Assembly: GCF_001548055.1 (NCBI RefSeq)
Contig: NZ_AP014724.1
Span: 1,178,001-1,242,000, forward strand
Length of the DNA stretch: 64,000 bases
Direction: 5' to 3'
DNA from: Sulfurospirillum cavolei
GTDB taxonomy: Bacteria > Campylobacterota > Campylobacteria > Campylobacterales > Sulfurospirillaceae
A model generated the notes under the pieces. It saw only the letters and a list, made by a program, of their open reading frames with translations, ran no database searches and was not told the DNA's origin. Positions 1 to 64,000 of the stretch are shown piece by piece; within the stretch, counting starts at the first letter, position 1, and every line of letters starts with the position of its first letter. A program made the position numbers and the translations under genes.

Positions 1-277
1 CTTCGCGGTTTTCCAGAAATTTAAGCGTAAACGAAACACCGAGAATTTTGGAAAGTAAAAGGTAAAAAAGCACGACAAACGAGCGCGGTCGTAACTCTTT
101 TTGCGTAAATGAGCGAAGATAGGCATAATGTCCCTGCTCTTCTTTGGCGATTTTACGAAAAATCTCTCGGTTGGCTTCGTGTTTTTCCGATCGTGCGAGC
201 ATGCTGTAGATCGTATAATCGTCTATTTCGTTTTGTTGTTGCTTGAGTGCTTTTTGGGTATTGACGGTTTGTTTCAT
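1..277 (-). CDS. Ferritin-like / VIT1-CCC1 family protein (3' part cut by window edge)
   Basis: The first 92 residues are visible; the frame runs off the left edge without a stop. It begins MKQTVNTQKALKQQQNEIDD and contains a ferritin-like helical pattern (E18, E37 and the run EEQGH near residue 47). The start of a hydrophobic stretch (FVVLFYLLLSKILGV) follows. This matches proteins with a rubrerythrin-like domain fused to a VIT1/CCC1-type iron or manganese transporter, but the transporter half lies outside the window. The start is supported by AGGAGAAAG about 4 bases upstream of the ATG. Substrate is unknown. Confidence 0.7.
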   Translation of the reverse strand, partial: MKQTVNTQKALKQQQNEIDDYTIYSMLARSEKHEANREIFRKIAKEEQGHYAYLRSFTQKELRPRSFVVLFYLLLSKILGVSFTLKFLENRE

Positions 278-337
278 GATCTTTCTCCTGATGCAACATT
301 ATACTCAAGTCCGAATAAGAGAATGCGTATGATTTTT

Positions 338-368
338 TTGACATGTAAGGAAAAGGTTGTGCTATAAT
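338..368 (+). promoter_or_regulatory. Sigma-70-type promoter of tRNA-Gly
   Basis: TTGACA at 338-343 and TATAAT at 363-368 are 19 bases apart, with an extended -10 TGC just before the TATAAT. The tRNA begins 15 bases downstream. Confidence 0.7.
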
Positions 369-382
369 GTCACCGCTAAAAC

Positions 383-457
383 GCGGGTGTAACTCATCGG
401 TAGAGTGTTAGCTTCCCAAGCTGAAAGTAGCGGGTTCGATTCCCGTCACCCGCTCCA
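383..457 (+). tRNA. tRNA-Gly (anticodon CCC)
   Basis: A full cloverleaf can be folded. The acceptor stem GCGGGTG (383-389) pairs with CACCCGC (447-453), the T-arm contains GGTTCGATTCC, and an encoded CCA ends at 457. The anticodon loop is TTCCCAA within the stem TTAGC/GCTGA, giving CCC. This is a second Gly isoacceptor, beside the GCC tRNA near 45.8 kb. Confidence 0.93.
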
Positions 458-488
458 TAACCTCTTAAAACCTTCCAAAGGTATTTTC

Positions 489-788
489 GTGAAAGAGAAA
501 CTTCAAAAGATCGCCCGCCATCCCGTAACGAAAAAAGTCCTATCGGACATGAAACCCGAAAAATCTTTTTGGGGAATATTCGGTGTGTTTCTCTTTTTTA
601 TCGCTCCCGAAATTATCGCCTATTTTTGGGCATCGGATATTGTTCATTTTGCCCAAAACGGTTTAATGACGCATCCTTCTCTTGTAGAGCGTTACACGGA
701 CGAACTGTTGATTAAACTTTTTGAAGACGGTGTCAGTTATCTCAATCTTTGCGTCGGTATCGCTTTGTTTATTTGGCTATTTTTTTAA
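489..788 (+). CDS. Small membrane protein of unknown function
   Basis: I do not recognise the family. The open frame extends upstream into the tRNA, so the likely start is the GTG at 489, with AAAGG a few bases before it, giving 99 residues (VKEKLQKIARHPV...). Two hydrophobic segments are visible: one around residues 27-45 (WGIFGVFLFFIAPEIIAYFW) and one at the C-terminus (YLNLCVGIALFIWLFF). The N-terminus is basic. It sits alone between a tRNA and an AraC regulator. Confidence 0.6.
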   Translation: MKEKLQKIARHPVTKKVLSDMKPEKSFWGIFGVFLFFIAPEIIAYFWASDIVHFAQNGLMTHPSLVERYTDELLIKLFEDGVSYLNLCVGIALFIWLFF

Positions 789-841
789 AACGTATTCTTT
801 GCTTTTTGGACGATTATTATTCTTAATGCAAACGGAGTTTA

Positions 842-1747
842 ATGTTTACCCTTTCTTTAGAAAAAGCATTACAGGTATATCGGTCGTCTTTTAGCGATCA
901 TTCCAAATTCGGCGTTAACCTTCAAAAAAGCGGTTTAGATGAGATCGATATCGTTGTTCTCGAAAAAGATATATCGGTGCAAAACGTCACGCCTCTAAAA
1001 TTTGATTTTTACGTTTTTTTATTATCGATCGAAGGAGATTTGCTACGCCATATCGATCAGTTTGATTATAAAATTTCCAAGTATTCGTTTCAACTGCTTC
1101 CGCCCAATACGTTTTATTCGTTTGAAAATATTAGCCCGATTACCAAAACCTATATTATCGCTTTTAAAGCGTCTTACCTTCAAGATTGTTGCAATACGAA
1201 AATCGTACACTCGCTCTTTGATTTTCATAATACAAATATGAGTCCTATTACGTTATCGATGTCTTTATATCACCGCGTTATTAATATGTTTGAAGATATT
1301 TACCAAGCCCTAAAAGAAGGTGAAGAAGAGAGTCATTTCTTGGTTAAATTGATCTTGATGCGTCTTTTGCTGTTACTCAAAAATGATAAAATCAACCAAA
1401 ATAAATTGCATTTGACTCAAAAAAGTAGAGCTTGGCAATTGACGTATCGCTACTTGGATCTTATTGAGATGCATTTTTTGGAAGATAAAAAAGTTTCCGA
1501 TTATGCCAAAAAACTGGGAATTACCTCGAAACATCTAAGTGAGACGACTAAAACGACGCTTGGAAATCATGCTTTATTTTATATTCATCAGCGTCTGTTG
1601 AAAGAATCTCTCTATCTTTTAAAGTATTCCGATTTATCGATCGTACAAATTGCCTCAAAACTCTCTTTTCAGACACCTTCCGAATTTTCGCGTTTTTTTA
1701 AAACATACTACAAAATGACACCCAAAGCATTCCGATTAGGAATATGA
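842..1747 (+). CDS. AraC-family transcriptional regulator
   Basis: This 301-residue protein has the AraC architecture. The N-terminal ~170 residues form a poorly conserved sensor region. A C-terminal double helix-turn-helix spans about residues 200-300 (VSDYAKKLGITSKHLSETTK, then SIVQIASKLSFQTPSEFSRF followed by FFKTYYKMTPKAFR). The last motif is the classic AraC second-helix signature. CGGAG lies a few bases before the ATG. A chemoreceptor gene follows on the same strand about 110 bases downstream, so the regulator may control it or be co-regulated. The ligand cannot be inferred. Confidence 0.88.
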   Translation: MFTLSLEKALQVYRSSFSDHSKFGVNLQKSGLDEIDIVVLEKDISVQNVTPLKFDFYVFLLSIEGDLLRHIDQFDYKISKYSFQLLPPNTFYSFENISPITKTYIIAFKASYLQDCCNTKIVHSLFDFHNTNMSPITLSMSLYHRVINMFEDIYQALKEGEEESHFLVKLILMRLLLLLKNDKINQNKLHLTQKSRAWQLTYRYLDLIEMHFLEDKKVSDYAKKLGITSKHLSETTKTTLGNHALFYIHQRLLKESLYLLKYSDLSIVQIASKLSFQTPSEFSRFFKTYYKMTPKAFRLGI

Positions 1748-1859
1748 GTTTTTTGAATCGGATTCCGTATTTTTGTATACAAAAGTATTTTTTTGTACTT
1801 TTCTTCGAGCTTATAAATAGATAATATTTTTAAAAATATTTTTAGAAATGGAGTCGTAC

Positions 1860-3467
1860 ATGAGTATCGGAAAACAGTTAATGACAATGCTATGCGTTGC
1901 TATTTTGGGGATTATCGCGGTTTTTAGTATCGGAATCCAAAAGATGGAACAGGTTTACACGAAAACGAATACATGCAATGTTAATTCTTTGCCGAGTATT
2001 ATCGTAATGGGAAATCTACAACAAAGTATGTATCGTATTCGGCTTACGATTTGGGAACATATGAGTACAGATGATATGAAGGATATGAAAAGGCTTGAAG
2101 AGCAGTACCGTAAATATAAAGTTGATTTTGAAAGAGATTTAAAAAGTTATGAAAGCCTTCTTTCCGATGCTAAAGATAAAGAGCTTTATGACAAAGAAAA
2201 AGAGTATTTTATGCAATATGCTGCTTTTATTGAAAAATTTTTTGTGTTATCTAATGCTCATCAAAATCTTGAAGCAAAAGCATTAATACTTTCAAATCGT
2301 TCCATTGCTCAAAATATGACGAAAACGATTGAAGAACATATGACCTACAACCAACACCTCGCCGAAAGTGATGCAAAGATGGCGGTAGAAGCTAAGAACA
2401 GCGCCTCCTCGATGATGATAGGACTTTCCCTAATCGTAGCTTTGAGCGTGATTGTCTTAGGCGTGATGATCCGTAATAACGTTATGCAAGGAGTGCATCT
2501 GATACGTGATAGTATCCGTGGATTCGTTCAAAAAAAAGAGTTGAAGTTTCGCATCCATTACGGTAAAAAGAATGAGATTCAAGAGATCGTCAATAGCTTT
2601 AATACGCTGGTGGATACCTTAGAGCATATTATCGAAGACGTTAAACGCTCTTCCAGCGAAAATGCTTCGGTTTCGCATGAACTCTCCACCACCAGTATGC
2701 AAATCGGCAGAAACGCCGAAAACAGTACCGTAATCGTTAACAATACGATTGAAGAGATCGTATCGATTAAAAAGTTTGTTCAAGAAACGGCGATCCTCTC
2801 CGAATCGATGAAACAAAGTATCGCCCTTGCGGGCAATAAACTTGAAGCCGCCAAAAATGAAGTAATCCAACTGAAAAACGAAGTCGAACTTGCCAGTGAA
2901 GCCGAAAGTGCACTTGCCGGACAATTGGAGCAGATGAGTAAAGATGCCGAACAGGTCAAAGAGATCTTAACCGTCATCTCCGATATTGCCGATCAAACCA
3001 ATTTGCTTGCACTCAATGCCGCCATTGAAGCCGCTCGTGCGGGAGAACACGGAAGAGGATTTGCGGTGGTTGCCGATGAAGTACGTAAACTTGCCGAACG
3101 TACCCAATCGTCTCTAACCGAGATTAACGCAACGATTAACGTCATCGTTCAATCCATCGTTAACTCTTCGGATAAGATGAGTAAAAATGCTCAAAACATT
3201 CGTCATCTAGCTTCGGTTTCAACCAATGTCGAAAATACCATTATCTCTACGACTTCGGTTATGAACGAAAGCGTAGCATCGGTAAGCGTGAGTGCCGATA
3301 ATTCTCATAAGATTGCTAAAGATACCGATAAGATCGTTGATCTTGTTACCAATATCAACGCGATTACGAGTGAAAATGCCAGAAGCGTCGAAGAGATCGC
3401 CTCTGCGGCCGATCATCTCTCCAAGTTAGCGGAAAATCTCAATGCTAAGCTGGGGCAGTTTCAGTAA
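1860..3467 (+). CDS. Methyl-accepting chemotaxis protein
   Basis: This transmembrane chemoreceptor is about 535 residues. TM1 is near residues 5-25 and is followed by a ~150-residue helical, four-helix-bundle-like periplasmic sensor. TM2 ([20 protein letters not shown]) is near 186-205, then a HAMP region and a long coiled-coil signalling domain. The hairpin tip near residues 378-413 has the signature [20 protein letters not shown]. The ATG at 1860 is preferred over one four codons earlier because GGAG lies seven bases upstream of it. No CheR/CheB-tethering pentapeptide is seen at the C-terminus. The ligand is unknown. Confidence 0.9.
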
Positions 3468-3479
3468 GCTTTTAAAAAC

Positions 3480-3509
3480 GACATGTAAAGAGAGGACTCT
3501 TTACATGTC
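3480..3509. terminator. Bidirectional terminator hairpin
   Basis: A perfect 13-base-pair stem (GACATGTAAAGAG at 3480-3492 and its complement at 3497-3509) closes a four-base loop. A-rich sequence lies on the left and TTTTT on the right. It sits between the converging ends of the chemoreceptor and oorC, so it can terminate both. The stem contains the palindrome ACATGT, which is over-represented in this window. Confidence 0.88.
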
Positions 3510-3516
3510 ATAGTTT

Positions 3517-4074
3517 TTAAAGTTTTTTTAATGCCTCATCGGCGTATTTGATACCGAGTTCATATGCTTTTTTGTTCTCGGGATGCACTTTTTCGGGCAC
3601 TTTGGAAAGCATGACTTCGCGGACGAGATCGTGAGGAAGCACTTTGGTCATTTCAACGGTAATCGCCAAGGCAACGACGGATTGCGTAATGACGTTTCCG
3701 ACCTCTTCTTTGGCTATCGTAATCAACGGTATTTCGATGATTTTCCATTTTTGACGATCTTCTTCACTTGTTTTAACGAGATTAGGTTCGACGACAATGA
3801 GCCCGCCCTCTTTAACGCCGTTTTTAAATTGATTGAAACTGACTTGCGCCGTAGCGATCATAAATTCAATTTCGCCTTCGTTGGCATATGGAAATAAGAT
3901 TTCACTCTCATCCAACAAAATATCGACCTTCGTAGGTCCTCCGCGCACTTGAGAGGTATACGTCGATGCTTTAACGCCGTATCCGCCCTCTTTGATCTTT
4001 GCGACCGCTAAAATCTCTCCCGCTAAAATAACGCCTTGACCGCCGACGCCCACAAAACGTAATTGTCTTCTCAT
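3517..4074 (-). CDS. oorC: 2-oxoglutarate:acceptor oxidoreductase, gamma subunit
   Basis: This 185-residue protein matches the gamma domain of 2-oxoacid:ferredoxin/flavodoxin oxidoreductases. It starts MRRQLRFVGVGGQGVILAGE, where the GVGGQG loop is the family signature, followed by YGVKASTYTSQVRGGPT. It is the last gene of the order oorD-A-B-C. The complex oxidatively decarboxylates 2-oxoglutarate to succinyl-CoA, replacing 2-oxoglutarate dehydrogenase. The same reaction can run reductively in CO2-fixing relatives. Confidence 0.92.
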   Translation of the reverse strand: MRRQLRFVGVGGQGVILAGEILAVAKIKEGGYGVKASTYTSQVRGGPTKVDILLDESEILFPYANEGEIEFMIATAQVSFNQFKNGVKEGGLIVVEPNLVKTSEEDRQKWKIIEIPLITIAKEEVGNVITQSVVALAITVEMTKVLPHDLVREVMLSKVPEKVHPENKKAYELGIKYADEALKKL

Positions 4075-4084
4075 TCAAGGCTCC

Positions 4085-4918
4085 TTATAGCGCTACGGTT
4101 GTTTTATTTTGAGCGGCGTAAATCACTTTATCGTACGCTTCGCAATATTCGAGTTTGCCCTCTTCTTGCTTTAAAATGCCCGTCGGAAATTTACCCGCAC
4201 GCTCTTCTTCGCTGAGAAGGTCAAACTTGTTTTTACCGACGATGCGGCTTTCGATCCATGCAAGATTTAAGACGGCCTCGCCCATTTTGTTTTTTCGCCC
4301 CAAGTTAATATGGCAATTGGAAAAGACGTCGAAGAATGAATACCCTTTATGCGAAAAGCCGGCGACGAACATTTTTTCCAATTTTTGAGGATCGAGTACG
4401 GATTCACGGGCAACAAAGGTCGCTCCGGCGGCATCGGCTAGCTTTGCGGCATCAAAACTCGGATCGACGTTACCGTAGTTGGCCGTCGACGTCCACATAC
4501 CCTGCGGTGTCGTCGGACTTGTTTGGGAGTTGGTCAAACCGTAAATGAAGTTATTGATCAAAATATGGTTCAAATCGATATTTCTTCGACAGCCGTGAAT
4601 CGTGTGGTTACCGCCGATGGCCAATCCGTCGCCGTCACCCGTAACGACGATAACGTGTTTTTCGGGATTGGCAAGTTTAATGCCCGTTGCATACGCGATA
4701 GCACGACCGTGCGTCGTATGCACGGTGTTGCAATCGACATACGAACTAAAACGTCCGCTACAGCCGATTCCGGAGACGACGCACACGTCATCCATATTCC
4801 AACCCATTTTATCGATAGCGCGAATGACGGATTTTAAAATAACGCCGTCGCCGCAACCCCAACACCAAAGTGTGGGCATTTTATCTACCCGTAAATATTT
4901 ATCGTAATTAAACGCCAT
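4085..4918 (-). CDS. oorB: 2-oxoglutarate:acceptor oxidoreductase, beta subunit (TPP-binding)
   Basis: This is the 277-residue beta subunit. It has the Cys-rich start LWCWGCGDG, a further conserved Cys in VSGIGCSGR, and the thiamine-diphosphate motif GDGDGLAIGGNH with the later NNFIYGLTNSQ. These are typical of KorB/OorB. The ATG shares its first base with the end of oorA (4918), indicating translational coupling. It supplies the TPP site and a [4Fe-4S] cluster. Confidence 0.93.
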   Translation of the reverse strand: MAFNYDKYLRVDKMPTLWCWGCGDGVILKSVIRAIDKMGWNMDDVCVVSGIGCSGRFSSYVDCNTVHTTHGRAIAYATGIKLANPEKHVIVVTGDGDGLAIGGNHTIHGCRRNIDLNHILINNFIYGLTNSQTSPTTPQGMWTSTANYGNVDPSFDAAKLADAAGATFVARESVLDPQKLEKMFVAGFSHKGYSFFDVFSNCHINLGRKNKMGEAVLNLAWIESRIVGKNKFDLLSEEERAGKFPTGILKQEEGKLEYCEAYDKVIYAAQNKTTVAL

Positions 4919-6051
4919 TAGAACATCTCCTTCACTTTGGCAACCATCTCCAAGGGAGCGATCGGACGACCGTTTGCTTTGTGCAGGGTCGCAAAGTCGT
5001 TTCGCTTGATAACGCGCTCGATTTCTTCGAGGTATTGTCCCATATTGAGCTCGGTGACCATGATTTTTGAAAAACGTTTACCGATTTCTTGCAATTTTGC
5101 TACCGGACTCGGCCAAAGCGTAATCGGTCTAAAAAGTCCCGCTTTGATGCCATCGTTTCGAAGTTTCATCACCGCTTCTTTTGCACCGCGGCTAATACTA
5201 CCGTAAGCAATAATACAGACTTCGGCGTCTTCGAGCATAAACTCTTCGTATCGTACCAGATCATCGGCTTTAGTTTTGATTTTATTGGTTAAACGTTCGA
5301 TATTGTATTCGCACATTTCGCCGTCTTCGGTCGGAAATCCTTTGTCTCCGTGATGCAATCCCGTAACATGGTAATGATACCCTTTAAAAAAAGGATTGAG
5401 TACGGCAGGCTCGGCAGGTGCGGCGGCATAGGGTTTATATTCCGCAGGATCGCCCGTAAATTCGGCGCGTTTGATCACGCTTTTTTCGACGTCCGCTAAA
5501 TCGGGAAGAATCGCTTTACCGTGCATATGACCTAAGGTTTCGTCTAAAAGCACAAAGACGGGCGTCATATACTTTTCGGCGATGTTAAACGCGCGTATTG
5601 TTTCGGTATAGGCCTCTTCCAAACTTCCCGGACATAAAGCAATCGATGCGTAATCGCCGTGCGTAGGATACTTTGCTTGCCCGATGTCCGCTTGCGAAAC
5701 GCGTGTCGGAAGGCCCGTTGAGGGACCGCCGCGCATAACGTTGACGATGACCAAAGGGATCTCCGCGATAAAACTATAACCGATTTGCTCCGCTTTGAGG
5801 GAGATTCCAGGACCCGAAGATGCGGTCATTGCTTTCGTTCCGCTCATAGAAGCGCCTAACGCGACGCAAATACCGCCGATTTCATCTTCCATTTGGATAA
5901 ATTTACCCCCGACTCGGGGTAAAAGTTTGCTTAAATCTTCCGCAATTTCACTTGAAGGCGTAATAGGATAGCCTCCGAAAAATTTACATCCGCATTCAAC
6001 CGCCGCTTTTGCTACCAGTGCATTTCCGCTTGAAATTACTTCTCTTGCCAT
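4918..6051 (-). CDS. oorA: 2-oxoglutarate:acceptor oxidoreductase, alpha subunit
   Basis: This is the 377-residue alpha subunit. Visible landmarks are GGYPITPSSEIAEDL (substrate/TPP region), QMEDEIGGICVALGASMSG, TASSGPGISLKAEQIG, and a C-terminal domain ending NGRPIAPLEMVAKVKEMF. These match KorA/OorA. It lies ten bases downstream of oorD and overlaps the start of oorB by one base, so oorDABC is one translational unit. Confidence 0.93.
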   Translation of the reverse strand: MAREVISSGNALVAKAAVECGCKFFGGYPITPSSEIAEDLSKLLPRVGGKFIQMEDEIGGICVALGASMSGTKAMTASSGPGISLKAEQIGYSFIAEIPLVIVNVMRGGPSTGLPTRVSQADIGQAKYPTHGDYASIALCPGSLEEAYTETIRAFNIAEKYMTPVFVLLDETLGHMHGKAILPDLADVEKSVIKRAEFTGDPAEYKPYAAAPAEPAVLNPFFKGYHYHVTGLHHGDKGFPTEDGEMCEYNIERLTNKIKTKADDLVRYEEFMLEDAEVCIIAYGSISRGAKEAVMKLRNDGIKAGLFRPITLWPSPVAKLQEIGKRFSKIMVTELNMGQYLEEIERVIKRNDFATLHKANGRPIAPLEMVAKVKEMF

Positions 6052-6060
6052 CTTGCTTCC

Positions 6061-6378
6061 TTATGCACCAAGTTTTCTAAATTTATTTTTTTTGACCGCT
6101 TCGGCGCGCTCTTTGGCGGCTTCCGAAAGCTTTGCAAATTTAAATTCGCTTTTATCGGCGACGTAAATCGCAAAATCAGGACAATGTAATTCGCAATCCC
6201 GACATCCGATACAGGCTTCGGGTTCTACGACTTCTATCATCGAACCTAAGGTCGAATTGGGTGCTTGGACCATCGCTAAAACACCGGCCGGACACAGACT
6301 AACACAAATATCGCATGCTTTACACCTTGAGACGTTGACCCATACGGGCGTATTGCTCGGTGCAGTGATTAAACCCAT
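6061..6378 (-). CDS. oorD: 2-oxoglutarate:acceptor oxidoreductase, ferredoxin-like delta subunit
   Basis: This 105-residue ferredoxin domain carries two [4Fe-4S] motifs: CKACDICVSLCPAG near residues 19-32 and CIGCRDCELHCPD near 56-68. It passes electrons from the TPP site to the acceptor. It is the first gene of oorDABC, separated from sucD by 92 bases that contain a terminator-like hairpin, so a separate promoter or attenuated readthrough is likely. Confidence 0.92.
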   Translation of the reverse strand: MGLITAPSNTPVWVNVSRCKACDICVSLCPAGVLAMVQAPNSTLGSMIEVVEPEACIGCRDCELHCPDFAIYVADKSEFKFAKLSEAAKERAEAVKKNKFRKLGA

Positions 6379-6415
6379 CCTATCGTTCTCCTTTACTTAA
6401 CATAATGCTTGTTTC

Positions 6416-6454
6416 AAAAAAGAGGATACGGTTGGCATAAAACGACCGTACCTC
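6416..6454 (-). terminator. Rho-independent terminator after sucD
   Basis: Read on the minus strand, GAGGTACGGT (from 6454 down) pairs with ACCGTATCCTC, with one bulged base and a loop of about ten bases, followed directly by TTTTTT (6421-6416). It lies between sucD and oorD and probably terminates or attenuates sucCD transcription before oorDABC. Confidence 0.75.
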
Positions 6455-6470
6455 ATGGACGAAAATTTTA

Positions 6471-7340
6471 TCATTTCAACACTTCGGCTATCTTTTTGCC
6501 GATTTCCGCCGGAGATTTCACGACATGTACGCCTGCTTTCTCCAATGCTTCCATCTTTTCGGCCGCCGTTCCGGAGCTTCCGCTCACGATCGCGCCGGCA
6601 TGTCCCATACGTTTTCCTTTAGGTGCGCTTTGTCCGGCGATAAAAGCAACGACGGGTTTGGAAATATGCTCTTTAATAAAAGCCGCGGCTTGAATTTCAA
6701 GATCTCCGCCGATTTCTCCGATTAAGACGATCGCTTTTGTTTCGGGATCGGACTCAAACATCGCCAATAACTGTTTGTATGAAAGTCCGATAATCGGATC
6801 GCCGCCGATACCGACCGCCGTCGTAATACCGTACCCTTCGTTACAGACTTGATTGGCTCCTTCATAGGTTAACGTTCCGGATTTACTGATCAATCCGACA
6901 CAGCCTTTTTTAAAAATAGCTCCCGGCATAATGCCGATTTTACACTCTTGTGCGGTAATAATTCCGGGACAGTTAGGACCGATCGTCTTCATACCTTTTT
7001 TGACGGCGTATGCTTTAACGCGTTGCATATCGCGAACCGGAGAACCTTCGGTGATGATCACGGCTAGTTCGATACCCGCGTCGGCGGCTTCCATGACGGC
7101 ATCGGCGACAAAGGCAGGCGGTACGAATACCATGCTGACCGTTGCACCCGTAGCGCGAACGGCTTCGGAGACGGTATTGAAAACGGGTTTGCCTAAATGC
7201 TCACTTCCCCCTTTTCCCGGAGTGACGCCACCGACGATTTTCGTACCGTAGGCAAGGCATTGTTCCGCATGAAAACTGCCCTCTTTTCCGGTAAAACCCT
7301 GTACGATAACTTTCGTGTTTTTATCGATTAAAATACTCAT
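6471..7340 (-). CDS. sucD: Succinyl-CoA synthetase, alpha subunit
   Basis: This 289-residue protein is typical of SucD. It has the CoA-binding start [20 protein letters not shown], the loop GPNCPGII, and the phospho-histidine site in [13 protein letters not shown]. It interconverts succinyl-CoA and succinate with nucleotide phosphorylation. It overlaps the end of sucC by four bases, which ensures balanced synthesis. Adjacent OGOR genes supply or consume its succinyl-CoA. Confidence 0.96.
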
Positions 7341-8512
7341 GCGATCTCTCCTTTAGCGGCGGCAACGGCTTTCATCGCGCCTTCTAGAAGATCCGTCGCA
7401 CTGATAATATTGGGTATATGGGCATTTTTAAGAATTTCGGCGGCCTCTTTGGCATTGGTACCGTCCAAACGGACGATCACGGGAACGTGAACGTCAATAA
7501 GTTTCGTCGCTTCCAAAATACCGTTTGCAATACGGTCGCAACGTACGATACCGCCGAAAATATTGACGAAAATCGATTTGACGTTAGGGTCTTTGAGAAT
7601 AATTTCAAATCCTTTGGCTACGGTTGAGGCATTGGCTCCGCCGCCGACGTCCAAAAAGTTTGCAGGGAATCCGCCGACGTAATGAATCGTATCCATCGTT
7701 CCCATCGCAAGTCCGGCACCGTTAACCATACACCCGACGTTACCGTCAAGCTTGACGTAGCTTAACCCAAATTCGGATGCTTCGCGTTCAATAGGATTTT
7801 CTTCGCTTAAATCGCGCATCGCTTCGATTTCCGGATGGCGAAACAGCGCATTGTCGTCAAAACTCATTTTTCCGTCCAACGCAACGAATGTACCGCTTTT
7901 GGTTTTGACCAGAGGATTGATTTCGATGAGTTCGGCATCATTTTCCATGTAGACTTTATACAGTGATGCGGCAAAGGCACTAAAAGAGGCTATGGCTTCT
8001 TTCTCCAACCCGAGTCCGTAAGCAAGCTCGCGTCCGTGAAACGGCTGGAATCCGATAAACGGATCGACGGCAACTTTGATAATTTTTTCGGGAGATTCGG
8101 CGGCGACTTTTTCAATTTCCATACCGCCTTCACACGATGCCATAATCACGGGCATTTCACGAGCGCGATCAAGAACGATTCCAAGATAAAGTTCATCGGC
8201 GATATCCACACCTTCTTCGATGTACACTTTATGAACCACTTTACCCGCAGGTCCCGTTTGGTGCGTTACGAGCGTCATTCCCAAAATTTCGTTTGCGAGC
8301 GTTTTGACCTCTTCAAGACTGCGTGCCAATTTAACGCCACCGCCCAACCCTCGACCGCCCGCATGGATTTGCGCTTTGACGACCCATAGCGTGCCGCCTA
8401 GTTTTTGTGCGTTAGCAACCGCCTCGTCTGTCGTACAGGCAACATGTCCGTTTGGAGTAGGAACATTGTATCGTTTAAAAATCTCTTTCGCTTGATACTC
8501 GTGAATATTCAT
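7337..8512 (-). CDS. sucC: Succinyl-CoA synthetase, beta subunit (ADP-forming type)
   Basis: This 391-residue subunit begins [20 protein letters not shown], the canonical SucC start. An ATP-grasp fold follows ([26 protein letters not shown]), with a C-terminal CoA-ligase domain ([17 protein letters not shown]). Length is normal. The 130 bases upstream of the ATG, between sucC and mdh, are AT-rich and could hold a promoter. Confidence 0.96.
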
Positions 8513-8642
8513 AAAACCTCCATTTTGCTTTCATTTTTTCGTTTCTTGGGTATGACTCTAATGTGAATCTAACACCTTAGTCAATTAAAATATCAACTAT
8601 ATCTTTTTTTTGCTACAGATTTAAGTTTAGCTTATCCGTAGA

Positions 8643-9599
8643 CTACAGGGTTTTTGTGAAAAAATTACTCTTATGGAGCGTTTGAATCAAGCTATCGACG
8701 GAAGCAACGCTTTTGGCGAATTGACTTTTTTCATCGGCGTTTAACGGTAATTCGAGAACTTTTTCCATACCGTTAGCACCGAGTACGACGGGCACGCCGT
8801 TCACTGTATTGTTGTAACCGTATTCTCCCTCCAATAAAACGGCACACGGAAAAATAGCACGCGAATCGTTTAAAATCGCTTCGATCATTTTAACCGTAGA
8901 GTTCGCGGGAGCGTAATATGCGGACGTTCCCATATATTCGATGATTTCTGCACCGCCGTAACGCGTTTGCGTAATAATTTCGTCAATCTCTTCTGCCGTT
9001 AAAAGATCGGTTAGCGCAACGCCGTTGACCGAAGAGTAACGCGGAAGCGGAACCATATCGTCTCCGTGTCCGCCCATCACGCTGGCGGTAACTTGCCCGT
9101 AACCGAATCCAAGTTTTTGAGAGATAAACGTTTCCATTCGTGAACTGTCCAAAATGCCTGCCATACCGAGAACTTGATTGCGCGGGTATTCGCCGACTTT
9201 GAGTGCCGTATAGACCATGGCATCTAGAGGATTTGAGACCATGATAACGACGGCTTGAGGCGCGTATTCGCGTACTTTTTCGATAATTTCGCGCGTAATA
9301 GCGGCATTAATCATCAAAAGATCGTCTCGACTCATACCCGGTTTTCGAGGACTGCCCGCCGTAACGACGACGATATTGCTACCGACGATGGCATCGTATT
9401 CGGCGGAACTGTAGATTTGCGTGTAACTGCCCTCCGGACTGGTTGCTTGTAAAATATCGATCGCTTTACCTTGCGCCATATCGTTGTCGCGGTCGATCAT
9501 CACGATTTCACGGCAATATTTTCGCATCGCAAGCCAATAACAAACGGTAGCACCGACATTTCCCGTACCGATAATGGAAACTTTTTTACTGTGTGACAA
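8643..9599 (-). CDS. mdh: Malate dehydrogenase (LDH-like type)
   Basis: This 318-residue protein has the NAD-binding motif KVSIIGTGNVGATV, the active-site loop RKPGMSRDDLLMINA, and the catalytic pair region VMGGHGDDMVPLPR. Arg rather than Gln in the substrate loop favours malate over lactate. It sits between icd and sucC on the same strand, about 40 bases after icd, consistent with one TCA operon. It interconverts malate and oxaloacetate. Confidence 0.92.
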   Translation of the reverse strand: MSHSKKVSIIGTGNVGATVCYWLAMRKYCREIVMIDRDNDMAQGKAIDILQATSPEGSYTQIYSSAEYDAIVGSNIVVVTAGSPRKPGMSRDDLLMINAAITREIIEKVREYAPQAVVIMVSNPLDAMVYTALKVGEYPRNQVLGMAGILDSSRMETFISQKLGFGYGQVTASVMGGHGDDMVPLPRYSSVNGVALTDLLTAEEIDEIITQTRYGGAEIIEYMGTSAYYAPANSTVKMIEAILNDSRAIFPCAVLLEGEYGYNNTVNGVPVVLGANGMEKVLELPLNADEKSQFAKSVASVDSLIQTLHKSNFFTKTL

Positions 9600-9638
9600 A
9601 CGCTATCCTTCTAAAGTGTTGTAAACAATGAAAACGTC

Positions 9639-11876
<2,238 letters not shown>

Positions 11877-11964
11877 TTAGGTACCCCTTTAAAACTAATT
11901 TTCGCTAATGCTATCACGTTATTAATTAAATTTATATCACTAGAGTTTTACAAAAACTCTAAAT

Positions 11965-12044
11965 ACGTCTTAAAAGCAAAGCTTTCAAGACTACGCTAAC
12001 GCTGAGTTCTCCTCGGCGGAGTGCCCACGCAACCCTTGGTGCTT
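11965..12044 (-). repeat. Dispersed 80-bp intergenic repeat, copy C
   Basis: Read on the minus strand, this segment runs from AAGCACC (12044) through GTTGCGTGGGCACTCCG, GGAGAACTCAGCG and GCGTAG to CTTTTAAGACGT (11965). It aligns end to end with the two copies at 29221-29392. It fills much of the space between mltG and icd. Its ends can form hairpins. Confidence 0.8.
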
Positions 12045-12076
12045 TTATTTTTTGCAAAATGCGTTTTGCAAAAACT

Positions 12077-13018
12077 CTACTCTTTTTTTATATTTTCCAA
12101 ATGCGTCTCATAATTTTGGGAAAAGGTATGCGTTCCGTTTTTATTTTTGACAAAATAGAGATAATTCGTCTGTTTTGGAAAAATAGCGGCAAAAATCGCT
12201 TCTTTGCTGACGCTACAAATCGGCTGAGGCGGCAAACCTTTGTACATGTAAGTATTGTAAGGCGACGTATCTTCTCGAATACGTTGCGGCGTGATTTTCG
12301 TATGCGAGAATTGCCCGTAGTTGAGCGATCCGTCCATTTGGAGCTTCATCTCTTTTTTCAGTCGATTGTAGATGACGGACGAGACGAAAGGCATCTCTTC
12401 GTTATTGGCGGCTTCTTTTTGGATAATCGACGCAATAATAATAAATTTGAGCCATTTTTGCTCATTAAATTCGCCGAAGATTTTTTCAAAAACGTCTTTA
12501 TGGTAACGTTTGGCATGCGCAAACAAAAAGTGGATCAGCTGTGCTTCTTTGATACCGACAGGAATGTAATAGGTCTCCGGAACGATAAAACCGTCCGCAT
12601 AGGGCGTAGCTTTGGCGTATTCTTGCTGCAACGTTTCGTACGATAAATTAAACTCCAATGCCAATTGCGCCAGTAAAAACTCTTTCGTTTCGCCAGGAAT
12701 ATAGGTAATAATCTTCAAAGGAGCTTTGGAATGGCTGAGTTTATACAGAAAATCGCCGCGCGTTAAAACGCTCTCTTGGATACTGACCCAACCGGCTTGC
12801 GGTTTGCCGATCAAATCCAAAAGGTATTTATCGACGCGTGCGTGCAAATCAAAGTTTTTATCAACCATATATGTTATAATTTGCCCAATCGAGCCCTGCG
12901 GGACAAATGCTACCGACGTAGAACTCATAGGTCTTGATAAGTGAAACAAAAGTGCATATATGATTATTAACGCGACGTCGCATACCATTAAAAAAATTTG
13001 GATTCTTTTTTTATTCAT
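12077..13018 (-). CDS. mltG: Endolytic murein transglycosylase MltG (YceG-like)
   Basis: The start chosen (MNKKRIQIFLMVCDV) gives 313 residues, and AGAGA lies just upstream of the ATG. An N-terminal membrane anchor (about residues 4-27) leads to a YceG/MltG domain. Landmarks are IPGETKEFLLAQLA, PYADGFIVPETYYIP, the catalytic-region motif IIASIIQKEAANNEEMPFVS with its conserved Glu, and DGSLNYGQF then SPYNTYMYKGLPPQPI. It cleaves nascent glycan strands at the inner membrane. Its first codons overlap the divergent AsmA-like gene by about 59 bases. Confidence 0.9.
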   Translation of the reverse strand: MNKKRIQIFLMVCDVALIIIYALLFHLSRPMSSTSVAFVPQGSIGQIITYMVDKNFDLHARVDKYLLDLIGKPQAGWVSIQESVLTRGDFLYKLSHSKAPLKIITYIPGETKEFLLAQLALEFNLSYETLQQEYAKATPYADGFIVPETYYIPVGIKEAQLIHFLFAHAKRYHKDVFEKIFGEFNEQKWLKFIIIASIIQKEAANNEEMPFVSSVIYNRLKKEMKLQMDGSLNYGQFSHTKITPQRIREDTSPYNTYMYKGLPPQPICSVSKEAIFAAIFPKQTNYLYFVKNKNGTHTFSQNYETHLENIKKE

Positions 13019-15521
13019 CGTTCTCTTTTTTGTTGCTTTTATCGCCACGCTGATGCATGGTCTTTTTATAGAGAGTTTACGTCTACCGAACGTAAAAATC
13101 GATCAATTATATATGAAACTAGATAAAAAATTGATTGTGAACATCCAAACGTTGACGATCGATAAATCAACGTCGGCGGATACCTCTTTGGAAGAGAGCG
13201 CATTGATTCTTGAAAATTTTCCGTACCTCAATCAATTTTTTAGCCATATCGATATTCAAACGATTGTCTACGACAACGAAACGTTTTCACTTTTGTACGA
13301 TAAAGCCCTTTTCAGTTTGGAAAGTCAGCATTTAAACGTTAAAGCGCGTATGGAAGCGTTGGATAAACATCGCTTAACGATTTTTCTGGAAGAGGCTTTT
13401 TTAAAAGATTTCGCCTTACATGTCAACGGTATCTTTTTTACCGATCTTTCACGTTTTGAGTCAACATTTGAGGGGCATTTTGAGACTTTCGGCATTCAAG
13501 GCGAAGCCAAGATCGGGCTTGAAAAAGACCTTCTTTCGTATCAACTCCAAAGTGAACCTTTTACGCATCGATCACTAAGCGATTTGATGAATTTTTTGGT
13601 CACGCAAGTCGAACTCGAACCGATCGTGAAAGCATGGATTCATGAAAATATCGTTGCTAAAGAGTATCGTTTGACGCATTTAGAGGGAAAATTCGATTTG
13701 AAAACGCAAGAGTATTTTCCTTTAGAAATGAAAGGCGAAGCGATCGTCAGCGATGCCAACATTACGTTTGCCTCACATGTTACGCCGGCACATGCCGATG
13801 AAATAGGCATTAAGCTTGATAAAGACACCTTGTTTTTTGCACTTCGCAATCCGATTTACGAAGCCAAATCGCTTTCAAAAGCCGATATTCATATCTATAA
13901 TTTGCTTACGAAAGGCACGGGAATCGTCGTTGATCTGGCGACCAAAGCACGCCTAGACGCTTCTATACATAAAATTTTACATACTTTCAAAATCGACGTA
14001 CCTTTGGTACAAACATCGGGAATGACCGAGGCGTCGATCAAGCTGGATATCCGTTTTTTACCGTACGATCTCAATGCAACGGGACTCTTTAAACTTTCCC
14101 CTAGTACGTTTGAGCTGAACGGACTTCCCATGTCGACGCGTTCGGGTAGCGTTGAACTCAATAATTTTAACGTCAAACTCAATCAAACCAACCTTCGGTA
14201 TAAAAATCTTTTCGATATCGATACGACGGGACGCTTGGATACGAAAACGGGCGTATACGACGGAAAAGTCGATATTCATTCACTTTTGATAGATTTTAAT
14301 GGAAATACCCTTCTTAATGCAAAAGAGATACGTGACCTAAACGGTTCGTTTCGCATCGACGACAATGCAACAACCTTAAGTTTACCGTCGCTTCAAACCG
14401 CGATGCGTTTCGGTAAAGCGACCAATTTTTTTGAGATAAGTGATCTTTCGCTCATACGCCCGCTTTCGCCTTTGATGCAAGAACATAATCTTTCGCAAGG
14501 AAACTTGAAACTTCAAACCGACGATTTTCAAAAATTTCGTGCCGATATTCTTTTGGACAACGTCGATTCCGTCTTAATCGAGAACAATCAAACACGCAAT
14601 CGCTTTGATATCGCATTTGCAACCGACGGCAAAGTCATCGATGCCTACACGAAAGATCGTAAACTCTCCGTCCACTACGATAAAGAACTTGCGATACGCT
14701 TAAAAGATATTAACCTTTCCGTTCCAGAGGGCAATGCGACGTCGCAAATGCCGATTAAAACGACGATTTCGGGAGAAAATGCTTCGTTTCTCGATCAAAA
14801 CCGAAGTGCGTTTCTTTTGAGTGATAGGTACACGCTCATTCTCTTTCTCGATCAAACCCAATTACGCTCGTCTTTGGGAAAATCACTTTTCAATTACGAT
14901 AAAAAACGTGATCACTTAACGATCAATGCAACCGCAATGGATGATAATATGACCAACCGGCTTTTCAAAAAAGCCTATTTTAAAGAAGGCAATTTTTCGC
15001 TTGATATTGAAGGCAAAGACGATAAACACATGCAAGGTACGTTTATCATGCATAAAACCTTGATTAAAGATTTAAAATTTTTCAATAACCTGATGGCAAC
15101 GATCAATACCGTCCCTTCCCTGCTCGTTTTTAACGATCCGAGTTTCAATAAAGAGGGATATTTCGTCGAAAACGGATACATCGAATTTTCGCAAGAAGAT
15201 GAGAAGATGACGATTAAAGAGCTGCAATTACGAGGAAACAATACCGACATTACCGGAGATGGAACGGTTGACTTTACGGCCGGTACGCTTGATCTAAACC
15301 TTCAAATCAAAACCTTAAAAACGTTTAGCTCCGCTTTGGATAAGATACCGATCGTCGGCGGCATTATTTTAGGCGAAGACGGCAAAATAGCCACTAGAGT
15401 CAACGTAAAAGGCTCGATAGACGATCCGAAAGTAGAAACGCATCTTTTGATGGACACGATTAAAAGTCCGGTTAACGTGATTAAACGAACGCTCGAATTG
15501 CCTCTAGAGCTTTTTAAATAA
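12960..15521 (+). CDS. AsmA-like / DUF3971-type membrane-anchored protein
   Basis: This 853-residue protein has one N-terminal transmembrane segment (about residues 12-32). A long, repetitive beta-rich periplasmic region follows. The C-terminal ~150 residues resemble the AsmA-like domain (TDITGDGTVDFTAGTLDLNLQ, then KIPIVGGIILGEDGKIATRV). AsmA/TamB/YhdP relatives bridge the envelope and are linked to phospholipid transport or outer-membrane homeostasis; the specific role here is unknown. No clear ribosome-binding site precedes the ATG. The 3' end overlaps the convergent HAD gene by eight bases. Confidence 0.8.
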   Translation: MIINATSHTIKKIWILFLFIVLFFVAFIATLMHGLFIESLRLPNVKIDQLYMKLDKKLIVNIQTLTIDKSTSADTSLEESALILENFPYLNQFFSHIDIQTIVYDNETFSLLYDKALFSLESQHLNVKARMEALDKHRLTIFLEEAFLKDFALHVNGIFFTDLSRFESTFEGHFETFGIQGEAKIGLEKDLLSYQLQSEPFTHRSLSDLMNFLVTQVELEPIVKAWIHENIVAKEYRLTHLEGKFDLKTQEYFPLEMKGEAIVSDANITFASHVTPAHADEIGIKLDKDTLFFALRNPIYEAKSLSKADIHIYNLLTKGTGIVVDLATKARLDASIHKILHTFKIDVPLVQTSGMTEASIKLDIRFLPYDLNATGLFKLSPSTFELNGLPMSTRSGSVELNNFNVKLNQTNLRYKNLFDIDTTGRLDTKTGVYDGKVDIHSLLIDFNGNTLLNAKEIRDLNGSFRIDDNATTLSLPSLQTAMRFGKATNFFEISDLSLIRPLSPLMQEHNLSQGNLKLQTDDFQKFRADILLDNVDSVLIENNQTRNRFDIAFATDGKVIDAYTKDRKLSVHYDKELAIRLKDINLSVPEGNATSQMPIKTTISGENASFLDQNRSAFLLSDRYTLILFLDQTQLRSSLGKSLFNYDKKRDHLTINATAMDDNMTNRLFKKAYFKEGNFSLDIEGKDDKHMQGTFIMHKTLIKDLKFFNNLMATINTVPSLLVFNDPSFNKEGYFVENGYIEFSQEDEKMTIKELQLRGNNTDITGDGTVDFTAGTLDLNLQIKTLKTFSSALDKIPIVGGIILGEDGKIATRVNVKGSIDDPKVETHLLMDTIKSPVNVIKRTLELPLELFK

Positions 15522-16143
15522 ACGTCTTTAACAAGCGTAAAAGTTCCGGCACGTTTCGGGCGCGAAGCGAAGCTTCTTGGGCAGTTCCATATCCCCACTC
15601 CGCGAAAATAAAGTCGATTCCGGCATTTTTGGCGGCACCTTCGTCTTTCACGCTGTCGCCGATTAAAAGCGTATCGTTCGGTTTTGCGTCGACTTCACGC
15701 ATTAAATACTGCACCATTAAAGGGCTCGGTTTAGGCTCCAAGACGTTATTGCCGCCGACGATCGCGCTAAAATATTCGGCTACATGTAAGGCTTCTAGCA
15801 TACGGCGCGCAAAAAAATCGCTTGCATTGGTTGCGATGCACAAATGCGCTTTAGCGTTTAGTTCATGCAACATCTCTTTGACGCCCGGATAAAGAACGCT
15901 GGTAATCGAGCTTTGCATGTAATGTTCTTTAAACAATGCACGATGGTTCGGATCGTATTCGTCGGTACCGTAAAAAATCATCGGAAGATGTTGATCGGGC
16001 TGGTTAATATGATACTCTAACTCTTTTTTCCCGATAGGCGCAAGTCCGATGCTATCTCTTACAAAATTGACGCTTTGCGTCATAGCGGCACTCGAATCGA
16101 TCAACGTACCGTCCATATCGAAAATAATGCATTTTTCTTTCAT
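15514..16143 (-). CDS. HAD-family hydrolase, phosphoglycolate phosphatase-like
   Basis: This 209-residue protein has all HAD motifs: FDMDGTLIDSS (motif I, nucleophile Asp near residue 9), ATNAS (motif II), a Lys in EPKPSPLM (motif III) and IGDSVKDEGAAKNAG (motif IV). A helical cap follows motif I. Gph/PgmB-type substrates are plausible, but the substrate is not determined by sequence. Confidence 0.87.
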   Translation of the reverse strand: MKEKCIIFDMDGTLIDSSAAMTQSVNFVRDSIGLAPIGKKELEYHINQPDQHLPMIFYGTDEYDPNHRALFKEHYMQSSITSVLYPGVKEMLHELNAKAHLCIATNASDFFARRMLEALHVAEYFSAIVGGNNVLEPKPSPLMVQYLMREVDAKPNDTLLIGDSVKDEGAAKNAGIDFIFAEWGYGTAQEASLRARNVPELLRLLKTFI

Positions 16144-16149
16144 AGGATT

Positions 16150-16650
16150 TTAGTCTTGAATCCGTTGACCTAAGATCAAAAGGTCTTTATCGATCCCCTC
16201 GATCGTAGCGATGCGGCTTAGATTGCCCCACTCTTTGAAACCGATTTTCTTAAATAACGTCAAACTTGCGATATTTTCGGAAAAAATCAAGGCTAAAAGC
16301 GTTTTAATGCCGATAGATTTTGCACGCTCTATCGCTTCGCCGAGAAATTGCTGTCCGAGTTTTTTACCTTGAAAATTTTTATCGATGTAGATATTGATAC
16401 GCGCCGTATCTTGGTAGGCTAACAAATTGGCGTAAAAAGGCTGAATGCTAATCCACGCGATAATACGTCCGCAATACTCTTTAACGAGCATCGGACGTTG
16501 TGCCGTATGTGCGTAAAACCACTCCAGTTTTTCATCGATTCCGACCGTCTTGCTATCGGCAGTCGAAATACCGTCTTTGATCGCTTCGTTGTAGATTTTA
16601 ATAATTTCCGCCAAATCGTCGATGGTTGCTTCTCGTAGCGTTTGTAACAT
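16150..16650 (-). CDS. GNAT-family N-acetyltransferase
   Basis: This protein of about 166 residues resembles the phosphinothricin-acetyltransferase-like branch (YNEAIKDGISTADSKTVG near the N-terminus). The acetyl-CoA loop is IYIDKNFQGKKLGQQFLGEA and the C-terminus is SLTLFKKIGFKEWGNL. The ATG at 16650 has AAGGA nine bases upstream, while the upstream TTG lies too close to it. The substrate is unknown. The gene lies six bases upstream of the HAD gene. Confidence 0.85.
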   Translation of the reverse strand: MLQTLREATIDDLAEIIKIYNEAIKDGISTADSKTVGIDEKLEWFYAHTAQRPMLVKEYCGRIIAWISIQPFYANLLAYQDTARINIYIDKNFQGKKLGQQFLGEAIERAKSIGIKTLLALIFSENIASLTLFKKIGFKEWGNLSRIATIEGIDKDLLILGQRIQD

Positions 16651-16714
16651 ACAGGGCAATCCTTAAAGTTGAATAATCATCCCTGATTATACACAATGCT
16701 CTCTTAGTCTAGCT

Positions 16715-17056
16715 TTACTCCATTTCAAGGCGCATTAAAAGCATCTCTTCGCCGTCGATAATACTCACGTCGCGACTTTGACATGTCGGGCAGATGAGCT
16801 CATAATGTTCCAAGGTAGACTCTTGCTTACACTGCTCGCATCGTACGACGACATCTTGTACATGTACCGTGAGTTGGGCATCGTGACAGATTGTTTGTTC
16901 TTTAAACGTCTCGAAAGCCGTTTCCAAAAAGTGGATTTCGACGCCGCTTAATTTGCCGACTTTAATCTCCACTTTCGTAATTTTCGTTGCACGGTTTTGG
17001 CGTGCGTTTTTTTCGCAGAGCTCCAAAAGCGCATTGACGATCGAGAACTCGTGCAT
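16715..17056 (-). CDS. hypA: [NiFe]-hydrogenase nickel-insertion protein HypA
   Basis: The protein is 113 residues when started at the MHE methionine, which places the nickel-ligand His at position 2 as in all HypA proteins. A zinc site is formed by two CxxC pairs (CEQCKQES and CPTCQSRD). The ATG overlaps the hypE stop (TAATG). It receives nickel with HypB and delivers it to the hydrogenase large subunit. It is the last gene of hypBCDEA. Confidence 0.95.
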   Translation of the reverse strand: MHEFSIVNALLELCEKNARQNRATKITKVEIKVGKLSGVEIHFLETAFETFKEQTICHDAQLTVHVQDVVVRCEQCKQESTLEHYELICPTCQSRDVSIIDGEEMLLMRLEME

Positions 17057-18060
17057 TAGCAAATCCTCGGCAATAACTCACCTTTAGGCGGTTCTAAAAA
17101 GCGTTCTGAGCCCCACGGCGTTTGTAAAACGACTCTACCTTCAAATCGATCGTCCACGTCGCCGATCAGAGCACTTTTGGAGGTCTCTTCAAAGCGTTTG
17201 AGTACCTCTAACGCTTTGGCAACTTCGCTTTGCGGAAGTGCAATCAGCATTGTCCCTTCATTCGCAAACTCGTAAGGCTCAAACCCTAAAAGTTCGCACA
17301 TTCCTTTAACTTCGTTAGCAACGGGAATGTCTGCTTCCCTAACATGGATACCGACGTTTGACGTTTGCGCCCATTCATTGAGTACCGCACTCACTCCCCC
17401 GCGCGTTGCATCGCGCAGTGCATGGATTTTAATATCGGCGTCGATTAAAGCTTCGATGCTTTTCCATAACGACGCACAATCGGTTTTCAAGTCGCTTTGT
17501 AACTCCAGCTCTTCGCGCATCGCCAAAATACACGCTCCGTGGTTTCCGACTTCGTTCGTTACGATGATCGCATCGCCTTGGCGTAACGCATGCGCCGAAA
17601 TACCCTCTTTCAGCACTTCTCCGACACCTGCGGTATTGATGAAAATACCGTCGACGCCGCCTTTGGGAACGACTTTGGTATCTCCCGCCACGATTTTAAC
17701 GCCGCTTTTTGCCATCTCGTCGCGCATAGAGACGACGATTTCTTCGAGCTTGTCGTACTCAAATCCTTCTTCGATCATAAACGCACATGTTAAATATTTA
17801 GGACGTGCTCCCATCATCGAAAGGTCGTTGACGGTTCCGGCAATGGCTAATTTCCCGATATTTCCTCCCTTAAAAAAGAGCGGCGAAACGGTAAATGAGT
17901 CGGTCGTAAAAGCGATTTTTTCGCTTTTCATCGTTAAAACAGCCGCATCTTCCATGTGTAATAAAATATCGTTGCCGAAATGTTTAAAAAAAAGGTTTTT
18001 AATCAGACTTTGCGTCTCTTCGCCGCCTCCGCCGTGAGAAAGTAATATTTTTGTACTCAC
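17056..18060 (-). CDS. hypE: Hydrogenase maturation protein HypE (cyanide-ligand synthesis)
   Basis: The protein is 334 residues and ends in the required PRIC tail, whose terminal Cys carries the thiocarboxamide converted to thiocyanate. The N-terminus has LLSHGGGGEE, and the ATP-binding PurM-like fold includes DAAVL and AGDTKVVPKGGVDGIF. It works with HypF (not in this window), then transfers CN to iron on HypC/HypD. It overlaps hypD by four bases and abuts hypA. Confidence 0.96.
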   Translation of the reverse strand: MSTKILLSHGGGGEETQSLIKNLFFKHFGNDILLHMEDAAVLTMKSEKIAFTTDSFTVSPLFFKGGNIGKLAIAGTVNDLSMMGARPKYLTCAFMIEEGFEYDKLEEIVVSMRDEMAKSGVKIVAGDTKVVPKGGVDGIFINTAGVGEVLKEGISAHALRQGDAIIVTNEVGNHGACILAMREELELQSDLKTDCASLWKSIEALIDADIKIHALRDATRGGVSAVLNEWAQTSNVGIHVREADIPVANEVKGMCELLGFEPYEFANEGTMLIALPQSEVAKALEVLKRFEETSKSALIGDVDDRFEGRVVLQTPWGSERFLEPPKGELLPRIC

Positions 18061-19181
18061 GCTTTCGCTCCTTTAAGGTTCAAATTGCCGTATTTAAAAT
18101 ATGCCGCACATGCCCCTTCGCTTGAAACCATGCACGAACCCATCGGATTGCTCGGAATGCAGGCTTTTGCGAAAACTTTGCAGTCGTACGGCTTCGCGCG
18201 CCCTTTTAAAATATCGCCGCAAATACACATTTTATGGTCGTCCAACAACACTTTGGGAAGAATGTCGTCAAAAACGACTTCGGCATCCATCGCAGCATAA
18301 GCGGGTTTAAGTTTTAACGCGCTGTGGGCAATGTCGCCGATACCTCGCCATCTAAAATGGTCTCTTTTTTCAAAATAGGTTTTTACCAAAGCTTGCGCTT
18401 TGAGGTTTCCTTCTCTAGAAACGGCTCTGGCATATTGGTTTTCCACTTCGGCTTTGCCGTGATTGATTTGACGTACGATACGCAGTACCGATTCCATCAC
18501 GTCGGTCGGTTCAAAGCCCGCTACGACTACCGGCGTGCGATACGCTTTTGCGATCGGCTCGTAAATTTTATATCCCGTAATCACGCTGACATGTGAAGGT
18601 CCTAAAAACGCGTCGATCTGAGCATCGCCGCCGCTCATAATCGCGTCAACCGCTTCGGGGACGCTGACGTGATTGATATGAAAAAAGATATTTTTTAGCC
18701 CTAAACGCAAAGCTTGTTCTAGGACGACCGCACTCATAGGTGTGGTCGTTTCAAATCCTATGGCAAAGAAAACGACGTTTTTATCGGGATTGTCTTGTGC
18801 AATCTTGATGACGTCCAAAGGCGAATAGAGCGAACGAATATCGCATCCATCCGCCCGTAACTTTTGTAAAGAGCTTTTGCTTCCGGGGACGCGTATCATA
18901 TCGCCGAGCGTCGCTAAGATCGTGTTCGGCATGAGCGCTAACGCAATCGCGTGATCGATGCGCTCTTTGGGCATAATACACACGGGGCATCCCGGCCCGT
19001 GAACAAATTCGATATTATCCGGTAAGAGTTGAGGAAGTCCGTATTTCATAATCGTATGGGTATGTCCGCCGCATACTTCCATAATATTGATTTTGCGCGT
19101 ACACTCTTTGCGAATGATCGCCGCCAACGCTTTCATATGGACGGGATCACGAAAACCTTCGATGAGATCGACTTCAGGCAT
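18057..19181 (-). CDS. hypD: Hydrogenase maturation protein HypD
   Basis: This 374-residue protein contains the conserved blocks IMEVCGGHTHTIMKYGL, HGPGCPVCIMP, FAIGFETTTP and GFEPTDVM. A C-terminal Cys cluster (MCICGDILKG, FAKACIPSNPMGSCMVSSEG) holds a [4Fe-4S] cluster. It is the scaffold on which the Fe(CN)2CO unit is assembled with HypC. It overlaps hypC by eight bases. Confidence 0.96.
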   Translation of the reverse strand: MPEVDLIEGFRDPVHMKALAAIIRKECTRKINIMEVCGGHTHTIMKYGLPQLLPDNIEFVHGPGCPVCIMPKERIDHAIALALMPNTILATLGDMIRVPGSKSSLQKLRADGCDIRSLYSPLDVIKIAQDNPDKNVVFFAIGFETTTPMSAVVLEQALRLGLKNIFFHINHVSVPEAVDAIMSGGDAQIDAFLGPSHVSVITGYKIYEPIAKAYRTPVVVAGFEPTDVMESVLRIVRQINHGKAEVENQYARAVSREGNLKAQALVKTYFEKRDHFRWRGIGDIAHSALKLKPAYAAMDAEVVFDDILPKVLLDDHKMCICGDILKGRAKPYDCKVFAKACIPSNPMGSCMVSSEGACAAYFKYGNLNLKGAKA

Positions 19182-19443
19182 AATGGCTGTTTCCTTCGTC
19201 TTCGTCGATTTCTCCGTTTTTCATCGCCTCCGCGATTTCGTTATACGCGGCAATGCTGTCTTCGGCCTCTTCTTTGCTGATCTTATTCATCGCAAATCCG
19301 ACGTGGATTAAGACGTAATCGCCGACATGAACGGGTTCGCTAATCAAATCGAGCGTCACTTGGCGTCTAACGCCCAAGGTATCTACGGTTGCATAATTGT
19401 TTTCGTCGATTTCCACGACTTTAGAGGGAATGGATAGGCACAT
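19174..19443 (-). CDS. hypC: Hydrogenase maturation chaperone HypC
   Basis: This 89-residue protein starts MCLSIPSKVVEI, the canonical HypC motif with the essential Cys2. The OB-like core GDYVLIHVGFAMNKIS follows. The acidic C-terminal tail (EIDEDEGN) is somewhat longer than usual. It shuttles the Fe(CN)2CO group between HypD and the hydrogenase large-subunit precursor. Confidence 0.95.
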   Translation of the reverse strand: MCLSIPSKVVEIDENNYATVDTLGVRRQVTLDLISEPVHVGDYVLIHVGFAMNKISKEEAEDSIAAYNEIAEAMKNGEIDEDEGNSHYA

Positions 19444-19448
19444 AACGA

Positions 19449-20285
19449 CTACCTCAATGCTTTTTTCATTTTAAGGTAAGCAATCCATTGATCGATTCCT
19501 TTACCCGATTTGCTATCGATTTCGATGACGTCGACTTTCGGGTTGAGTTTGCGTGCCTCACGAATCGCTTTTTCGATGCTAAAGTCAAAATACGGCAATA
19601 AATCGCATTTTGTGATTAAAAAAAGATCGGCGTTTTTAAACATAACGGGGTATTTTGCCGGTTTGTCGTCGCCTTCGGGTACGGAGAGTAAGACGACGTT
19701 TAAATGCGATCCGACGTCGTAGCTAGCGGGGCAAACGAGATTACCCACGTTTTCGATAAAAACGACGTCCAACCCTTCAACGGGAAGATGATGCAAAGCG
19801 TCATGGACCATAAAAGCATCGAGATGACAAGCTTGTCCGGTCGTAATTTGATACGCGGGAGCTCCTTTGGCAACGATACGATCGGCGTCTTGATTGGTTT
19901 CCAAATCGCCTTCGATCACGCCGAGTTTGATCTCTTTCGCATCGATCGTCGCTTCCAAAAGCGTGGTCTTTCCGCTACCCGGACTGCTCATTAAATTGAT
20001 CGCCAAAATACCGTGTTCTTCGAAATGCGCTCGATTGTGTGCCGCTTGCGTATCGTTGGCGTCTAAAATTTTCGTAATGACCGAAATCGTTTTGGCGTCG
20101 TTGAGTTGCGGATTGGCATGTAAATGTTCGTGTTTGTGCTCATGATCGTGAGAATGGGGATGGTCGTGATCGTGATGATCGTCGTGCGTATGCGCGTGGC
20201 TATGTTCGTGTCCGTCATGGCTGTGAGTATGCTCATGTGCGGACCATTGTGTCGGCGTGATGGAACAACCGCAATCTTTACACAT
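19449..20285 (-). CDS. hypB: Hydrogenase/urease nickel GTPase HypB with His-rich domain
   Basis: This 278-residue GTPase has three parts. The N-terminus MCKDCGC is the CxxCGC high-affinity nickel site. Residues ~17-57 are a His/Asp/Glu-rich stretch with about 20 His, as in nickel-storing HypB. The G domain has the P-loop SSPGSGKTTLLEA, EGDLETNQDADR, ENVGNLVCPA and the guanine motif TKCD. It provides nickel to HypA. It is the first gene of hypBCDEA; a 97-base gap separates it from the divergent transposase-derived gene. Confidence 0.96.
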   Translation of the reverse strand: MCKDCGCSITPTQWSAHEHTHSHDGHEHSHAHTHDDHHDHDHPHSHDHEHKHEHLHANPQLNDAKTISVITKILDANDTQAAHNRAHFEEHGILAINLMSSPGSGKTTLLEATIDAKEIKLGVIEGDLETNQDADRIVAKGAPAYQITTGQACHLDAFMVHDALHHLPVEGLDVVFIENVGNLVCPASYDVGSHLNVVLLSVPEGDDKPAKYPVMFKNADLFLITKCDLLPYFDFSIEKAIREARKLNPKVDVIEIDSKSGKGIDQWIAYLKMKKALR

Positions 20286-20382
20286 AGAATATCCTTTTGA
20301 GTTTTTAGGAGATTATAGACAAATTCTTTAAATAGGAGCTAAAAAAAGAATTTTCTTAGTTGTTTTCAGGAAAAATATCGTT

Positions 20383-21084
20383 ATGAAATCTTCCGGAAAT
20401 CTTTCCTGTCTTTTTTGCGGTGCATCGAAACTTTACCGTGTGAGCAAAACGCAATACCGCTGTGCGACATGTAAGCAGACGTGGAGTGCTCAAAAAGCTC
20501 ATAAAGAAACTTTAATCATCGAGGCTTTCGTTGAGGGTTTAAGCATTAACGCAGCATCCTCTTTCTTGCAATTAAACTACGCAACCGTTCAAAAACGTTA
20601 TGCGAGTTACCGCTCGTTTCTTGTTCAAAAAAGCGAAGTACGGTATCAAAGTGCGGCTCTGTTTAGCGAATACGACGAATATTATTATTTACCGACTTCC
20701 AAAAAAGGAAATCCCCGTTATATTTTCGATGCCATCGGTATTTTAGGAATGCTCTGCGATAAAGGCGTTTACACGCTTTTATTGCCCGATCACTTTGAGT
20801 CTTTAAAACAAAACAGTTGTGCTCTTGAAGAAAAAGAGGCTTACGCAAAATATCTTCAACACCATAAGATTGCACGTTTAGAAAGTTTCGATAGTCGATT
20901 GAGCCGTTTTTGGATTTTTTTAGAGACGTTTATGCACCGTTTTAAAGGCGTCGATCATACCAATTTTATCTACTATCTCAAAGAAGCGGAGTTTAGATTT
21001 AACCACACGAAAGAAGAGCAACGCCAAATATTAGGGCAAATAAACACATATAAGTATCGATACGTAGAAAACAGCAAAAAATAA
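20383..21084 (+). CDS. Zinc-ribbon protein derived from an IS1595/ISXO2-type transposase
   Basis: The protein is 233 residues. Residues ~9-34 form a zinc ribbon (CLFCGAS ... CATCKQ), followed by a helix-turn-helix-like stretch (SINAASSFLQLNYATVQKRY). The remainder resembles the ISXO2 transposase core: EYDEYYY matches the first catalytic Asp region, and WIFLETFMHRFKGV then YYLKEAEFRFNH matches its C-terminal end. The Glu normally preceding the FW pair appears as Ser (RLSRFW), and no convincing second catalytic Asp is seen. No flanking inverted repeats are apparent. It is probably a domesticated, inactive transposase; an IS remnant is the alternative. Confidence 0.6.
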   Translation: MKSSGNLSCLFCGASKLYRVSKTQYRCATCKQTWSAQKAHKETLIIEAFVEGLSINAASSFLQLNYATVQKRYASYRSFLVQKSEVRYQSAALFSEYDEYYYLPTSKKGNPRYIFDAIGILGMLCDKGVYTLLLPDHFESLKQNSCALEEKEAYAKYLQHHKIARLESFDSRLSRFWIFLETFMHRFKGVDHTNFIYYLKEAEFRFNHTKEEQRQILGQINTYKYRYVENSKK

Positions 21085-21169
21085 ATGAAGTGATCGTGCC
21101 ATCATTGTGACACTCTTGTGACACCGACAAAGTTTAAGGTTTAGAATGTCGATTTGAAGGGGATTGAGG

Positions 21170-21254
21170 TGGTACCTGAGGCCGGACTCGAACCGGCACA
21201 TGTCTCCATACTAGATTTTGAGTCTAGCGCGTCTACCAATTTCACCACTCAGGC
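21170..21254 (-). tRNA. tRNA-Leu (anticodon CAA)
   Basis: On the minus strand the acceptor GCCTGAG (21254-21248) pairs with CTCAGGT and ends in an encoded CCA (21172-21170). The anticodon stem CTAGA/TCTAG closes the loop CTCAAAA, giving CAA. The T-loop GGTTCGAGTCC is present, and a long variable arm explains the 85-base length, typical of Leu. Confidence 0.94.
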
Positions 21255-21274
21255 ACATTGAATTAAGAGTTCGA

Positions 21275-21280
21275 ATTATA
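21275..21280 (-). promoter_or_regulatory. -10 element of the tRNA-Leu promoter
   Basis: TATAAT on the minus strand lies about 20 bases before the mature tRNA 5' end and is preceded by TTGTA. No good -35 hexamer is visible, as is common in Campylobacterota. Confidence 0.55.
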
Positions 21281-21378
21281 CAAGAAAAAACTTAAATAAC
21301 CGTAAAATCATAAAAAAGGTTCACTCCAGACGCCGTGTATACTTGGCTGAGATTGTTTTTCTGAAAGTAGCGACGCAC

Positions 21379-21735
21379 TTAAAAGCCGAGGAGTCGACTT
21401 TTGGGATTGCCTTTTTGAGGATTGATACCCAGTGCCATACTTTCATACACCGCTTCGGATTTAAGGCCGTATTCGACTCGGTGTAGCTCGCTTTTTTCGT
21501 TGTACGCCATGCAGATGGGGACGGAGCGAATGTTAAAAAGCTCATGGATACGAGGGGCTTCGTCAAGATTACATGTCAAAAAATCCACATGTAACACAAG
21601 GTTTTGTTCTACGCGCTTTACTCTTGCGTCGGCGATCTTGCATTGAGAACAGTGTGCAGTGTGTAAAAGCAGTAAAAAAGCGCGATGAGGTTGGCTCAGG
21701 CGTTCTAAAAGTTCGGTTTCGTTTAGGGCTTGCAT
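21379..21735 (-). CDS. Thioredoxin-like protein
   Basis: This 118-residue thioredoxin fold has a CSQC active site in HTAHCSQCKIADARV near residue 30 and the cis-Pro region IRSVPICMAYN near residue 73. The CSQC pair differs from the classical CGPC, so the redox role may differ. The ATG overlaps the bioV stop (TAATG), indicating translational coupling. Confidence 0.8.
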   Translation of the reverse strand: MQALNETELLERLSQPHRAFLLLLHTAHCSQCKIADARVKRVEQNLVLHVDFLTCNLDEAPRIHELFNIRSVPICMAYNEKSELHRVEYGLKSEAVYESMALGINPQKGNPKSRLLGF

Positions 21736-22244
21736 TATTTTAAAAGATGCCCTACTCTTTTGACGTAGTAAACGCTCGCAAACGGCACGAAAAAATCCTT
21801 ACATGTAAGGCTATCGACAACCGCATCGCATTCGCCCGTGTAGACTTCGATCGTGATACCTTTGGCGACGAGCATGTGCAGTTTGGTTTCGTCCCATACG
21901 TAATTTAATAGCTCATTGAGTTCTTCAATCGAGCCTTGATGAAGATAGGGCGTCACATCAAACGTCGAAGGATAGACGGTGTTTTGCATAAAATTTTGGG
22001 TATAACTCTCGCTATTCTTAGCAAAAAAGAGGGTTTGAAGCTTTTTAAATTTCGCGTCTTTGTGTTGAAAAAACGCGGGAGAAAAGAGTTGCAACGTGTC
22101 GATACGCGTTTGACATGTCAGGGCATATTCAAACGCTTTGATAGCTCCGTAGCTAAATCCTGCGACCGTGAAGTCGTTTTGAATGAGGTAAGGCTCAAAA
22201 AGAGCCTCTTCGCCTTGAAAGCAAAAACCGCTAAAGAACGTCAT
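21735..22244 (-). CDS. bioV: Probable pimeloyl-ACP methyl ester esterase BioV
   Basis: This small, 169-residue alpha/beta-hydrolase has the nucleophile elbow GFSYGA near residue 31, an Asp in EVYTGECDAVVDS and a late His in VKRVGHLLK, forming a plausible Ser-Asp-His triad. Size and position next to the FtsH paralog match BioV, the Helicobacter/Campylobacterota counterpart of BioH, which releases pimeloyl-ACP for biotin synthesis. The assignment rests on similarity recalled rather than searched. It overlaps the FtsH-like gene by 14 bases. Confidence 0.68.
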   Translation of the reverse strand: MTFFSGFCFQGEEALFEPYLIQNDFTVAGFSYGAIKAFEYALTCQTRIDTLQLFSPAFFQHKDAKFKKLQTLFFAKNSESYTQNFMQNTVYPSTFDVTPYLHQGSIEELNELLNYVWDETKLHMLVAKGITIEVYTGECDAVVDSLTCKDFFVPFASVYYVKRVGHLLK

Positions 22245-23892
22245 CGATGATGACTTTTAACTCATTGCGAGAGATGCTTTCGTGCGTGTACAAGGTGTCG
22301 CTCACTTTGTCCAAAATACTATGCATTCCCTCTAAAAAACGTTCCAACTCTTTTTGGGCGGTTTCCAAAATCATCAGCACGTCGTTCTCGTTCGGCAAAA
22401 GTTTTTCGCCCATACCGTAAACTTCGACCATTTCTCTGGCGATTTCCAAAGCGCGGTTGAGGTCTTCGGTCGCATTGGTGTATTTTTCATTGTAGGCAAG
22501 CTCCGTAGCGACCATTCCGGCAAGATAGACTTTCAATTTGCTGAGCATCTGTGTTTTGGACTCAATTTCACGGTCCATATCTTTAATGCGGTCGTTGACG
22601 ATCGTCACTTTGTCGAAATCGATTTCAAACCAATACGCGCACACCGCTTTGGCGGCTTGATAGCGTGCTTGAATTTTTTTCTCTTCGTTGGAAAAACTGA
22701 GGACTTTCTTTTTTCCTAAAAGCACTTTTTGACGTACGGCGATAAAATCGCTCGTTTCAAGTGTTTGCGAACTTCTGCGAAGTGCGTTGATCGCAGCTTC
22801 GTTGACCCATGTCGCAAGGGCTGCTCCGCTAAAACCCACGCTCATATTGGCAAGTTCTTCAAGGTTGATATCGCTTGGTTTATTGCGCAAGTAGGTTTTT
22901 AAAATCTCCGTTCGATCGTGTTTATCGGGAAGCGAAATAAAAATGCGTCGATCGAAGCGTCCCGAGCGAAGCAATGCTTCGTCGATCACTTCGATTTTAT
23001 TAGTTGCGGCAATGACGATCACGCCGCTACTGTCTTCAAAACCGTCCATTTCGGTTAAGAGCTGATTGAGCGTCGCTTCTCTTTCGTCGTTACGTAATCC
23101 TCCTCTGGCTTTACCTACCGCATCGATTTCGTCGATAAAGATGATAGAAGGCGCATGTGCTTTGGCTTGCGAAAAAAGCTCCTTAACCCTTTTGGCTCCC
23201 ATGCCGACGTAGATTTGCACGAATGTTGCACCGCTTTGGTAAAAAAACGGTACGCTTGCCTCTCCCGCAACGGCTTTGGCGATCATCGTCTTACCTACGC
23301 CAGGAGGTCCGACTAAGAGCACGCCTTTGGGAAGCGAAATGCCGTAGCGTTTGTATTTGGCGGGATTTTTTAAAAAATCGACGATCTCTTCGAGCTCTTC
23401 TTTGACGTCTTGAATGCCCGCGACGTCTTTAAAACTCACCTGTGCGCGTACCGGACGAATGACGTTGCCTAAAAACGGATCGTAAGAGGCGTACGCTTTT
23501 TGAGCGTTTTCTTGTTCTTTTTTGGCATCTTCGGCGCGTTTTTTTCGTGCAAACAGCAAGAGTGCCAACAGCCCTCCTAAGAGCAAAACGATAATCAGCA
23601 TATCGTCGATGAACGCATTGTTACGGGCGACTTCGACCGGAACTTTTTGGAGCAGTTCGCTCATATCGATACCGTCTTTAATAATCACGAATTGGTCGTT
23701 GATGCCGTATAAAAAGACTTCGTCGTTTTCGACTTTGGCTTTTTGAATCGCGCCGGAATTTAAAAGCGCGTTGTACGTCGGTAAATCGATGATTTTCGGC
23801 GTAATGCGTATATAGCCGAAAGCAAGTAAAACGATAAAAATGCTTAACGCCATAAACGACAGCATCAGTTTTTGCGACTTAAAAATTTGCAT
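22231..23892 (-). CDS. FtsH-like AAA+ ATPase lacking the protease zinc site
   Basis: The protein is 553 residues. Two transmembrane segments (about 9-27 and 97-114) flank a small periplasmic domain. The AAA module is intact: Walker A GPPGVGKT (195-202), pore motif FVQIYVGMGA (224-233), Walker B IIFIDEID (250-257) and second region of homology NKIEVIDEALLRSGRFDR (298-315). At the usual HExxH of M41 peptidases the sequence reads ARYQAAKAVCAYW (~409-421), so the zinc ligands are gone, although the later EDLNRALEIAREMV helix remains. It is shorter than active FtsH (~640). It is probably a remodelling ATPase or partner of the true FtsH. Confidence 0.88.
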   Translation of the reverse strand: MQIFKSQKLMLSFMALSIFIVLLAFGYIRITPKIIDLPTYNALLNSGAIQKAKVENDEVFLYGINDQFVIIKDGIDMSELLQKVPVEVARNNAFIDDMLIIVLLLGGLLALLLFARKKRAEDAKKEQENAQKAYASYDPFLGNVIRPVRAQVSFKDVAGIQDVKEELEEIVDFLKNPAKYKRYGISLPKGVLLVGPPGVGKTMIAKAVAGEASVPFFYQSGATFVQIYVGMGAKRVKELFSQAKAHAPSIIFIDEIDAVGKARGGLRNDEREATLNQLLTEMDGFEDSSGVIVIAATNKIEVIDEALLRSGRFDRRIFISLPDKHDRTEILKTYLRNKPSDINLEELANMSVGFSGAALATWVNEAAINALRRSSQTLETSDFIAVRQKVLLGKKKVLSFSNEEKKIQARYQAAKAVCAYWFEIDFDKVTIVNDRIKDMDREIESKTQMLSKLKVYLAGMVATELAYNEKYTNATEDLNRALEIAREMVEVYGMGEKLLPNENDVLMILETAQKELERFLEGMHSILDKVSDTLYTHESISRNELKVIIDDVL

Positions 23893-25123
23893 GATTGCAC
23901 TCCCCTAAAATCTCGTACGATGTGACGTTGACCCACTCTTTCAGGACGTCGCGTTCACTTTGCAGGGTTACTTTATTGAAAAATTGATCGTAACCGATAA
24001 AAAGACCGTCTTTATACTCTTCAACCAAAACATCTAAAGCGACATGTCGGCGTGCTTGACGAAACGCGATATTTTTTGCGTGAACCAACGCTTCGATTTG
24101 CTTAAGGCGTTCTTTGGCGATATCGCCTTTGATTTCGGGTTTCATTAATGCAGACGGCGTTCCGTCGCGTTTGGAGTAGGTAAAAGCGTGCAGGTGCGTT
24201 AGCGGAAATTTTTCTAAAGTGTGATACGCCTCTTGCCAAATTGCATCGCTTTCCCCCGGATGCCCCGTGATAAAATCGGTTCCGAGCGCAAAGCCTTGTT
24301 CGCTCAGTTCGCAGAAAAGTTCCAAATCGCGCATAACGCGGTTGCGCCTTCGCATCAGCTCTAACATCGTCTCGGAAGTGTGTTGCAACGCAATATGCAA
24401 GTGTCGCTCCAACCACGGTTCGCGTAAGATTTCGCGAAAACTCTCGTCAATTTGGATCGGCTCGATGCTGCCTAAGCGGATACGGCGCACGCCGCGAATA
24501 GCACCTAATCGCTGAACGAGTTTTCCTAGTGAGCTTCCTTTATCTTTACCGTAACTTCCGATATTCGTTCCCGTTAAGACGAATTCGCCGTATCCGTTGA
24601 GGGCTAACTTTCGTACTTGCTCGACGATGGTGTTTTCATCTTGACTGCGCGCATTTCCGCGAACGAAAGGAATAATACAATAAGCACACCTGAAGTTGCA
24701 CCCTTCTTGGATTTTGATAAATGCTTTGGTTTTGCCCGTATATTCGTGTACGATGGTCTCATCCAGCGAGGTTAGATCGCCGATTTCGAAAAACGGACGG
24801 TCGTATTTTAAAAGCGTGTTGATATGCGCTTTTTCCGAATGCCCCATGACGCCGAAGACTTTTTTTTGCGCGAAAAGACTTTCGCCTTTGCTCATTGCGC
24901 CGCATCCGGCGACGATTACTTTTTTGCCTTCTTTTGAGACGTGATTGATATAGCTTCGCACCCCGCTGTCCGCGCCGTTGGTGACCGTACACGAGTTCAC
25001 GACGACGATATCGGCGGCATGTTCGTCTTCCGTTAGCTCAAAATCGTGTAAATTTTCCATCATGACTTGGGTATCGTAGATGTTGGTACGGCACCCGAAC
25101 GTTTTAAAATAGACTTTTTTCAT
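23879..25123 (-). CDS. mtaB: tRNA t6A37 methylthiotransferase MtaB
   Basis: This 414-residue radical-SAM methylthiotransferase starts KKVYFKTFGCRTNIYDTQ and has the auxiliary-cluster Cys in NSCTVT and AGCGAMS. The radical-SAM motif is CNFRCAYCIIP, followed by GTNIGSYGKD. The single Cys pattern and length fit MtaB rather than MiaB. It adds the methylthio group to t6A37 in ANN-decoding tRNAs. It overlaps mscS by 20 bases and the FtsH-like gene by 14, part of a compact run. Confidence 0.88.
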   Translation of the reverse strand: MKKVYFKTFGCRTNIYDTQVMMENLHDFELTEDEHAADIVVVNSCTVTNGADSGVRSYINHVSKEGKKVIVAGCGAMSKGESLFAQKKVFGVMGHSEKAHINTLLKYDRPFFEIGDLTSLDETIVHEYTGKTKAFIKIQEGCNFRCAYCIIPFVRGNARSQDENTIVEQVRKLALNGYGEFVLTGTNIGSYGKDKGSSLGKLVQRLGAIRGVRRIRLGSIEPIQIDESFREILREPWLERHLHIALQHTSETMLELMRRRNRVMRDLELFCELSEQGFALGTDFITGHPGESDAIWQEAYHTLEKFPLTHLHAFTYSKRDGTPSALMKPEIKGDIAKERLKQIEALVHAKNIAFRQARRHVALDVLVEEYKDGLFIGYDQFFNKVTLQSERDVLKEWVNVTSYEILGECNHANF

Positions 25124-26711
25124 CTACGCTCTTTGGCGATTCGTGCGTCGGCATCGGTTTGTCCTGACGCGCAAGATTGACGTTTTGCGTTCGGTAAGCG
25201 ATCGTAATATCCTCTTCTTTGTTATACGCATCGATGATTTCGCAGCCGATCGTACCGCGAAGTGCCATTGCCGCGTATGAATTGGTCATATACCAGCAGT
25301 TGACGCAAAAGCCTTGTTCTTCGACAAACGCAAAGATTCGCGGCTCGACGTTGGTGTTTTTAAGGCTATACTGGTTGCGCAATAAATTGAGTTGCGTACG
25401 CGCGATGTCGGTGTAGCCTTTGGCATATTTTTTCGTAATTTCGCGCGCGATATGCACGGCTTTTTTGTGATTGGAATCAAACGTGATATAGATATAGATA
25501 CCATCCCAAACGGTACGCATCGTTCCGTGGGTGTAGTTGGAAATGACCGAGGTAAAAACCAAGTTGTTCGGCACGAAAAAGATACGACCGGAACGGATAT
25601 TTTCTTTATAGCTGGTAAGCGTAATGTCTTCCAAAACCGTCATACGAAGAAGCGAAATATCGATAATATCGCCGACGTAAGGCAGTCCGTCTTTTTGAAT
25701 CTTAATACGATCGCCGACGTGAAAACTTCCGCCGAAAACGATGACCATCCAGCCCAAGATGCTCATAAACCAGTCTTTCATAGCAATCGCGATACCCGCG
25801 GACGCAAATCCTAAAACGGTGACCAGGTACGAAACGTTTTCGATGTAGGAAAAGAGTAAAATCAACAGAATCAACGTGACGTTCACAAAATTGATGATCT
25901 TATTGGCGGTATAAAAACGTTCGTTGTCCTTGACGTAGCGTTTGGCGATAAATTTCAATAAAAACGTCACGACGATAACGACGATAATAAAAATACCGAT
26001 GTTAAAAGCGCGCTTCATCTGTACGGTAATGTCTTGCGTTACCCGAATCGTCGCTTCTTCGACTTTTTTCACGTAAAGCGAGTAGCTCGTGCGTGCGATC
26101 TCTTGCGCGGAGGTAAAGGCGTTCAGCTCTTTTTGCGCTTCGTATAAGGCATCTTCATTCGTAATCATCGGCTCAATTTCGTACAAGGTCGCTAAAAGCG
26201 TCTCTTTTTCTTTGAGTTTTTCGACCAAAAAGTCCAAACGTTCCAAGCGCGCTTTGTAGTCCAAACTCTCTTGTTTGATTTTTTTGATGTACGAGAGTGC
26301 CGAAAGAATCGCAAACGGGTTGGTCACTTTCGTGTAACTTTCCACGTCCGCCGCATCGACGAGTTTGCTAAAAGGCGAATTTTTAAACTCTTGTAAAAGC
26401 TCGATCTGCTTTTCCAAAGACTCTTGTTTGGTTAAGAGTTTTTCGTATTTTTCCAAAGAGGCTTTGTCTTTGGTATTTTTAAATTTTTTCACTTCGGCAT
26501 CGACGGTGGAGAGCTCTTCTAAAAGTTTTTGGTACGTCAGGTAATTGCCGTAGCGTTTAAACCATAGATTGTCTTTGACCGCTTCGTCGATGAGGGCAAT
26601 TTTTTGATGTAAGGCATCGATTTTGATGCCATCTTCGAGTTTAGACGTAGCGTTTACGTCGGCAAACAAAAACGTACATGTTAAAAAAAAGCAACACAGT
26701 GTTTTAAACAT
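25104..26711 (-). CDS. Mechanosensitive channel, MscS family
   Basis: The protein is 535 residues. A signal peptide (FKTLCCFFLTCTFLFADVNA) precedes a coiled-coil periplasmic domain of about 200 residues. Several transmembrane helices and the MscS core follow: VLGFASAGIAIAMKDWFMSI with a Gly/Ala-rich pore helix, then SFHVGDRIKI, GDIIDISLLRMTVL and IFFVPNNLVFTSVISNYT. It acts as a tension-gated osmotic safety valve in the inner membrane. The gene overlaps aroB by eight bases. Confidence 0.9.
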   Translation of the reverse strand: MFKTLCCFFLTCTFLFADVNATSKLEDGIKIDALHQKIALIDEAVKDNLWFKRYGNYLTYQKLLEELSTVDAEVKKFKNTKDKASLEKYEKLLTKQESLEKQIELLQEFKNSPFSKLVDAADVESYTKVTNPFAILSALSYIKKIKQESLDYKARLERLDFLVEKLKEKETLLATLYEIEPMITNEDALYEAQKELNAFTSAQEIARTSYSLYVKKVEEATIRVTQDITVQMKRAFNIGIFIIVVIVVTFLLKFIAKRYVKDNERFYTANKIINFVNVTLILLILLFSYIENVSYLVTVLGFASAGIAIAMKDWFMSILGWMVIVFGGSFHVGDRIKIQKDGLPYVGDIIDISLLRMTVLEDITLTSYKENIRSGRIFFVPNNLVFTSVISNYTHGTMRTVWDGIYIYITFDSNHKKAVHIAREITKKYAKGYTDIARTQLNLLRNQYSLKNTNVEPRIFAFVEEQGFCVNCWYMTNSYAAMALRGTIGCEIIDAYNKEEDITIAYRTQNVNLARQDKPMPTHESPKSVDEKSLF

Positions 26712-27753
26712 GATCGCCCTTTAACGCACGCAGAACCGTTTCTTTGGGAATATCGTTACGCATCGCGTAGTTCCCGATACCTTGGGGTAAAATAAATTTG
26801 ATCGTATCGTTCGCGCTTTTTTTATCTAAGAAAAACGCTTCGTAAAACGCTTCCGAAGAAGGAACGTCGTAGTGCGTCGGTAGGTCGTAACGGCTTAAAA
26901 GCGTTTGAATGCGAAGCGCGTCTTCTTGGCTTAAAAGATCCAGACTTTTGGCGAGTGTATTAGCCATAACCATACCGATTGCTACGGCTTCTCCGTGTAA
27001 ATAAACGCTGTAAGCGGTTTGGTTTTCGATGACATGTGCAAACGTATGACCGTAGTTCAGTACGGCACGAACGCCTTGTTCGGTTTCGTCTTGCGCAACG
27101 ACGCGTGCTTTAATAGCGATGCTTTTGCGAATCGCTTCGGCAAGATTTTGGTCGACATGTAAGTCGTGCGTTTCGAGCCATGCAAAAAATTCACGATCGA
27201 ACGTCACCGCCATTTTGACGACTTCGGCGACGCCTGCGGCAAATTCGCGGTTCGGAAGCGTCTTTAAAAAAGAGCTTTCACAGTACACCGCGCGTGGTTG
27301 CCAAAACGTTCCGATCAGGTTTTTGCCGTAATCGTTGTTGATACCCGTTTTCCCGCCTACGCTTGCATCCACTTGTGCCAAAAGCGTGGTCGGAATTTGA
27401 ATAAAGTCGATACCTCGTTGATAAATCGAAGCGGCAAAGCCCGTCATATCGCCGATCACGCCGCCGCCGAAGGCGATCAAAAGCGATTTGCGATCGAGTC
27501 GGTGTTCAAAGCAGGCGTTTAAAATGCAATGAAGGCTTTCAAAATTTTTATACTGTTCTCCGTCCGGTAAAATAACCGTGTGCAAGGTTTTGACATGTAA
27601 GCGTGTTTTGATGGTTTCAAGGTGCAAAGCGGCGACGGTCGTATTGGTCACGATCATGACTTTCGTATCGAAGCAAAGCGTTTGCAGTTCGTCGATGAAG
27701 ACGGTGTAATCTTTCGAAGAAGCGGTTGAGTTAAAAACGACGTTGACGTGCAT
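26704..27753 (-). CDS. aroB: 3-dehydroquinate synthase
   Basis: This 349-residue protein has the NAD-binding block LIAFGGGVIGDMTGFAAS, PTTLLAQVDASVGGKTGIN, and the metal-ligand regions around AAGVAEVVKMAV, NYGHTFAHVIE and LHGEAVAIGM. It catalyses the second step of the shikimate pathway. The gene leads a run aroB-mscS-mtaB-FtsH paralog-bioV-thioredoxin-like, all overlapping or abutting. Confidence 0.96.
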   Translation of the reverse strand: MHVNVVFNSTASSKDYTVFIDELQTLCFDTKVMIVTNTTVAALHLETIKTRLHVKTLHTVILPDGEQYKNFESLHCILNACFEHRLDRKSLLIAFGGGVIGDMTGFAASIYQRGIDFIQIPTTLLAQVDASVGGKTGINNDYGKNLIGTFWQPRAVYCESSFLKTLPNREFAAGVAEVVKMAVTFDREFFAWLETHDLHVDQNLAEAIRKSIAIKARVVAQDETEQGVRAVLNYGHTFAHVIENQTAYSVYLHGEAVAIGMVMANTLAKSLDLLSQEDALRIQTLLSRYDLPTHYDVPSSEAFYEAFFLDKKSANDTIKFILPQGIGNYAMRNDIPKETVLRALKGDHV

Positions 27754-27795
27754 ATTTGATCCAAATTTTTTATTTTATAGTATCTCAAAAAGGCA

Positions 27796-29202
27796 TTAAT
27801 TTGTATTAACCGGAATAAAAAGTTGATAATTATCCGCCAATTTAAAGTGCAGTTTATCCATATCGGTTGAAAAAATAGAGAGCATATTGGACTCTAAAAT
27901 TTTATGGCTAAAAGGGAGAAATTGCAAAATATTGTCTCTGTTTTTTAGCTTAAAAAGAGGATTTTTTTCGCTTTGAATCATATCGACTTCACGACCGAAA
28001 ATTTTGGAAAGGTTTTCAAAATGCTCGATTAAGCTATTTTTCGCTTCGGGATGATCGGGATTGTAAGTATAAAGCTTGATTTCCAATGCGAGTTGCGTCG
28101 CGACGTCGAAAATTACGGAGGATTCTTGTTCGATTTCATGCGCGTCGTTGCTGAGGACGACGCCTTGATTGAGGCTTGAAAAACCGCGTTTGCCCATTTT
28201 GAAAACGGGAAGTTTGGTTTTGTAGAGTGCTTTACGGTTGTGTTGAAAGAAACGATTCATCGTGACGATCAGTCCGATGTCCATCGTTTCGGTATCCGCG
28301 CGGAGAACTTTACGCGGATTGGTCTCGTAATAATCGATCATCACGTTAATATGCGTGCTATGGTAACTTTTGATTTTGTCCAACGACTTGCAGTACGTCG
28401 GATGAATCACTTTGATATGCAATTTGTTACTATTGAGCTTAGAGTGCAACAACAAGGCGTCGTTGAGCAGAGATTCCATCTCTTTATCGTTCATCTCGAG
28501 CATATCGACCAAGCAGTAGATACTGCTTCCAAACGGTGATGGAAACTGCCCGAGCTCGCGTTTGATACTTCGAAAAACGCTTTGAAGCACTTTAGGATCG
28601 CCGACTAAGAGAATGAGATCGTTGGGTAAAAGCATCAACGTCGGTCGCGGAAGTAACAAAGCGTTGGCGCGATAGACCGCGGCGATTTTCCATTTGCTTT
28701 GCTCGATGGACGCTAGATGGCGGTATGCATACGAGCTTCCGACCGGAATGGAGACTTCCATAATTTCGCCGATACCCAAACCGATATTTTGTGCCATAAT
28801 GGGCATATTGGGGAGATGATCGGTAAAACGTGAAGCTAAAATTTCTCTGGAATTGACCATAAAAAGACGTTTGTCTTCCAGTTGAAGACCCCAACGGTCC
28901 ATCAAAACGATGCGTACTTTATTATCGATACGTCGAATATTTTTGTACGTCGCCGTAACGTCCATTTCGTTGGAGAGTAAAATCATAATTTGAAAGAATT
29001 GTTCGTTTAAAACGACGGCCAACTTTTCGTAGCTGGTCGGGTCAAACTCGAAAAATTTAAAATTTTCGGGGCGACGTTTGGGCAGCGTCTCTTCTTTGTA
29101 CGTGATAATCGTATAGCTATTTTCGCCGGCTTCGGTTTCCATAACCTTTTCTAAAAATTGTTTTGCTAGAATGCCATCAGCGATGATAAGGATTTTTTTC
29201 AT
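27796..29202 (-). CDS. TrkA-type NAD-binding / RCK_C domain protein
   Basis: Started at MKKILIIADG, where GGGAG sits seven bases upstream, the protein has 468 residues. It has an N-terminal Rossmann-like TrkA-N region and a central TrkA-C-like segment (SIPVGSSYAYRHLASIEQ ... PNDLILLVGDP). The C-terminal half is not recognised. No membrane segment is seen, so it is probably a cytoplasmic regulator of a K+ or other cation channel. It lies between tgt and aroB, an arrangement I recall from Helicobacter. Confidence 0.72.
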   Translation of the reverse strand: MKKILIIADGILAKQFLEKVMETEAGENSYTIITYKEETLPKRRPENFKFFEFDPTSYEKLAVVLNEQFFQIMILLSNEMDVTATYKNIRRIDNKVRIVLMDRWGLQLEDKRLFMVNSREILASRFTDHLPNMPIMAQNIGLGIGEIMEVSIPVGSSYAYRHLASIEQSKWKIAAVYRANALLLPRPTLMLLPNDLILLVGDPKVLQSVFRSIKRELGQFPSPFGSSIYCLVDMLEMNDKEMESLLNDALLLHSKLNSNKLHIKVIHPTYCKSLDKIKSYHSTHINVMIDYYETNPRKVLRADTETMDIGLIVTMNRFFQHNRKALYKTKLPVFKMGKRGFSSLNQGVVLSNDAHEIEQESSVIFDVATQLALEIKLYTYNPDHPEAKNSLIEHFENLSKIFGREVDMIQSEKNPLFKLKNRDNILQFLPFSHKILESNMLSIFSTDMDKLHFKLADNYQLFIPVNTN

Positions 29203-29220
29203 ACGAGCTCCCAAAATAAT

Positions 29221-29299
29221 AAGCACCGAAGGTGCGTGGGCACTCCGTCTTGGAGAACCCAGTGTTAACGTAGCTTTTAGAGCTTAGCTTTAAAAGCGT
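29221..29299 (+). repeat. Dispersed 80-bp intergenic repeat, copy A
   Basis: The copy starts AAGCACCGAAGGTGCGTGGG (a GCACC/GGTGC hairpin) and continues through GTCTTGGAGAACCCAGTGTT and AACGTAGCTTTT to GCTTTAAAAGCGT. It is nearly identical to copy B, 13 bases downstream, and is related to copy C near 12 kb. It lies between the divergent TrkA-type gene and tgt. Confidence 0.85.
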
Positions 29300-29312
29300 G
29301 TTAAAGATAAAA

Positions 29313-29392
29313 AAGCACCGAAAGGTGCGTGGGCGTTGCGTCTGGCAAAACCCAGTGTTAACGTAGCTTTTAGAGCTTAGCTTTAAAAGCGT
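29313..29392 (+). repeat. Dispersed 80-bp intergenic repeat, copy B
   Basis: The copy starts AAGCACCGAAAGGTGCGTGG and ends GCTTTAAAAGCGT. The stretch from CCCAGTGTT to AAAAGCG is identical to copy A, while the centre differs (GCGTTGCGTCTGGCAAAA). It ends about 30 bases before the tgt start codon, so promoter or leader sequence of tgt overlaps it. Confidence 0.85.
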
Positions 29393-29402
29393 ACTATAAT
29401 GA

Positions 29403-30542
<1,140 letters not shown>

Positions 30543-30547
30543 AATGC

Positions 30548-31351
30548 ATGACGATGCGGCGGTTTAAGATGCAAACCCTTTACGAAACAATCGATCGTTT
30601 TTACCTCTTAGACATCAAAAATCCGACGCATCCGTCGATGTTCGTCGAAGAAGCGGCGTACGATATTTTGATTGTGACGCTTCCGCATAAAGACAAAGAG
30701 CTCATCGTGAATGCCCATGCTTTTGTCTTCGACGATCGGCATTATTACCGTTACGATTCCGTGCAAAGCGTTTTTTTGGAGCTTACTTCGATGGAAGAAG
30801 TGTATGTGTATCTCAACGAAAAGACGAACGAAACGATGAAACTTGTCGCTTCGATTCACGAGAGTATCGATTGGATGGAAGAGCGGCTTTACGAAAACAA
30901 ACCGTTTACGGCATTTATGCATTATTGGTTAACGTATAAAAAAGATTTAGCGCGCATCGTGCGTCTTTTAACGTTGGCGACGGAAGTTTTGGAAACGTTC
31001 GTTCAACGTTATATCCAAGAAGAAGGCTTTTTGGCAACGCATTTTAACGATATTCACGAGCATTTAAGCCGTACCAATCGTTCTGCGTTATTGGCCATCG
31101 ATAAACTGGGAAACCTGTACACCTTTTACACCAGTCGCAACAACGAGCGTATGAACAAAACGATCTATTTTTTAACGATTTTATCGGCGATTTTCTTACC
31201 GCTGAATTTGGTGGTCGGTTATTTTGGGATGAACACGCAAAATTTACCTTTTTCGACGATCGCTTCGGGATCGGAAAAGGTAACGGTTTTGCTGGGGCTT
31301 TGTGCCGGAGTGATGATCGGGCTGATCTTTTACTTACGTCGGAAATTATAA
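30548..31351 (+). CDS. corA: CorA-family divalent cation transporter
   Basis: This 267-residue protein has a long helical cytoplasmic N-terminus and two C-terminal transmembrane helices. The GMN signature (YFGMNTQNLPF) follows the first helix (FLTILSAIFLPLNLVVGYF). It is shorter than classical CorA (~316) and may transport Mg2+, Co2+ or Zn2+. Alternative starts are at 30554 and 30569; none has a strong ribosome-binding site. It follows tgt by five bases and is probably co-transcribed. Confidence 0.88.
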   Translation: MTMRRFKMQTLYETIDRFYLLDIKNPTHPSMFVEEAAYDILIVTLPHKDKELIVNAHAFVFDDRHYYRYDSVQSVFLELTSMEEVYVYLNEKTNETMKLVASIHESIDWMEERLYENKPFTAFMHYWLTYKKDLARIVRLLTLATEVLETFVQRYIQEEGFLATHFNDIHEHLSRTNRSALLAIDKLGNLYTFYTSRNNERMNKTIYFLTILSAIFLPLNLVVGYFGMNTQNLPFSTIASGSEKVTVLLGLCAGVMIGLIFYLRRKL

Positions 31352-31362
31352 GCAGACGAGCT

Positions 31363-31878
31363 TTAGGATTCTTGCGAAGTCTCTTTAAGGTGTTTTTTCG
31401 GATAGTCGAAAAAGAGGATATGTCCGCTCTCTTCGGTGATCTCGTGAAAATGTTCGACGTCGAAACGAAGGCAAACGATCGCACACGTCGGGATATTGCT
31501 TAAAATTGCGCCGCTAAGGCGTTCGCCGACTTCGGTAATGGTTGGGTTATGTCCGATGATGAACACGTCGTTGCAGTGATCGTCGATGGATTGAATTAAC
31601 GAAAGATAGGTTTCAAAGGTACTGTCGTAAAGTTTTTTCGTATAGATAATCTTCTTTTTGTTAAATTCGACGGCTTTGGCAAGCTCTTTTGCCGTCTTTT
31701 CCGAACGTTTGGCAGGGCTTGCGTAAATTGCGCAGGGCAAAACGTCGAACATCTTCAAACGTTTGCCCATAAAAAGAACGTCGCGCTTGCCTCTTGCGTT
31801 TAAAGGTCTTATAAAATCATCGAGCGTTTCGTCTTTCCAGCTGGATTTGGCATGGCGTATTAAATAAATTTTTTTCAT
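31363..31878 (-). CDS. sixA: Histidine phosphatase family protein, SixA-like
   Basis: This 171-residue protein has the RHG-type motif LIRHAKSSWKDE near residue 6 (RHA in place of RHG, as in SixA), ASPAKRSEKTAKEL and the second His in FIIGHNPTITEVGERL. SixA-type enzymes dephosphorylate phosphohistidine in signalling or PTS proteins; the target is not known here. The gene converges on corA. Confidence 0.85.
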   Translation of the reverse strand: MKKIYLIRHAKSSWKDETLDDFIRPLNARGKRDVLFMGKRLKMFDVLPCAIYASPAKRSEKTAKELAKAVEFNKKKIIYTKKLYDSTFETYLSLIQSIDDHCNDVFIIGHNPTITEVGERLSGAILSNIPTCAIVCLRFDVEHFHEITEESGHILFFDYPKKHLKETSQES

Positions 31879-31924
31879 TGTTTACCTCACACTTGGTACG
31901 TCATTATAACATCGTAATATGATA

Positions 31925-32206
31925 TTAATATAAAAAATTCTGCGTGACCCATTGGCGTACCAAGCGTCGGGTAACCGCAAAAAAAGGTAATTCGCTTCGC
32001 AAGAAGATTTCCATTTTTTTGAGCGCGTAGGTGTCTAATTGCATCTCGTACGCGAGCGTGTTGAGCATTAAAAGCATTTGGGCTTTGGAGGTCGTATCAA
32101 AAGGTTCATCGCCCTCTTCGTTAAAATAGCGCTTTTCATCGTATAGTTTGGGGTCGGATACGTAATCCAATTGTAAAAAATCGTCGTCAAGAGACTGAAG
32201 GTTCAT
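31925..32206 (-). CDS. Small conserved-looking protein of unknown function
   Basis: I do not recognise this 93-residue protein. The N-terminal half is acidic (LDDDFLQLDYVSDPKLYDE), and the C-terminal half is helical and more basic (TYALKKMEIFLRSELPFFAV). No membrane segment or Cys motif is present. Its start overlaps the end of the MFS gene by 20 bases, which suggests it is translated with it. Confidence 0.6.
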   Translation of the reverse strand: MNLQSLDDDFLQLDYVSDPKLYDEKRYFNEEGDEPFDTTSKAQMLLMLNTLAYEMQLDTYALKKMEIFLRSELPFFAVTRRLVRQWVTQNFLY

Positions 32207-33353
32207 GCATCACTCCTTTAGGCATCAGAAACGTTAAACAAAATGAAATCGTTGCCAAAAAAGCTCCGATCAAAAAAACGGCGGAGACGGAATAGGTCCA
32301 AATAATGCCTAAACTAAAAGGCAATAAAACCGCCGAAATATGGTTGATCGTAAATCCGATACTCGACGTAACGGCAATATCGCGGGCATCGGCAATTTTT
32401 TGAAAATAGGTTTTAAGCGCGATCGCGATCGTAAAAAAGAGATTGTCGATCACGTAAAGCCCTACCGCCATTTCAAGGGATTGTACCATAGCATATAGGA
32501 CAAAAATGAGCACGATGGAGCCGTATTCGATTTTGAGCGAAAGATTTTCGCCGAAACGTTCGATGAGTTTTCCGACGTAAGGAGCGCAGAGCATATTTAA
32601 AACCGTGTTGACGATGAGTAAAAGAAGCATATTTTGGACGCTGAAATGAAAGCGTTCCACGAGCAAAAATCCCGCAAAAACGACCACGATTTGGCGTCTG
32701 GCTCCGGCTAAAAAGGTCAAAACGTAAAAAATCCAATATTTTCGACGTAAAAAAAGTTTGTTCTCTTGGATGACGTCGTCTTTAAAATGCGGAAAAACCC
32801 TCCACGCAAACAATGCGGCGGCAACGGTGATCGCACCGCTTAAAGCGTAAATCGCCGTATAACCGACGTTAGCGTATTGCATCAAAACGTATAAAAGTGC
32901 CAAGATACCTAAACCTATAAACGACCGGAGGGAAGAGAGTTTTCCTAAAAACGACGGTGCTTTGTTTTTGTCGATCCACTGTAAACTTAACGAGCTGTGT
33001 AAGGTTTCAAGATAATGAAATCCTACGGACATCACGATCGTCGTGACGTAAAGTCCGACGGCGGAGGGGAAAAAGCCCGTGAGCATCGTACCGATTCCTA
33101 ACAAGGCCAATGAAAGATATGCCGCGCTTTGCTGGCGCAAAAAGATGAGAACAAAGACGATCGTAAATGCCAAAAGGCCGGGAACTTCGCGCAGACTCTG
33201 GAGTAAGCCGATCTTTTCGCCGTCGAAACGAACGACTTCTACGGCAAAATTGTTGAGCAAAGAGTTCCATGCGCTAAAGGCGACGGGAACGGCGGCGGCT
33301 AAAAGGTACAAAAGCCCCTCGCGTGAGGCGAGAAAAGGCGTTTTAACGTTCAT
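32187..33353 (-). CDS. Major facilitator superfamily transporter
   Basis: The protein is about 388 residues from the ATG at 33353 (MNVKTPFLASREG). The frame extends upstream, but that part lies inside the response-regulator gene. About 12 hydrophobic helices are visible, with a basic loop after helix 2-3 and a central cytoplasmic segment (FPHFKDDVIQENKLFLRRKY). The substrate is unknown. Its start overlaps the response-regulator stop by 11 bases, so it may belong to the same transcript. Confidence 0.82.
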   Translation of the reverse strand: MNVKTPFLASREGLLYLLAAAVPVAFSAWNSLLNNFAVEVVRFDGEKIGLLQSLREVPGLLAFTIVFVLIFLRQQSAAYLSLALLGIGTMLTGFFPSAVGLYVTTIVMSVGFHYLETLHSSLSLQWIDKNKAPSFLGKLSSLRSFIGLGILALLYVLMQYANVGYTAIYALSGAITVAAALFAWRVFPHFKDDVIQENKLFLRRKYWIFYVLTFLAGARRQIVVVFAGFLLVERFHFSVQNMLLLLIVNTVLNMLCAPYVGKLIERFGENLSLKIEYGSIVLIFVLYAMVQSLEMAVGLYVIDNLFFTIAIALKTYFQKIADARDIAVTSSIGFTINHISAVLLPFSLGIIWTYSVSAVFLIGAFLATISFCLTFLMPKGVMHEPSVS

Positions 33354-33993
33354 AATTGAGACGATAGCCGACGCCGCCTTGGTTTTCGATGGCTTCTTCG
33401 GGTAATTTTTTACGCAAGCGTTTAATGAGGGCTCGTATGTTTTCGGTCGTCGTGAGTTCTCCGCCCCAAACGTACTGCTCAATACGCTCGAAGGTGATAT
33501 TTTTATCCAGATTTTTTGCAAAAAGATTGAGCAGTAAAATCTCTTTTTTCGCCAGTTTTACCTCTTCGCCTCGGTTATCGAGCAATCTTTCATGCTCAAC
33601 GCAATAGCTAAAGTTTTGGGCAAGGCGAATCGTATGGGCTTTGGGTTTGCACAGACGTTCGATTTTGGTTTCCAATTCGTACATGTAAAACGGCTTTTTG
33701 AGGTATTCGTCGCATCCTTTGCAGTAGGCTTCTTGAATCGTTTCGAGTTCGACGTTTGCGCTGATAATAATGGCGGGAGTTTCGCCGTCCATGCTGCGTA
33801 TTTCTTTCAAAAGAGATAATCCGTCGATGCCCGGAACGTTAATATCCAAGATATAACAGTCGTATCCGTTGTCGATTGCTTCAAGTGCTTTTTTGCCGTT
33901 ATCGAAAAGATCGACGCGGTATTTTTTATCTTCGAACGCTTCAACGATGACGTTTGCCAAACGCTCGTTATCTTCGAGTACCAAGATTTTCAT
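33343..33993 (-). CDS. OmpR/PhoB-type response regulator
   Basis: The protein is 216 residues from MKILVLEDNERL. The receiver has acidic residues E7 and D8, the phospho-acceptor D50 in YILDINVPG, and a Lys in EYLKKPF. The C-terminal winged helix includes NIRALIKRLRKKLPEEAI and GGVGYRLNYE. The ATG overlaps the kinase stop by four bases, so the pair is translationally coupled. Its likely target is the divergent dicarboxylate transporter gene, judged from position. Confidence 0.92.
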   Translation of the reverse strand: MKILVLEDNERLANVIVEAFEDKKYRVDLFDNGKKALEAIDNGYDCYILDINVPGIDGLSLLKEIRSMDGETPAIIISANVELETIQEAYCKGCDEYLKKPFYMYELETKIERLCKPKAHTIRLAQNFSYCVEHERLLDNRGEEVKLAKKEILLLNLFAKNLDKNITFERIEQYVWGGELTTTENIRALIKRLRKKLPEEAIENQGGVGYRLNYER

Positions 33994-36176
33994 ACGCTTC
34001 CTTTGTATTTTTGAACAACAATGCACAAGCGTGCGCCCTGCTCTTTTTGTTCCGCATAAATTTTTCCGCCCATTTTATCTTCGATAATCAGGCGCGCCAT
34101 GTATAAACCAAAACCGTCACCGTGTTCTTTGGTGCTCATAAACGGGTTGAAGATCGTCTCCAACGTCTCTTGTTCGATTCCGCAACCGTCGTCTTCGATC
34201 GTGAGGTAAATCGACGTTTCGTCGCTTTGGAGCGTAATCAAAATCACGCCTTCGGTCGATACGGCTTCTCTTCGCTTTAGAATACTATCTTTTGCATTAT
34301 TAACGATATTTAAAATACATTGTTTAAATTCGTTAGGGTAGCCGAACGCTAAGAGTTTTTCCTGACATAAATCGTGAATCGTAATCGTAATGTAATTGTA
34401 TTTAAGATTATGGTTAACGACTTCAAGCATTGTTTCGACGGCGTCTTTGACGTCAAAGGCACTTTGTCGGGTCGAGGGTTTGATGAACTGTCTAAAGTCG
34501 TCGATGGTGCGTGACATGTACTTAACTTGCGTCATAATGTCGTCGACGAATTTTTGCGTATCGGCTTCGTCAAGCACTTTTTTACGGCGTTTATAGATCA
34601 ACTCTTGCGCAATCGCCGAAATTTCGACCAGCGGCGTTTTCCATTGATGCGCAATACTGGCGATCATTTCGCCGACTTCGGATTGTTTCGAGCGTTGCAC
34701 GACAAATTGTTCGTGGCGTTTGTGCTCGGTGTCGATCTTTTTCTTTTCGGTAATGTCGGTCATAATGGTCACCACGCCGGCTTCGAGGTTTTTTTCGTCG
34801 GTATAGTAAGTGCGCCTAATCGCAAAGGTTTTTTTCTCATGATGCGGAAATTGGATTTCGATTTCGGTGCTGTTAGGATTATTGAGCGGCACGTTTTGGA
34901 TCTGATCGCAGATAGAGGGCATCACTTCTTGAATGTTACGTCCGACGATGTCCCATTTATCCCTGCCTACAATTTCGCATAAGAGCTCGTTACACCCTAA
35001 AACGGTTCCGTCGTTGGCTTTCCAAAAAATGGCACTTTGGATGTTATTCAAAAGAACGTAGTCAAGCTTGCTTTGCCTGAGTTGCTCTTTCTCCAAAGAG
35101 ATACGTTTGATAATGTTTAAGACAAGAATCGTCGTGAGCAAAAGGAGCAAAGGCATCAAAGTAAAGGCGTTCTCGACGAATTTTTGGTGCTTTTCGTAGA
35201 AACTTTCCACGCCGTTAATCACGACGGAAGGACTTGGGATGTCGCTTGTCGAAAGACCGAATTTTTTCAGTACGAGGTTATCGAAAAAATAGTTATTCGA
35301 AGGCGTGCTGACGGGAAGAGAGCTGATTTTTTTGCCGGAGATAATCTCAAAAGCCCTTTTAGCCGCCAAATAGCCCTGCTCGTAAGGATCGACCATATAC
35401 CCTCCGATGACGCCCTCTCCGACATGAATACGGTTGAGTGCAAATACGGGGTATTTGGAACGTTGGAAAAAAGATTGTAAGCGATGATAGGGAATATAGT
35501 TTCCGTACATGTCACGGTAAAAACTGGTAAATAAGATGACGCTGTGTTTGGGTAATTTATCGATTTTTTCGTCAATGGTCTTAAAATCGATTTTATTGTC
35601 GAAAACGATGCGTACTTTATCTTGAAAGTGGCTCGACTCTTCGACGATTTGATCTTTAATCATCAAGGAAGAGTAGGCATCGTCACTGATAATATAGACC
35701 ATTTTCGTTGCGGGGAAAAGGGTTTGGATGAGCTCTAAGTTTTTGCGTATATCTTTATACTCAACAATACCGGTGACGTATTGTTTGAGATACGGCGTAA
35801 TGTCTTTGGGATTGAAATTTTCGACGCCGCAAAAGACGATCGGCGTATTGGGAAACAATTCACGATGGTATTTGAGGGCAAACTCGTAGGCGTAGTTATC
35901 GGCCGCAATAATTGCTTTATAGGTGCGATCGCGAAATTTTTTGCGGTAAAGATCCAACAGTTCATCGAAGTAGTTTTGCGATTCGATTTTTTTACTGTCC
36001 ATATATTGGGTCGTTAGTTCGTACTCGGGATGTTTTTTCATGACGTCCTCGACGCCGCTTGAAATTCCGTCGGTCCATTTCAGCCCTTTATTGTAGGAAT
36101 GGAGCAATAAAATTTCGTTGCCGAATAAAAAAGAGCTATAAAAAAACAATCCAATTATTATTTTTAAGATATTCAT
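33990..36176 (-). CDS. Sensor histidine kinase with ABC-type substrate-binding sensor domain
   Basis: The protein is 728 residues. An N-terminal signal/TM is followed by a periplasmic ABC_sub_bind-like domain (EILLLHSYNKGLKWTDGISS; AIIAADNYAYEFALKYH). A TM helix near 340-360 (LMPLLLLLTTILVLNII) leads to a PAS domain. The H-box is ASIAHQWKTPLVEISAIA, and the ATPase has NIVNNAKDSI, DDGCGI and GDGFGLYMARLI. The periplasmic domain suggests direct sensing of a small organic ligand, possibly the C4-dicarboxylate handled by the adjacent transporter. Confidence 0.9.
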   Translation of the reverse strand: MNILKIIIGLFFYSSFLFGNEILLLHSYNKGLKWTDGISSGVEDVMKKHPEYELTTQYMDSKKIESQNYFDELLDLYRKKFRDRTYKAIIAADNYAYEFALKYHRELFPNTPIVFCGVENFNPKDITPYLKQYVTGIVEYKDIRKNLELIQTLFPATKMVYIISDDAYSSLMIKDQIVEESSHFQDKVRIVFDNKIDFKTIDEKIDKLPKHSVILFTSFYRDMYGNYIPYHRLQSFFQRSKYPVFALNRIHVGEGVIGGYMVDPYEQGYLAAKRAFEIISGKKISSLPVSTPSNNYFFDNLVLKKFGLSTSDIPSPSVVINGVESFYEKHQKFVENAFTLMPLLLLLTTILVLNIIKRISLEKEQLRQSKLDYVLLNNIQSAIFWKANDGTVLGCNELLCEIVGRDKWDIVGRNIQEVMPSICDQIQNVPLNNPNSTEIEIQFPHHEKKTFAIRRTYYTDEKNLEAGVVTIMTDITEKKKIDTEHKRHEQFVVQRSKQSEVGEMIASIAHQWKTPLVEISAIAQELIYKRRKKVLDEADTQKFVDDIMTQVKYMSRTIDDFRQFIKPSTRQSAFDVKDAVETMLEVVNHNLKYNYITITIHDLCQEKLLAFGYPNEFKQCILNIVNNAKDSILKRREAVSTEGVILITLQSDETSIYLTIEDDGCGIEQETLETIFNPFMSTKEHGDGFGLYMARLIIEDKMGGKIYAEQKEQGARLCIVVQKYKGSV

Positions 36177-36302
36177 AAGTTTCCAGCTATTTTTTTTACC
36201 ATTTTAGCAAAAAAGTCTCATTTATATCTCTTTTCTACGCCTATAATTACGTCAGTCTTACTTATGAGATGTTGAGTAAAAATTATTTAATGGAGGTTTT
36301 AC

Positions 36303-37712
36303 ATGTCAAAACAAGCCATTTCAATGCTGATTCCGGTATTGGTAATGTTGGTTGTTTGGTTTCTTCCGGCACCTGAAGGTTTAAGTGCAAATGCTTGGCA
36401 CTTTATGGCTATTTTCTTGGGTGTCGTCGTAGGTCTCGTTTTAGAGCCCGTTCCGGCTGCTCTTGTGGGTCTCGTAGGCGTATGTTTGGTTGCCCTTATG
36501 GGGATTATCGATCCAAAGCCCGCCGAAGGTATCAAATGGGCACTTTCCGGTTTCTCTAACTCTATTATTTGGTTAATCTTTGCAGCTTTTATGTTCGCGG
36601 CAGGTTATCAAAAAACGGGACTCGGAAAGAGAATTTCTCTTATTATGGTTAAGTTTATGGGTAAAAGCTCGCTAGGGCTTGGCTATGCGGTAGCGTTTGC
36701 CGACCTTTTACTGGCTCCGTTTATGCCTTCCAACACGGCAAGAAGCGGCGGTACGATTTTCCCTATCGCGATTAACATTCCTCAAATCTTCAACTCTCTT
36801 CCCGATAACGAGCCGCGCAAACTCGGTTCATACATTACGTGGGTAGCGATGGCGGCGACATGCGTTACGAGTTCAATGTTCCTAACGGCACTTGCTCCAA
36901 ACCTACTAGCCGTCGACTTGATCGCAAAAAGTGCTAAAGTCACCATTGAATGGGGTGCTTGGGCAAAAGTGATGATTCCTTTGATGTTACCGCTTTTCCT
37001 TTTAACTCCGTTGTTGGCGTATATCGTTTATCCTCCGACACAAAAACAATCTCCCGAAGCACCGATTTGGGCGGCAAACGAGCTTAAAAAAATGGGTTCG
37101 ATTACGTTTAAAGAGATCATGATGTTGCTCTTTGCGGTTCTTGCGCTTGTCCTTTGGATTTTCGGTAAAGAATTGAGCGTCGACGCTACGACTGCGGCTG
37201 TTTCCATCGTTGCTTTAATGGTTCTTTGCAAAGTTATCTCTTGGGAAGACGTTATCGGTAACAAAGGCGCTTGGAACGTTCTTGTATGGTTCTCCACGTT
37301 GGTTGCACTTGCAGGCGGTTTGGGTAAAGTCGGTATTTTAAAATGGATCGGAACGATGGCGGAAAGTTCTTTAACGGGTCTTTCTCCGATGGCGTTAATG
37401 ATCTCGATGATTATCGTATTTTTCATTCTTCACTATTTCTTTGCGAGCGTTACGGCACACGTTTCCGCGTTGGTTCCGGTTTTCGCATTGATCGCCGTTA
37501 AATTTATCGCGCCGGATCAATTGCCTGCGTTTATGATTTTACTTGCCGGCTCACTCGGTATCATGGGTATCATCACTCCGTACGGTACGGGTCCTTCTCC
37601 GATTTGGTATGGTGCAGGTTATATCTCTCAAGCCAGATGGTGGGCTTTGGGTGCACTTTTTGCCGTGATCTACCTTGCCGTCTTGTTAGTAGGTGTTTTC
37701 CTTTTCGTCTAA
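36303..37712 (+). CDS. DASS/SLC13-type anion symporter (C4-dicarboxylate type)
   Basis: This 469-residue polytopic protein of the divalent anion:Na+ symporter/CitT-TtdT family has about 12-14 hydrophobic helices. Family motifs are PSNTARSGGTIFPIA in the first half, and TCVTSSMFLTALAPNLLAVD and GIITPYGTGPSPIWYGAGY in the second half. It lies between a divergent two-component system and downstream fumarase genes, so succinate, fumarate, malate or tartrate are the likely substrates. GGAGG lies about ten bases before the ATG. Confidence 0.88.
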   Translation: MSKQAISMLIPVLVMLVVWFLPAPEGLSANAWHFMAIFLGVVVGLVLEPVPAALVGLVGVCLVALMGIIDPKPAEGIKWALSGFSNSIIWLIFAAFMFAAGYQKTGLGKRISLIMVKFMGKSSLGLGYAVAFADLLLAPFMPSNTARSGGTIFPIAINIPQIFNSLPDNEPRKLGSYITWVAMAATCVTSSMFLTALAPNLLAVDLIAKSAKVTIEWGAWAKVMIPLMLPLFLLTPLLAYIVYPPTQKQSPEAPIWAANELKKMGSITFKEIMMLLFAVLALVLWIFGKELSVDATTAAVSIVALMVLCKVISWEDVIGNKGAWNVLVWFSTLVALAGGLGKVGILKWIGTMAESSLTGLSPMALMISMIIVFFILHYFFASVTAHVSALVPVFALIAVKFIAPDQLPAFMILLAGSLGIMGIITPYGTGPSPIWYGAGYISQARWWALGALFAVIYLAVLLVGVFLFV

Positions 37713-37729
37713 CACATTAAAAGTACGCA

Positions 37730-37749
37730 ACCCCGAAGTAATTCGGGGT
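37730..37749 (+). terminator. Terminator hairpin after the DASS transporter
   Basis: ACCCCGAA (37730-37737) and TTCGGGGT (37742-37749) form a perfect 8-bp stem with a four-base loop; TGCATTTTTACG follows. It lies 18 bases after the transporter stop. Confidence 0.78.
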
Positions 37750-37760
37750 GTGCATTTTTA

Positions 37761-37830
37761 CGAATCTTTACATGTAAGGATTCGTAGAGGTGCCCTCCTT
37801 TTAAATGTAAACTCAAACTAGCACCTCTAC
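37761..37830. repeat. Two further inverted repeats upstream of fumarase
   Basis: A 24-base near-palindrome (CGAATC at 37761, TTACATGTAA in the centre, GATTCG to 37784) is followed by TAGAGGTGC pairing with GCACCTCTA about 26 bases later. These lie in the 210-base gap between the transporter and fumarase alpha genes. They could be a terminator back-up, an operator or leader structure. Confidence 0.6.
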
Positions 37831-37922
37831 TTTACTTTTTAGGTACAATAGAATTGATTAAATGGTTTGTGCAAGCGATTTGATCAGTTCTATTCAAAAT
37901 CAAACTTTTTCGGAGATGAAAA

Positions 37923-38774
37923 ATGAGAGAGATTAAGTACGAAGATATCGTCAAGAGCGTAAAGGATATGATCCTTTACAGTGCGACAAATTTGCCTAAA
38001 GATGCTTATAAAGCATTGCAAAGTGCCTACGACACGGAAAAAAGTGAAGTGTGTAGACAAGTTTTGAAGCAAATTTTAGAGAATGCAGATATTGCCGCGA
38101 ATGAAGCGCGACCGCTTTGTCAAGACACCGGATTGGCCGTCTTTTTCGTCAAAGTCGGCGAAGACGTCAAAGTCGTCGGAGGCAGCTTGAAAAAAGCGAT
38201 CAACGAAGGAACGGAGCAAGGCTATAAAGAGGGTTATTTACGTGCTTCTACCTGTCATTGGGATACGCGCGCAAACCTTAAAGACGAAGTCGGCTACAAC
38301 CTTCCGGCGATCATTCACTTCGATCTTGTCGAAGGCGATAAAATCGACATCGAATACGCAGCTAAAGGCGGCGGTTCCGAGAACGTCTCTCGCGCAACCG
38401 TATTTCCTCCCGCAAAAGGCAGAAAAGGTATTATCGAATACGTTAAACAAGTAATCTCCGATGCAGGTCCAAACCCGTGCCCTCCGCTTACGGTCGGTGT
38501 CGGTATCGGCGGTACGTTTGAAAAAGCCGTTATCTCTTCGAAACATGCGCTTTTTAGAGAATTGGGCAGTAAAAATCCCGATCCGGTACTCGAATCTATG
38601 GAAGAAGAGTTGATGCATCTTCTCAATAACTTGGGTATCGGTGCTATGGGTATGGGCGGTACGCAAACGGTACTGGGCGTTCATATCGAAAAAAATCCTT
38701 GCCATATCGCAAGTTTACCCGTGAGCGTCAACGTTCAATGCCACAGCTCACGCCATATGCACATTACGCTATAA
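37923..38774 (+). CDS. Class I fumarate hydratase, alpha (Fe-S) subunit
   Basis: This 283-residue protein is the N-terminal half of class I [4Fe-4S] fumarases in its two-subunit form. Cluster Cys lie in ARPLCQDTGL, RASTCHWDTR and NVQCHSSRH; GGSENVSRATVFPPA and MGGTQTVLGV are also typical. It hydrates fumarate to malate reversibly. L-tartrate dehydratase alpha is a close relative and an alternative. The neighbouring malate dehydrogenase and dicarboxylate transporter favour fumarase. Confidence 0.9.
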   Translation: MREIKYEDIVKSVKDMILYSATNLPKDAYKALQSAYDTEKSEVCRQVLKQILENADIAANEARPLCQDTGLAVFFVKVGEDVKVVGGSLKKAINEGTEQGYKEGYLRASTCHWDTRANLKDEVGYNLPAIIHFDLVEGDKIDIEYAAKGGGSENVSRATVFPPAKGRKGIIEYVKQVISDAGPNPCPPLTVGVGIGGTFEKAVISSKHALFRELGSKNPDPVLESMEEELMHLLNNLGIGAMGMGGTQTVLGVHIEKNPCHIASLPVSVNVQCHSSRHMHITL

Positions 38775-38786
38775 GAAGGAATTACA

Positions 38787-39350
38787 ATGAGCAAAACTTA
38801 TCATTTAACGGCACCGCTTAGCGAAGCAGACGTCATTCAACTTAAAGCAGGCGATATTGTTTATTTAACGGGCGTTGTTTACACGGCACGCGATGCGGCA
38901 CATAAAAAATTGGTGGATCTTTTAGATGCGGGTCAAGCCCTTCCTTTCGATATGAACGGTGCGGTTATCTATTTCGTCGGACCGACTCCTCCCAAACCGG
39001 GCGATCCGATCGGAAGTGCAGGTCCTACAACTTCATACAGAATGGACTCTTATTCACCGCGCTTGATCAACGAGCAAGGGCTTAAAGGGATGATCGGAAA
39101 AGGTAAACGTAACCAAGACGTCATCGATGCATGTGTTAAATCCAAAGCGATTTATTTCGGTGCGACCGGCGGTGCGGGTGCTCTTCTTGCTCGTCAAATC
39201 AAAAAAGCGGAAGTTATCGCCTATCCTGAATTGGGACCTGAAGCAATTCGCAGACTCGAAGTCGTCGATTTTCCTTTAACCGTTATTAACGACACGTTTG
39301 GAGCCGATCTTTACAAAATGGGTCGCGCTCAATACGAAGTTTTCGAATAA
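38787..39350 (+). CDS. Class I fumarate hydratase, beta subunit
   Basis: This 187-residue protein is the C-terminal half of the class I enzyme. It contains GDIVYLTGVVYTARDAAHKK, YFVGPTPPKPGDPIGSAGPT, GMIGKGKR and YFGATGGAGALLA. It starts 12 bases after the alpha subunit, so both subunits are made from one transcript. Together they complete a TCA set with mdh and sucCD encoded about 30 kb away. Confidence 0.9.
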   Translation: MSKTYHLTAPLSEADVIQLKAGDIVYLTGVVYTARDAAHKKLVDLLDAGQALPFDMNGAVIYFVGPTPPKPGDPIGSAGPTTSYRMDSYSPRLINEQGLKGMIGKGKRNQDVIDACVKSKAIYFGATGGAGALLARQIKKAEVIAYPELGPEAIRRLEVVDFPLTVINDTFGADLYKMGRAQYEVFE

Positions 39351-39416
39351 ACCCCTCTTCTTTACCTAATCACTTGCAAGAGGTACGCTTAAACGTGCCT
39401 CTTGTTTGAACGCTTC

Positions 39417-39480
39417 ACGCTTTCAATTATACGCTTTCAATTATACGCTTTCAATTATACGCTTTCAATTATACGCTTTC
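39417..39480. repeat. 14-bp tandem repeat, four and a half copies
   Basis: The unit ACGCTTTCAATTAT repeats at 39417, 39431, 39445 and 39459 without a mismatch, and ACGCTTTC follows at 39473. The last copies run into the 3' end of the PilZ-domain gene (stop at 39465), so one unit encodes its final residues (KAYN). Confidence 0.95.
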
Positions 39481-41363
39481 GTTGCCTTTTTGATCTCGAA
39501 AATAAGCTCTTTTTGGCGGTTATACATGTAGCGAAGCAGATAGTCGTCATAGGGTTTTGGAAGCTTGTCAAGCATCACGACGATCTTAGTAAATTCGTCT
39601 TTTTGTAAAATGTAGGTTACTTTTGCCTCGATCTCCATGATGACGTATCCGTTGTCGCCCTCTTCGTTCGGAAGCGAAAAATTCAGACGGACTTTTTGGT
39701 TGAGCATCTCTTCTTCGCGAAACGATTTACTGACTTTCATCGCAATAGAATTCACGGAAATATCGATAATATCGCCTTGAGCGGAAGAACGATGGGCGTA
39801 TTTGATGAGTACGGGAGTGCGAATGCTGGTTTGAACGCGCGTGTGTTGACGGTTGTTAGCACTGCTGGGCATAAATTTGAGGTTTCTAATGACGACGAAA
39901 GAACGCTTAATGTCGACCAACGAGACTTCCGCTTTGATGTCTTTGGGAAAATTGGGTGCTTGTAAAACCGTCTCTTTTTCGATCTGCATCGCATATCCTT
40001 GGAGGTTTTCGCAACTCATCTGATAACTGTCTTCCGTGATTTTGAGGATATAAGCGTGCGTATTGATGCACAAGCCTTTGTAGATATTTAACAGTTTGAT
40101 CGGAATTTTGTTATTTACGCAATTGTGCATCAAATACCGAATCTGTTCTTGCTCTTCGATAACGTTTTCAAGGTATTCGAGCTCAAAATATTTGATCTTT
40201 TCAATATCTTGGGGCAAAAGCGTTTGGGTGTTAATCTTTTCGATATAGTCGATAACGACGTTCAAGTCGTCCGATTCGACGTGAAAGGCCGAAGAGAGAA
40301 TGATCGGCGTGATTTTTTCGCTTGCCGTAGCGTAAATCAGCTCTTGTTGAAGGTGTTTTGTTTGTTCGCACGTATGCTCAAAAGTTCGATCTTCCCCCAT
40401 CAAAATGTAAAGGTTCGGACTCCATTGAATCAACTCTTGATTCTCTTCTTTGAGCTGAAACAATTTAAGCATTAGATTTTTAAAAGCATCGTAAAGCGTG
40501 GTGCTTTTGAACGTTCGACTGAGTTTATCGAGGTTGGAAATATTGATAAAAACGAGCGAAACCGGCATTTTCGTAACGCTTTGTTGCGCAAGACGATCCT
40601 TAAGACGATCGATGAAATCAAAACGGTTTAAGACGGTTTGTGCGGGTTTGACGTCTTGGAGTTGATCGACGGGGATCAGCGTGATAATTTTTTCGTCGCT
40701 TTGATCAAACGCTTTGACGATACACGTATATTCCGCTTCTTTGTTGGAGGCGGTTTCGATGACGATGTTCCCTTGTACGTCTTCATGGCTGAGCAGAACC
40801 TCGCTTAATTCGACGTCTTCGTGAACCTTCGCTTCGATTTCCAAAAGATCGTTTGTTTCGTAAATTCTTTTTGCCTGTGCATTGGCATAGGTTAATTGAG
40901 CATTTTGAAAGACGAGAAACGGGAAAAAATGTTCGATCTTTTTTTCCAGTTCGATTTTTTGGTACATGTAGAGTTTATCGTCGAGTTTATTGGGATTTTT
41001 GGTAAAGATCGAGGCTAAAAGCGTCGCTTCGTTGTTGAGCGGTAAAACATCGGTAACGCCGAAGTGCAAAGCAAATTTCAGTAAGAGCCGATTTTCGACG
41101 TCTTGAGCGAAAAGATACGCGACGACGGGTTTGTACTGCGTAAAAATCCCGAGCAGGCGTTTGAGCTTCTCTTTGGAACTTTCGCCCAATTCGATAAAAA
41201 GAATGTCGTTGCGATCACGATACGATAATAAGTCTAGATCGTAAGACGAAAACGTTGCATGAGGGATTAGAGCGGATTCAAGCATGCTTAAACGTTTTTC
41301 GCCGAAGTAAAGGTGCGCGATACTCAAATAGCGCGTTTCAAATAAAAATTGCTCTAAGACCAC
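39465..41363 (-). CDS. PAS - degenerate GGDEF-like - PilZ protein
   Basis: The likely start is the GTG at 41363, preceded by GAGGAAA, giving about 632 residues; upstream ATGs would reach towards the murA start. The N-terminal third has a response-regulator-like or novel fold, then a PAS-like segment ([20 protein letters not shown]). Next is a GGDEF-like region in which the GGDEF residues are not present ([13 protein letters not shown]). The C-terminal PilZ domain has RQHTRVQ and [14 protein letters not shown], matching the RxxxR and D/NxSxxG pattern, with Ala in place of the Gly. It probably binds c-di-GMP without making it. Domain limits are estimates. Confidence 0.65.
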
Positions 41364-41463
41364 TGCTTTCCTCACAATCTTAATGATGTCAATTCTACCA
41401 AAATTCATCGAAAATTCAATCATAAATGACTACAATAGATGCATCTTTTCAAAGGACATGGGT

Positions 41464-42732
41464 ATGATGTACTATTTAGCCGTCGAAGGCAAACAAAAAT
41501 TAAGCGGTTCGGTAACGATTTCAGGAGCAAAAAATGCCGCGTTGCCGTTGCTGGCATTAACGCTTCTTTCCAAACGAAAAATTAAAATATCCAATATCCC
41601 CGAAGTTGCCGACGTCAAAACGCTTTTACAACTGCTTGCCAATTTGGGTGCAACCTATGCGTTTGTTCAAAAAAACGTCGTAGACGTAGATGCGACGAGT
41701 GTCAATTCGGCGTGCGCCAATTACGACATTGTCCGCAAAATGCGCGCGTCTATTTTGACGCTTGGCCCTTTACTTGCGCGTTTCGGGCATTGCGAAGTCT
41801 CCTTGCCCGGAGGTTGCGCTATCGGTCAGCGTCCGATCGATTTGCATTTAAAAGCTTTAGAACGAATGGGTGCGGAAATCGAGATTAAACAAGGGTATGT
41901 TTTGGCTAAAGCTCCCAAAGGATTGAAGGGTGCGACGATCGTTTTCGATAAAGTGACGGTAACGGGTAGTGAAAATATCATTATGGCGGCGGCATTGGCG
42001 CATGGAACGACGATGCTCGTTAACGTGGCAAAAGAGCCTGAAGTCGTGCAATTATGCGAAGTCCTACGCGACGCGGGTGTGACGATCGAAGGCGTGGGAA
42101 GCTCTAAACTCATCATCGAAGGAAGCGGGGGTAAATTGCTCAATATCCCCGATTTTCGAGTCATTCCCGATCGTATCGAAGCGGGAACGTATTTGTGCGC
42201 CGGGGCGATTACCAAGTCCAAAATAACGCTCAAAAACGTCAACCCGAAGCATTTGGAAGCGGTAATTTTGAAACTGAAGCAGATGGGCTTTGAGATTGAC
42301 GAAACGGAAGAGTCGTTGACAATTCACCCGAATGAAAAAATGATCGCATGCGACATCGAAACTTCCGAATATCCAGGCTTTCCGACCGATTTGCAAGCAC
42401 AATTTATGGCGTTGTGTACGCAGGCAAAAGGAACGAGCTTGATCGATGAACGGTTGTTTGAAAACCGTTTTATGCATGTGAGCGAACTCGCTCGTATGGG
42501 AGCCAATATTAAGCTCAAAGGTCACACCGCAACGGTCGAGGGAAAAATGAAACTCAATGCCGCGGATGTTATGGCAACCGACTTACGGGCAAGTTCGGCG
42601 TTAATTTTAGCCGCGCTCGTTGCCGAGGGTACGACGAAAATCCATCGTATTTACCATTTAGATCGCGGGTACGAAGATTTAGAGGGAAAATTTTCAAGAC
42701 TCGGCGCCAATATCGAACGATTAGAGGAGTAA
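41464..42732 (+). CDS. murA: UDP-N-acetylglucosamine 1-carboxyvinyltransferase
   Basis: Started at 41464 ([15 protein letters not shown]), with AAAGGA eight bases upstream, the protein is 422 residues. Signatures are [13 protein letters not shown], the catalytic Cys loop [15 protein letters not shown] with Cys in place (fosfomycin-sensitive type), and [17 protein letters not shown]. It performs the first committed step of peptidoglycan synthesis. An upstream in-frame ATG at 41383 is unlikely. Confidence 0.96.
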
Positions 42733-42735
42733 ATT

Positions 42736-43935
42736 ATGGCAAAGCAAAGCAGTATCGATTTTTTAAGTGCCGTTGAAAAAAGCCTTTCTTTGGCGACGCA
42801 AACGCCGCATGCCGAATGGGTCAGTATCTTTCAGGCTCTAGGACGTACCTTGGCACACGACATTACATGTCAAAAAAATCTTCCTTCGTATAACAATGCC
42901 GCTTTAGACGGTTTTGCATTTCGTTTCGATAGTTTGAGTGAAAAAATGCGTATCAAACGAACGATTTTAGCCGGTGAAGTCGTGTCGGAATGTTTAGACG
43001 AACACGAATGTTATAAGATTATGACCGGAGCCAAAGTGCCCGACGATGCGGATACGATCATCCCGTTTGAAGAGTGTTTTGTTGAAGGCGACATGTGGAT
43101 GAAGCCCCGCGCTAAAGTCGTCAAAGGCAATGCGTTGCGTCAAAAAGGCGAAGAAGCCGCTTTGGGTTCTTTGTTATTGAAAAAAGGTACGGTACTCACG
43201 TCTCGTGAAATGGCGGTTCTCGCTTCGCAAGGTATCAGCATGGTGTTGACGTATAAACAGCTGAATATTGCGGTTTTTTCAACCGGTAACGAGTTGAAAG
43301 CTCCGTGGGAAAGGGCCAATGAAGACGAAATTTACGATATTAACGCGCTTTCTTTGATTTCACTTTTGGAAGAACACGGCTTTAAAGCTTCGTATTGCGG
43401 CGTTATTCCCGATAATTTAAGAACGGCGACGCGCTATTTTGCGGCGATGAAACATTACGACGTTTTGGTTACGAGCGGCGGCGTGAGTATGGGCGAGGCG
43501 GACTTTGTCGAGCGTGCGCTCAAAGCCAACGGTTTTGAGGCAGTTTTTAACGGAATCAATATCAAACCCGGAAAGCCGACGATGATGGGTATTATGGATC
43601 ACACGATTATCGCGTCGATGCCGGGAAATCCTTTGGCGGCATATGTTAACGCGTTTGTTTTTTTAATTCCTTTGCTCAAAAAGCTTCAAGGGCAGACGAA
43701 TTTTTACCATACGCGACTGACCGCCGTCAATAAAACCTCTTTTACGATGAAATCCGGTCGCGTCAACTTTGTTTTAGGGTATCATAACGACGGCGTCTTT
43801 GAAGTGTACGGCAATAATAAATACGGATCGGGGATGGTTCGCCCTCTTCAAAATGCCAATGCGCTATGGATTAGCGATGAGACGGATTTACATGTCAATG
43901 CAGGAGATACGATTCGCATTACTTCACTTTTGTGA
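42736..43935 (+). CDS. moeA: Molybdopterin molybdenumtransferase MoeA
   Basis: This 399-residue protein has the MoeA blocks LPSYNNAALDGFAF, GAKVPDDADTIIPFEE, NAISTGNE-like VFSTGNELKAPW, and the MPT-binding TSGGVSMGEADFVERAL with MPGNPLAAYVNAF. It inserts molybdate into molybdopterin. It follows murA by three bases. Its presence shows that Mo-cofactor enzymes are made, relevant to the molybdenum-independent nitrogenase in the same window. Confidence 0.94.
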   Translation: MAKQSSIDFLSAVEKSLSLATQTPHAEWVSIFQALGRTLAHDITCQKNLPSYNNAALDGFAFRFDSLSEKMRIKRTILAGEVVSECLDEHECYKIMTGAKVPDDADTIIPFEECFVEGDMWMKPRAKVVKGNALRQKGEEAALGSLLLKKGTVLTSREMAVLASQGISMVLTYKQLNIAVFSTGNELKAPWERANEDEIYDINALSLISLLEEHGFKASYCGVIPDNLRTATRYFAAMKHYDVLVTSGGVSMGEADFVERALKANGFEAVFNGINIKPGKPTMMGIMDHTIIASMPGNPLAAYVNAFVFLIPLLKKLQGQTNFYHTRLTAVNKTSFTMKSGRVNFVLGYHNDGVFEVYGNNKYGSGMVRPLQNANALWISDETDLHVNAGDTIRITSLL

Positions 43936-44053
43936 GATTAATTGTAAAAAATAATTTAATTTTCAGAAAAATAGTATAAAAAACTTGACCGTTTAACCTT
44001 TTTTTCGGTATATTGAACGAAAAATTTATCCAGAAAGATCTAAAGGCTTGGTA

Positions 44054-45679
44054 ATGTTTAAGAATTTAAAGATTTCTACAAAACTTCTCGTCATCTCTCT
44101 CATAACGGTTTTAGGATTATCGCTGCTTTCGTATATCGGAATCAATGCTAGCTTGGTCGGTAAAAGTTCTTTGGAAACTATTTATGAAAAAAATGTGGTT
44201 CCCGATGCCGAAATTACGACCGCACGTACGACGTTTGAAATGATTTTAAACGATTTAATTCACGTCACCAGTGAATTTTTGCCGACGGGACAAGCCAGAG
44301 ATCGCTTACCCAAAATCGAAACCGAAATGAATAGTTTTTTTGCTAAAGCCTTGAAGAGCGAATTTTACAACGATCCGACGCTCAAGCAAAATCTAAACGA
44401 AGCATACGAACGTTACTCTCAAAAGATCGCTCCGAAGCTTCAAAAAATTCATGCGCTTTACGTTAAAGATCACCGAGAAGACATCGGCGATATGGCGGTT
44501 GAGATCGAAGAGGATTGTCACTATATCAGTCAACGTTTTCACAATATCTCTTCATTTACCAATCAACGCGTCAAAGACATTAGCGTCGAAATCAGCGCGA
44601 AACTCAATCGCAATTTGTACATCGTCATTGCCGTTTCGGTTATTATTTTAGTCATTACGACGGGCTTGTTGTTTTCGATTAGCCGTTACATCGTCAAACG
44701 TATCGGTCGTATCGGAGAGCATTTGTCCGAAATTAGCAAAGATTTGGCGTTAAATCGACCGATCGTTCCGTGTAATTACGATGAAATCGGAGAAATAAGC
44801 AGCAACCTCAATACGCTTTTGTCGACCTTGCAGCAAGCCTTGCTCAAAGCCAAAACGACGATGTCGAGTAATTCTACGATCAACAAAAGCATGCAAACCT
44901 TTTCCCATCAAATCACCAACGTTGCAAAAGAGCAAGATCGCATCGTTGAGAACGTCAAAAAATTAACGGCAAAAATTAATCGCGAATTGCAAGAATCCTG
45001 TGAAATTTCCGAGACGTCGGCCACGTATATGAAAGAGGACTACGCCATGCTCGATATGATGATCGAGACCTTGGACGAAATCGTCGAAAGTATCAATACC
45101 GTGAGTCGCGAAGAGCAAAATATTTCGACGCAAATGCACGATTTAGCCGAGCAAACGGCGCAGATCCGCTCGATTTTGGAAATGATTAAAGATATAGCCG
45201 ATCAAACCAACCTTTTAGCCCTCAATGCCGCGATCGAAGCGGCGCGTGCGGGCGAACACGGGCGCGGCTTTGCGGTGGTTGCCGATGAAGTACGCAAGCT
45301 TGCCGAACGTACGCAAAAATCGCTTTCGGAAATCGACGTGACGATTAGCGTGGTGGTTCAAAGTGTTTCGAGTGCGAGTGAAAACATCAAAGAAAACAGC
45401 CAAAAAGTGGTCGATTTGAACGAAAATGCCATTAAAATTTCGTCGATGGCAAACGAAACCAAAGAAAAAACGGCGAAGAGTTTGGACATTACCAACGTCG
45501 CGTATAAAAAAGCCGTCGATATATCTAAAGAGATCGATGCGCTGACCAAAGGCGTCGAAGAAGCCAACGGCTTAGCGCACGAAAATAAACAAGTCGCCGA
45601 TAATTTGCTTTCTATCTCTAACGACTTAAATCGTTCGACGGCGGAGCTTGAACAAGAGATCAATAGTTTTCAGGTTTAA
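44054..45679 (+). CDS. Methyl-accepting chemotaxis protein
   Basis: The chemoreceptor is about 541 residues from [13 protein letters not shown], with AAAGG nine bases before the ATG. TM1 is at about 10-30. A ~150-residue sensor region follows, then TM2 ([19 protein letters not shown]), HAMP, and a signalling domain with the tip [20 protein letters not shown]. The tip and its surroundings are nearly identical to those of the receptor at 1.9-3.5 kb, but the sensors differ. The ligand is unknown. Confidence 0.9.
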
Positions 45680-45726
45680 ACGCGCTTTAAAGCCCTTCAC
45701 GGTCAATTTGTGTTACAATTATCATG

Positions 45727-45763
45727 CTTTAACGGCGCAAAAATATGCGTTTTTGCGTTAAAG
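45727..45763 (+). terminator. Hairpin after the chemoreceptor gene
   Basis: CTTTAACG ... CAAAAA (45727-45743) pairs with TTTTTGCGTTAAAG (45750-45763), with a small internal bulge. It lies 48 bases after the receptor stop and just before the tRNA-Gly promoter. No clear T-run follows, so termination is plausible but not certain. Confidence 0.5.
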
Positions 45764-45777
45764 AGCAGCAAAAACTA

Positions 45778-45806
45778 TTGACATGAAGGGGCTTTTTTGA
45801 TAGAAT
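45778..45806 (+). promoter_or_regulatory. Sigma-70-type promoter of tRNA-Gly/flgA
   Basis: TTGACA (45778-45783) and TAGAAT (45801-45806) are spaced by 17 bases. The tRNA 5' end is 13 bases downstream. No other promoter is evident before flgA. Confidence 0.78.
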
Positions 45807-45818
45807 TCCGTCCGTTTT

Positions 45819-45892
<74 letters not shown>

Positions 45893-45893
<1 letters not shown>

Positions 45894-46792
45894 TTGTTAT
45901 CTTTTTATGTTTTTCTTCCTTTCTCTTTTCCCAAACGATTTACATCGATAAAACTTATTGCGTCGATCAATCAGACGTGAGAGCCTCTTTTTTCGGTTAC
46001 AAAGACGCCCATTCCAAAGACGACCCCGTGTTGGTCGAAATTCCTAAAGATCGTATGCAATACACCGTTATGAGCGGCGCGATTCTCTCCTTTTTTAACG
46101 ACCGCAATATCAGCGTCGTCGACACGAGCGAAGGCGTCGTCGTTTTTAAAAAAGAGTGCCGTTTAATGGGCAAAGCCGACGCGATCGAAGCCCTCTTCTT
46201 GAAAAAATTTCAAGCCGCAGCTCCATACGTACTGATCGAGAGCAAACCGCATATTGGAACGAAGGCCTCTTTACCGGCCGATTTTAAGCGATACGAACTT
46301 ATCGATATTCTCTTAAGCGACAATACGCTTCGTAAAAACAGCGGCTCGTTCGTTGCACTTTTTAAAGTCGGCGACAAAGAGCGGAAGCTTTACTTCTCGT
46401 ATGAAATGGACGCTAAAGCACGCGTATTTAAAGCGAAACGTAATTTGCTTAACGGTACAATCCTCGGCAACGATGATTTTGAAACGGTGCTCGTCGGATT
46501 AGACGCATTACCGAACCGCGCTATGCTCCGTGAAAACACGCAAACGTTAATGGTAAAAAGCACCGTCAAAGAGGGGCAAATTCTTACCGATTATCTCTTT
46601 GAACCCAAACGTCTCGTGACAAAAAAATCGGCTATTAAAGCATTGTATAAAGACGAAAGTTTAAGCATCGAGGTTCAAGCAACCCTTTTAGATGACGGTG
46701 ACGTAGGAGATATCGTGAGAATCAAAACCGAACAAGGTAAAATTTTAAACGCAAAAATCGTGTCCGCCAACGAAGCGGTCATTCTCGAATGA
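45893..46792 (+). CDS. flgA: Flagellar basal body P-ring formation chaperone FlgA (start uncertain)
   Basis: The protein has an N-terminal secretion signal ([14 protein letters not shown]) and a C-terminal SAF/FlgA domain ([60 protein letters not shown]). At about 299 residues it is longer than many FlgA proteins. It assists P-ring assembly in the periplasm. The start is odd: downstream of the tRNA and before the signal peptide the frame offers only ATT (45893), GTT and ATC. The nearest usual start in frame is a GTG at 45833, inside the tRNA gene. It overlaps ubiX by four bases. Confidence 0.8.
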
Positions 46793-47319
46793 AACGCCTT
46801 ATCGTCGGTATCAGCGGCGCAAGCGGCGTGGAATTGGGCTTAGCCTTTTTAAAAGCGCTTCCTTGCGACATCGAGTCTTATGTGATTGTTTCCGATCACG
46901 CTAAAGTCGTTTTCGAAAAGGAACACGCGTCCATCCACCGCTTGGACGATACCGATATCGCGGCACCGAGTGCTTCGGGTTCGTTTCAATGCGACGCCAT
47001 GGTTATTATTCCGTGCAGTATGAACACTTTGGCAAAAATTGCCTACGGTATCGCCGACAATCTTTTAACGCGCAGTGCAAGCGTTATGTTGAAAGAAAAA
47101 CGACCGCTCTTATTGGCTCCGCGTGAAATGCCTTTTTCTGCCATCGCCTTGGAAAATATGCACAAACTCTCTGTGCTCGGAGTTCATATCGCGCCGCCGG
47201 TTGCGGGCTACTATGCCGATGTCGATTCTTTGGAAAAGATGGAAAACTTTTTCATCGGTAAATGGTTTGATCTTTTAGGTATCGAACATACGTTATTTAA
47301 ACGATGGGAGGGAGCATAA
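46789..47319 (+). CDS. ubiX: Flavin prenyltransferase UbiX
   Basis: This 176-residue protein starts [17 protein letters not shown], the FMN-binding motif of UbiX. IIPCSMNTLAKIAYGIADNL and LLLAPREMPFSAIALENM are diagnostic. It makes prenylated FMN for UbiD-type decarboxylases, here probably in quinone biosynthesis. It overlaps flgA by four bases and coaD by one. Confidence 0.94.
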   Translation: MKRLIVGISGASGVELGLAFLKALPCDIESYVIVSDHAKVVFEKEHASIHRLDDTDIAAPSASGSFQCDAMVIIPCSMNTLAKIAYGIADNLLTRSASVMLKEKRPLLLAPREMPFSAIALENMHKLSVLGVHIAPPVAGYYADVDSLEKMENFFIGKWFDLLGIEHTLFKRWEGA

Positions 47320-47801
47320 TGCGCGTTGCAATTTATCCGGGGACGTTTGATCCCATTACCAACGGTCATATGGACGTGATTAAGCGGGCGCGTAAACTTT
47401 TCGATAAAGTACTCGTCGCCGTAGCGTTTTCGGAAGAAAAACGTCCGATGTTCGACGTGCAAACGCGCGTCGAGATGGCACAAGCCGCCGTGAGCGATTT
47501 GGAAGACGTACATGTAGAAGCTTTTGACGGCTTGTTGGTACGTTTTTCCCAAGAAAAAAATATTCGCGTGATGATTCGAGGCCTTCGTGCCGTCAGCGAC
47601 TTTGAGTTTGAATTGCAGATGGGTTACGCCAATGCGTCGCTCTGGAACGAAATCGAAACGGTCTATTTGATGCCGAGCCTGAAAAATGCGTTTATTAGCT
47701 CTTCCGTGGTTCGCTCTATCGCTAAACACGGCGGAAACGTATCGCATTTAATTCCCTCTTCCGTTTTACCTTTTGTCGAAAGAAAGCTCTTATGTATGTA
47801 A
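47319..47801 (+). CDS. coaD: Phosphopantetheine adenylyltransferase
   Basis: The protein is 160 residues from MRVAIYPGTFDPITNGHMDV, which contains the HxGH-like TNGH motif; GGGAGG precedes the ATG. The C-terminal ISSSVVRSIAKHGGNV is also typical. It makes dephospho-CoA in coenzyme A synthesis. The ATG shares a base with the ubiX stop (TAATG). Confidence 0.95.
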   Translation: MRVAIYPGTFDPITNGHMDVIKRARKLFDKVLVAVAFSEEKRPMFDVQTRVEMAQAAVSDLEDVHVEAFDGLLVRFSQEKNIRVMIRGLRAVSDFEFELQMGYANASLWNEIETVYLMPSLKNAFISSSVVRSIAKHGGNVSHLIPSSVLPFVERKLLCM

Positions 47802-48376
47802 TTTTTGAAGGGGTCGATACGACCGGAAAAAGCACGCAAGTGCGCCTTTTTGAACAAAAAAATCCCGATGTGCTCGCGACTAAAGAGCCCGGCGGTACGC
47901 CCTTAGGTATGAAGCTTCGCGAGATACTCTTAAACGGTGAGGCAAAAGCGTCGCTGTATGCGGAGTTGTTCTTATTTTTAGCCGATCGTGCGTTGCATTA
48001 CGACACGGTCGTTCAACCGCATCGCGATCGACGCATCGTGATTAGCGATCGGGGATTTGTCTCGGGTATCGCCTACGCTTGCGCCAATCACGAAGAAATC
48101 GAGGGCGAATTCTTGCTTCAAATGAACCGTTTGGCCTTACACGGAACCTATCCCGATAAAATCGTTCTTTTTTTGACCGACGAAGCATTGATCCAAAAAC
48201 GTTTAGGCGTAAAAGAAAACGATGCGATCGAAGAGCGAGGCGTAAGCTATTTGTTACGAATTCAAGCTATAATGCGCCGCATCGTTAAGAGCTTGCCGAT
48301 ACGCTATTTGGAAGTCGATGCAACGCAGAGCGTCGAAGCAATTTATCAACAGATTGAGGAATTTTTACATGATTAA
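47792..48376 (+). CDS. tmk: Thymidylate kinase
   Basis: This 194-residue kinase has the P-loop FEGVDTTGKSTQ near residue 5, TKEPGGTPLG, and the DR(Y/G) motif ISDRGFVSGIAYA. It phosphorylates dTMP. The gene overlaps coaD by ten bases and hisS by eight. Confidence 0.94.
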   Translation: MYVIFEGVDTTGKSTQVRLFEQKNPDVLATKEPGGTPLGMKLREILLNGEAKASLYAELFLFLADRALHYDTVVQPHRDRRIVISDRGFVSGIAYACANHEEIEGEFLLQMNRLALHGTYPDKIVLFLTDEALIQKRLGVKENDAIEERGVSYLLRIQAIMRRIVKSLPIRYLEVDATQSVEAIYQQIEEFLHD

Positions 48377-49577
48377 TGCATTACGCGGTATGAAAGATAC
48401 GCTTTTCCCGCACAATGAAGTTTACATGTACGTGATCGATACATGTACTAAAATTGCCCGCAATTACGGTTTTTCGTTTATTGAAACGCCGATTTTGGAA
48501 GAGACGGCGTTGTTTAAACGCAGTGTCGGCGAAAGCAGCGACATCGTCGGTAAAGAGATGTACCAGTTTAGAGATAAAGGGGATAACGACGTTTGTTTGC
48601 GTCCCGAGGGAACGGCAGGCATCGTGAGGGCTTTTATTCAGGAAAAATACGACAAAGCGGGTCTTTCCAAACGCTTTTTTTACCATGGACCGATGTTTCG
48701 CTATGAACGACCGCAAAAAGGACGACTTAGACAATTTCACCAATTCGGTGCGGAGAGTTTCGGCGAAGCGAACGTGAGAGAAGACGCAACGATTATTTTA
48801 ATGATTAAAGCGATTTTCGAAGCCCTCGGTATCGGTTATACGTTAGAAATCAACTCCTTAGGCTGCCCCGCGTGTATGCCCGCTTACCGTACGCGTTTGG
48901 TCTCGTTTTTAGAAAGCGTCGAGGGATTGTGTGAAGATTGCGAACGAAGAAAAACGACCAATCCGATTCGCGTGCTTGATTGTAAAAACGAACATTGCCA
49001 AACGTTGCTTCAAAACGCACCGTTAATCGTTGATCATTTATGCCCTACATGTCAAAATGATTTTGAGACGTTGAAATCGATTTTAGACCATTTCGGGATG
49101 GCGTATCGCGTCAATCCTAAGTTGGTACGCGGGCTTGATTATTACTCCAAAACGGCGTTTGAGTTCGTCAGTTCCGAAATCGGAGCGCAAAGCGCTATTG
49201 CCGGCGGAGGACGTTACGACCGTTTGGTGGAATTTTTAGACGGAAAACCTACTCCCGCGGTCGGTTTTGCGATGGGGATCGAGCGTTTAATGGATTTGGT
49301 CAAAATGCCCGAATCCAAACGTGAGGGATACTACATCGCCGCTTTATGCGACGAGGCGTTACCAAGCGTTTATACGTTGGTTCAGCAAAAACGCGCGATT
49401 GCGCAAGTGTTAACGAGTTACGAGCCCAAATCGCTTAAAAATCATCTCAAAGCCGCCGATAAATTTTATGTAAAATTTTGTGTATGTATCGGTGAAGACG
49501 AGCTGGCAAATCAAACGGTGTGGGTGAAGGATTTAGAGAGTAAAGAAGAACGCATTATGCCTATCGAGAACTTTTAA
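48369..49577 (+). CDS. hisS: Histidyl-tRNA synthetase
   Basis: The protein is 402 residues from MINALRGMKDTLFP. Class II motif 2 is FRYERPQKGRLRQFHQFGAE, and histidine-binding motifs are LVRGLDYYSKTAFEF and GGGRYDRL. A short anticodon-binding domain ends the protein. An in-frame ATG at 48318 lies inside tmk and is unlikely to be used. Confidence 0.96.
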   Translation: MINALRGMKDTLFPHNEVYMYVIDTCTKIARNYGFSFIETPILEETALFKRSVGESSDIVGKEMYQFRDKGDNDVCLRPEGTAGIVRAFIQEKYDKAGLSKRFFYHGPMFRYERPQKGRLRQFHQFGAESFGEANVREDATIILMIKAIFEALGIGYTLEINSLGCPACMPAYRTRLVSFLESVEGLCEDCERRKTTNPIRVLDCKNEHCQTLLQNAPLIVDHLCPTCQNDFETLKSILDHFGMAYRVNPKLVRGLDYYSKTAFEFVSSEIGAQSAIAGGGRYDRLVEFLDGKPTPAVGFAMGIERLMDLVKMPESKREGYYIAALCDEALPSVYTLVQQKRAIAQVLTSYEPKSLKNHLKAADKFYVKFCVCIGEDELANQTVWVKDLESKEERIMPIENF

Positions 49578-49588
49578 GGAGCAAAACA

Positions 49589-51433
49589 TTGGACTACGGT
49601 ATTAAAACCTGGGGAAACGACAACTTTTTTATTGAAGACGGTAAAGTCAAGGTCAACACCGGATGTGAACCTTCACTCATCGAAATTATTCAAGAGATAC
49701 GAAAAGACGGTATTCGAGGTCCTATTTTATTACGGTTTCCTCATTTGATTCAAAAACAGATTCGAATGATCTACAAAAGTTTTGCCGACGCTAAAAAAGA
49801 GTTTAACTACGAGGGAAATTTTAGTGCCGTTTATCCTTTGAAAGTCAATCAATTCCCAAATTTCGTCAAAAACCTTGTCGCATTGGGACAAAAATACAAT
49901 TACGGTTTGGAAGCGGGATCGAAAGCCGAGCTTATTTTGGCGATGGCATACAACAATCCGCATGCGCCGATTACCGTTAACGGTTTTAAAGACAACGAGA
50001 TGATCTCTTTGGGGTTTATCGCCGCGGAGATGGGGCATAATATTACGCTGACCATCGAGGGCTTGAACGAGCTTGAGAGCATCATTTCGATCACGAAAGA
50101 TCGCTTCGGGTGCGTTCCCAATATCGGTCTTCGCATTCGTCTTCACAGTTCGGGAATCGGTATTTGGGCAAAAAGCGGCGGCATCAATTCCAAATTCGGC
50201 TTAACCTCTACCGAACTTTTAGAAGCGGTCAATATGATTCGCGATGCGAATCTCCTCGATAAATTTACGATGATTCACTTTCATATCGGTTCGCAAATTA
50301 CCGACATTGCACCTTTGAAAAAAGCCTTACGGGAAGCGGGCAACATTTATGCCGAGCTTTGCCGCATGGGTGCGACGAATCTTCGTGCGATCAATTTGGG
50401 CGGCGGTTTGGCGGTCGAATATTCGCAACATAAAACGACTTTACATAAAAACTATACTTTGGGCGAGTACGCCAACGACGTCGTGTATCTTTTAAAAGAC
50501 ATCGCAACGCAAAAAAACGTTCACGAACCGGATATTTTTATCGAGTCGGGACGTTTTGTCGCGGCACATCATGCCGTTTTGGTTGCGCCCGTTTTGGAGC
50601 TTTTTTCGCAAGAGTATACCGATCAAAAATTGCGTCTTAAAGAGATAAACCCTCCTCTCGTTCAGGAATTGTACGATCTCTTCAATACGATGAATCGTAA
50701 AAACGCTCTTGAGTTCCTTCACGACAGTATCGATCATATGGAATCTTTATTGACCTTGTTCGATTTGGGTTACATCGATCTTCAAGACCGTTCCAATACC
50801 GAAATTTTGGTTAACTTGATTATTAAAAAAGCGGTGGGACTTAGTGCCGATAAAAAATTGAGCGAAATTTTGGATATTCAAGATCGCGTTCAAGAGCGCT
50901 ATTTGGTCAACTTTTCCCTCTTTCAAAGTTTGCCCGATTTTTGGGGTATCGATCAGACGTTTCCGGTTATGCCTTTGGATCGTTTGGACGAAGTTCCGAC
51001 GCGTTCGGCTTCGCTTTGGGACATTACCTGCGATAGCGACGGCGAAATCGGCTTTAGTACCGAAACGCCGCTGTTTTTGCATGACGTAGACGTTACGCAA
51101 CGCGATTACTTTTTAGGATTTTTCTTGGTCGGTGCTTATCAAGAGGTTTTAGGTATGAAACACAATCTCTTTACGCATCCCACAGAGGCGACGATTCGCA
51201 TCGACGACGACGGATATGAGATTGAAAATATCTTAGAGTCTCAAAGCATTAGCGATATTTTAGAAGATTTAGATTACGATATTAAAGAAGTCCAAGAAAA
51301 CCTGAACGATCGTATCGAAGCTTCCGATATTATCAGCGAAAAAGAGAAGAAACATATCTTAGGTGAGATTTATCTCTTTTTGAACGATAACGGTTATTTG
51401 AAAACGATCAATAACGAGGATAATACGCAATGA
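49589..51433 (+). CDS. speA: Biosynthetic arginine decarboxylase
   Basis: This 614-residue PLP enzyme has the Lys-bearing motif AVYPLKVNQFPNFVK, the PLP phosphate region IHFHIGSQITDI, and NLGGGLAVEYSQ. The start is TTG (LDYGIKTWG...), with AAGGA nine bases before it. It converts arginine to agmatine for polyamine synthesis. It overlaps cysE by four bases. Confidence 0.94.
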   Translation: MDYGIKTWGNDNFFIEDGKVKVNTGCEPSLIEIIQEIRKDGIRGPILLRFPHLIQKQIRMIYKSFADAKKEFNYEGNFSAVYPLKVNQFPNFVKNLVALGQKYNYGLEAGSKAELILAMAYNNPHAPITVNGFKDNEMISLGFIAAEMGHNITLTIEGLNELESIISITKDRFGCVPNIGLRIRLHSSGIGIWAKSGGINSKFGLTSTELLEAVNMIRDANLLDKFTMIHFHIGSQITDIAPLKKALREAGNIYAELCRMGATNLRAINLGGGLAVEYSQHKTTLHKNYTLGEYANDVVYLLKDIATQKNVHEPDIFIESGRFVAAHHAVLVAPVLELFSQEYTDQKLRLKEINPPLVQELYDLFNTMNRKNALEFLHDSIDHMESLLTLFDLGYIDLQDRSNTEILVNLIIKKAVGLSADKKLSEILDIQDRVQERYLVNFSLFQSLPDFWGIDQTFPVMPLDRLDEVPTRSASLWDITCDSDGEIGFSTETPLFLHDVDVTQRDYFLGFFLVGAYQEVLGMKHNLFTHPTEATIRIDDDGYEIENILESQSISDILEDLDYDIKEVQENLNDRIEASDIISEKEKKHILGEIYLFLNDNGYLKTINNEDNTQ

Positions 51434-52149
51434 GCGACATCTCTTTATGGCAAAAAATCAAGGAAGATTTTTCCCAACCCGTTTTGCACGATCCAGCACT
51501 CAATTCTAAAATAGAGCTTTTTTTCAACTATCCGGGCGTATGGGCATTAGCAAATTACCGTATTGCCCATGCCTTACATGTCAGGGGTTTTCGTACCCTT
51601 GCGCGAGCGATTATGGGGATTTCCCAGATTATTACCAATATGGACATTCACCCCGCATGTACGATCGGCAGACGCGTCTTTTTCGATCACGCTTTCGGCG
51701 TGGTCGTCGGTGAAACGGCGGTAATCGGAGACGATGTTTTGATTTACCAGTGCGTCACGTTAGGCGGTGTGAGTTTAGAACGCGGCGTCAAACGCCATCC
51801 GACGGTCAAAAACGGCTCGGTTATCGGCTCGGGGGCTAAAATCTTAGGCGACATCACGATCGGCGAAAATTGCCGTATCGGCTCCAATTCGGTGGTCGTT
51901 AAGAGTATTCCGGACGACTCCACCGCCGTGGGCGTACCCGCACGCGTGATCGAAAAAGGGCGCGACAAAAGCCCGATGGCGCATAATAAACTTCCCGATA
52001 TTAACAAAGAGCTTTTTATCTACATGTTCAAACGTATTAAGATTTTAGAAGACGCCGTTTTGCAAAGTCATCAAGACCAAAACGTGAAAGTCAAAGACGA
52101 CGAATTGGAAGCTATTTACAAAAGCTACTTGGAATCGGTTAAAGAATAA
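51430..52149 (+). CDS. cysE: Serine O-acetyltransferase
   Basis: This 239-residue protein has an N-terminal helical region and a left-handed beta-helix with hexapeptide repeats (IHPACTIGRRVFFDHAFGVV; GDDVLIYQCVTLGGVSLERG). It makes O-acetylserine for cysteine synthesis. Cysteine supply near an Fe-S-rich nitrogenase may be only coincidence. A short hairpin (AAAGGCG/CGCCTTT, 52160-52182) follows the stop. Confidence 0.93.
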   Translation: MSDISLWQKIKEDFSQPVLHDPALNSKIELFFNYPGVWALANYRIAHALHVRGFRTLARAIMGISQIITNMDIHPACTIGRRVFFDHAFGVVVGETAVIGDDVLIYQCVTLGGVSLERGVKRHPTVKNGSVIGSGAKILGDITIGENCRIGSNSVVVKSIPDDSTAVGVPARVIEKGRDKSPMAHNKLPDINKELFIYMFKRIKILEDAVLQSHQDQNVKVKDDELEAIYKSYLESVKE

Positions 52150-52159
52150 TTCTACCGCA

Positions 52160-52182
52160 AAAGGCGTGCTTTTCGCGCCTTT
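52160..52182 (+). terminator. Weak terminator-like hairpin after cysE
   Basis: AAAGGCG (52160-52166) pairs with CGCCTTT (52176-52182) around a nine-base loop. There is no immediate T-run. It separates the housekeeping run from the nitrogenase cluster. Confidence 0.45.
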
Positions 52183-52228
52183 AACACTCTATCCTTCCCT
52201 TTTTCCTATGCATTTATGAACGTATCTT

Positions 52229-52244
52229 TGTACATATTTGTACA
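52229..52244 (+). promoter_or_regulatory. Probable enhancer site for the AnfA/NifA-type activator
   Basis: TGTACATATTTGTACA fits both GTAC-N6-GTAC (reported for VnfA/AnfA-type activators) and TGT-N10-ACA (the NifA upstream activator site). It lies 133 bases before the anfD ATG and about 100 bases before the predicted transcription start, in the usual enhancer range. Its binding protein is probably the activator encoded at 56.4 kb. Confidence 0.7.
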
Positions 52245-52319
52245 CAGATGCTTTTCTCCACTCCTCTTTTATTTTTTCAAATAGCCTAAAATAGGCACTT
52301 TTAAGCTCTTTAACCTTCG

Positions 52320-52334
52320 GGAATACTCTATGCA
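52320..52334 (+). promoter_or_regulatory. Candidate sigma-54 promoter of anfDGK
   Basis: GGAATACTCTATGCA has the invariant GG and GC separated by exactly ten bases. It resembles the GGAA-N8-TGC form known from Campylobacter RpoN promoters. The predicted start is about 32 bases before the anfD ATG. A second candidate at 52294-52306 (GGCAC...GC) has a nine-base spacing and is less likely. Confidence 0.55.
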
Positions 52335-52340
52335 GTTTAG

Positions 52341-53945
<1,605 letters not shown>

Positions 53946-53956
53946 AGGAGGCAAAG

Positions 53957-54310
53957 ATGAACGAAGAGACGATTCGTGCCCGTATCGCACCCTTGGAAGA
54001 TTACATTATGAAGCACTGCCTTTGGCAATTCCATTCCCGCGAATGGGATCGCGTTAGGCAAAACGAAGGTATTTTAAGCAAAGCAAAGCAACTGTTATGC
54101 GAAGAGCCGGTGGCAAAAGATACACCGGAAGATCGTTGTTATTGGGTCGATGCCCTTGCTTTGACGGAAGCCTTTCAAAAGCGGTTTGCGTGGCTTAAAG
54201 AGATGGATAAAGAGAGCATAGAGGTTCTGATGCACGCGCTTAAAGAACGCATCGATTTTGTTACGATTACGGGGTCGCTCAATAAAGAGTTGACCTCTCC
54301 ACGTTATTAA
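53957..54310 (+). CDS. anfG: Iron-only nitrogenase, delta subunit AnfG
   Basis: This 117-residue protein is slightly shorter than Azotobacter AnfG (~132). It is diagnostic of alternative nitrogenases: IMKHCLWQFHSREWDRVRQN, EDRCYWVDALALTEAF and the C-terminal ITGSLNKELTSPRY. A strong AAAGGAGG overlaps the anfD stop. It binds the alpha subunit and is required for activity of alternative nitrogenases. Confidence 0.95.
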   Translation: MNEETIRARIAPLEDYIMKHCLWQFHSREWDRVRQNEGILSKAKQLLCEEPVAKDTPEDRCYWVDALALTEAFQKRFAWLKEMDKESIEVLMHALKERIDFVTITGSLNKELTSPRY

Positions 54311-55708
<1,398 letters not shown>

Positions 55709-55719
55709 GCCTTACATCG

Positions 55720-55752
55720 GAGCGGTTTAACATGTACATGTCAAAACCGCTC
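55720..55752 (+). repeat. Intercistronic hairpin between anfK and the flavoprotein-like gene
   Basis: GAGCGGTTT (55720-55728) pairs with AAACCGCTC (55744-55752), and the interior ACATGT/ACATGT halves extend the pairing. No T-run follows; AAAAAGGAG of the next gene lies nearby. It may stabilise the 3' end of anfDGK mRNA or limit readthrough, lowering downstream expression relative to the structural genes. Confidence 0.75.
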
Positions 55753-55771
55753 GCTTCAAAAAGGAGATAGT

Positions 55772-56299
55772 ATGCAAAAAATTCGTTATACGCAACGTAT
55801 CTGTCAGGACCAAGAGGCCATCGAATCTTTTTTACAAACAACGCGCGTAGGCATTGTTGCGATGATCGATCACGAGAGCCTTCCTTATGCAACGCCCGTT
55901 AATTTTGTTTGGCATAAAGGAGCTCTTTATTTTCACGGAATGGGTTCGGGGAAGAAAGAGTCGATCTTGTCCCAAAATCCCTCCATTTGTTTTACCCTCT
56001 TCCATGAATTCGGTACGACGGTCGATCCGATGCCCTGCCATGCCGATACCTCTTATCGAAGTGCGATGATCTTCGGGAAAGTCTTTAAGGTCGATCATAG
56101 CGAAGAAGCGGCGGAGGTATTGCAATGTATCCTTGATAAATATACTCCCGATTATTATAAAACGACGATTACGAGCACTTTAGTCGAAAAATATCGCTCG
56201 TCGCACGACGGTAAAGCGGTATCCGTTTTCAAAGTGCTTCCTTATGAAATAACGGTCAAAGAAAACTGTGTACCCGAAGATCAATTGTTTAATAAATAA
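55772..56299 (+). CDS. Pyridoxamine-5'-phosphate-oxidase-fold protein in the anf cluster
   Basis: This 175-residue split-barrel protein is related to the PNPOx/NimA (Pyridox_ox_2) group. Its landmarks are VGIVAMIDHESLPYATPVNF, GALYFHGMGSGKKES, ICFTLFHEF and YRSAMIFGKVFKVD. Members bind FMN, F420 or heme. AAGGAG precedes the ATG. It lies inside the anf cluster between anfK and the activator, where anfO and anfR occur in well-studied operons, but it does not resemble AnfO as I know it. The function is unknown; protection or redox support of the nitrogenase is a guess. Confidence 0.8.
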   Translation: MQKIRYTQRICQDQEAIESFLQTTRVGIVAMIDHESLPYATPVNFVWHKGALYFHGMGSGKKESILSQNPSICFTLFHEFGTTVDPMPCHADTSYRSAMIFGKVFKVDHSEEAAEVLQCILDKYTPDYYKTTITSTLVEKYRSSHDGKAVSVFKVLPYEITVKENCVPEDQLFNK

Positions 56300-56335
56300 G
56301 CAATTGAGATGTCGGCATTACGCACGTGCTGAAGG

Positions 56336-56341
56336 TATAAT
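56336..56341 (+). promoter_or_regulatory. Possible -10 element upstream of the activator gene
   Basis: TATAAT lies about 60 bases before the activator ATG, and a second AT-rich ATATAATGCT starts at 56361. No sigma-54 consensus and no GTAC-N6-GTAC site are seen here, so the activator may be made from a sigma-70 promoter or by readthrough from anfDGK. Confidence 0.4.
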
Positions 56342-56399
56342 ATTCGTTATATAATTAAATATATAATGCTAAAGTTCGTTGATATTACTTGAGGAGACG

Positions 56400-57941
56400 A
56401 TGGTGGATACTACCTGTATTAGCCCGATAAAAGATTGCCCGCGTTATCAAGAGCTTAGAGTATTATACGATATTTCTTTGGCACTTCGCGAGAGTGCTTT
56501 AGGAATCGAAACGGCTTTTGAAAAAACGCTTCAATTGCTCAAAAAACATTTTTATATGGATAAAAGCATCTATTACGGTTTAAACGACGAACAAAACGAA
56601 CTGTACGTGTTTAGTTCGATCGGACTGAGTCGTCAACAAGAGCTCTTATGCACGTATAAAATCGGTGAAGGTGCAACGGGAATGGCGGCGGAATTTAAAG
56701 AGCCCGTCGTGATCGAGAACGTGCATCACAATACCCTTTTTCTCAATAAAAGCCGTAGTTTGAAGAAAAGCGAAATCTCTTATTTGGCGATTCCGGCGTT
56801 ATCGCACCATCAACTCTTAGGCGTGCTGGGCGTGAGCCTTACTCAACAGTCTTTAGATAATTTTGAAGAATTGATTACGATTTTGTCGATTACGGCATCG
56901 TGGTTAGCACAATCGAAGCAGATGCATCAAACCATTATCGATGAGAAAAAGCGGCTCAAAGAAGAAAAGCTTTATTACAAAGAAGAAATTTTAAGTCCTC
57001 ATGAAATTTTGGGGCACAGTGCATCGATTCAAACCGTTTTGGAGATGATTCACAAAGTCGCGCAAACCGATTCAACGATCTTTATCAGCGGAGAAACGGG
57101 AACGGGCAAAGAGTTGATCGCCAAAGCACTTCATAACTGTAGCCTTCGTAAAGAAAAACCTTATATCAAATTAAACTGTGCGGCAATTCCGGAAAATCTT
57201 TTGGAAAGCGAACTTTTCGGACATGAAAAAGGAGCGTTTACGGATGCAAAAGAGATGCGTAAAGGGCGTTTCGAATTGGCGGATGAAGGAACGCTGTTTC
57301 TCGATGAGGTCGGAGATTTGAGCCTCAATCTTCAAGCCAAGCTTTTGCGTGTTTTGCAAGAACAAGAGTTTGAACGTTTAGGCGGCGTTAAAACGATTAA
57401 AGTCAACGTACGCATCGTTGCGGCGACCAATCGTAATCTTAAAGAGATGGTTCGCGACGGCCGTTTTCGAGAAGACCTTTTTTACCGCTTGAACGTGATT
57501 CCTATCTTCTCCCCTCCTCTTCGCGACCGCGGCGATGACATCATTGTGTTGGCGCGTCACTTTTTGGAGCACTTTTGCAGGCGGCACGGCAAAGAGCGTC
57601 TTTTAACATCCGATGCCGAAGCTATGCTCAAAGCTTACGCATGGCCGGGCAATATTCGCGAACTTGAAAACAGTATGGAACGCATCGTGTTGCTGGCTCC
57701 TTCTTTACATGTCGATTCGCACGTGATCCTTTCGGTATTGCCGGCAAAAAACGAAGTGACGAACAAAGAGGTCGAAACCAAAGCCGATTTGGAAGATTTG
57801 GAACGCCAAACAATCATTAAAGTTTTACGGGAGTGCGGCGGCGTCAAACTCAAAGCGGCAAAAAAACTGGGAATGAGTAACCGTCAAATCGGTTATAAAA
57901 TTCAAAAATTTGACATCGGTATCGGTGATTACCTTGAGTAG
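56400..57941 (+). CDS. anfA: Sigma-54-dependent activator, AnfA/VnfA/NifA type
   Basis: The protein is 513 residues (MVDTTC...), with GAGGAG just upstream. The N-terminal GAF domain (~20-180) is preceded by C6 and C13, reminiscent of the Cys motif of VnfA/AnfA. The AAA+ domain has Walker A GETGTGKE (231-238), sigma-54 loop GAFTDA (278-283; GAFTGA is usual), and Walker [12 protein letters not shown] Fis-type helix-turn-helix ends it ([20 protein letters not shown]). The oxygen-sensing Cys linker of some NifA proteins is absent. It probably activates anfD through the site at 52229-52244. Confidence 0.88.
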
Positions 57942-57957
57942 CGTCACTCAAAATTCT

Positions 57958-59295
57958 ATGCAATCGCCGCCTCGTTTTTTATTTCAAGACCTTTTTGACG
58001 ATACGGCGTGTTCACATATCGGGAGTAAAGATAAAAAAACGACATGTGAACGTTTACAACCCGGCTCATGCGTTAGCGGATGCGCTTTGGAAGGTGCATT
58101 CAATTTTTTGAGTCCTATTCAAGGATGCGCGCATTTGATTCATTCGTCTCCGACATGTTATAACGCTTCGCGTATTCAAAAGAAAGACGGCACGGAGCAT
58201 TTTTGCACGACTTTGGCACTCAACGATCTGATATTCGGTGCGGAAGAAAAACTGAAAATGCAGATTAGCCATATCGCTAAGACCTATCGTCCTCGCGTGA
58301 TTTTTATTTACATGACGTGTGTTAGCTCGTTGATAGGCGAAGACATCGAGCGGATTGCCAAAAGCATGCAACAAGAGCTTGGTATTTGGATCGTTCCGGT
58401 AATGTCCGCAGGCTTTTTAGGGGTTGCAAATTTCGGTGTACGTATTGCGGGTATGGCGCTTTTAAAGACGTTAATCGGGCTGAAAGAGCCTTTAATCGAT
58501 ACCGCGTATGCAATCAACCTTTGGGGCTACGGACTGAGTGAAACCCAACGGATGAGTTATCGCATTCTTTTTGAACGCGTCGGAATGCGCATTTTGGCAT
58601 TTTTCGGCGGTGATGAAGCGGTTGAAGCGATTATGGGTGCACACAAAGCAAAACTCAACGTTTTAATCAATGCCAAGTCGTTAACGCCCGTCGCGCGAAA
58701 ATTTGAAGAACGATACGGCGTTGCGTACGTGGAAACTTCGTTTTTCGGTGCTCGCGCGACGTGTGATGCATTGCGCGTGATTGCGGAGCAGTTTAATGAC
58801 GGAGCGGTGTGTCGTAAAATTGAAAATATGATTCACGAAAAAACCAAAGCCCTACAAGAAACATGTAAAGCGTTTCATACGCTTTTTTCCGGAAAAAAGG
58901 TCGCGATTTTATTGAACGGACTCTTTTCGTGGGCCTATATCCCGCTTTTGGAAGATTTCGGGATGCATGTCGTTGCGATATCGATTGAAAATTTGAATGA
59001 AGACGATAAAGAAAAAGCGGTGGATTTGCTCTTAGGCAAAGGACGTTTTATGTACGATCCAAACGTGGAGTTTGAAGAAATTGTGAACGAAGAGCCTATC
59101 GATATCGTGATTACCGATACGGATCATTGCGCTATCGCTTCGCGAGCACATATCCCTTTTTTCAATATCGATCGTTGTTCAAATCCGTTTTTTATTGGAT
59201 TTGAAGGGGAAGCGGCGTTCGCGACGGAACTTTCATTGACACTTCAAAACCCCGTATTTAATATCGTCTACCAAAACCCGCCGTGGCAAGAATAA
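57958..59295 (+). CDS. NifE-like nitrogenase-family protein with an altered cofactor site
   Basis: The protein is 445 residues from the ATG at 57958. A TTG at 57934 that overlaps the activator stop is an alternative with better coupling. It resembles NifE: QPGSCVSGCALEGAF, LALNDLIFGAEEKL, YMTCVSSLIGEDIERIAK and VETSFFGARATCDAL. The three Cys matching the permanent Fe-S cluster site are present (C42, C67, C121). The Cys matching NifE C250, the proposed ligand of the cofactor precursor, is Asn here (N238, in KLNVLINAKS). No NifN partner lies nearby. It may assist FeFe-cofactor assembly or have a new role. Confidence 0.82.
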   Translation: MQSPPRFLFQDLFDDTACSHIGSKDKKTTCERLQPGSCVSGCALEGAFNFLSPIQGCAHLIHSSPTCYNASRIQKKDGTEHFCTTLALNDLIFGAEEKLKMQISHIAKTYRPRVIFIYMTCVSSLIGEDIERIAKSMQQELGIWIVPVMSAGFLGVANFGVRIAGMALLKTLIGLKEPLIDTAYAINLWGYGLSETQRMSYRILFERVGMRILAFFGGDEAVEAIMGAHKAKLNVLINAKSLTPVARKFEERYGVAYVETSFFGARATCDALRVIAEQFNDGAVCRKIENMIHEKTKALQETCKAFHTLFSGKKVAILLNGLFSWAYIPLLEDFGMHVVAISIENLNEDDKEKAVDLLLGKGRFMYDPNVEFEEIVNEEPIDIVITDTDHCAIASRAHIPFFNIDRCSNPFFIGFEGEAAFATELSLTLQNPVFNIVYQNPPWQE

Positions 59296-59369
59296 AAACG
59301 CTTGACCGTGTTAGGGAAATAGGGATTTTTTCGCTATAATCTCGACGATATTTTTTTAAGGGAACGTGC

Positions 59370-60542
59370 ATGTTATCTAAACGAATTCAAGTATTGTCGC
59401 CCTCTTTAACCTTGGCGATTACCGCTTTGGCAAGAGATCTTAAAGCGCAGGGAAGAGATATTTTAAGCTTTTCGGCCGGTGAGCCCGATTTTGACACGCC
59501 TCAACGCGTTAAAGACGCCGCTATCGAAGCGATTCAAAAAGGCTGCTCCAAGTATACCGCCGTCGCGGGCACGCCCGAAGTTCTTAAAGCGATCGCAGGA
59601 AAGCTTAAACGCGAAAACAATCTTGAATACAAGCCTTCCGATATTGTCGTAAACGTCGGTGCAAAGCATTCGTTGTTCAATATTTTTCAAGCGATTCTCG
59701 ATGAAAAAGATGAAGTGATTATTCCTTCGCCTTATTGGGTTACGTATCCCGAAATCGTCAAATACAGTAACGGAACGCCCGTTTTTATTGAAACCGACGA
59801 GGCAAGTTGCTTTAAAATTACGCCGGCGCAACTCAAATCCGCCATTACGCCTAAAACGAAAGTCTTGTTGCTAAACACGCCTTCCAATCCGACGGGTTCG
59901 GTTTACTCCAAAGAGGAGCTTCAAGCACTTGCAGACGTTTTGAAGGGTACGAAAATTCTTGTCGTTTCCGATGAAATGTATGAAAAGATTTTATTTGACG
60001 GACGTAAATTTACCTCCGTTGCGGCCATCAGCGAGGATATGTACCAACGAACGATTACCGTCAACGGTTTGAGCAAATCCGTCGCGATGCCCGGATGGCG
60101 TTTTGGCTACTTGGCATGTCCGATCAAAGAAATCGTCAACGCGATCGTCGATTTGCAAGGGCAAAGTACGTCCAATATCAATTCAATCACGCAAAAAGCC
60201 GCTATTCCGGCACTTGAGGGTTTGGTGGACGATGATATCGAAACGATGCGCGTCGCGTTTGAAAAACGACGTAATTTGGCTTGCGAACTCTTTAGCAAGA
60301 TTCCGCAACTTAGCGTCGTCAAACCCGAAGGCGCATTTTATCTTTACGTCAATACGAAAGCGGTCGAAAACGATTCGATGAAGTTTTGTTCTAAACTGCT
60401 TGAAAAAACGGGTGTGGCGGTGGTTCCGGGTATCGGATTCGGGATGGAAGGCTATTTTAGACTTTCGTTTGCGACCGATGATGCGACTATTCGAAACGGT
60501 ATCGCGCGTATTGCCGATTTTGTTCAACATTACGAACGATAA
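59370..60542 (+). CDS. aspC: Class I aspartate aminotransferase
   Basis: This 390-residue PLP enzyme of the aminotransferase I-gamma type has FSAGEPDFDTPQRVKDAAIE, the LLNTPSNPTGSVYSKEEL loop, and the Lys in VNGLSKSVAMPGWRFGYLA. It moves ammonia nitrogen between glutamate and aspartate. A TATAAT at 59335-59340 marks a probable own promoter. Its place between the nitrogenase cluster and a GltD-like gene is consistent with nitrogen assimilation, but may be incidental. Confidence 0.9.
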   Translation: MLSKRIQVLSPSLTLAITALARDLKAQGRDILSFSAGEPDFDTPQRVKDAAIEAIQKGCSKYTAVAGTPEVLKAIAGKLKRENNLEYKPSDIVVNVGAKHSLFNIFQAILDEKDEVIIPSPYWVTYPEIVKYSNGTPVFIETDEASCFKITPAQLKSAITPKTKVLLLNTPSNPTGSVYSKEELQALADVLKGTKILVVSDEMYEKILFDGRKFTSVAAISEDMYQRTITVNGLSKSVAMPGWRFGYLACPIKEIVNAIVDLQGQSTSNINSITQKAAIPALEGLVDDDIETMRVAFEKRRNLACELFSKIPQLSVVKPEGAFYLYVNTKAVENDSMKFCSKLLEKTGVAVVPGIGFGMEGYFRLSFATDDATIRNGIARIADFVQHYER

Positions 60543-60651
60543 TTTTCTTCCGGGGTGCTTAAAATAGCACCCTACTTTTAAAACTTCTCAAAAAATCCTC
60601 AAATTTTTGATACAATCCCGACACGATTTTGACATGTAGCAAAGGAATACG

Positions 60652-61848
60652 ATGAATAAGTACGTCATTACGCTCGCTAAAACCTGTTTAGGATGCAAAA
60701 AACCCTCTTGTCGTACGGGCTGTCCCGTGGGAACGCCGATTCCGGAGATGATTCGTCTGTTCTTGGCGGGAGAGATTAAAGAAGCGGGAAAAATGTTGTT
60801 TGAAAACAATCCGCTCTCTGTCATCTGTTCAATGGTCTGTCCGCATGAAAAGCATTGCGAAGGGCATTGTATCTTGAATAAAAAAGGTACGGCGGTAAGC
60901 GTAGGCAGTATCGAAAATTACATTTCCGATCTGTATATGAACGACCTTCAATTTGAAAAACCTCTTAAAAACGGCACGAAAGTCGCTATTATCGGAAGCG
61001 GACCTGCGGGAATCGCGTTGGCGATACTTCTGGGTATGAAAGGCTATGAGATCACGATGTACGACGCTCACGATAAAATCGGCGGTGTTCTTCGCTACGG
61101 TATTCCCGATTTTCGTCTGAATAAAGAGATCCTCGATACGATTGAAAACAAATTGCGTCAATTGGACGTGACGATACGTCCTAATATTACGGTCGGTAAG
61201 AACATCACGATCGCCGACTTGTTTCGCGACGATTTTAAAGCGGTCTTTATCGGTACGGGTGTTTGGTCTCCGAAAAAATTGGGGATTAAAGGTGAGAGTT
61301 TGGGCCATGTTCATTTTGCGATCGATTATCTCAAAAATCCTTCCGTGTACCGTCTCGGTCATAAGGTCGTTGTTTTGGGTGCTGGAAACGTAGCAATGGA
61401 CGTGGCAAGAACGGCGGTGCGACACGGCGCGCGTGACGTGATTATTATGTACCGTAAAGGGATGGAAGATATTCCCGCGTCCAACCATGAAGTTGAATGT
61501 GCCAAAATCGACGGCGTTAAATTTGAGCTGTACAAACAACCCGTTGAAATCAACGAACAAGGCGTGATCTATCAAGGTACAAACGAAAGTGTTGAAGCCG
61601 GAATCTTAGAAGCGGATTCGGTTTTGATCGCCATTAGTCAAAATCCTAAAGACAATATCGTACAAACGGCAAAACAGATCGAAGTGGACGGAAAAGGTCT
61701 CGTGATTACTGATGAAAGCGGTCGAACGACGATGCAAGGCGTTTTTGCTTCCGGAGACGTGGTAACGGGTGCGCGAACGGTCGTCGAAGCGGTAGCGTTT
61801 TCAAAACGTGTTGCCGTAGCGATTGAGGAGTATGTGGCGACGCTGTAG
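60652..61848 (+). CDS. GltD-like FAD/NAD(P) oxidoreductase (glutamate synthase small-subunit family)
   Basis: The protein is 398 residues. An N-terminal Cys-rich domain holds two Fe-S clusters (CLGCKKPSCRTGCPVG; CSMVCPHEKHCEGHC). The FAD motif is AIIGSGPAGIALA near residue 115, and the NAD(P) motif is VVLGAGNVAMDVARTAV near 240. It is shorter than GltD of E. coli (~472). The large subunit is not in this window. Family members act in glutamate synthase or other electron-transfer complexes, so function is uncertain. A TACAAT lies about 40 bases before the ATG. Confidence 0.82.
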   Translation: MNKYVITLAKTCLGCKKPSCRTGCPVGTPIPEMIRLFLAGEIKEAGKMLFENNPLSVICSMVCPHEKHCEGHCILNKKGTAVSVGSIENYISDLYMNDLQFEKPLKNGTKVAIIGSGPAGIALAILLGMKGYEITMYDAHDKIGGVLRYGIPDFRLNKEILDTIENKLRQLDVTIRPNITVGKNITIADLFRDDFKAVFIGTGVWSPKKLGIKGESLGHVHFAIDYLKNPSVYRLGHKVVVLGAGNVAMDVARTAVRHGARDVIIMYRKGMEDIPASNHEVECAKIDGVKFELYKQPVEINEQGVIYQGTNESVEAGILEADSVLIAISQNPKDNIVQTAKQIEVDGKGLVITDESGRTTMQGVFASGDVVTGARTVVEAVAFSKRVAVAIEEYVATL

Positions 61849-61856
61849 TCGCAAAT

Positions 61857-61887
61857 AAAAAAAGCTATACCGTCTACACGGTATAGC
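61857..61887 (-). terminator. Rho-independent terminator for the ilv-lpxD run
   Basis: GCTATACCGT (61864-61873) and ACGGTATAGC (61878-61887) form a perfect 10-bp stem with a four-base loop. On the minus strand it is followed by TTTTTTT (61863-61857). It sits between the converging GltD-like gene and the 82-residue gene. Confidence 0.9.
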
Positions 61888-61898
61888 GTGAGTGATTT

Positions 61899-62147
61899 TT
61901 ACGAACGCGGTTGCGCTTCGAAACGCGCTTTGGCGTCTTTGAGCGCATTGATCAGTTCATCGAGATTTTCATAAGGAATGTGCGCTTTCCAATCCGGATC
62001 TTCGGTATTTTTCTTTAATGAAATGCCGATACTCACGACCGGAAACGATCCGTTGCCGTAAGGCTCTTCCAAATGCGAAACGGAGATGACGCCGTTTTTA
62101 GTACCTGCTAACGGAAATTTGGTTAATATTGTATTTTTTCCACCCAT
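61899..62147 (-). CDS. Small protein of unknown function downstream of lpxD
   Basis: I do not recognise this 82-residue protein. It is soluble-looking, with a beta-rich N-terminus (ILTKFPLAGTKNGVISVSHL) and a helical C-terminus (NLDELINALKDAKARFEAQP). It begins two bases after lpxD and is surely co-transcribed with it. No Cys or membrane segment is present. Confidence 0.7.
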   Translation of the reverse strand: MGGKNTILTKFPLAGTKNGVISVSHLEEPYGNGSFPVVSIGISLKKNTEDPDWKAHIPYENLDELINALKDAKARFEAQPRS

Positions 62148-62149
62148 AA

Positions 62150-63106
62150 TTATGAATTCCTTTTAAAAAATTGAGCGATTTTGGCCTGTTTTTTAAGCCA
62201 ATCGCTTTGAAGCATTAGCGGGAATCCGCCGTAGACTTTGCCGCCTTCGATGGATTTACTCACTCCGCCTCGTGCCGCAACGGTCGCGAAATCGCCGATT
62301 TCCAAATGACCTGCGGTTGCGCTTTGTCCGCCCATGACGACGTTTCGTCCCAACTTCGTCGATCCCGCCAAGCCGGTTTGCGCGACGATGATGCAAAATT
62401 GACCGATTTCGCAATTGTGTCCGATGTGCACAAGGTTATCGATTTTTGTCCCTTTTTTAATAACCGTAGAGCCGAAAACCGCACGATCGATCGTGGAATT
62501 AGCACCTATTTCGACGTTTTCTTCGATAATCAAGTTACCGTTATGGTAAATCTTGATGTGTTCGCCGGTTTTCGTATGCGCGTAACCGAAGCCGTCGCTC
62601 CCGACGACGACGCCGGCTTGAAGGATGGATCCTGCTTTAATTACACAATCGTCGTAAACGACGACGTTAGGGTATATGACGACGTTTTGACCGACGGTGA
62701 CGTTCGCTCCGATCGTTACGTTTGGCATAATACGCGCGCCAGCTTCGATGACGCTTCCGCTACCGACGACGACGTTTTGCTCGATCGATGCCGTAGGATC
62801 GATACGCGGAGCAACGGAAGTAGTCTCAAAAACTTTTTTCGCGAAGTAGCGGCTGGCGTATGCCATGCTCAAATAAGGATCGTCGCTCACGAGAGCTTCT
62901 ACGTTTGAAGGTAAGGCTTCTAAATAGGCCTTGGGAAGGATGACAACGCCTGCTTGGGTGTTTTTTAAGTCGTCGAGTAGCTTGGCGTCTTTAAAAAAAG
63001 CAATATGCGAAGGCGTTGCCTCCTTGAGCGTTGTAAAAGAGGCAACATCAAAATCTCTGCCGGCGTAGTCTAATCCTAACGCTTGTGCAAGGAGGCTAAT
63101 TTTCAT
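62150..63106 (-). CDS. lpxD: UDP-3-O-acylglucosamine N-acyltransferase
   Basis: This 318-residue protein has the N-terminal domain (DYAGRDFDVASFTTLKEATP) and a long left-handed beta-helix of hexapeptide repeats (IEAGARIMPNVTIGANVTVG), with the catalytic His region NLVHIGHNCEIGQF. It adds the second acyl chain in lipid A synthesis. Its ATG overlaps the ilvN stop by one base. Confidence 0.94.
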   Translation of the reverse strand: MKISLLAQALGLDYAGRDFDVASFTTLKEATPSHIAFFKDAKLLDDLKNTQAGVVILPKAYLEALPSNVEALVSDDPYLSMAYASRYFAKKVFETTSVAPRIDPTASIEQNVVVGSGSVIEAGARIMPNVTIGANVTVGQNVVIYPNVVVYDDCVIKAGSILQAGVVVGSDGFGYAHTKTGEHIKIYHNGNLIIEENVEIGANSTIDRAVFGSTVIKKGTKIDNLVHIGHNCEIGQFCIIVAQTGLAGSTKLGRNVVMGGQSATAGHLEIGDFATVAARGGVSKSIEGGKVYGGFPLMLQSDWLKKQAKIAQFFKRNS

Positions 63107-63576
63107 TACAGATCCATCGCTACCGAACCGCTGCGAACGATATCGGTCGGATTGTATTTTTTAACGGCTTTTAAAAAACTGTCGATTCGATTGTAATCGT
63201 CCGCAACCATTAAGACGATCGACTCTTCGCTGCTACTGGCGATCGTGCCGTTATAGGCTTTGAGCATGGCATCCAGACCGTTGAAATCTTCACTCAGAGG
63301 AATTTTGACTAATGCAAGCTCTTTTTCGACAAACTCGCCCGATTCGATGACTTTATAGGTCGGTATCAATTTATGAAGTTGTTTGACGATTTGTTCCAAA
63401 ACAGCGGTACTGCCTGAGGTAACAATTGTCAAGCGCGACAAATTCGTTTTCGGAATGGGGGCTACCGTTAAAGAGTCGATATTGTATCCGCGACCGGCAA
63501 ATAAGCCTGAAATACGAGATAGTACGCCGTCTTCGTTGAGGACGATAACCGATAATACTCTTCTAATCGCATCCAT
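63106..63576 (-). CDS. ilvN: Acetolactate synthase, small regulatory subunit
   Basis: This 156-residue protein has an N-terminal ACT domain (VIVLNEDGVLSRISGLFAGR; GYNIDSLTVAPIPKTNLSRL) and a C-terminal NikR-like half (FNGLDAMLKAYNGTIASSSE). It confers valine sensitivity on the large subunit encoded just upstream. This subunit may also be named ilvH. Confidence 0.94.
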   Translation of the reverse strand: MDAIRRVLSVIVLNEDGVLSRISGLFAGRGYNIDSLTVAPIPKTNLSRLTIVTSGSTAVLEQIVKQLHKLIPTYKVIESGEFVEKELALVKIPLSEDFNGLDAMLKAYNGTIASSSEESIVLMVADDYNRIDSFLKAVKKYNPTDIVRSGSVAMDL

Positions 63577-63580
63577 AGGC

Positions 63581-64000
63581 TTACTCCTTATACTCTAACA
63601 TCATATTGTAAAGCGTTCCGCCTGCCGGAACCATCGGTAAAACGTTTTCAAAGCGATCGACTTGAACGTCGATCATACAAACGCAACCGCTTTGCATTGC
63701 ATCGTTTAAAGCTTGATCGAATTCTGCTTTGGTTTTGACTCTAAATCCGCGTCCGCCGAAGCTTTCAACCAACTTGACGAAATCGGGTTGTACCGAAAGA
63801 TCGGTTGAAGAGTAACGTTTGTTGTAGAAAAAAGTTTGCCATTGTCGAACCATTCCTAAAAATTGATTGTTCAAAATAATGTTGATAACGGCAATTTTAT
63901 TTTCGACTGCGGTCATAAGCTCTTGAATATTCATCAAAATCGAGCCGTCTCCCGTGAAGTTGATGACCGTTTTGTTCGGTAATGCAACCTTAGCACCCAT
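63581..64000 (-). CDS. ilvI: Acetolactate synthase, large subunit (5' part beyond window)
   Basis: The last 139 residues are visible and the frame is open at the right edge. The thiamine-diphosphate motif NFTGDGSILMNIQELMTAVE, then INIILNNQFLGMVRQWQ and YSSTDLSVQPDFVKLVESFG, are diagnostic of the catalytic subunit's C-terminal domain. It makes acetolactate for branched-chain amino acids. It ends four bases before ilvN. Confidence 0.94.
   Translation of the reverse strand: MGAKVALPNKTVINFTGDGSILMNIQELMTAVENKIAVINIILNNQFLGMVRQWQTFFYNKRYSSTDLSVQPDFVKLVESFGGRGFRVKTKAEFDQALNDAMQSGCVCMIDVQVDRFENVLPMVPAGGTLYNMMLEYKE

Follow-up and report, generated by a model that had tools for sequence, protein, structure and literature searches.

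A NifE paralog tied to the Fe-only nitrogenase operon of Sulfurospirillum, with a possible role in receiving NifB-co

Behind the Fe-only nitrogenase (anf) genes of Sulfurospirillum cavolei lies a gene whose product, judged by phylogeny, is a duplicated campylobacterotal NifE and not an AnfD, and whose features suggest a helper reserved for the nitrogenase that works without molybdenum. We consider it quite possible, if short of likely, that this paralog is a NifE-derived receiver of NifB-co for the Fe-only enzyme, unable to make FeMo-cofactor and perhaps also doing the job of AnfO. It has not previously been reported in the open-licence papers searched, which held no description of the paralog, nor of an Fe-only nitrogenase or anfD in Sulfurospirillum. 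Work on Azotobacter vinelandii, whose only NifEN-like proteins are NifEN and VnfEN (PMC8406325), has led to the view that FeFe-cofactor assembly is scaffold-free; a NifE paralog that stays with the anf operon throughout a lineage without AnfO and AnfH suggests another route of NifB-co delivery and cofactor separation, and would, if the reading is true, be the first assembly-scaffold relative shown for the Fe-only enzyme. With its surface and O-cluster sites retained and its interior site gone, the protein amounts to a NifE dissected by nature; it could allow a test of whether surface or interior binding comes first in NifEN, a point in dispute (PMC13128457 versus PMC13031127), and it may aid the building of a minimal Fe-only nitrogenase in other hosts.

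The locus and its distribution

The features of the locus within the window (the whole 64,000-nucleotide stretch of the S. cavolei genome that was analyzed) are listed in Table 1. Orthologs of the paralog were found in eight genomes of the 44-genome family sample, all of them Sulfurospirillum: the gene is present in every anf-bearing genome (8/8), and the 36 genomes that have no intact anfD all lack it. The phylum sample (397 genomes) contained no second NifE of this type outside Sulfurospirillum, the plasmid search yielded nothing beyond NifE and further nitrogenase relatives (at most 36%), and a scan of genome contigs found a single Sulfurospirillum locus. All eight orthologs may stem from a single event, and with such a possible single origin of the locus these co-occurrence counts are not independent events.

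The shared gene order is hisS-speA-cysE-anfD-anfG-anfK-PNPOx-anfA-paralog-aspB-gltD, with one incomplete genome (G406) represented by a short contig that stops after the paralog. The flanks also occur in G109, where all that is left of the anf genes is a frameshifted stretch from the N-terminal part of anfD (L065:8229-8911) and the paralog is gone too; phosphonate-type genes lie between its cysE and aspB in place of the remaining anf operon. The PNPOx-family protein, which campylobacterotal anf clusters have in common, is weakly related to the O2-reducing Anf3 (6rk0, E 6e-7), is closer to other PNPOx proteins, and might be standing in for Anf3.

The predicted coupling to the activator gene holds in every genome checked, the paralog starting 16-25 nt behind anfA (16 nt in S. 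cavolei), so that co-production with AnfA when molybdenum is scarce is probable. Ahead of anfA lies a ModE-like box, CGTTATATA-N6-TATATAATG, one mismatch away from the E. coli ModE consensus, with a chance expectation of 0.02 per window; orthologous loci have a dyad of 9-6-9 layout at the same place, diverged in sequence and matching at 13-14 of 18 positions beyond the two closest genomes, and the S. cavolei genome encodes ModE-type regulators. The true start of anfD is probably the ATG at 52377 (MPYHEFEC), because position 52344 comes only shortly after the sigma-54-like element. The motif GTAC-N6-GTAC, suggested as the VnfA site of A. vinelandii, occurs once upstream of anfD (52230-52243) and is not conserved in the orthologs.

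Table 1. Features of the anf locus and of the paralog, in window coordinates
Feature	Position	Strand	Remarks
sigma-54-like element GGGAATACTCTATGCA	52319..52334	+	upstream of anfD; conserved in orthologous loci
anfD	52377..53945	+	family match
anfG	53957..54310	+	family match
anfK	54320..55708	+	family match
PNPOx-family flavoprotein gene	55772..56299	+	always anfK-PNPOx-anfA; anfK-PNPOx-anfO in G117
ModE-like box CGTTATATA-N6-TATATAACG	56345..56368	+	1 mismatch in 18; between PNPOx gene and anfA
anfA-type sigma-54 activator gene	56400..57941	+	stop 16 nt before paralog ATG
NifE-like paralog	57958..59295	+	445 aa, open ORF; TIGR01283 (nifE) 294 bits, cut-off 505
Cys18 = NifE C15, predicted NifB-co surface ligand	58009..58011	+	alignment, kept in 8/8; role from PMC13128457
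Cys30 = NifE C25, predicted NifB-co surface ligand	58045..58047	+	alignment, kept in 8/8; role from PMC13128457
Cys42 = NifE C37, O-cluster ligand	58081..58083	+	alignment, kept in 8/8; PMC13031127
Cys67 = NifE C62, O-cluster ligand	58156..58158	+	alignment, kept in 8/8; PMC13031127
Cys121 = NifE C124, O-cluster ligand	58318..58320	+	alignment, kept in 8/8; PMC13031127
Asn238 (codon AAT) = NifE C250 position	58669..58671	+	pairwise HMMER alignment to PDB NifE, and MAFFT
Arg406 at NifE Q419 position (weak interior ligand)	59173..59175	+	alignment; Arg/Lys/Pro in orthologs

The S. cavolei genome contains nifB, nifV, nifE, nifN and nifX. As predicted, no nifN-like gene adjoins the paralog, the nifE-nifN pair lying about 320 kb away, and no VnfN-type gene stands next to it. 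The expected association with anfDGK lacking anfO was likewise found: AnfO is absent from all eight anf-bearing Sulfurospirillum genomes. No AnfH was seen in these eight, and each, except the incomplete G406, has a single strong nifH match (G000:C1:1517819-1518670 in S. cavolei); NifH therefore presumably serves both nitrogenases. A genome from another family of the same order (G117) carries anf and AnfO, one ordinary NifE with the C250 cysteine, and no paralog; its anfO sits right behind the PNPOx gene, in the slot that anfA and the paralog occupy in Sulfurospirillum. The G117 stretch (L083:2626-10607) shows an unusual joint arrangement: anfDGK-PNPOx-anfO immediately precedes nifHDK, both running on the same strand, and neither anfA nor anfH occurs in it; this genome likewise has one nifH. 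AnfO of A. vinelandii bars FeMo- and FeV-cofactor from the Fe-only enzyme (PMC9310841, PMC11938142), and its replacement by the paralog fits these data, in which each arrangement is represented by a single lineage.

Descent from NifE and the fate of its cluster sites

In a profile search the best family matches of the paralog were NifE models, at 294 bits against the curated TIGR01283 cut-off of 505; the 502 bits of S. cavolei's own NifE likewise fall below it. The AnfO model (TIGR02940) was absent among the 16 families matched, the CfbD model matched far more weakly than NifE, and a domain search revealed no domain for DNA binding or signalling. NifE and the paralog are about 35% identical overall. 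The predicted derivation from NifE is borne out by a maximum-likelihood tree in which the paralogs form one clade (100/100; stem 0.95) within campylobacterotal NifE (100/100), and it is because of this nesting that we regard the paralog as a duplicated NifE and not an AnfD. The tree places the paralogs away from VnfE, a placement that is unsure as the single VnfE compared is a long branch; horizontal arrival with VnfE is thus not supported by the tree, subject to the same long-branch reference. That reference is a Nostoc sp. C057 protein (L082:11625-13151) annotated only as nitrogenase component 1, on a branch of 3.8, and being so extremely divergent it is a poor one.

Between close genomes, dN/dS is 0.11-0.17 for the paralog and 0.00-0.06 for anfD, anfG and anfK; the paralog is thus under purifying selection, though its evolution outpaces that of its enzyme several-fold. 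Between-clade identity is 42-51% for the paralog against 86-88% for AnfD/AnfK. An AlphaFold2 monomer model, from an input alignment with plasmid rows left out, has an intact fold (mean pLDDT 83); structural comparison ranks NifE chains first (Z 34-37), ahead of NifD (about 31-34) and AnfD (about 30). The N-terminal arm bearing C18 and C30 was modelled with low confidence (pLDDT about 40); in NifEN this arm is ordered with NifB-co bound and disordered otherwise (PMC13128457).

Three sites of NifE serve as landmarks: the surface pair C15/C25 binds NifB-co, and no FeMo-cofactor is formed once C250 is changed to Ala (PMC13128457); the interior site holds the cluster through C250, with Q419 as a weak further ligand and R70, K252 and K357 close by; and the O-cluster is ligated by C37, C62 and C124 (PMC13031127). 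We compared residues in a MAFFT alignment of the eight paralogs and 26 NifE, with NifD and AnfD (A. vinelandii NifE numbering). Coordinates, residues and numbering in the original prediction proved correct (ORF, HMMER, MAFFT), as did its assignment of C42, C67 and C121 to the permanent cluster. It had also placed an Asn at the C250 site, and here HMMER and MAFFT agree, with N238 opposite the VCSKAM cysteine of the A. vinelandii protein. The C250 column holds Asn, Ser or Gly in all eight paralogs and Cys in 26/26 NifE, as well as in S. cavolei's own NifD and AnfD; no other Cys of the paralog occupies this position, and no NifE in an ordinary setting carries Asn there. Misalignment with a Cys close by is ruled out by the HMMER alignment and by the lack of any other Cys within 30 residues of N238. 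The idea that the Asn itself is a specific ligand in place of Cys had to be given up because orthologs have Ser or Gly at this position. Nor is C250 the sole site for the precursor: the C15/C25 surface pair, which the original prediction had missed, also binds NifB-co (PMC13128457), and the paralog retains it as C18 and C30.

The loss extends well beyond one residue. Seven positions (C250, Q419, R70, K357, K160, N164, I44) are lost in 8/8 paralogs, as are the NifE motifs NVTGD, TGGNK and AGGRSL, while C15, C25, C37, C62, C124, R165 and K252 are kept in 8/8 and the C-terminal P.F..V...PW segment is retained. Each paralog has 9-13 cysteines, and the only five common to all eight are the equivalents of C15/C25 and C37/C62/C124. 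Among 186 near-invariant NifE columns (64 kept in all paralogs, 58 lost in all, 64 mixed), interior-site residues, taken as the eight named by two structural papers (PMC13128457, PMC13031127), are lost at 7/8, against 51/178 other columns (p = 0.001); surface and O-cluster residues are kept at 6/7, counting K22 (p = 0.007). K22, near the surface site, is Asp or Glu in the paralogs, and the C18-C30 loop is two residues longer than its NifE equivalent. The paralogs also lack the cofactor Cys ligand of a catalytic alpha subunit, the AnfD/NifD Cys275 column being Asn, Ser or Gly, and in the His442 region they have D/E/S and R/K/P where NifE has N418/Q419.

Possible roles of the paralog

The original prediction had offered three roles: a specialized FeFe-cofactor carrier, a homomeric scaffold and a regulator derived from NifE. 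Of these the carrier comes out strongest, since the residues that bind NifB-co at the surface have been retained and the interior site has not. In outline, a campylobacterotal NifE would have been duplicated and one copy taken over by the Fe-only nitrogenase; this copy would keep the NifE fold, the cysteines of the permanent [4Fe-4S] O-cluster and the N-terminal Cys pair for NifB-co at the surface, and would have lost the interior site where NifEN holds the cluster via C250 and converts it to FeMo-cofactor. Produced with AnfA, probably once molybdenum runs out, it would capture NifB-co, keep it off the molybdenum path and deliver it to apo-AnfDK for completion into FeFe-cofactor; in doing so it may also cover for the absent AnfO. 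FeFe-cofactor consists of NifB-co and homocitrate, and its completion takes place in apo-AnfDK without NifEN (PMC8406325, PMC11938142). Cluster binding, the partner (NifN, AnfK or the paralog itself), the direction of transfer and molybdenum control are the parts that we infer. The full chain, in which a paralog dedicated to the Fe-only nitrogenase receives NifB-co at its surface, makes no FeMo-cofactor, passes the cluster to AnfDGK and replaces AnfO, is put forward somewhat more tentatively. Against a receiver stand the low-confidence C18/C30 arm, the longer loop and the K22 replacement. In A. vinelandii, moreover, FeFe-cofactor can do without both NifEN and VnfEN (PMC8406325), so that in principle no scaffold is called for; and one study has the cluster entering NifEN from the other side, via the interior and then to the surface site (PMC13031127). 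Should interior entry come first, a paralog without the interior site might never load, and the receiver model would be in difficulty.

The same pattern of kept O-cluster cysteines and P.F..V...PW segment with a lost catalytic interior could describe a dominant-negative NifE, which would replace NifE beside NifN at low molybdenum, the dead NifEN freeing NifB-co for the Fe-only enzyme and stopping FeMo-cofactor synthesis and misinsertion. The free-standing NifN in the S. cavolei genome, the Mo-box-preceded transcription unit and the absence of AnfO agree with this; a mere decoy, however, needs no surface cysteines for NifB-co, yet both are invariant, and at about 35% identity to NifE its binding to NifN is uncertain, so that we consider this unlikely. 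Slightly less likely again is an analogue of AnfO, a guard on apo-AnfDK or on free FeMo-cofactor against misinsertion of FeMo-cofactor into the Fe-only enzyme, as AnfO does in A. vinelandii (PMC11938142): AnfO is missing in 8/8 genomes and in G117 stands behind the PNPOx gene, but the families are unrelated, the comparison has one lineage per side, and the interior, where FeMo-cofactor might have been held, no longer has its site.

The constant position behind anfA in one Mo-box-preceded unit would also suit a regulator that senses NifB-co, Fe-S or redox state via its kept clusters and modulates the activator encoded upstream. This seems improbable, as the protein has no DNA-binding or signalling domain, the link is gene adjacency alone, and AnfA elsewhere (in R. 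capsulatus and A. vinelandii) to our knowledge functions without such a partner. A role for the O-cluster only, with a homodimer or AnfK heterodimer acting in P-cluster assembly or electron relay without NifB-co, is a little more improbable still: the three O-cluster cysteines, the lack of an adjoining gene for a dedicated beta-type partner and known homodimeric relatives such as CfbD speak for it, but it leaves the invariant C18 and C30 unexplained, and the protein fits the CfbD model much less well than the NifE models. Fast divergence (42-51% between clades, against 86-88% for AnfD/AnfK) might indicate a decaying duplicate without function; with the gene intact in eight genomes, its low dN/dS, five invariant cysteines and its loss together with anf in G109, this is very improbable, and a pseudogene is disfavoured by the dN/dS values and the eight intact copies.

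The NifB-co receiver that we prefer can be set beside several known systems. With NifE of NifEN, in whose campylobacterotal branch it nests, the paralog shares the fold, the O-cluster cysteines, C15/C25, R165 and K252; unlike NifE, it lacks seven interior residues, three motifs and an adjoining nifN, and is tied to anf and not to nif. VnfE is likewise a NifE paralog for an alternative nitrogenase, but is paired with VnfN, whereas the Sulfurospirillum protein comes from campylobacterotal NifE. AnfO (TIGR02940) is also encoded by an accessory gene of anf clusters, yet belongs to an unrelated sequence family and is absent wherever the paralog is present. CfbD, a homodimeric nitrogenase relative, and other nitrogenase-like oxidoreductases belong to the same superfamily, some being homodimers with one Fe-S cluster, but their similarity to the paralog is much lower than that of NifE. 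NifX/NafY and relatives (PF02579) have a small unrelated fold and are not of the same family; some members without ligand may be antagonists (PMC13128457), and as carriers of NifB-co or FeMo-cofactor these proteins offer a possible functional parallel.
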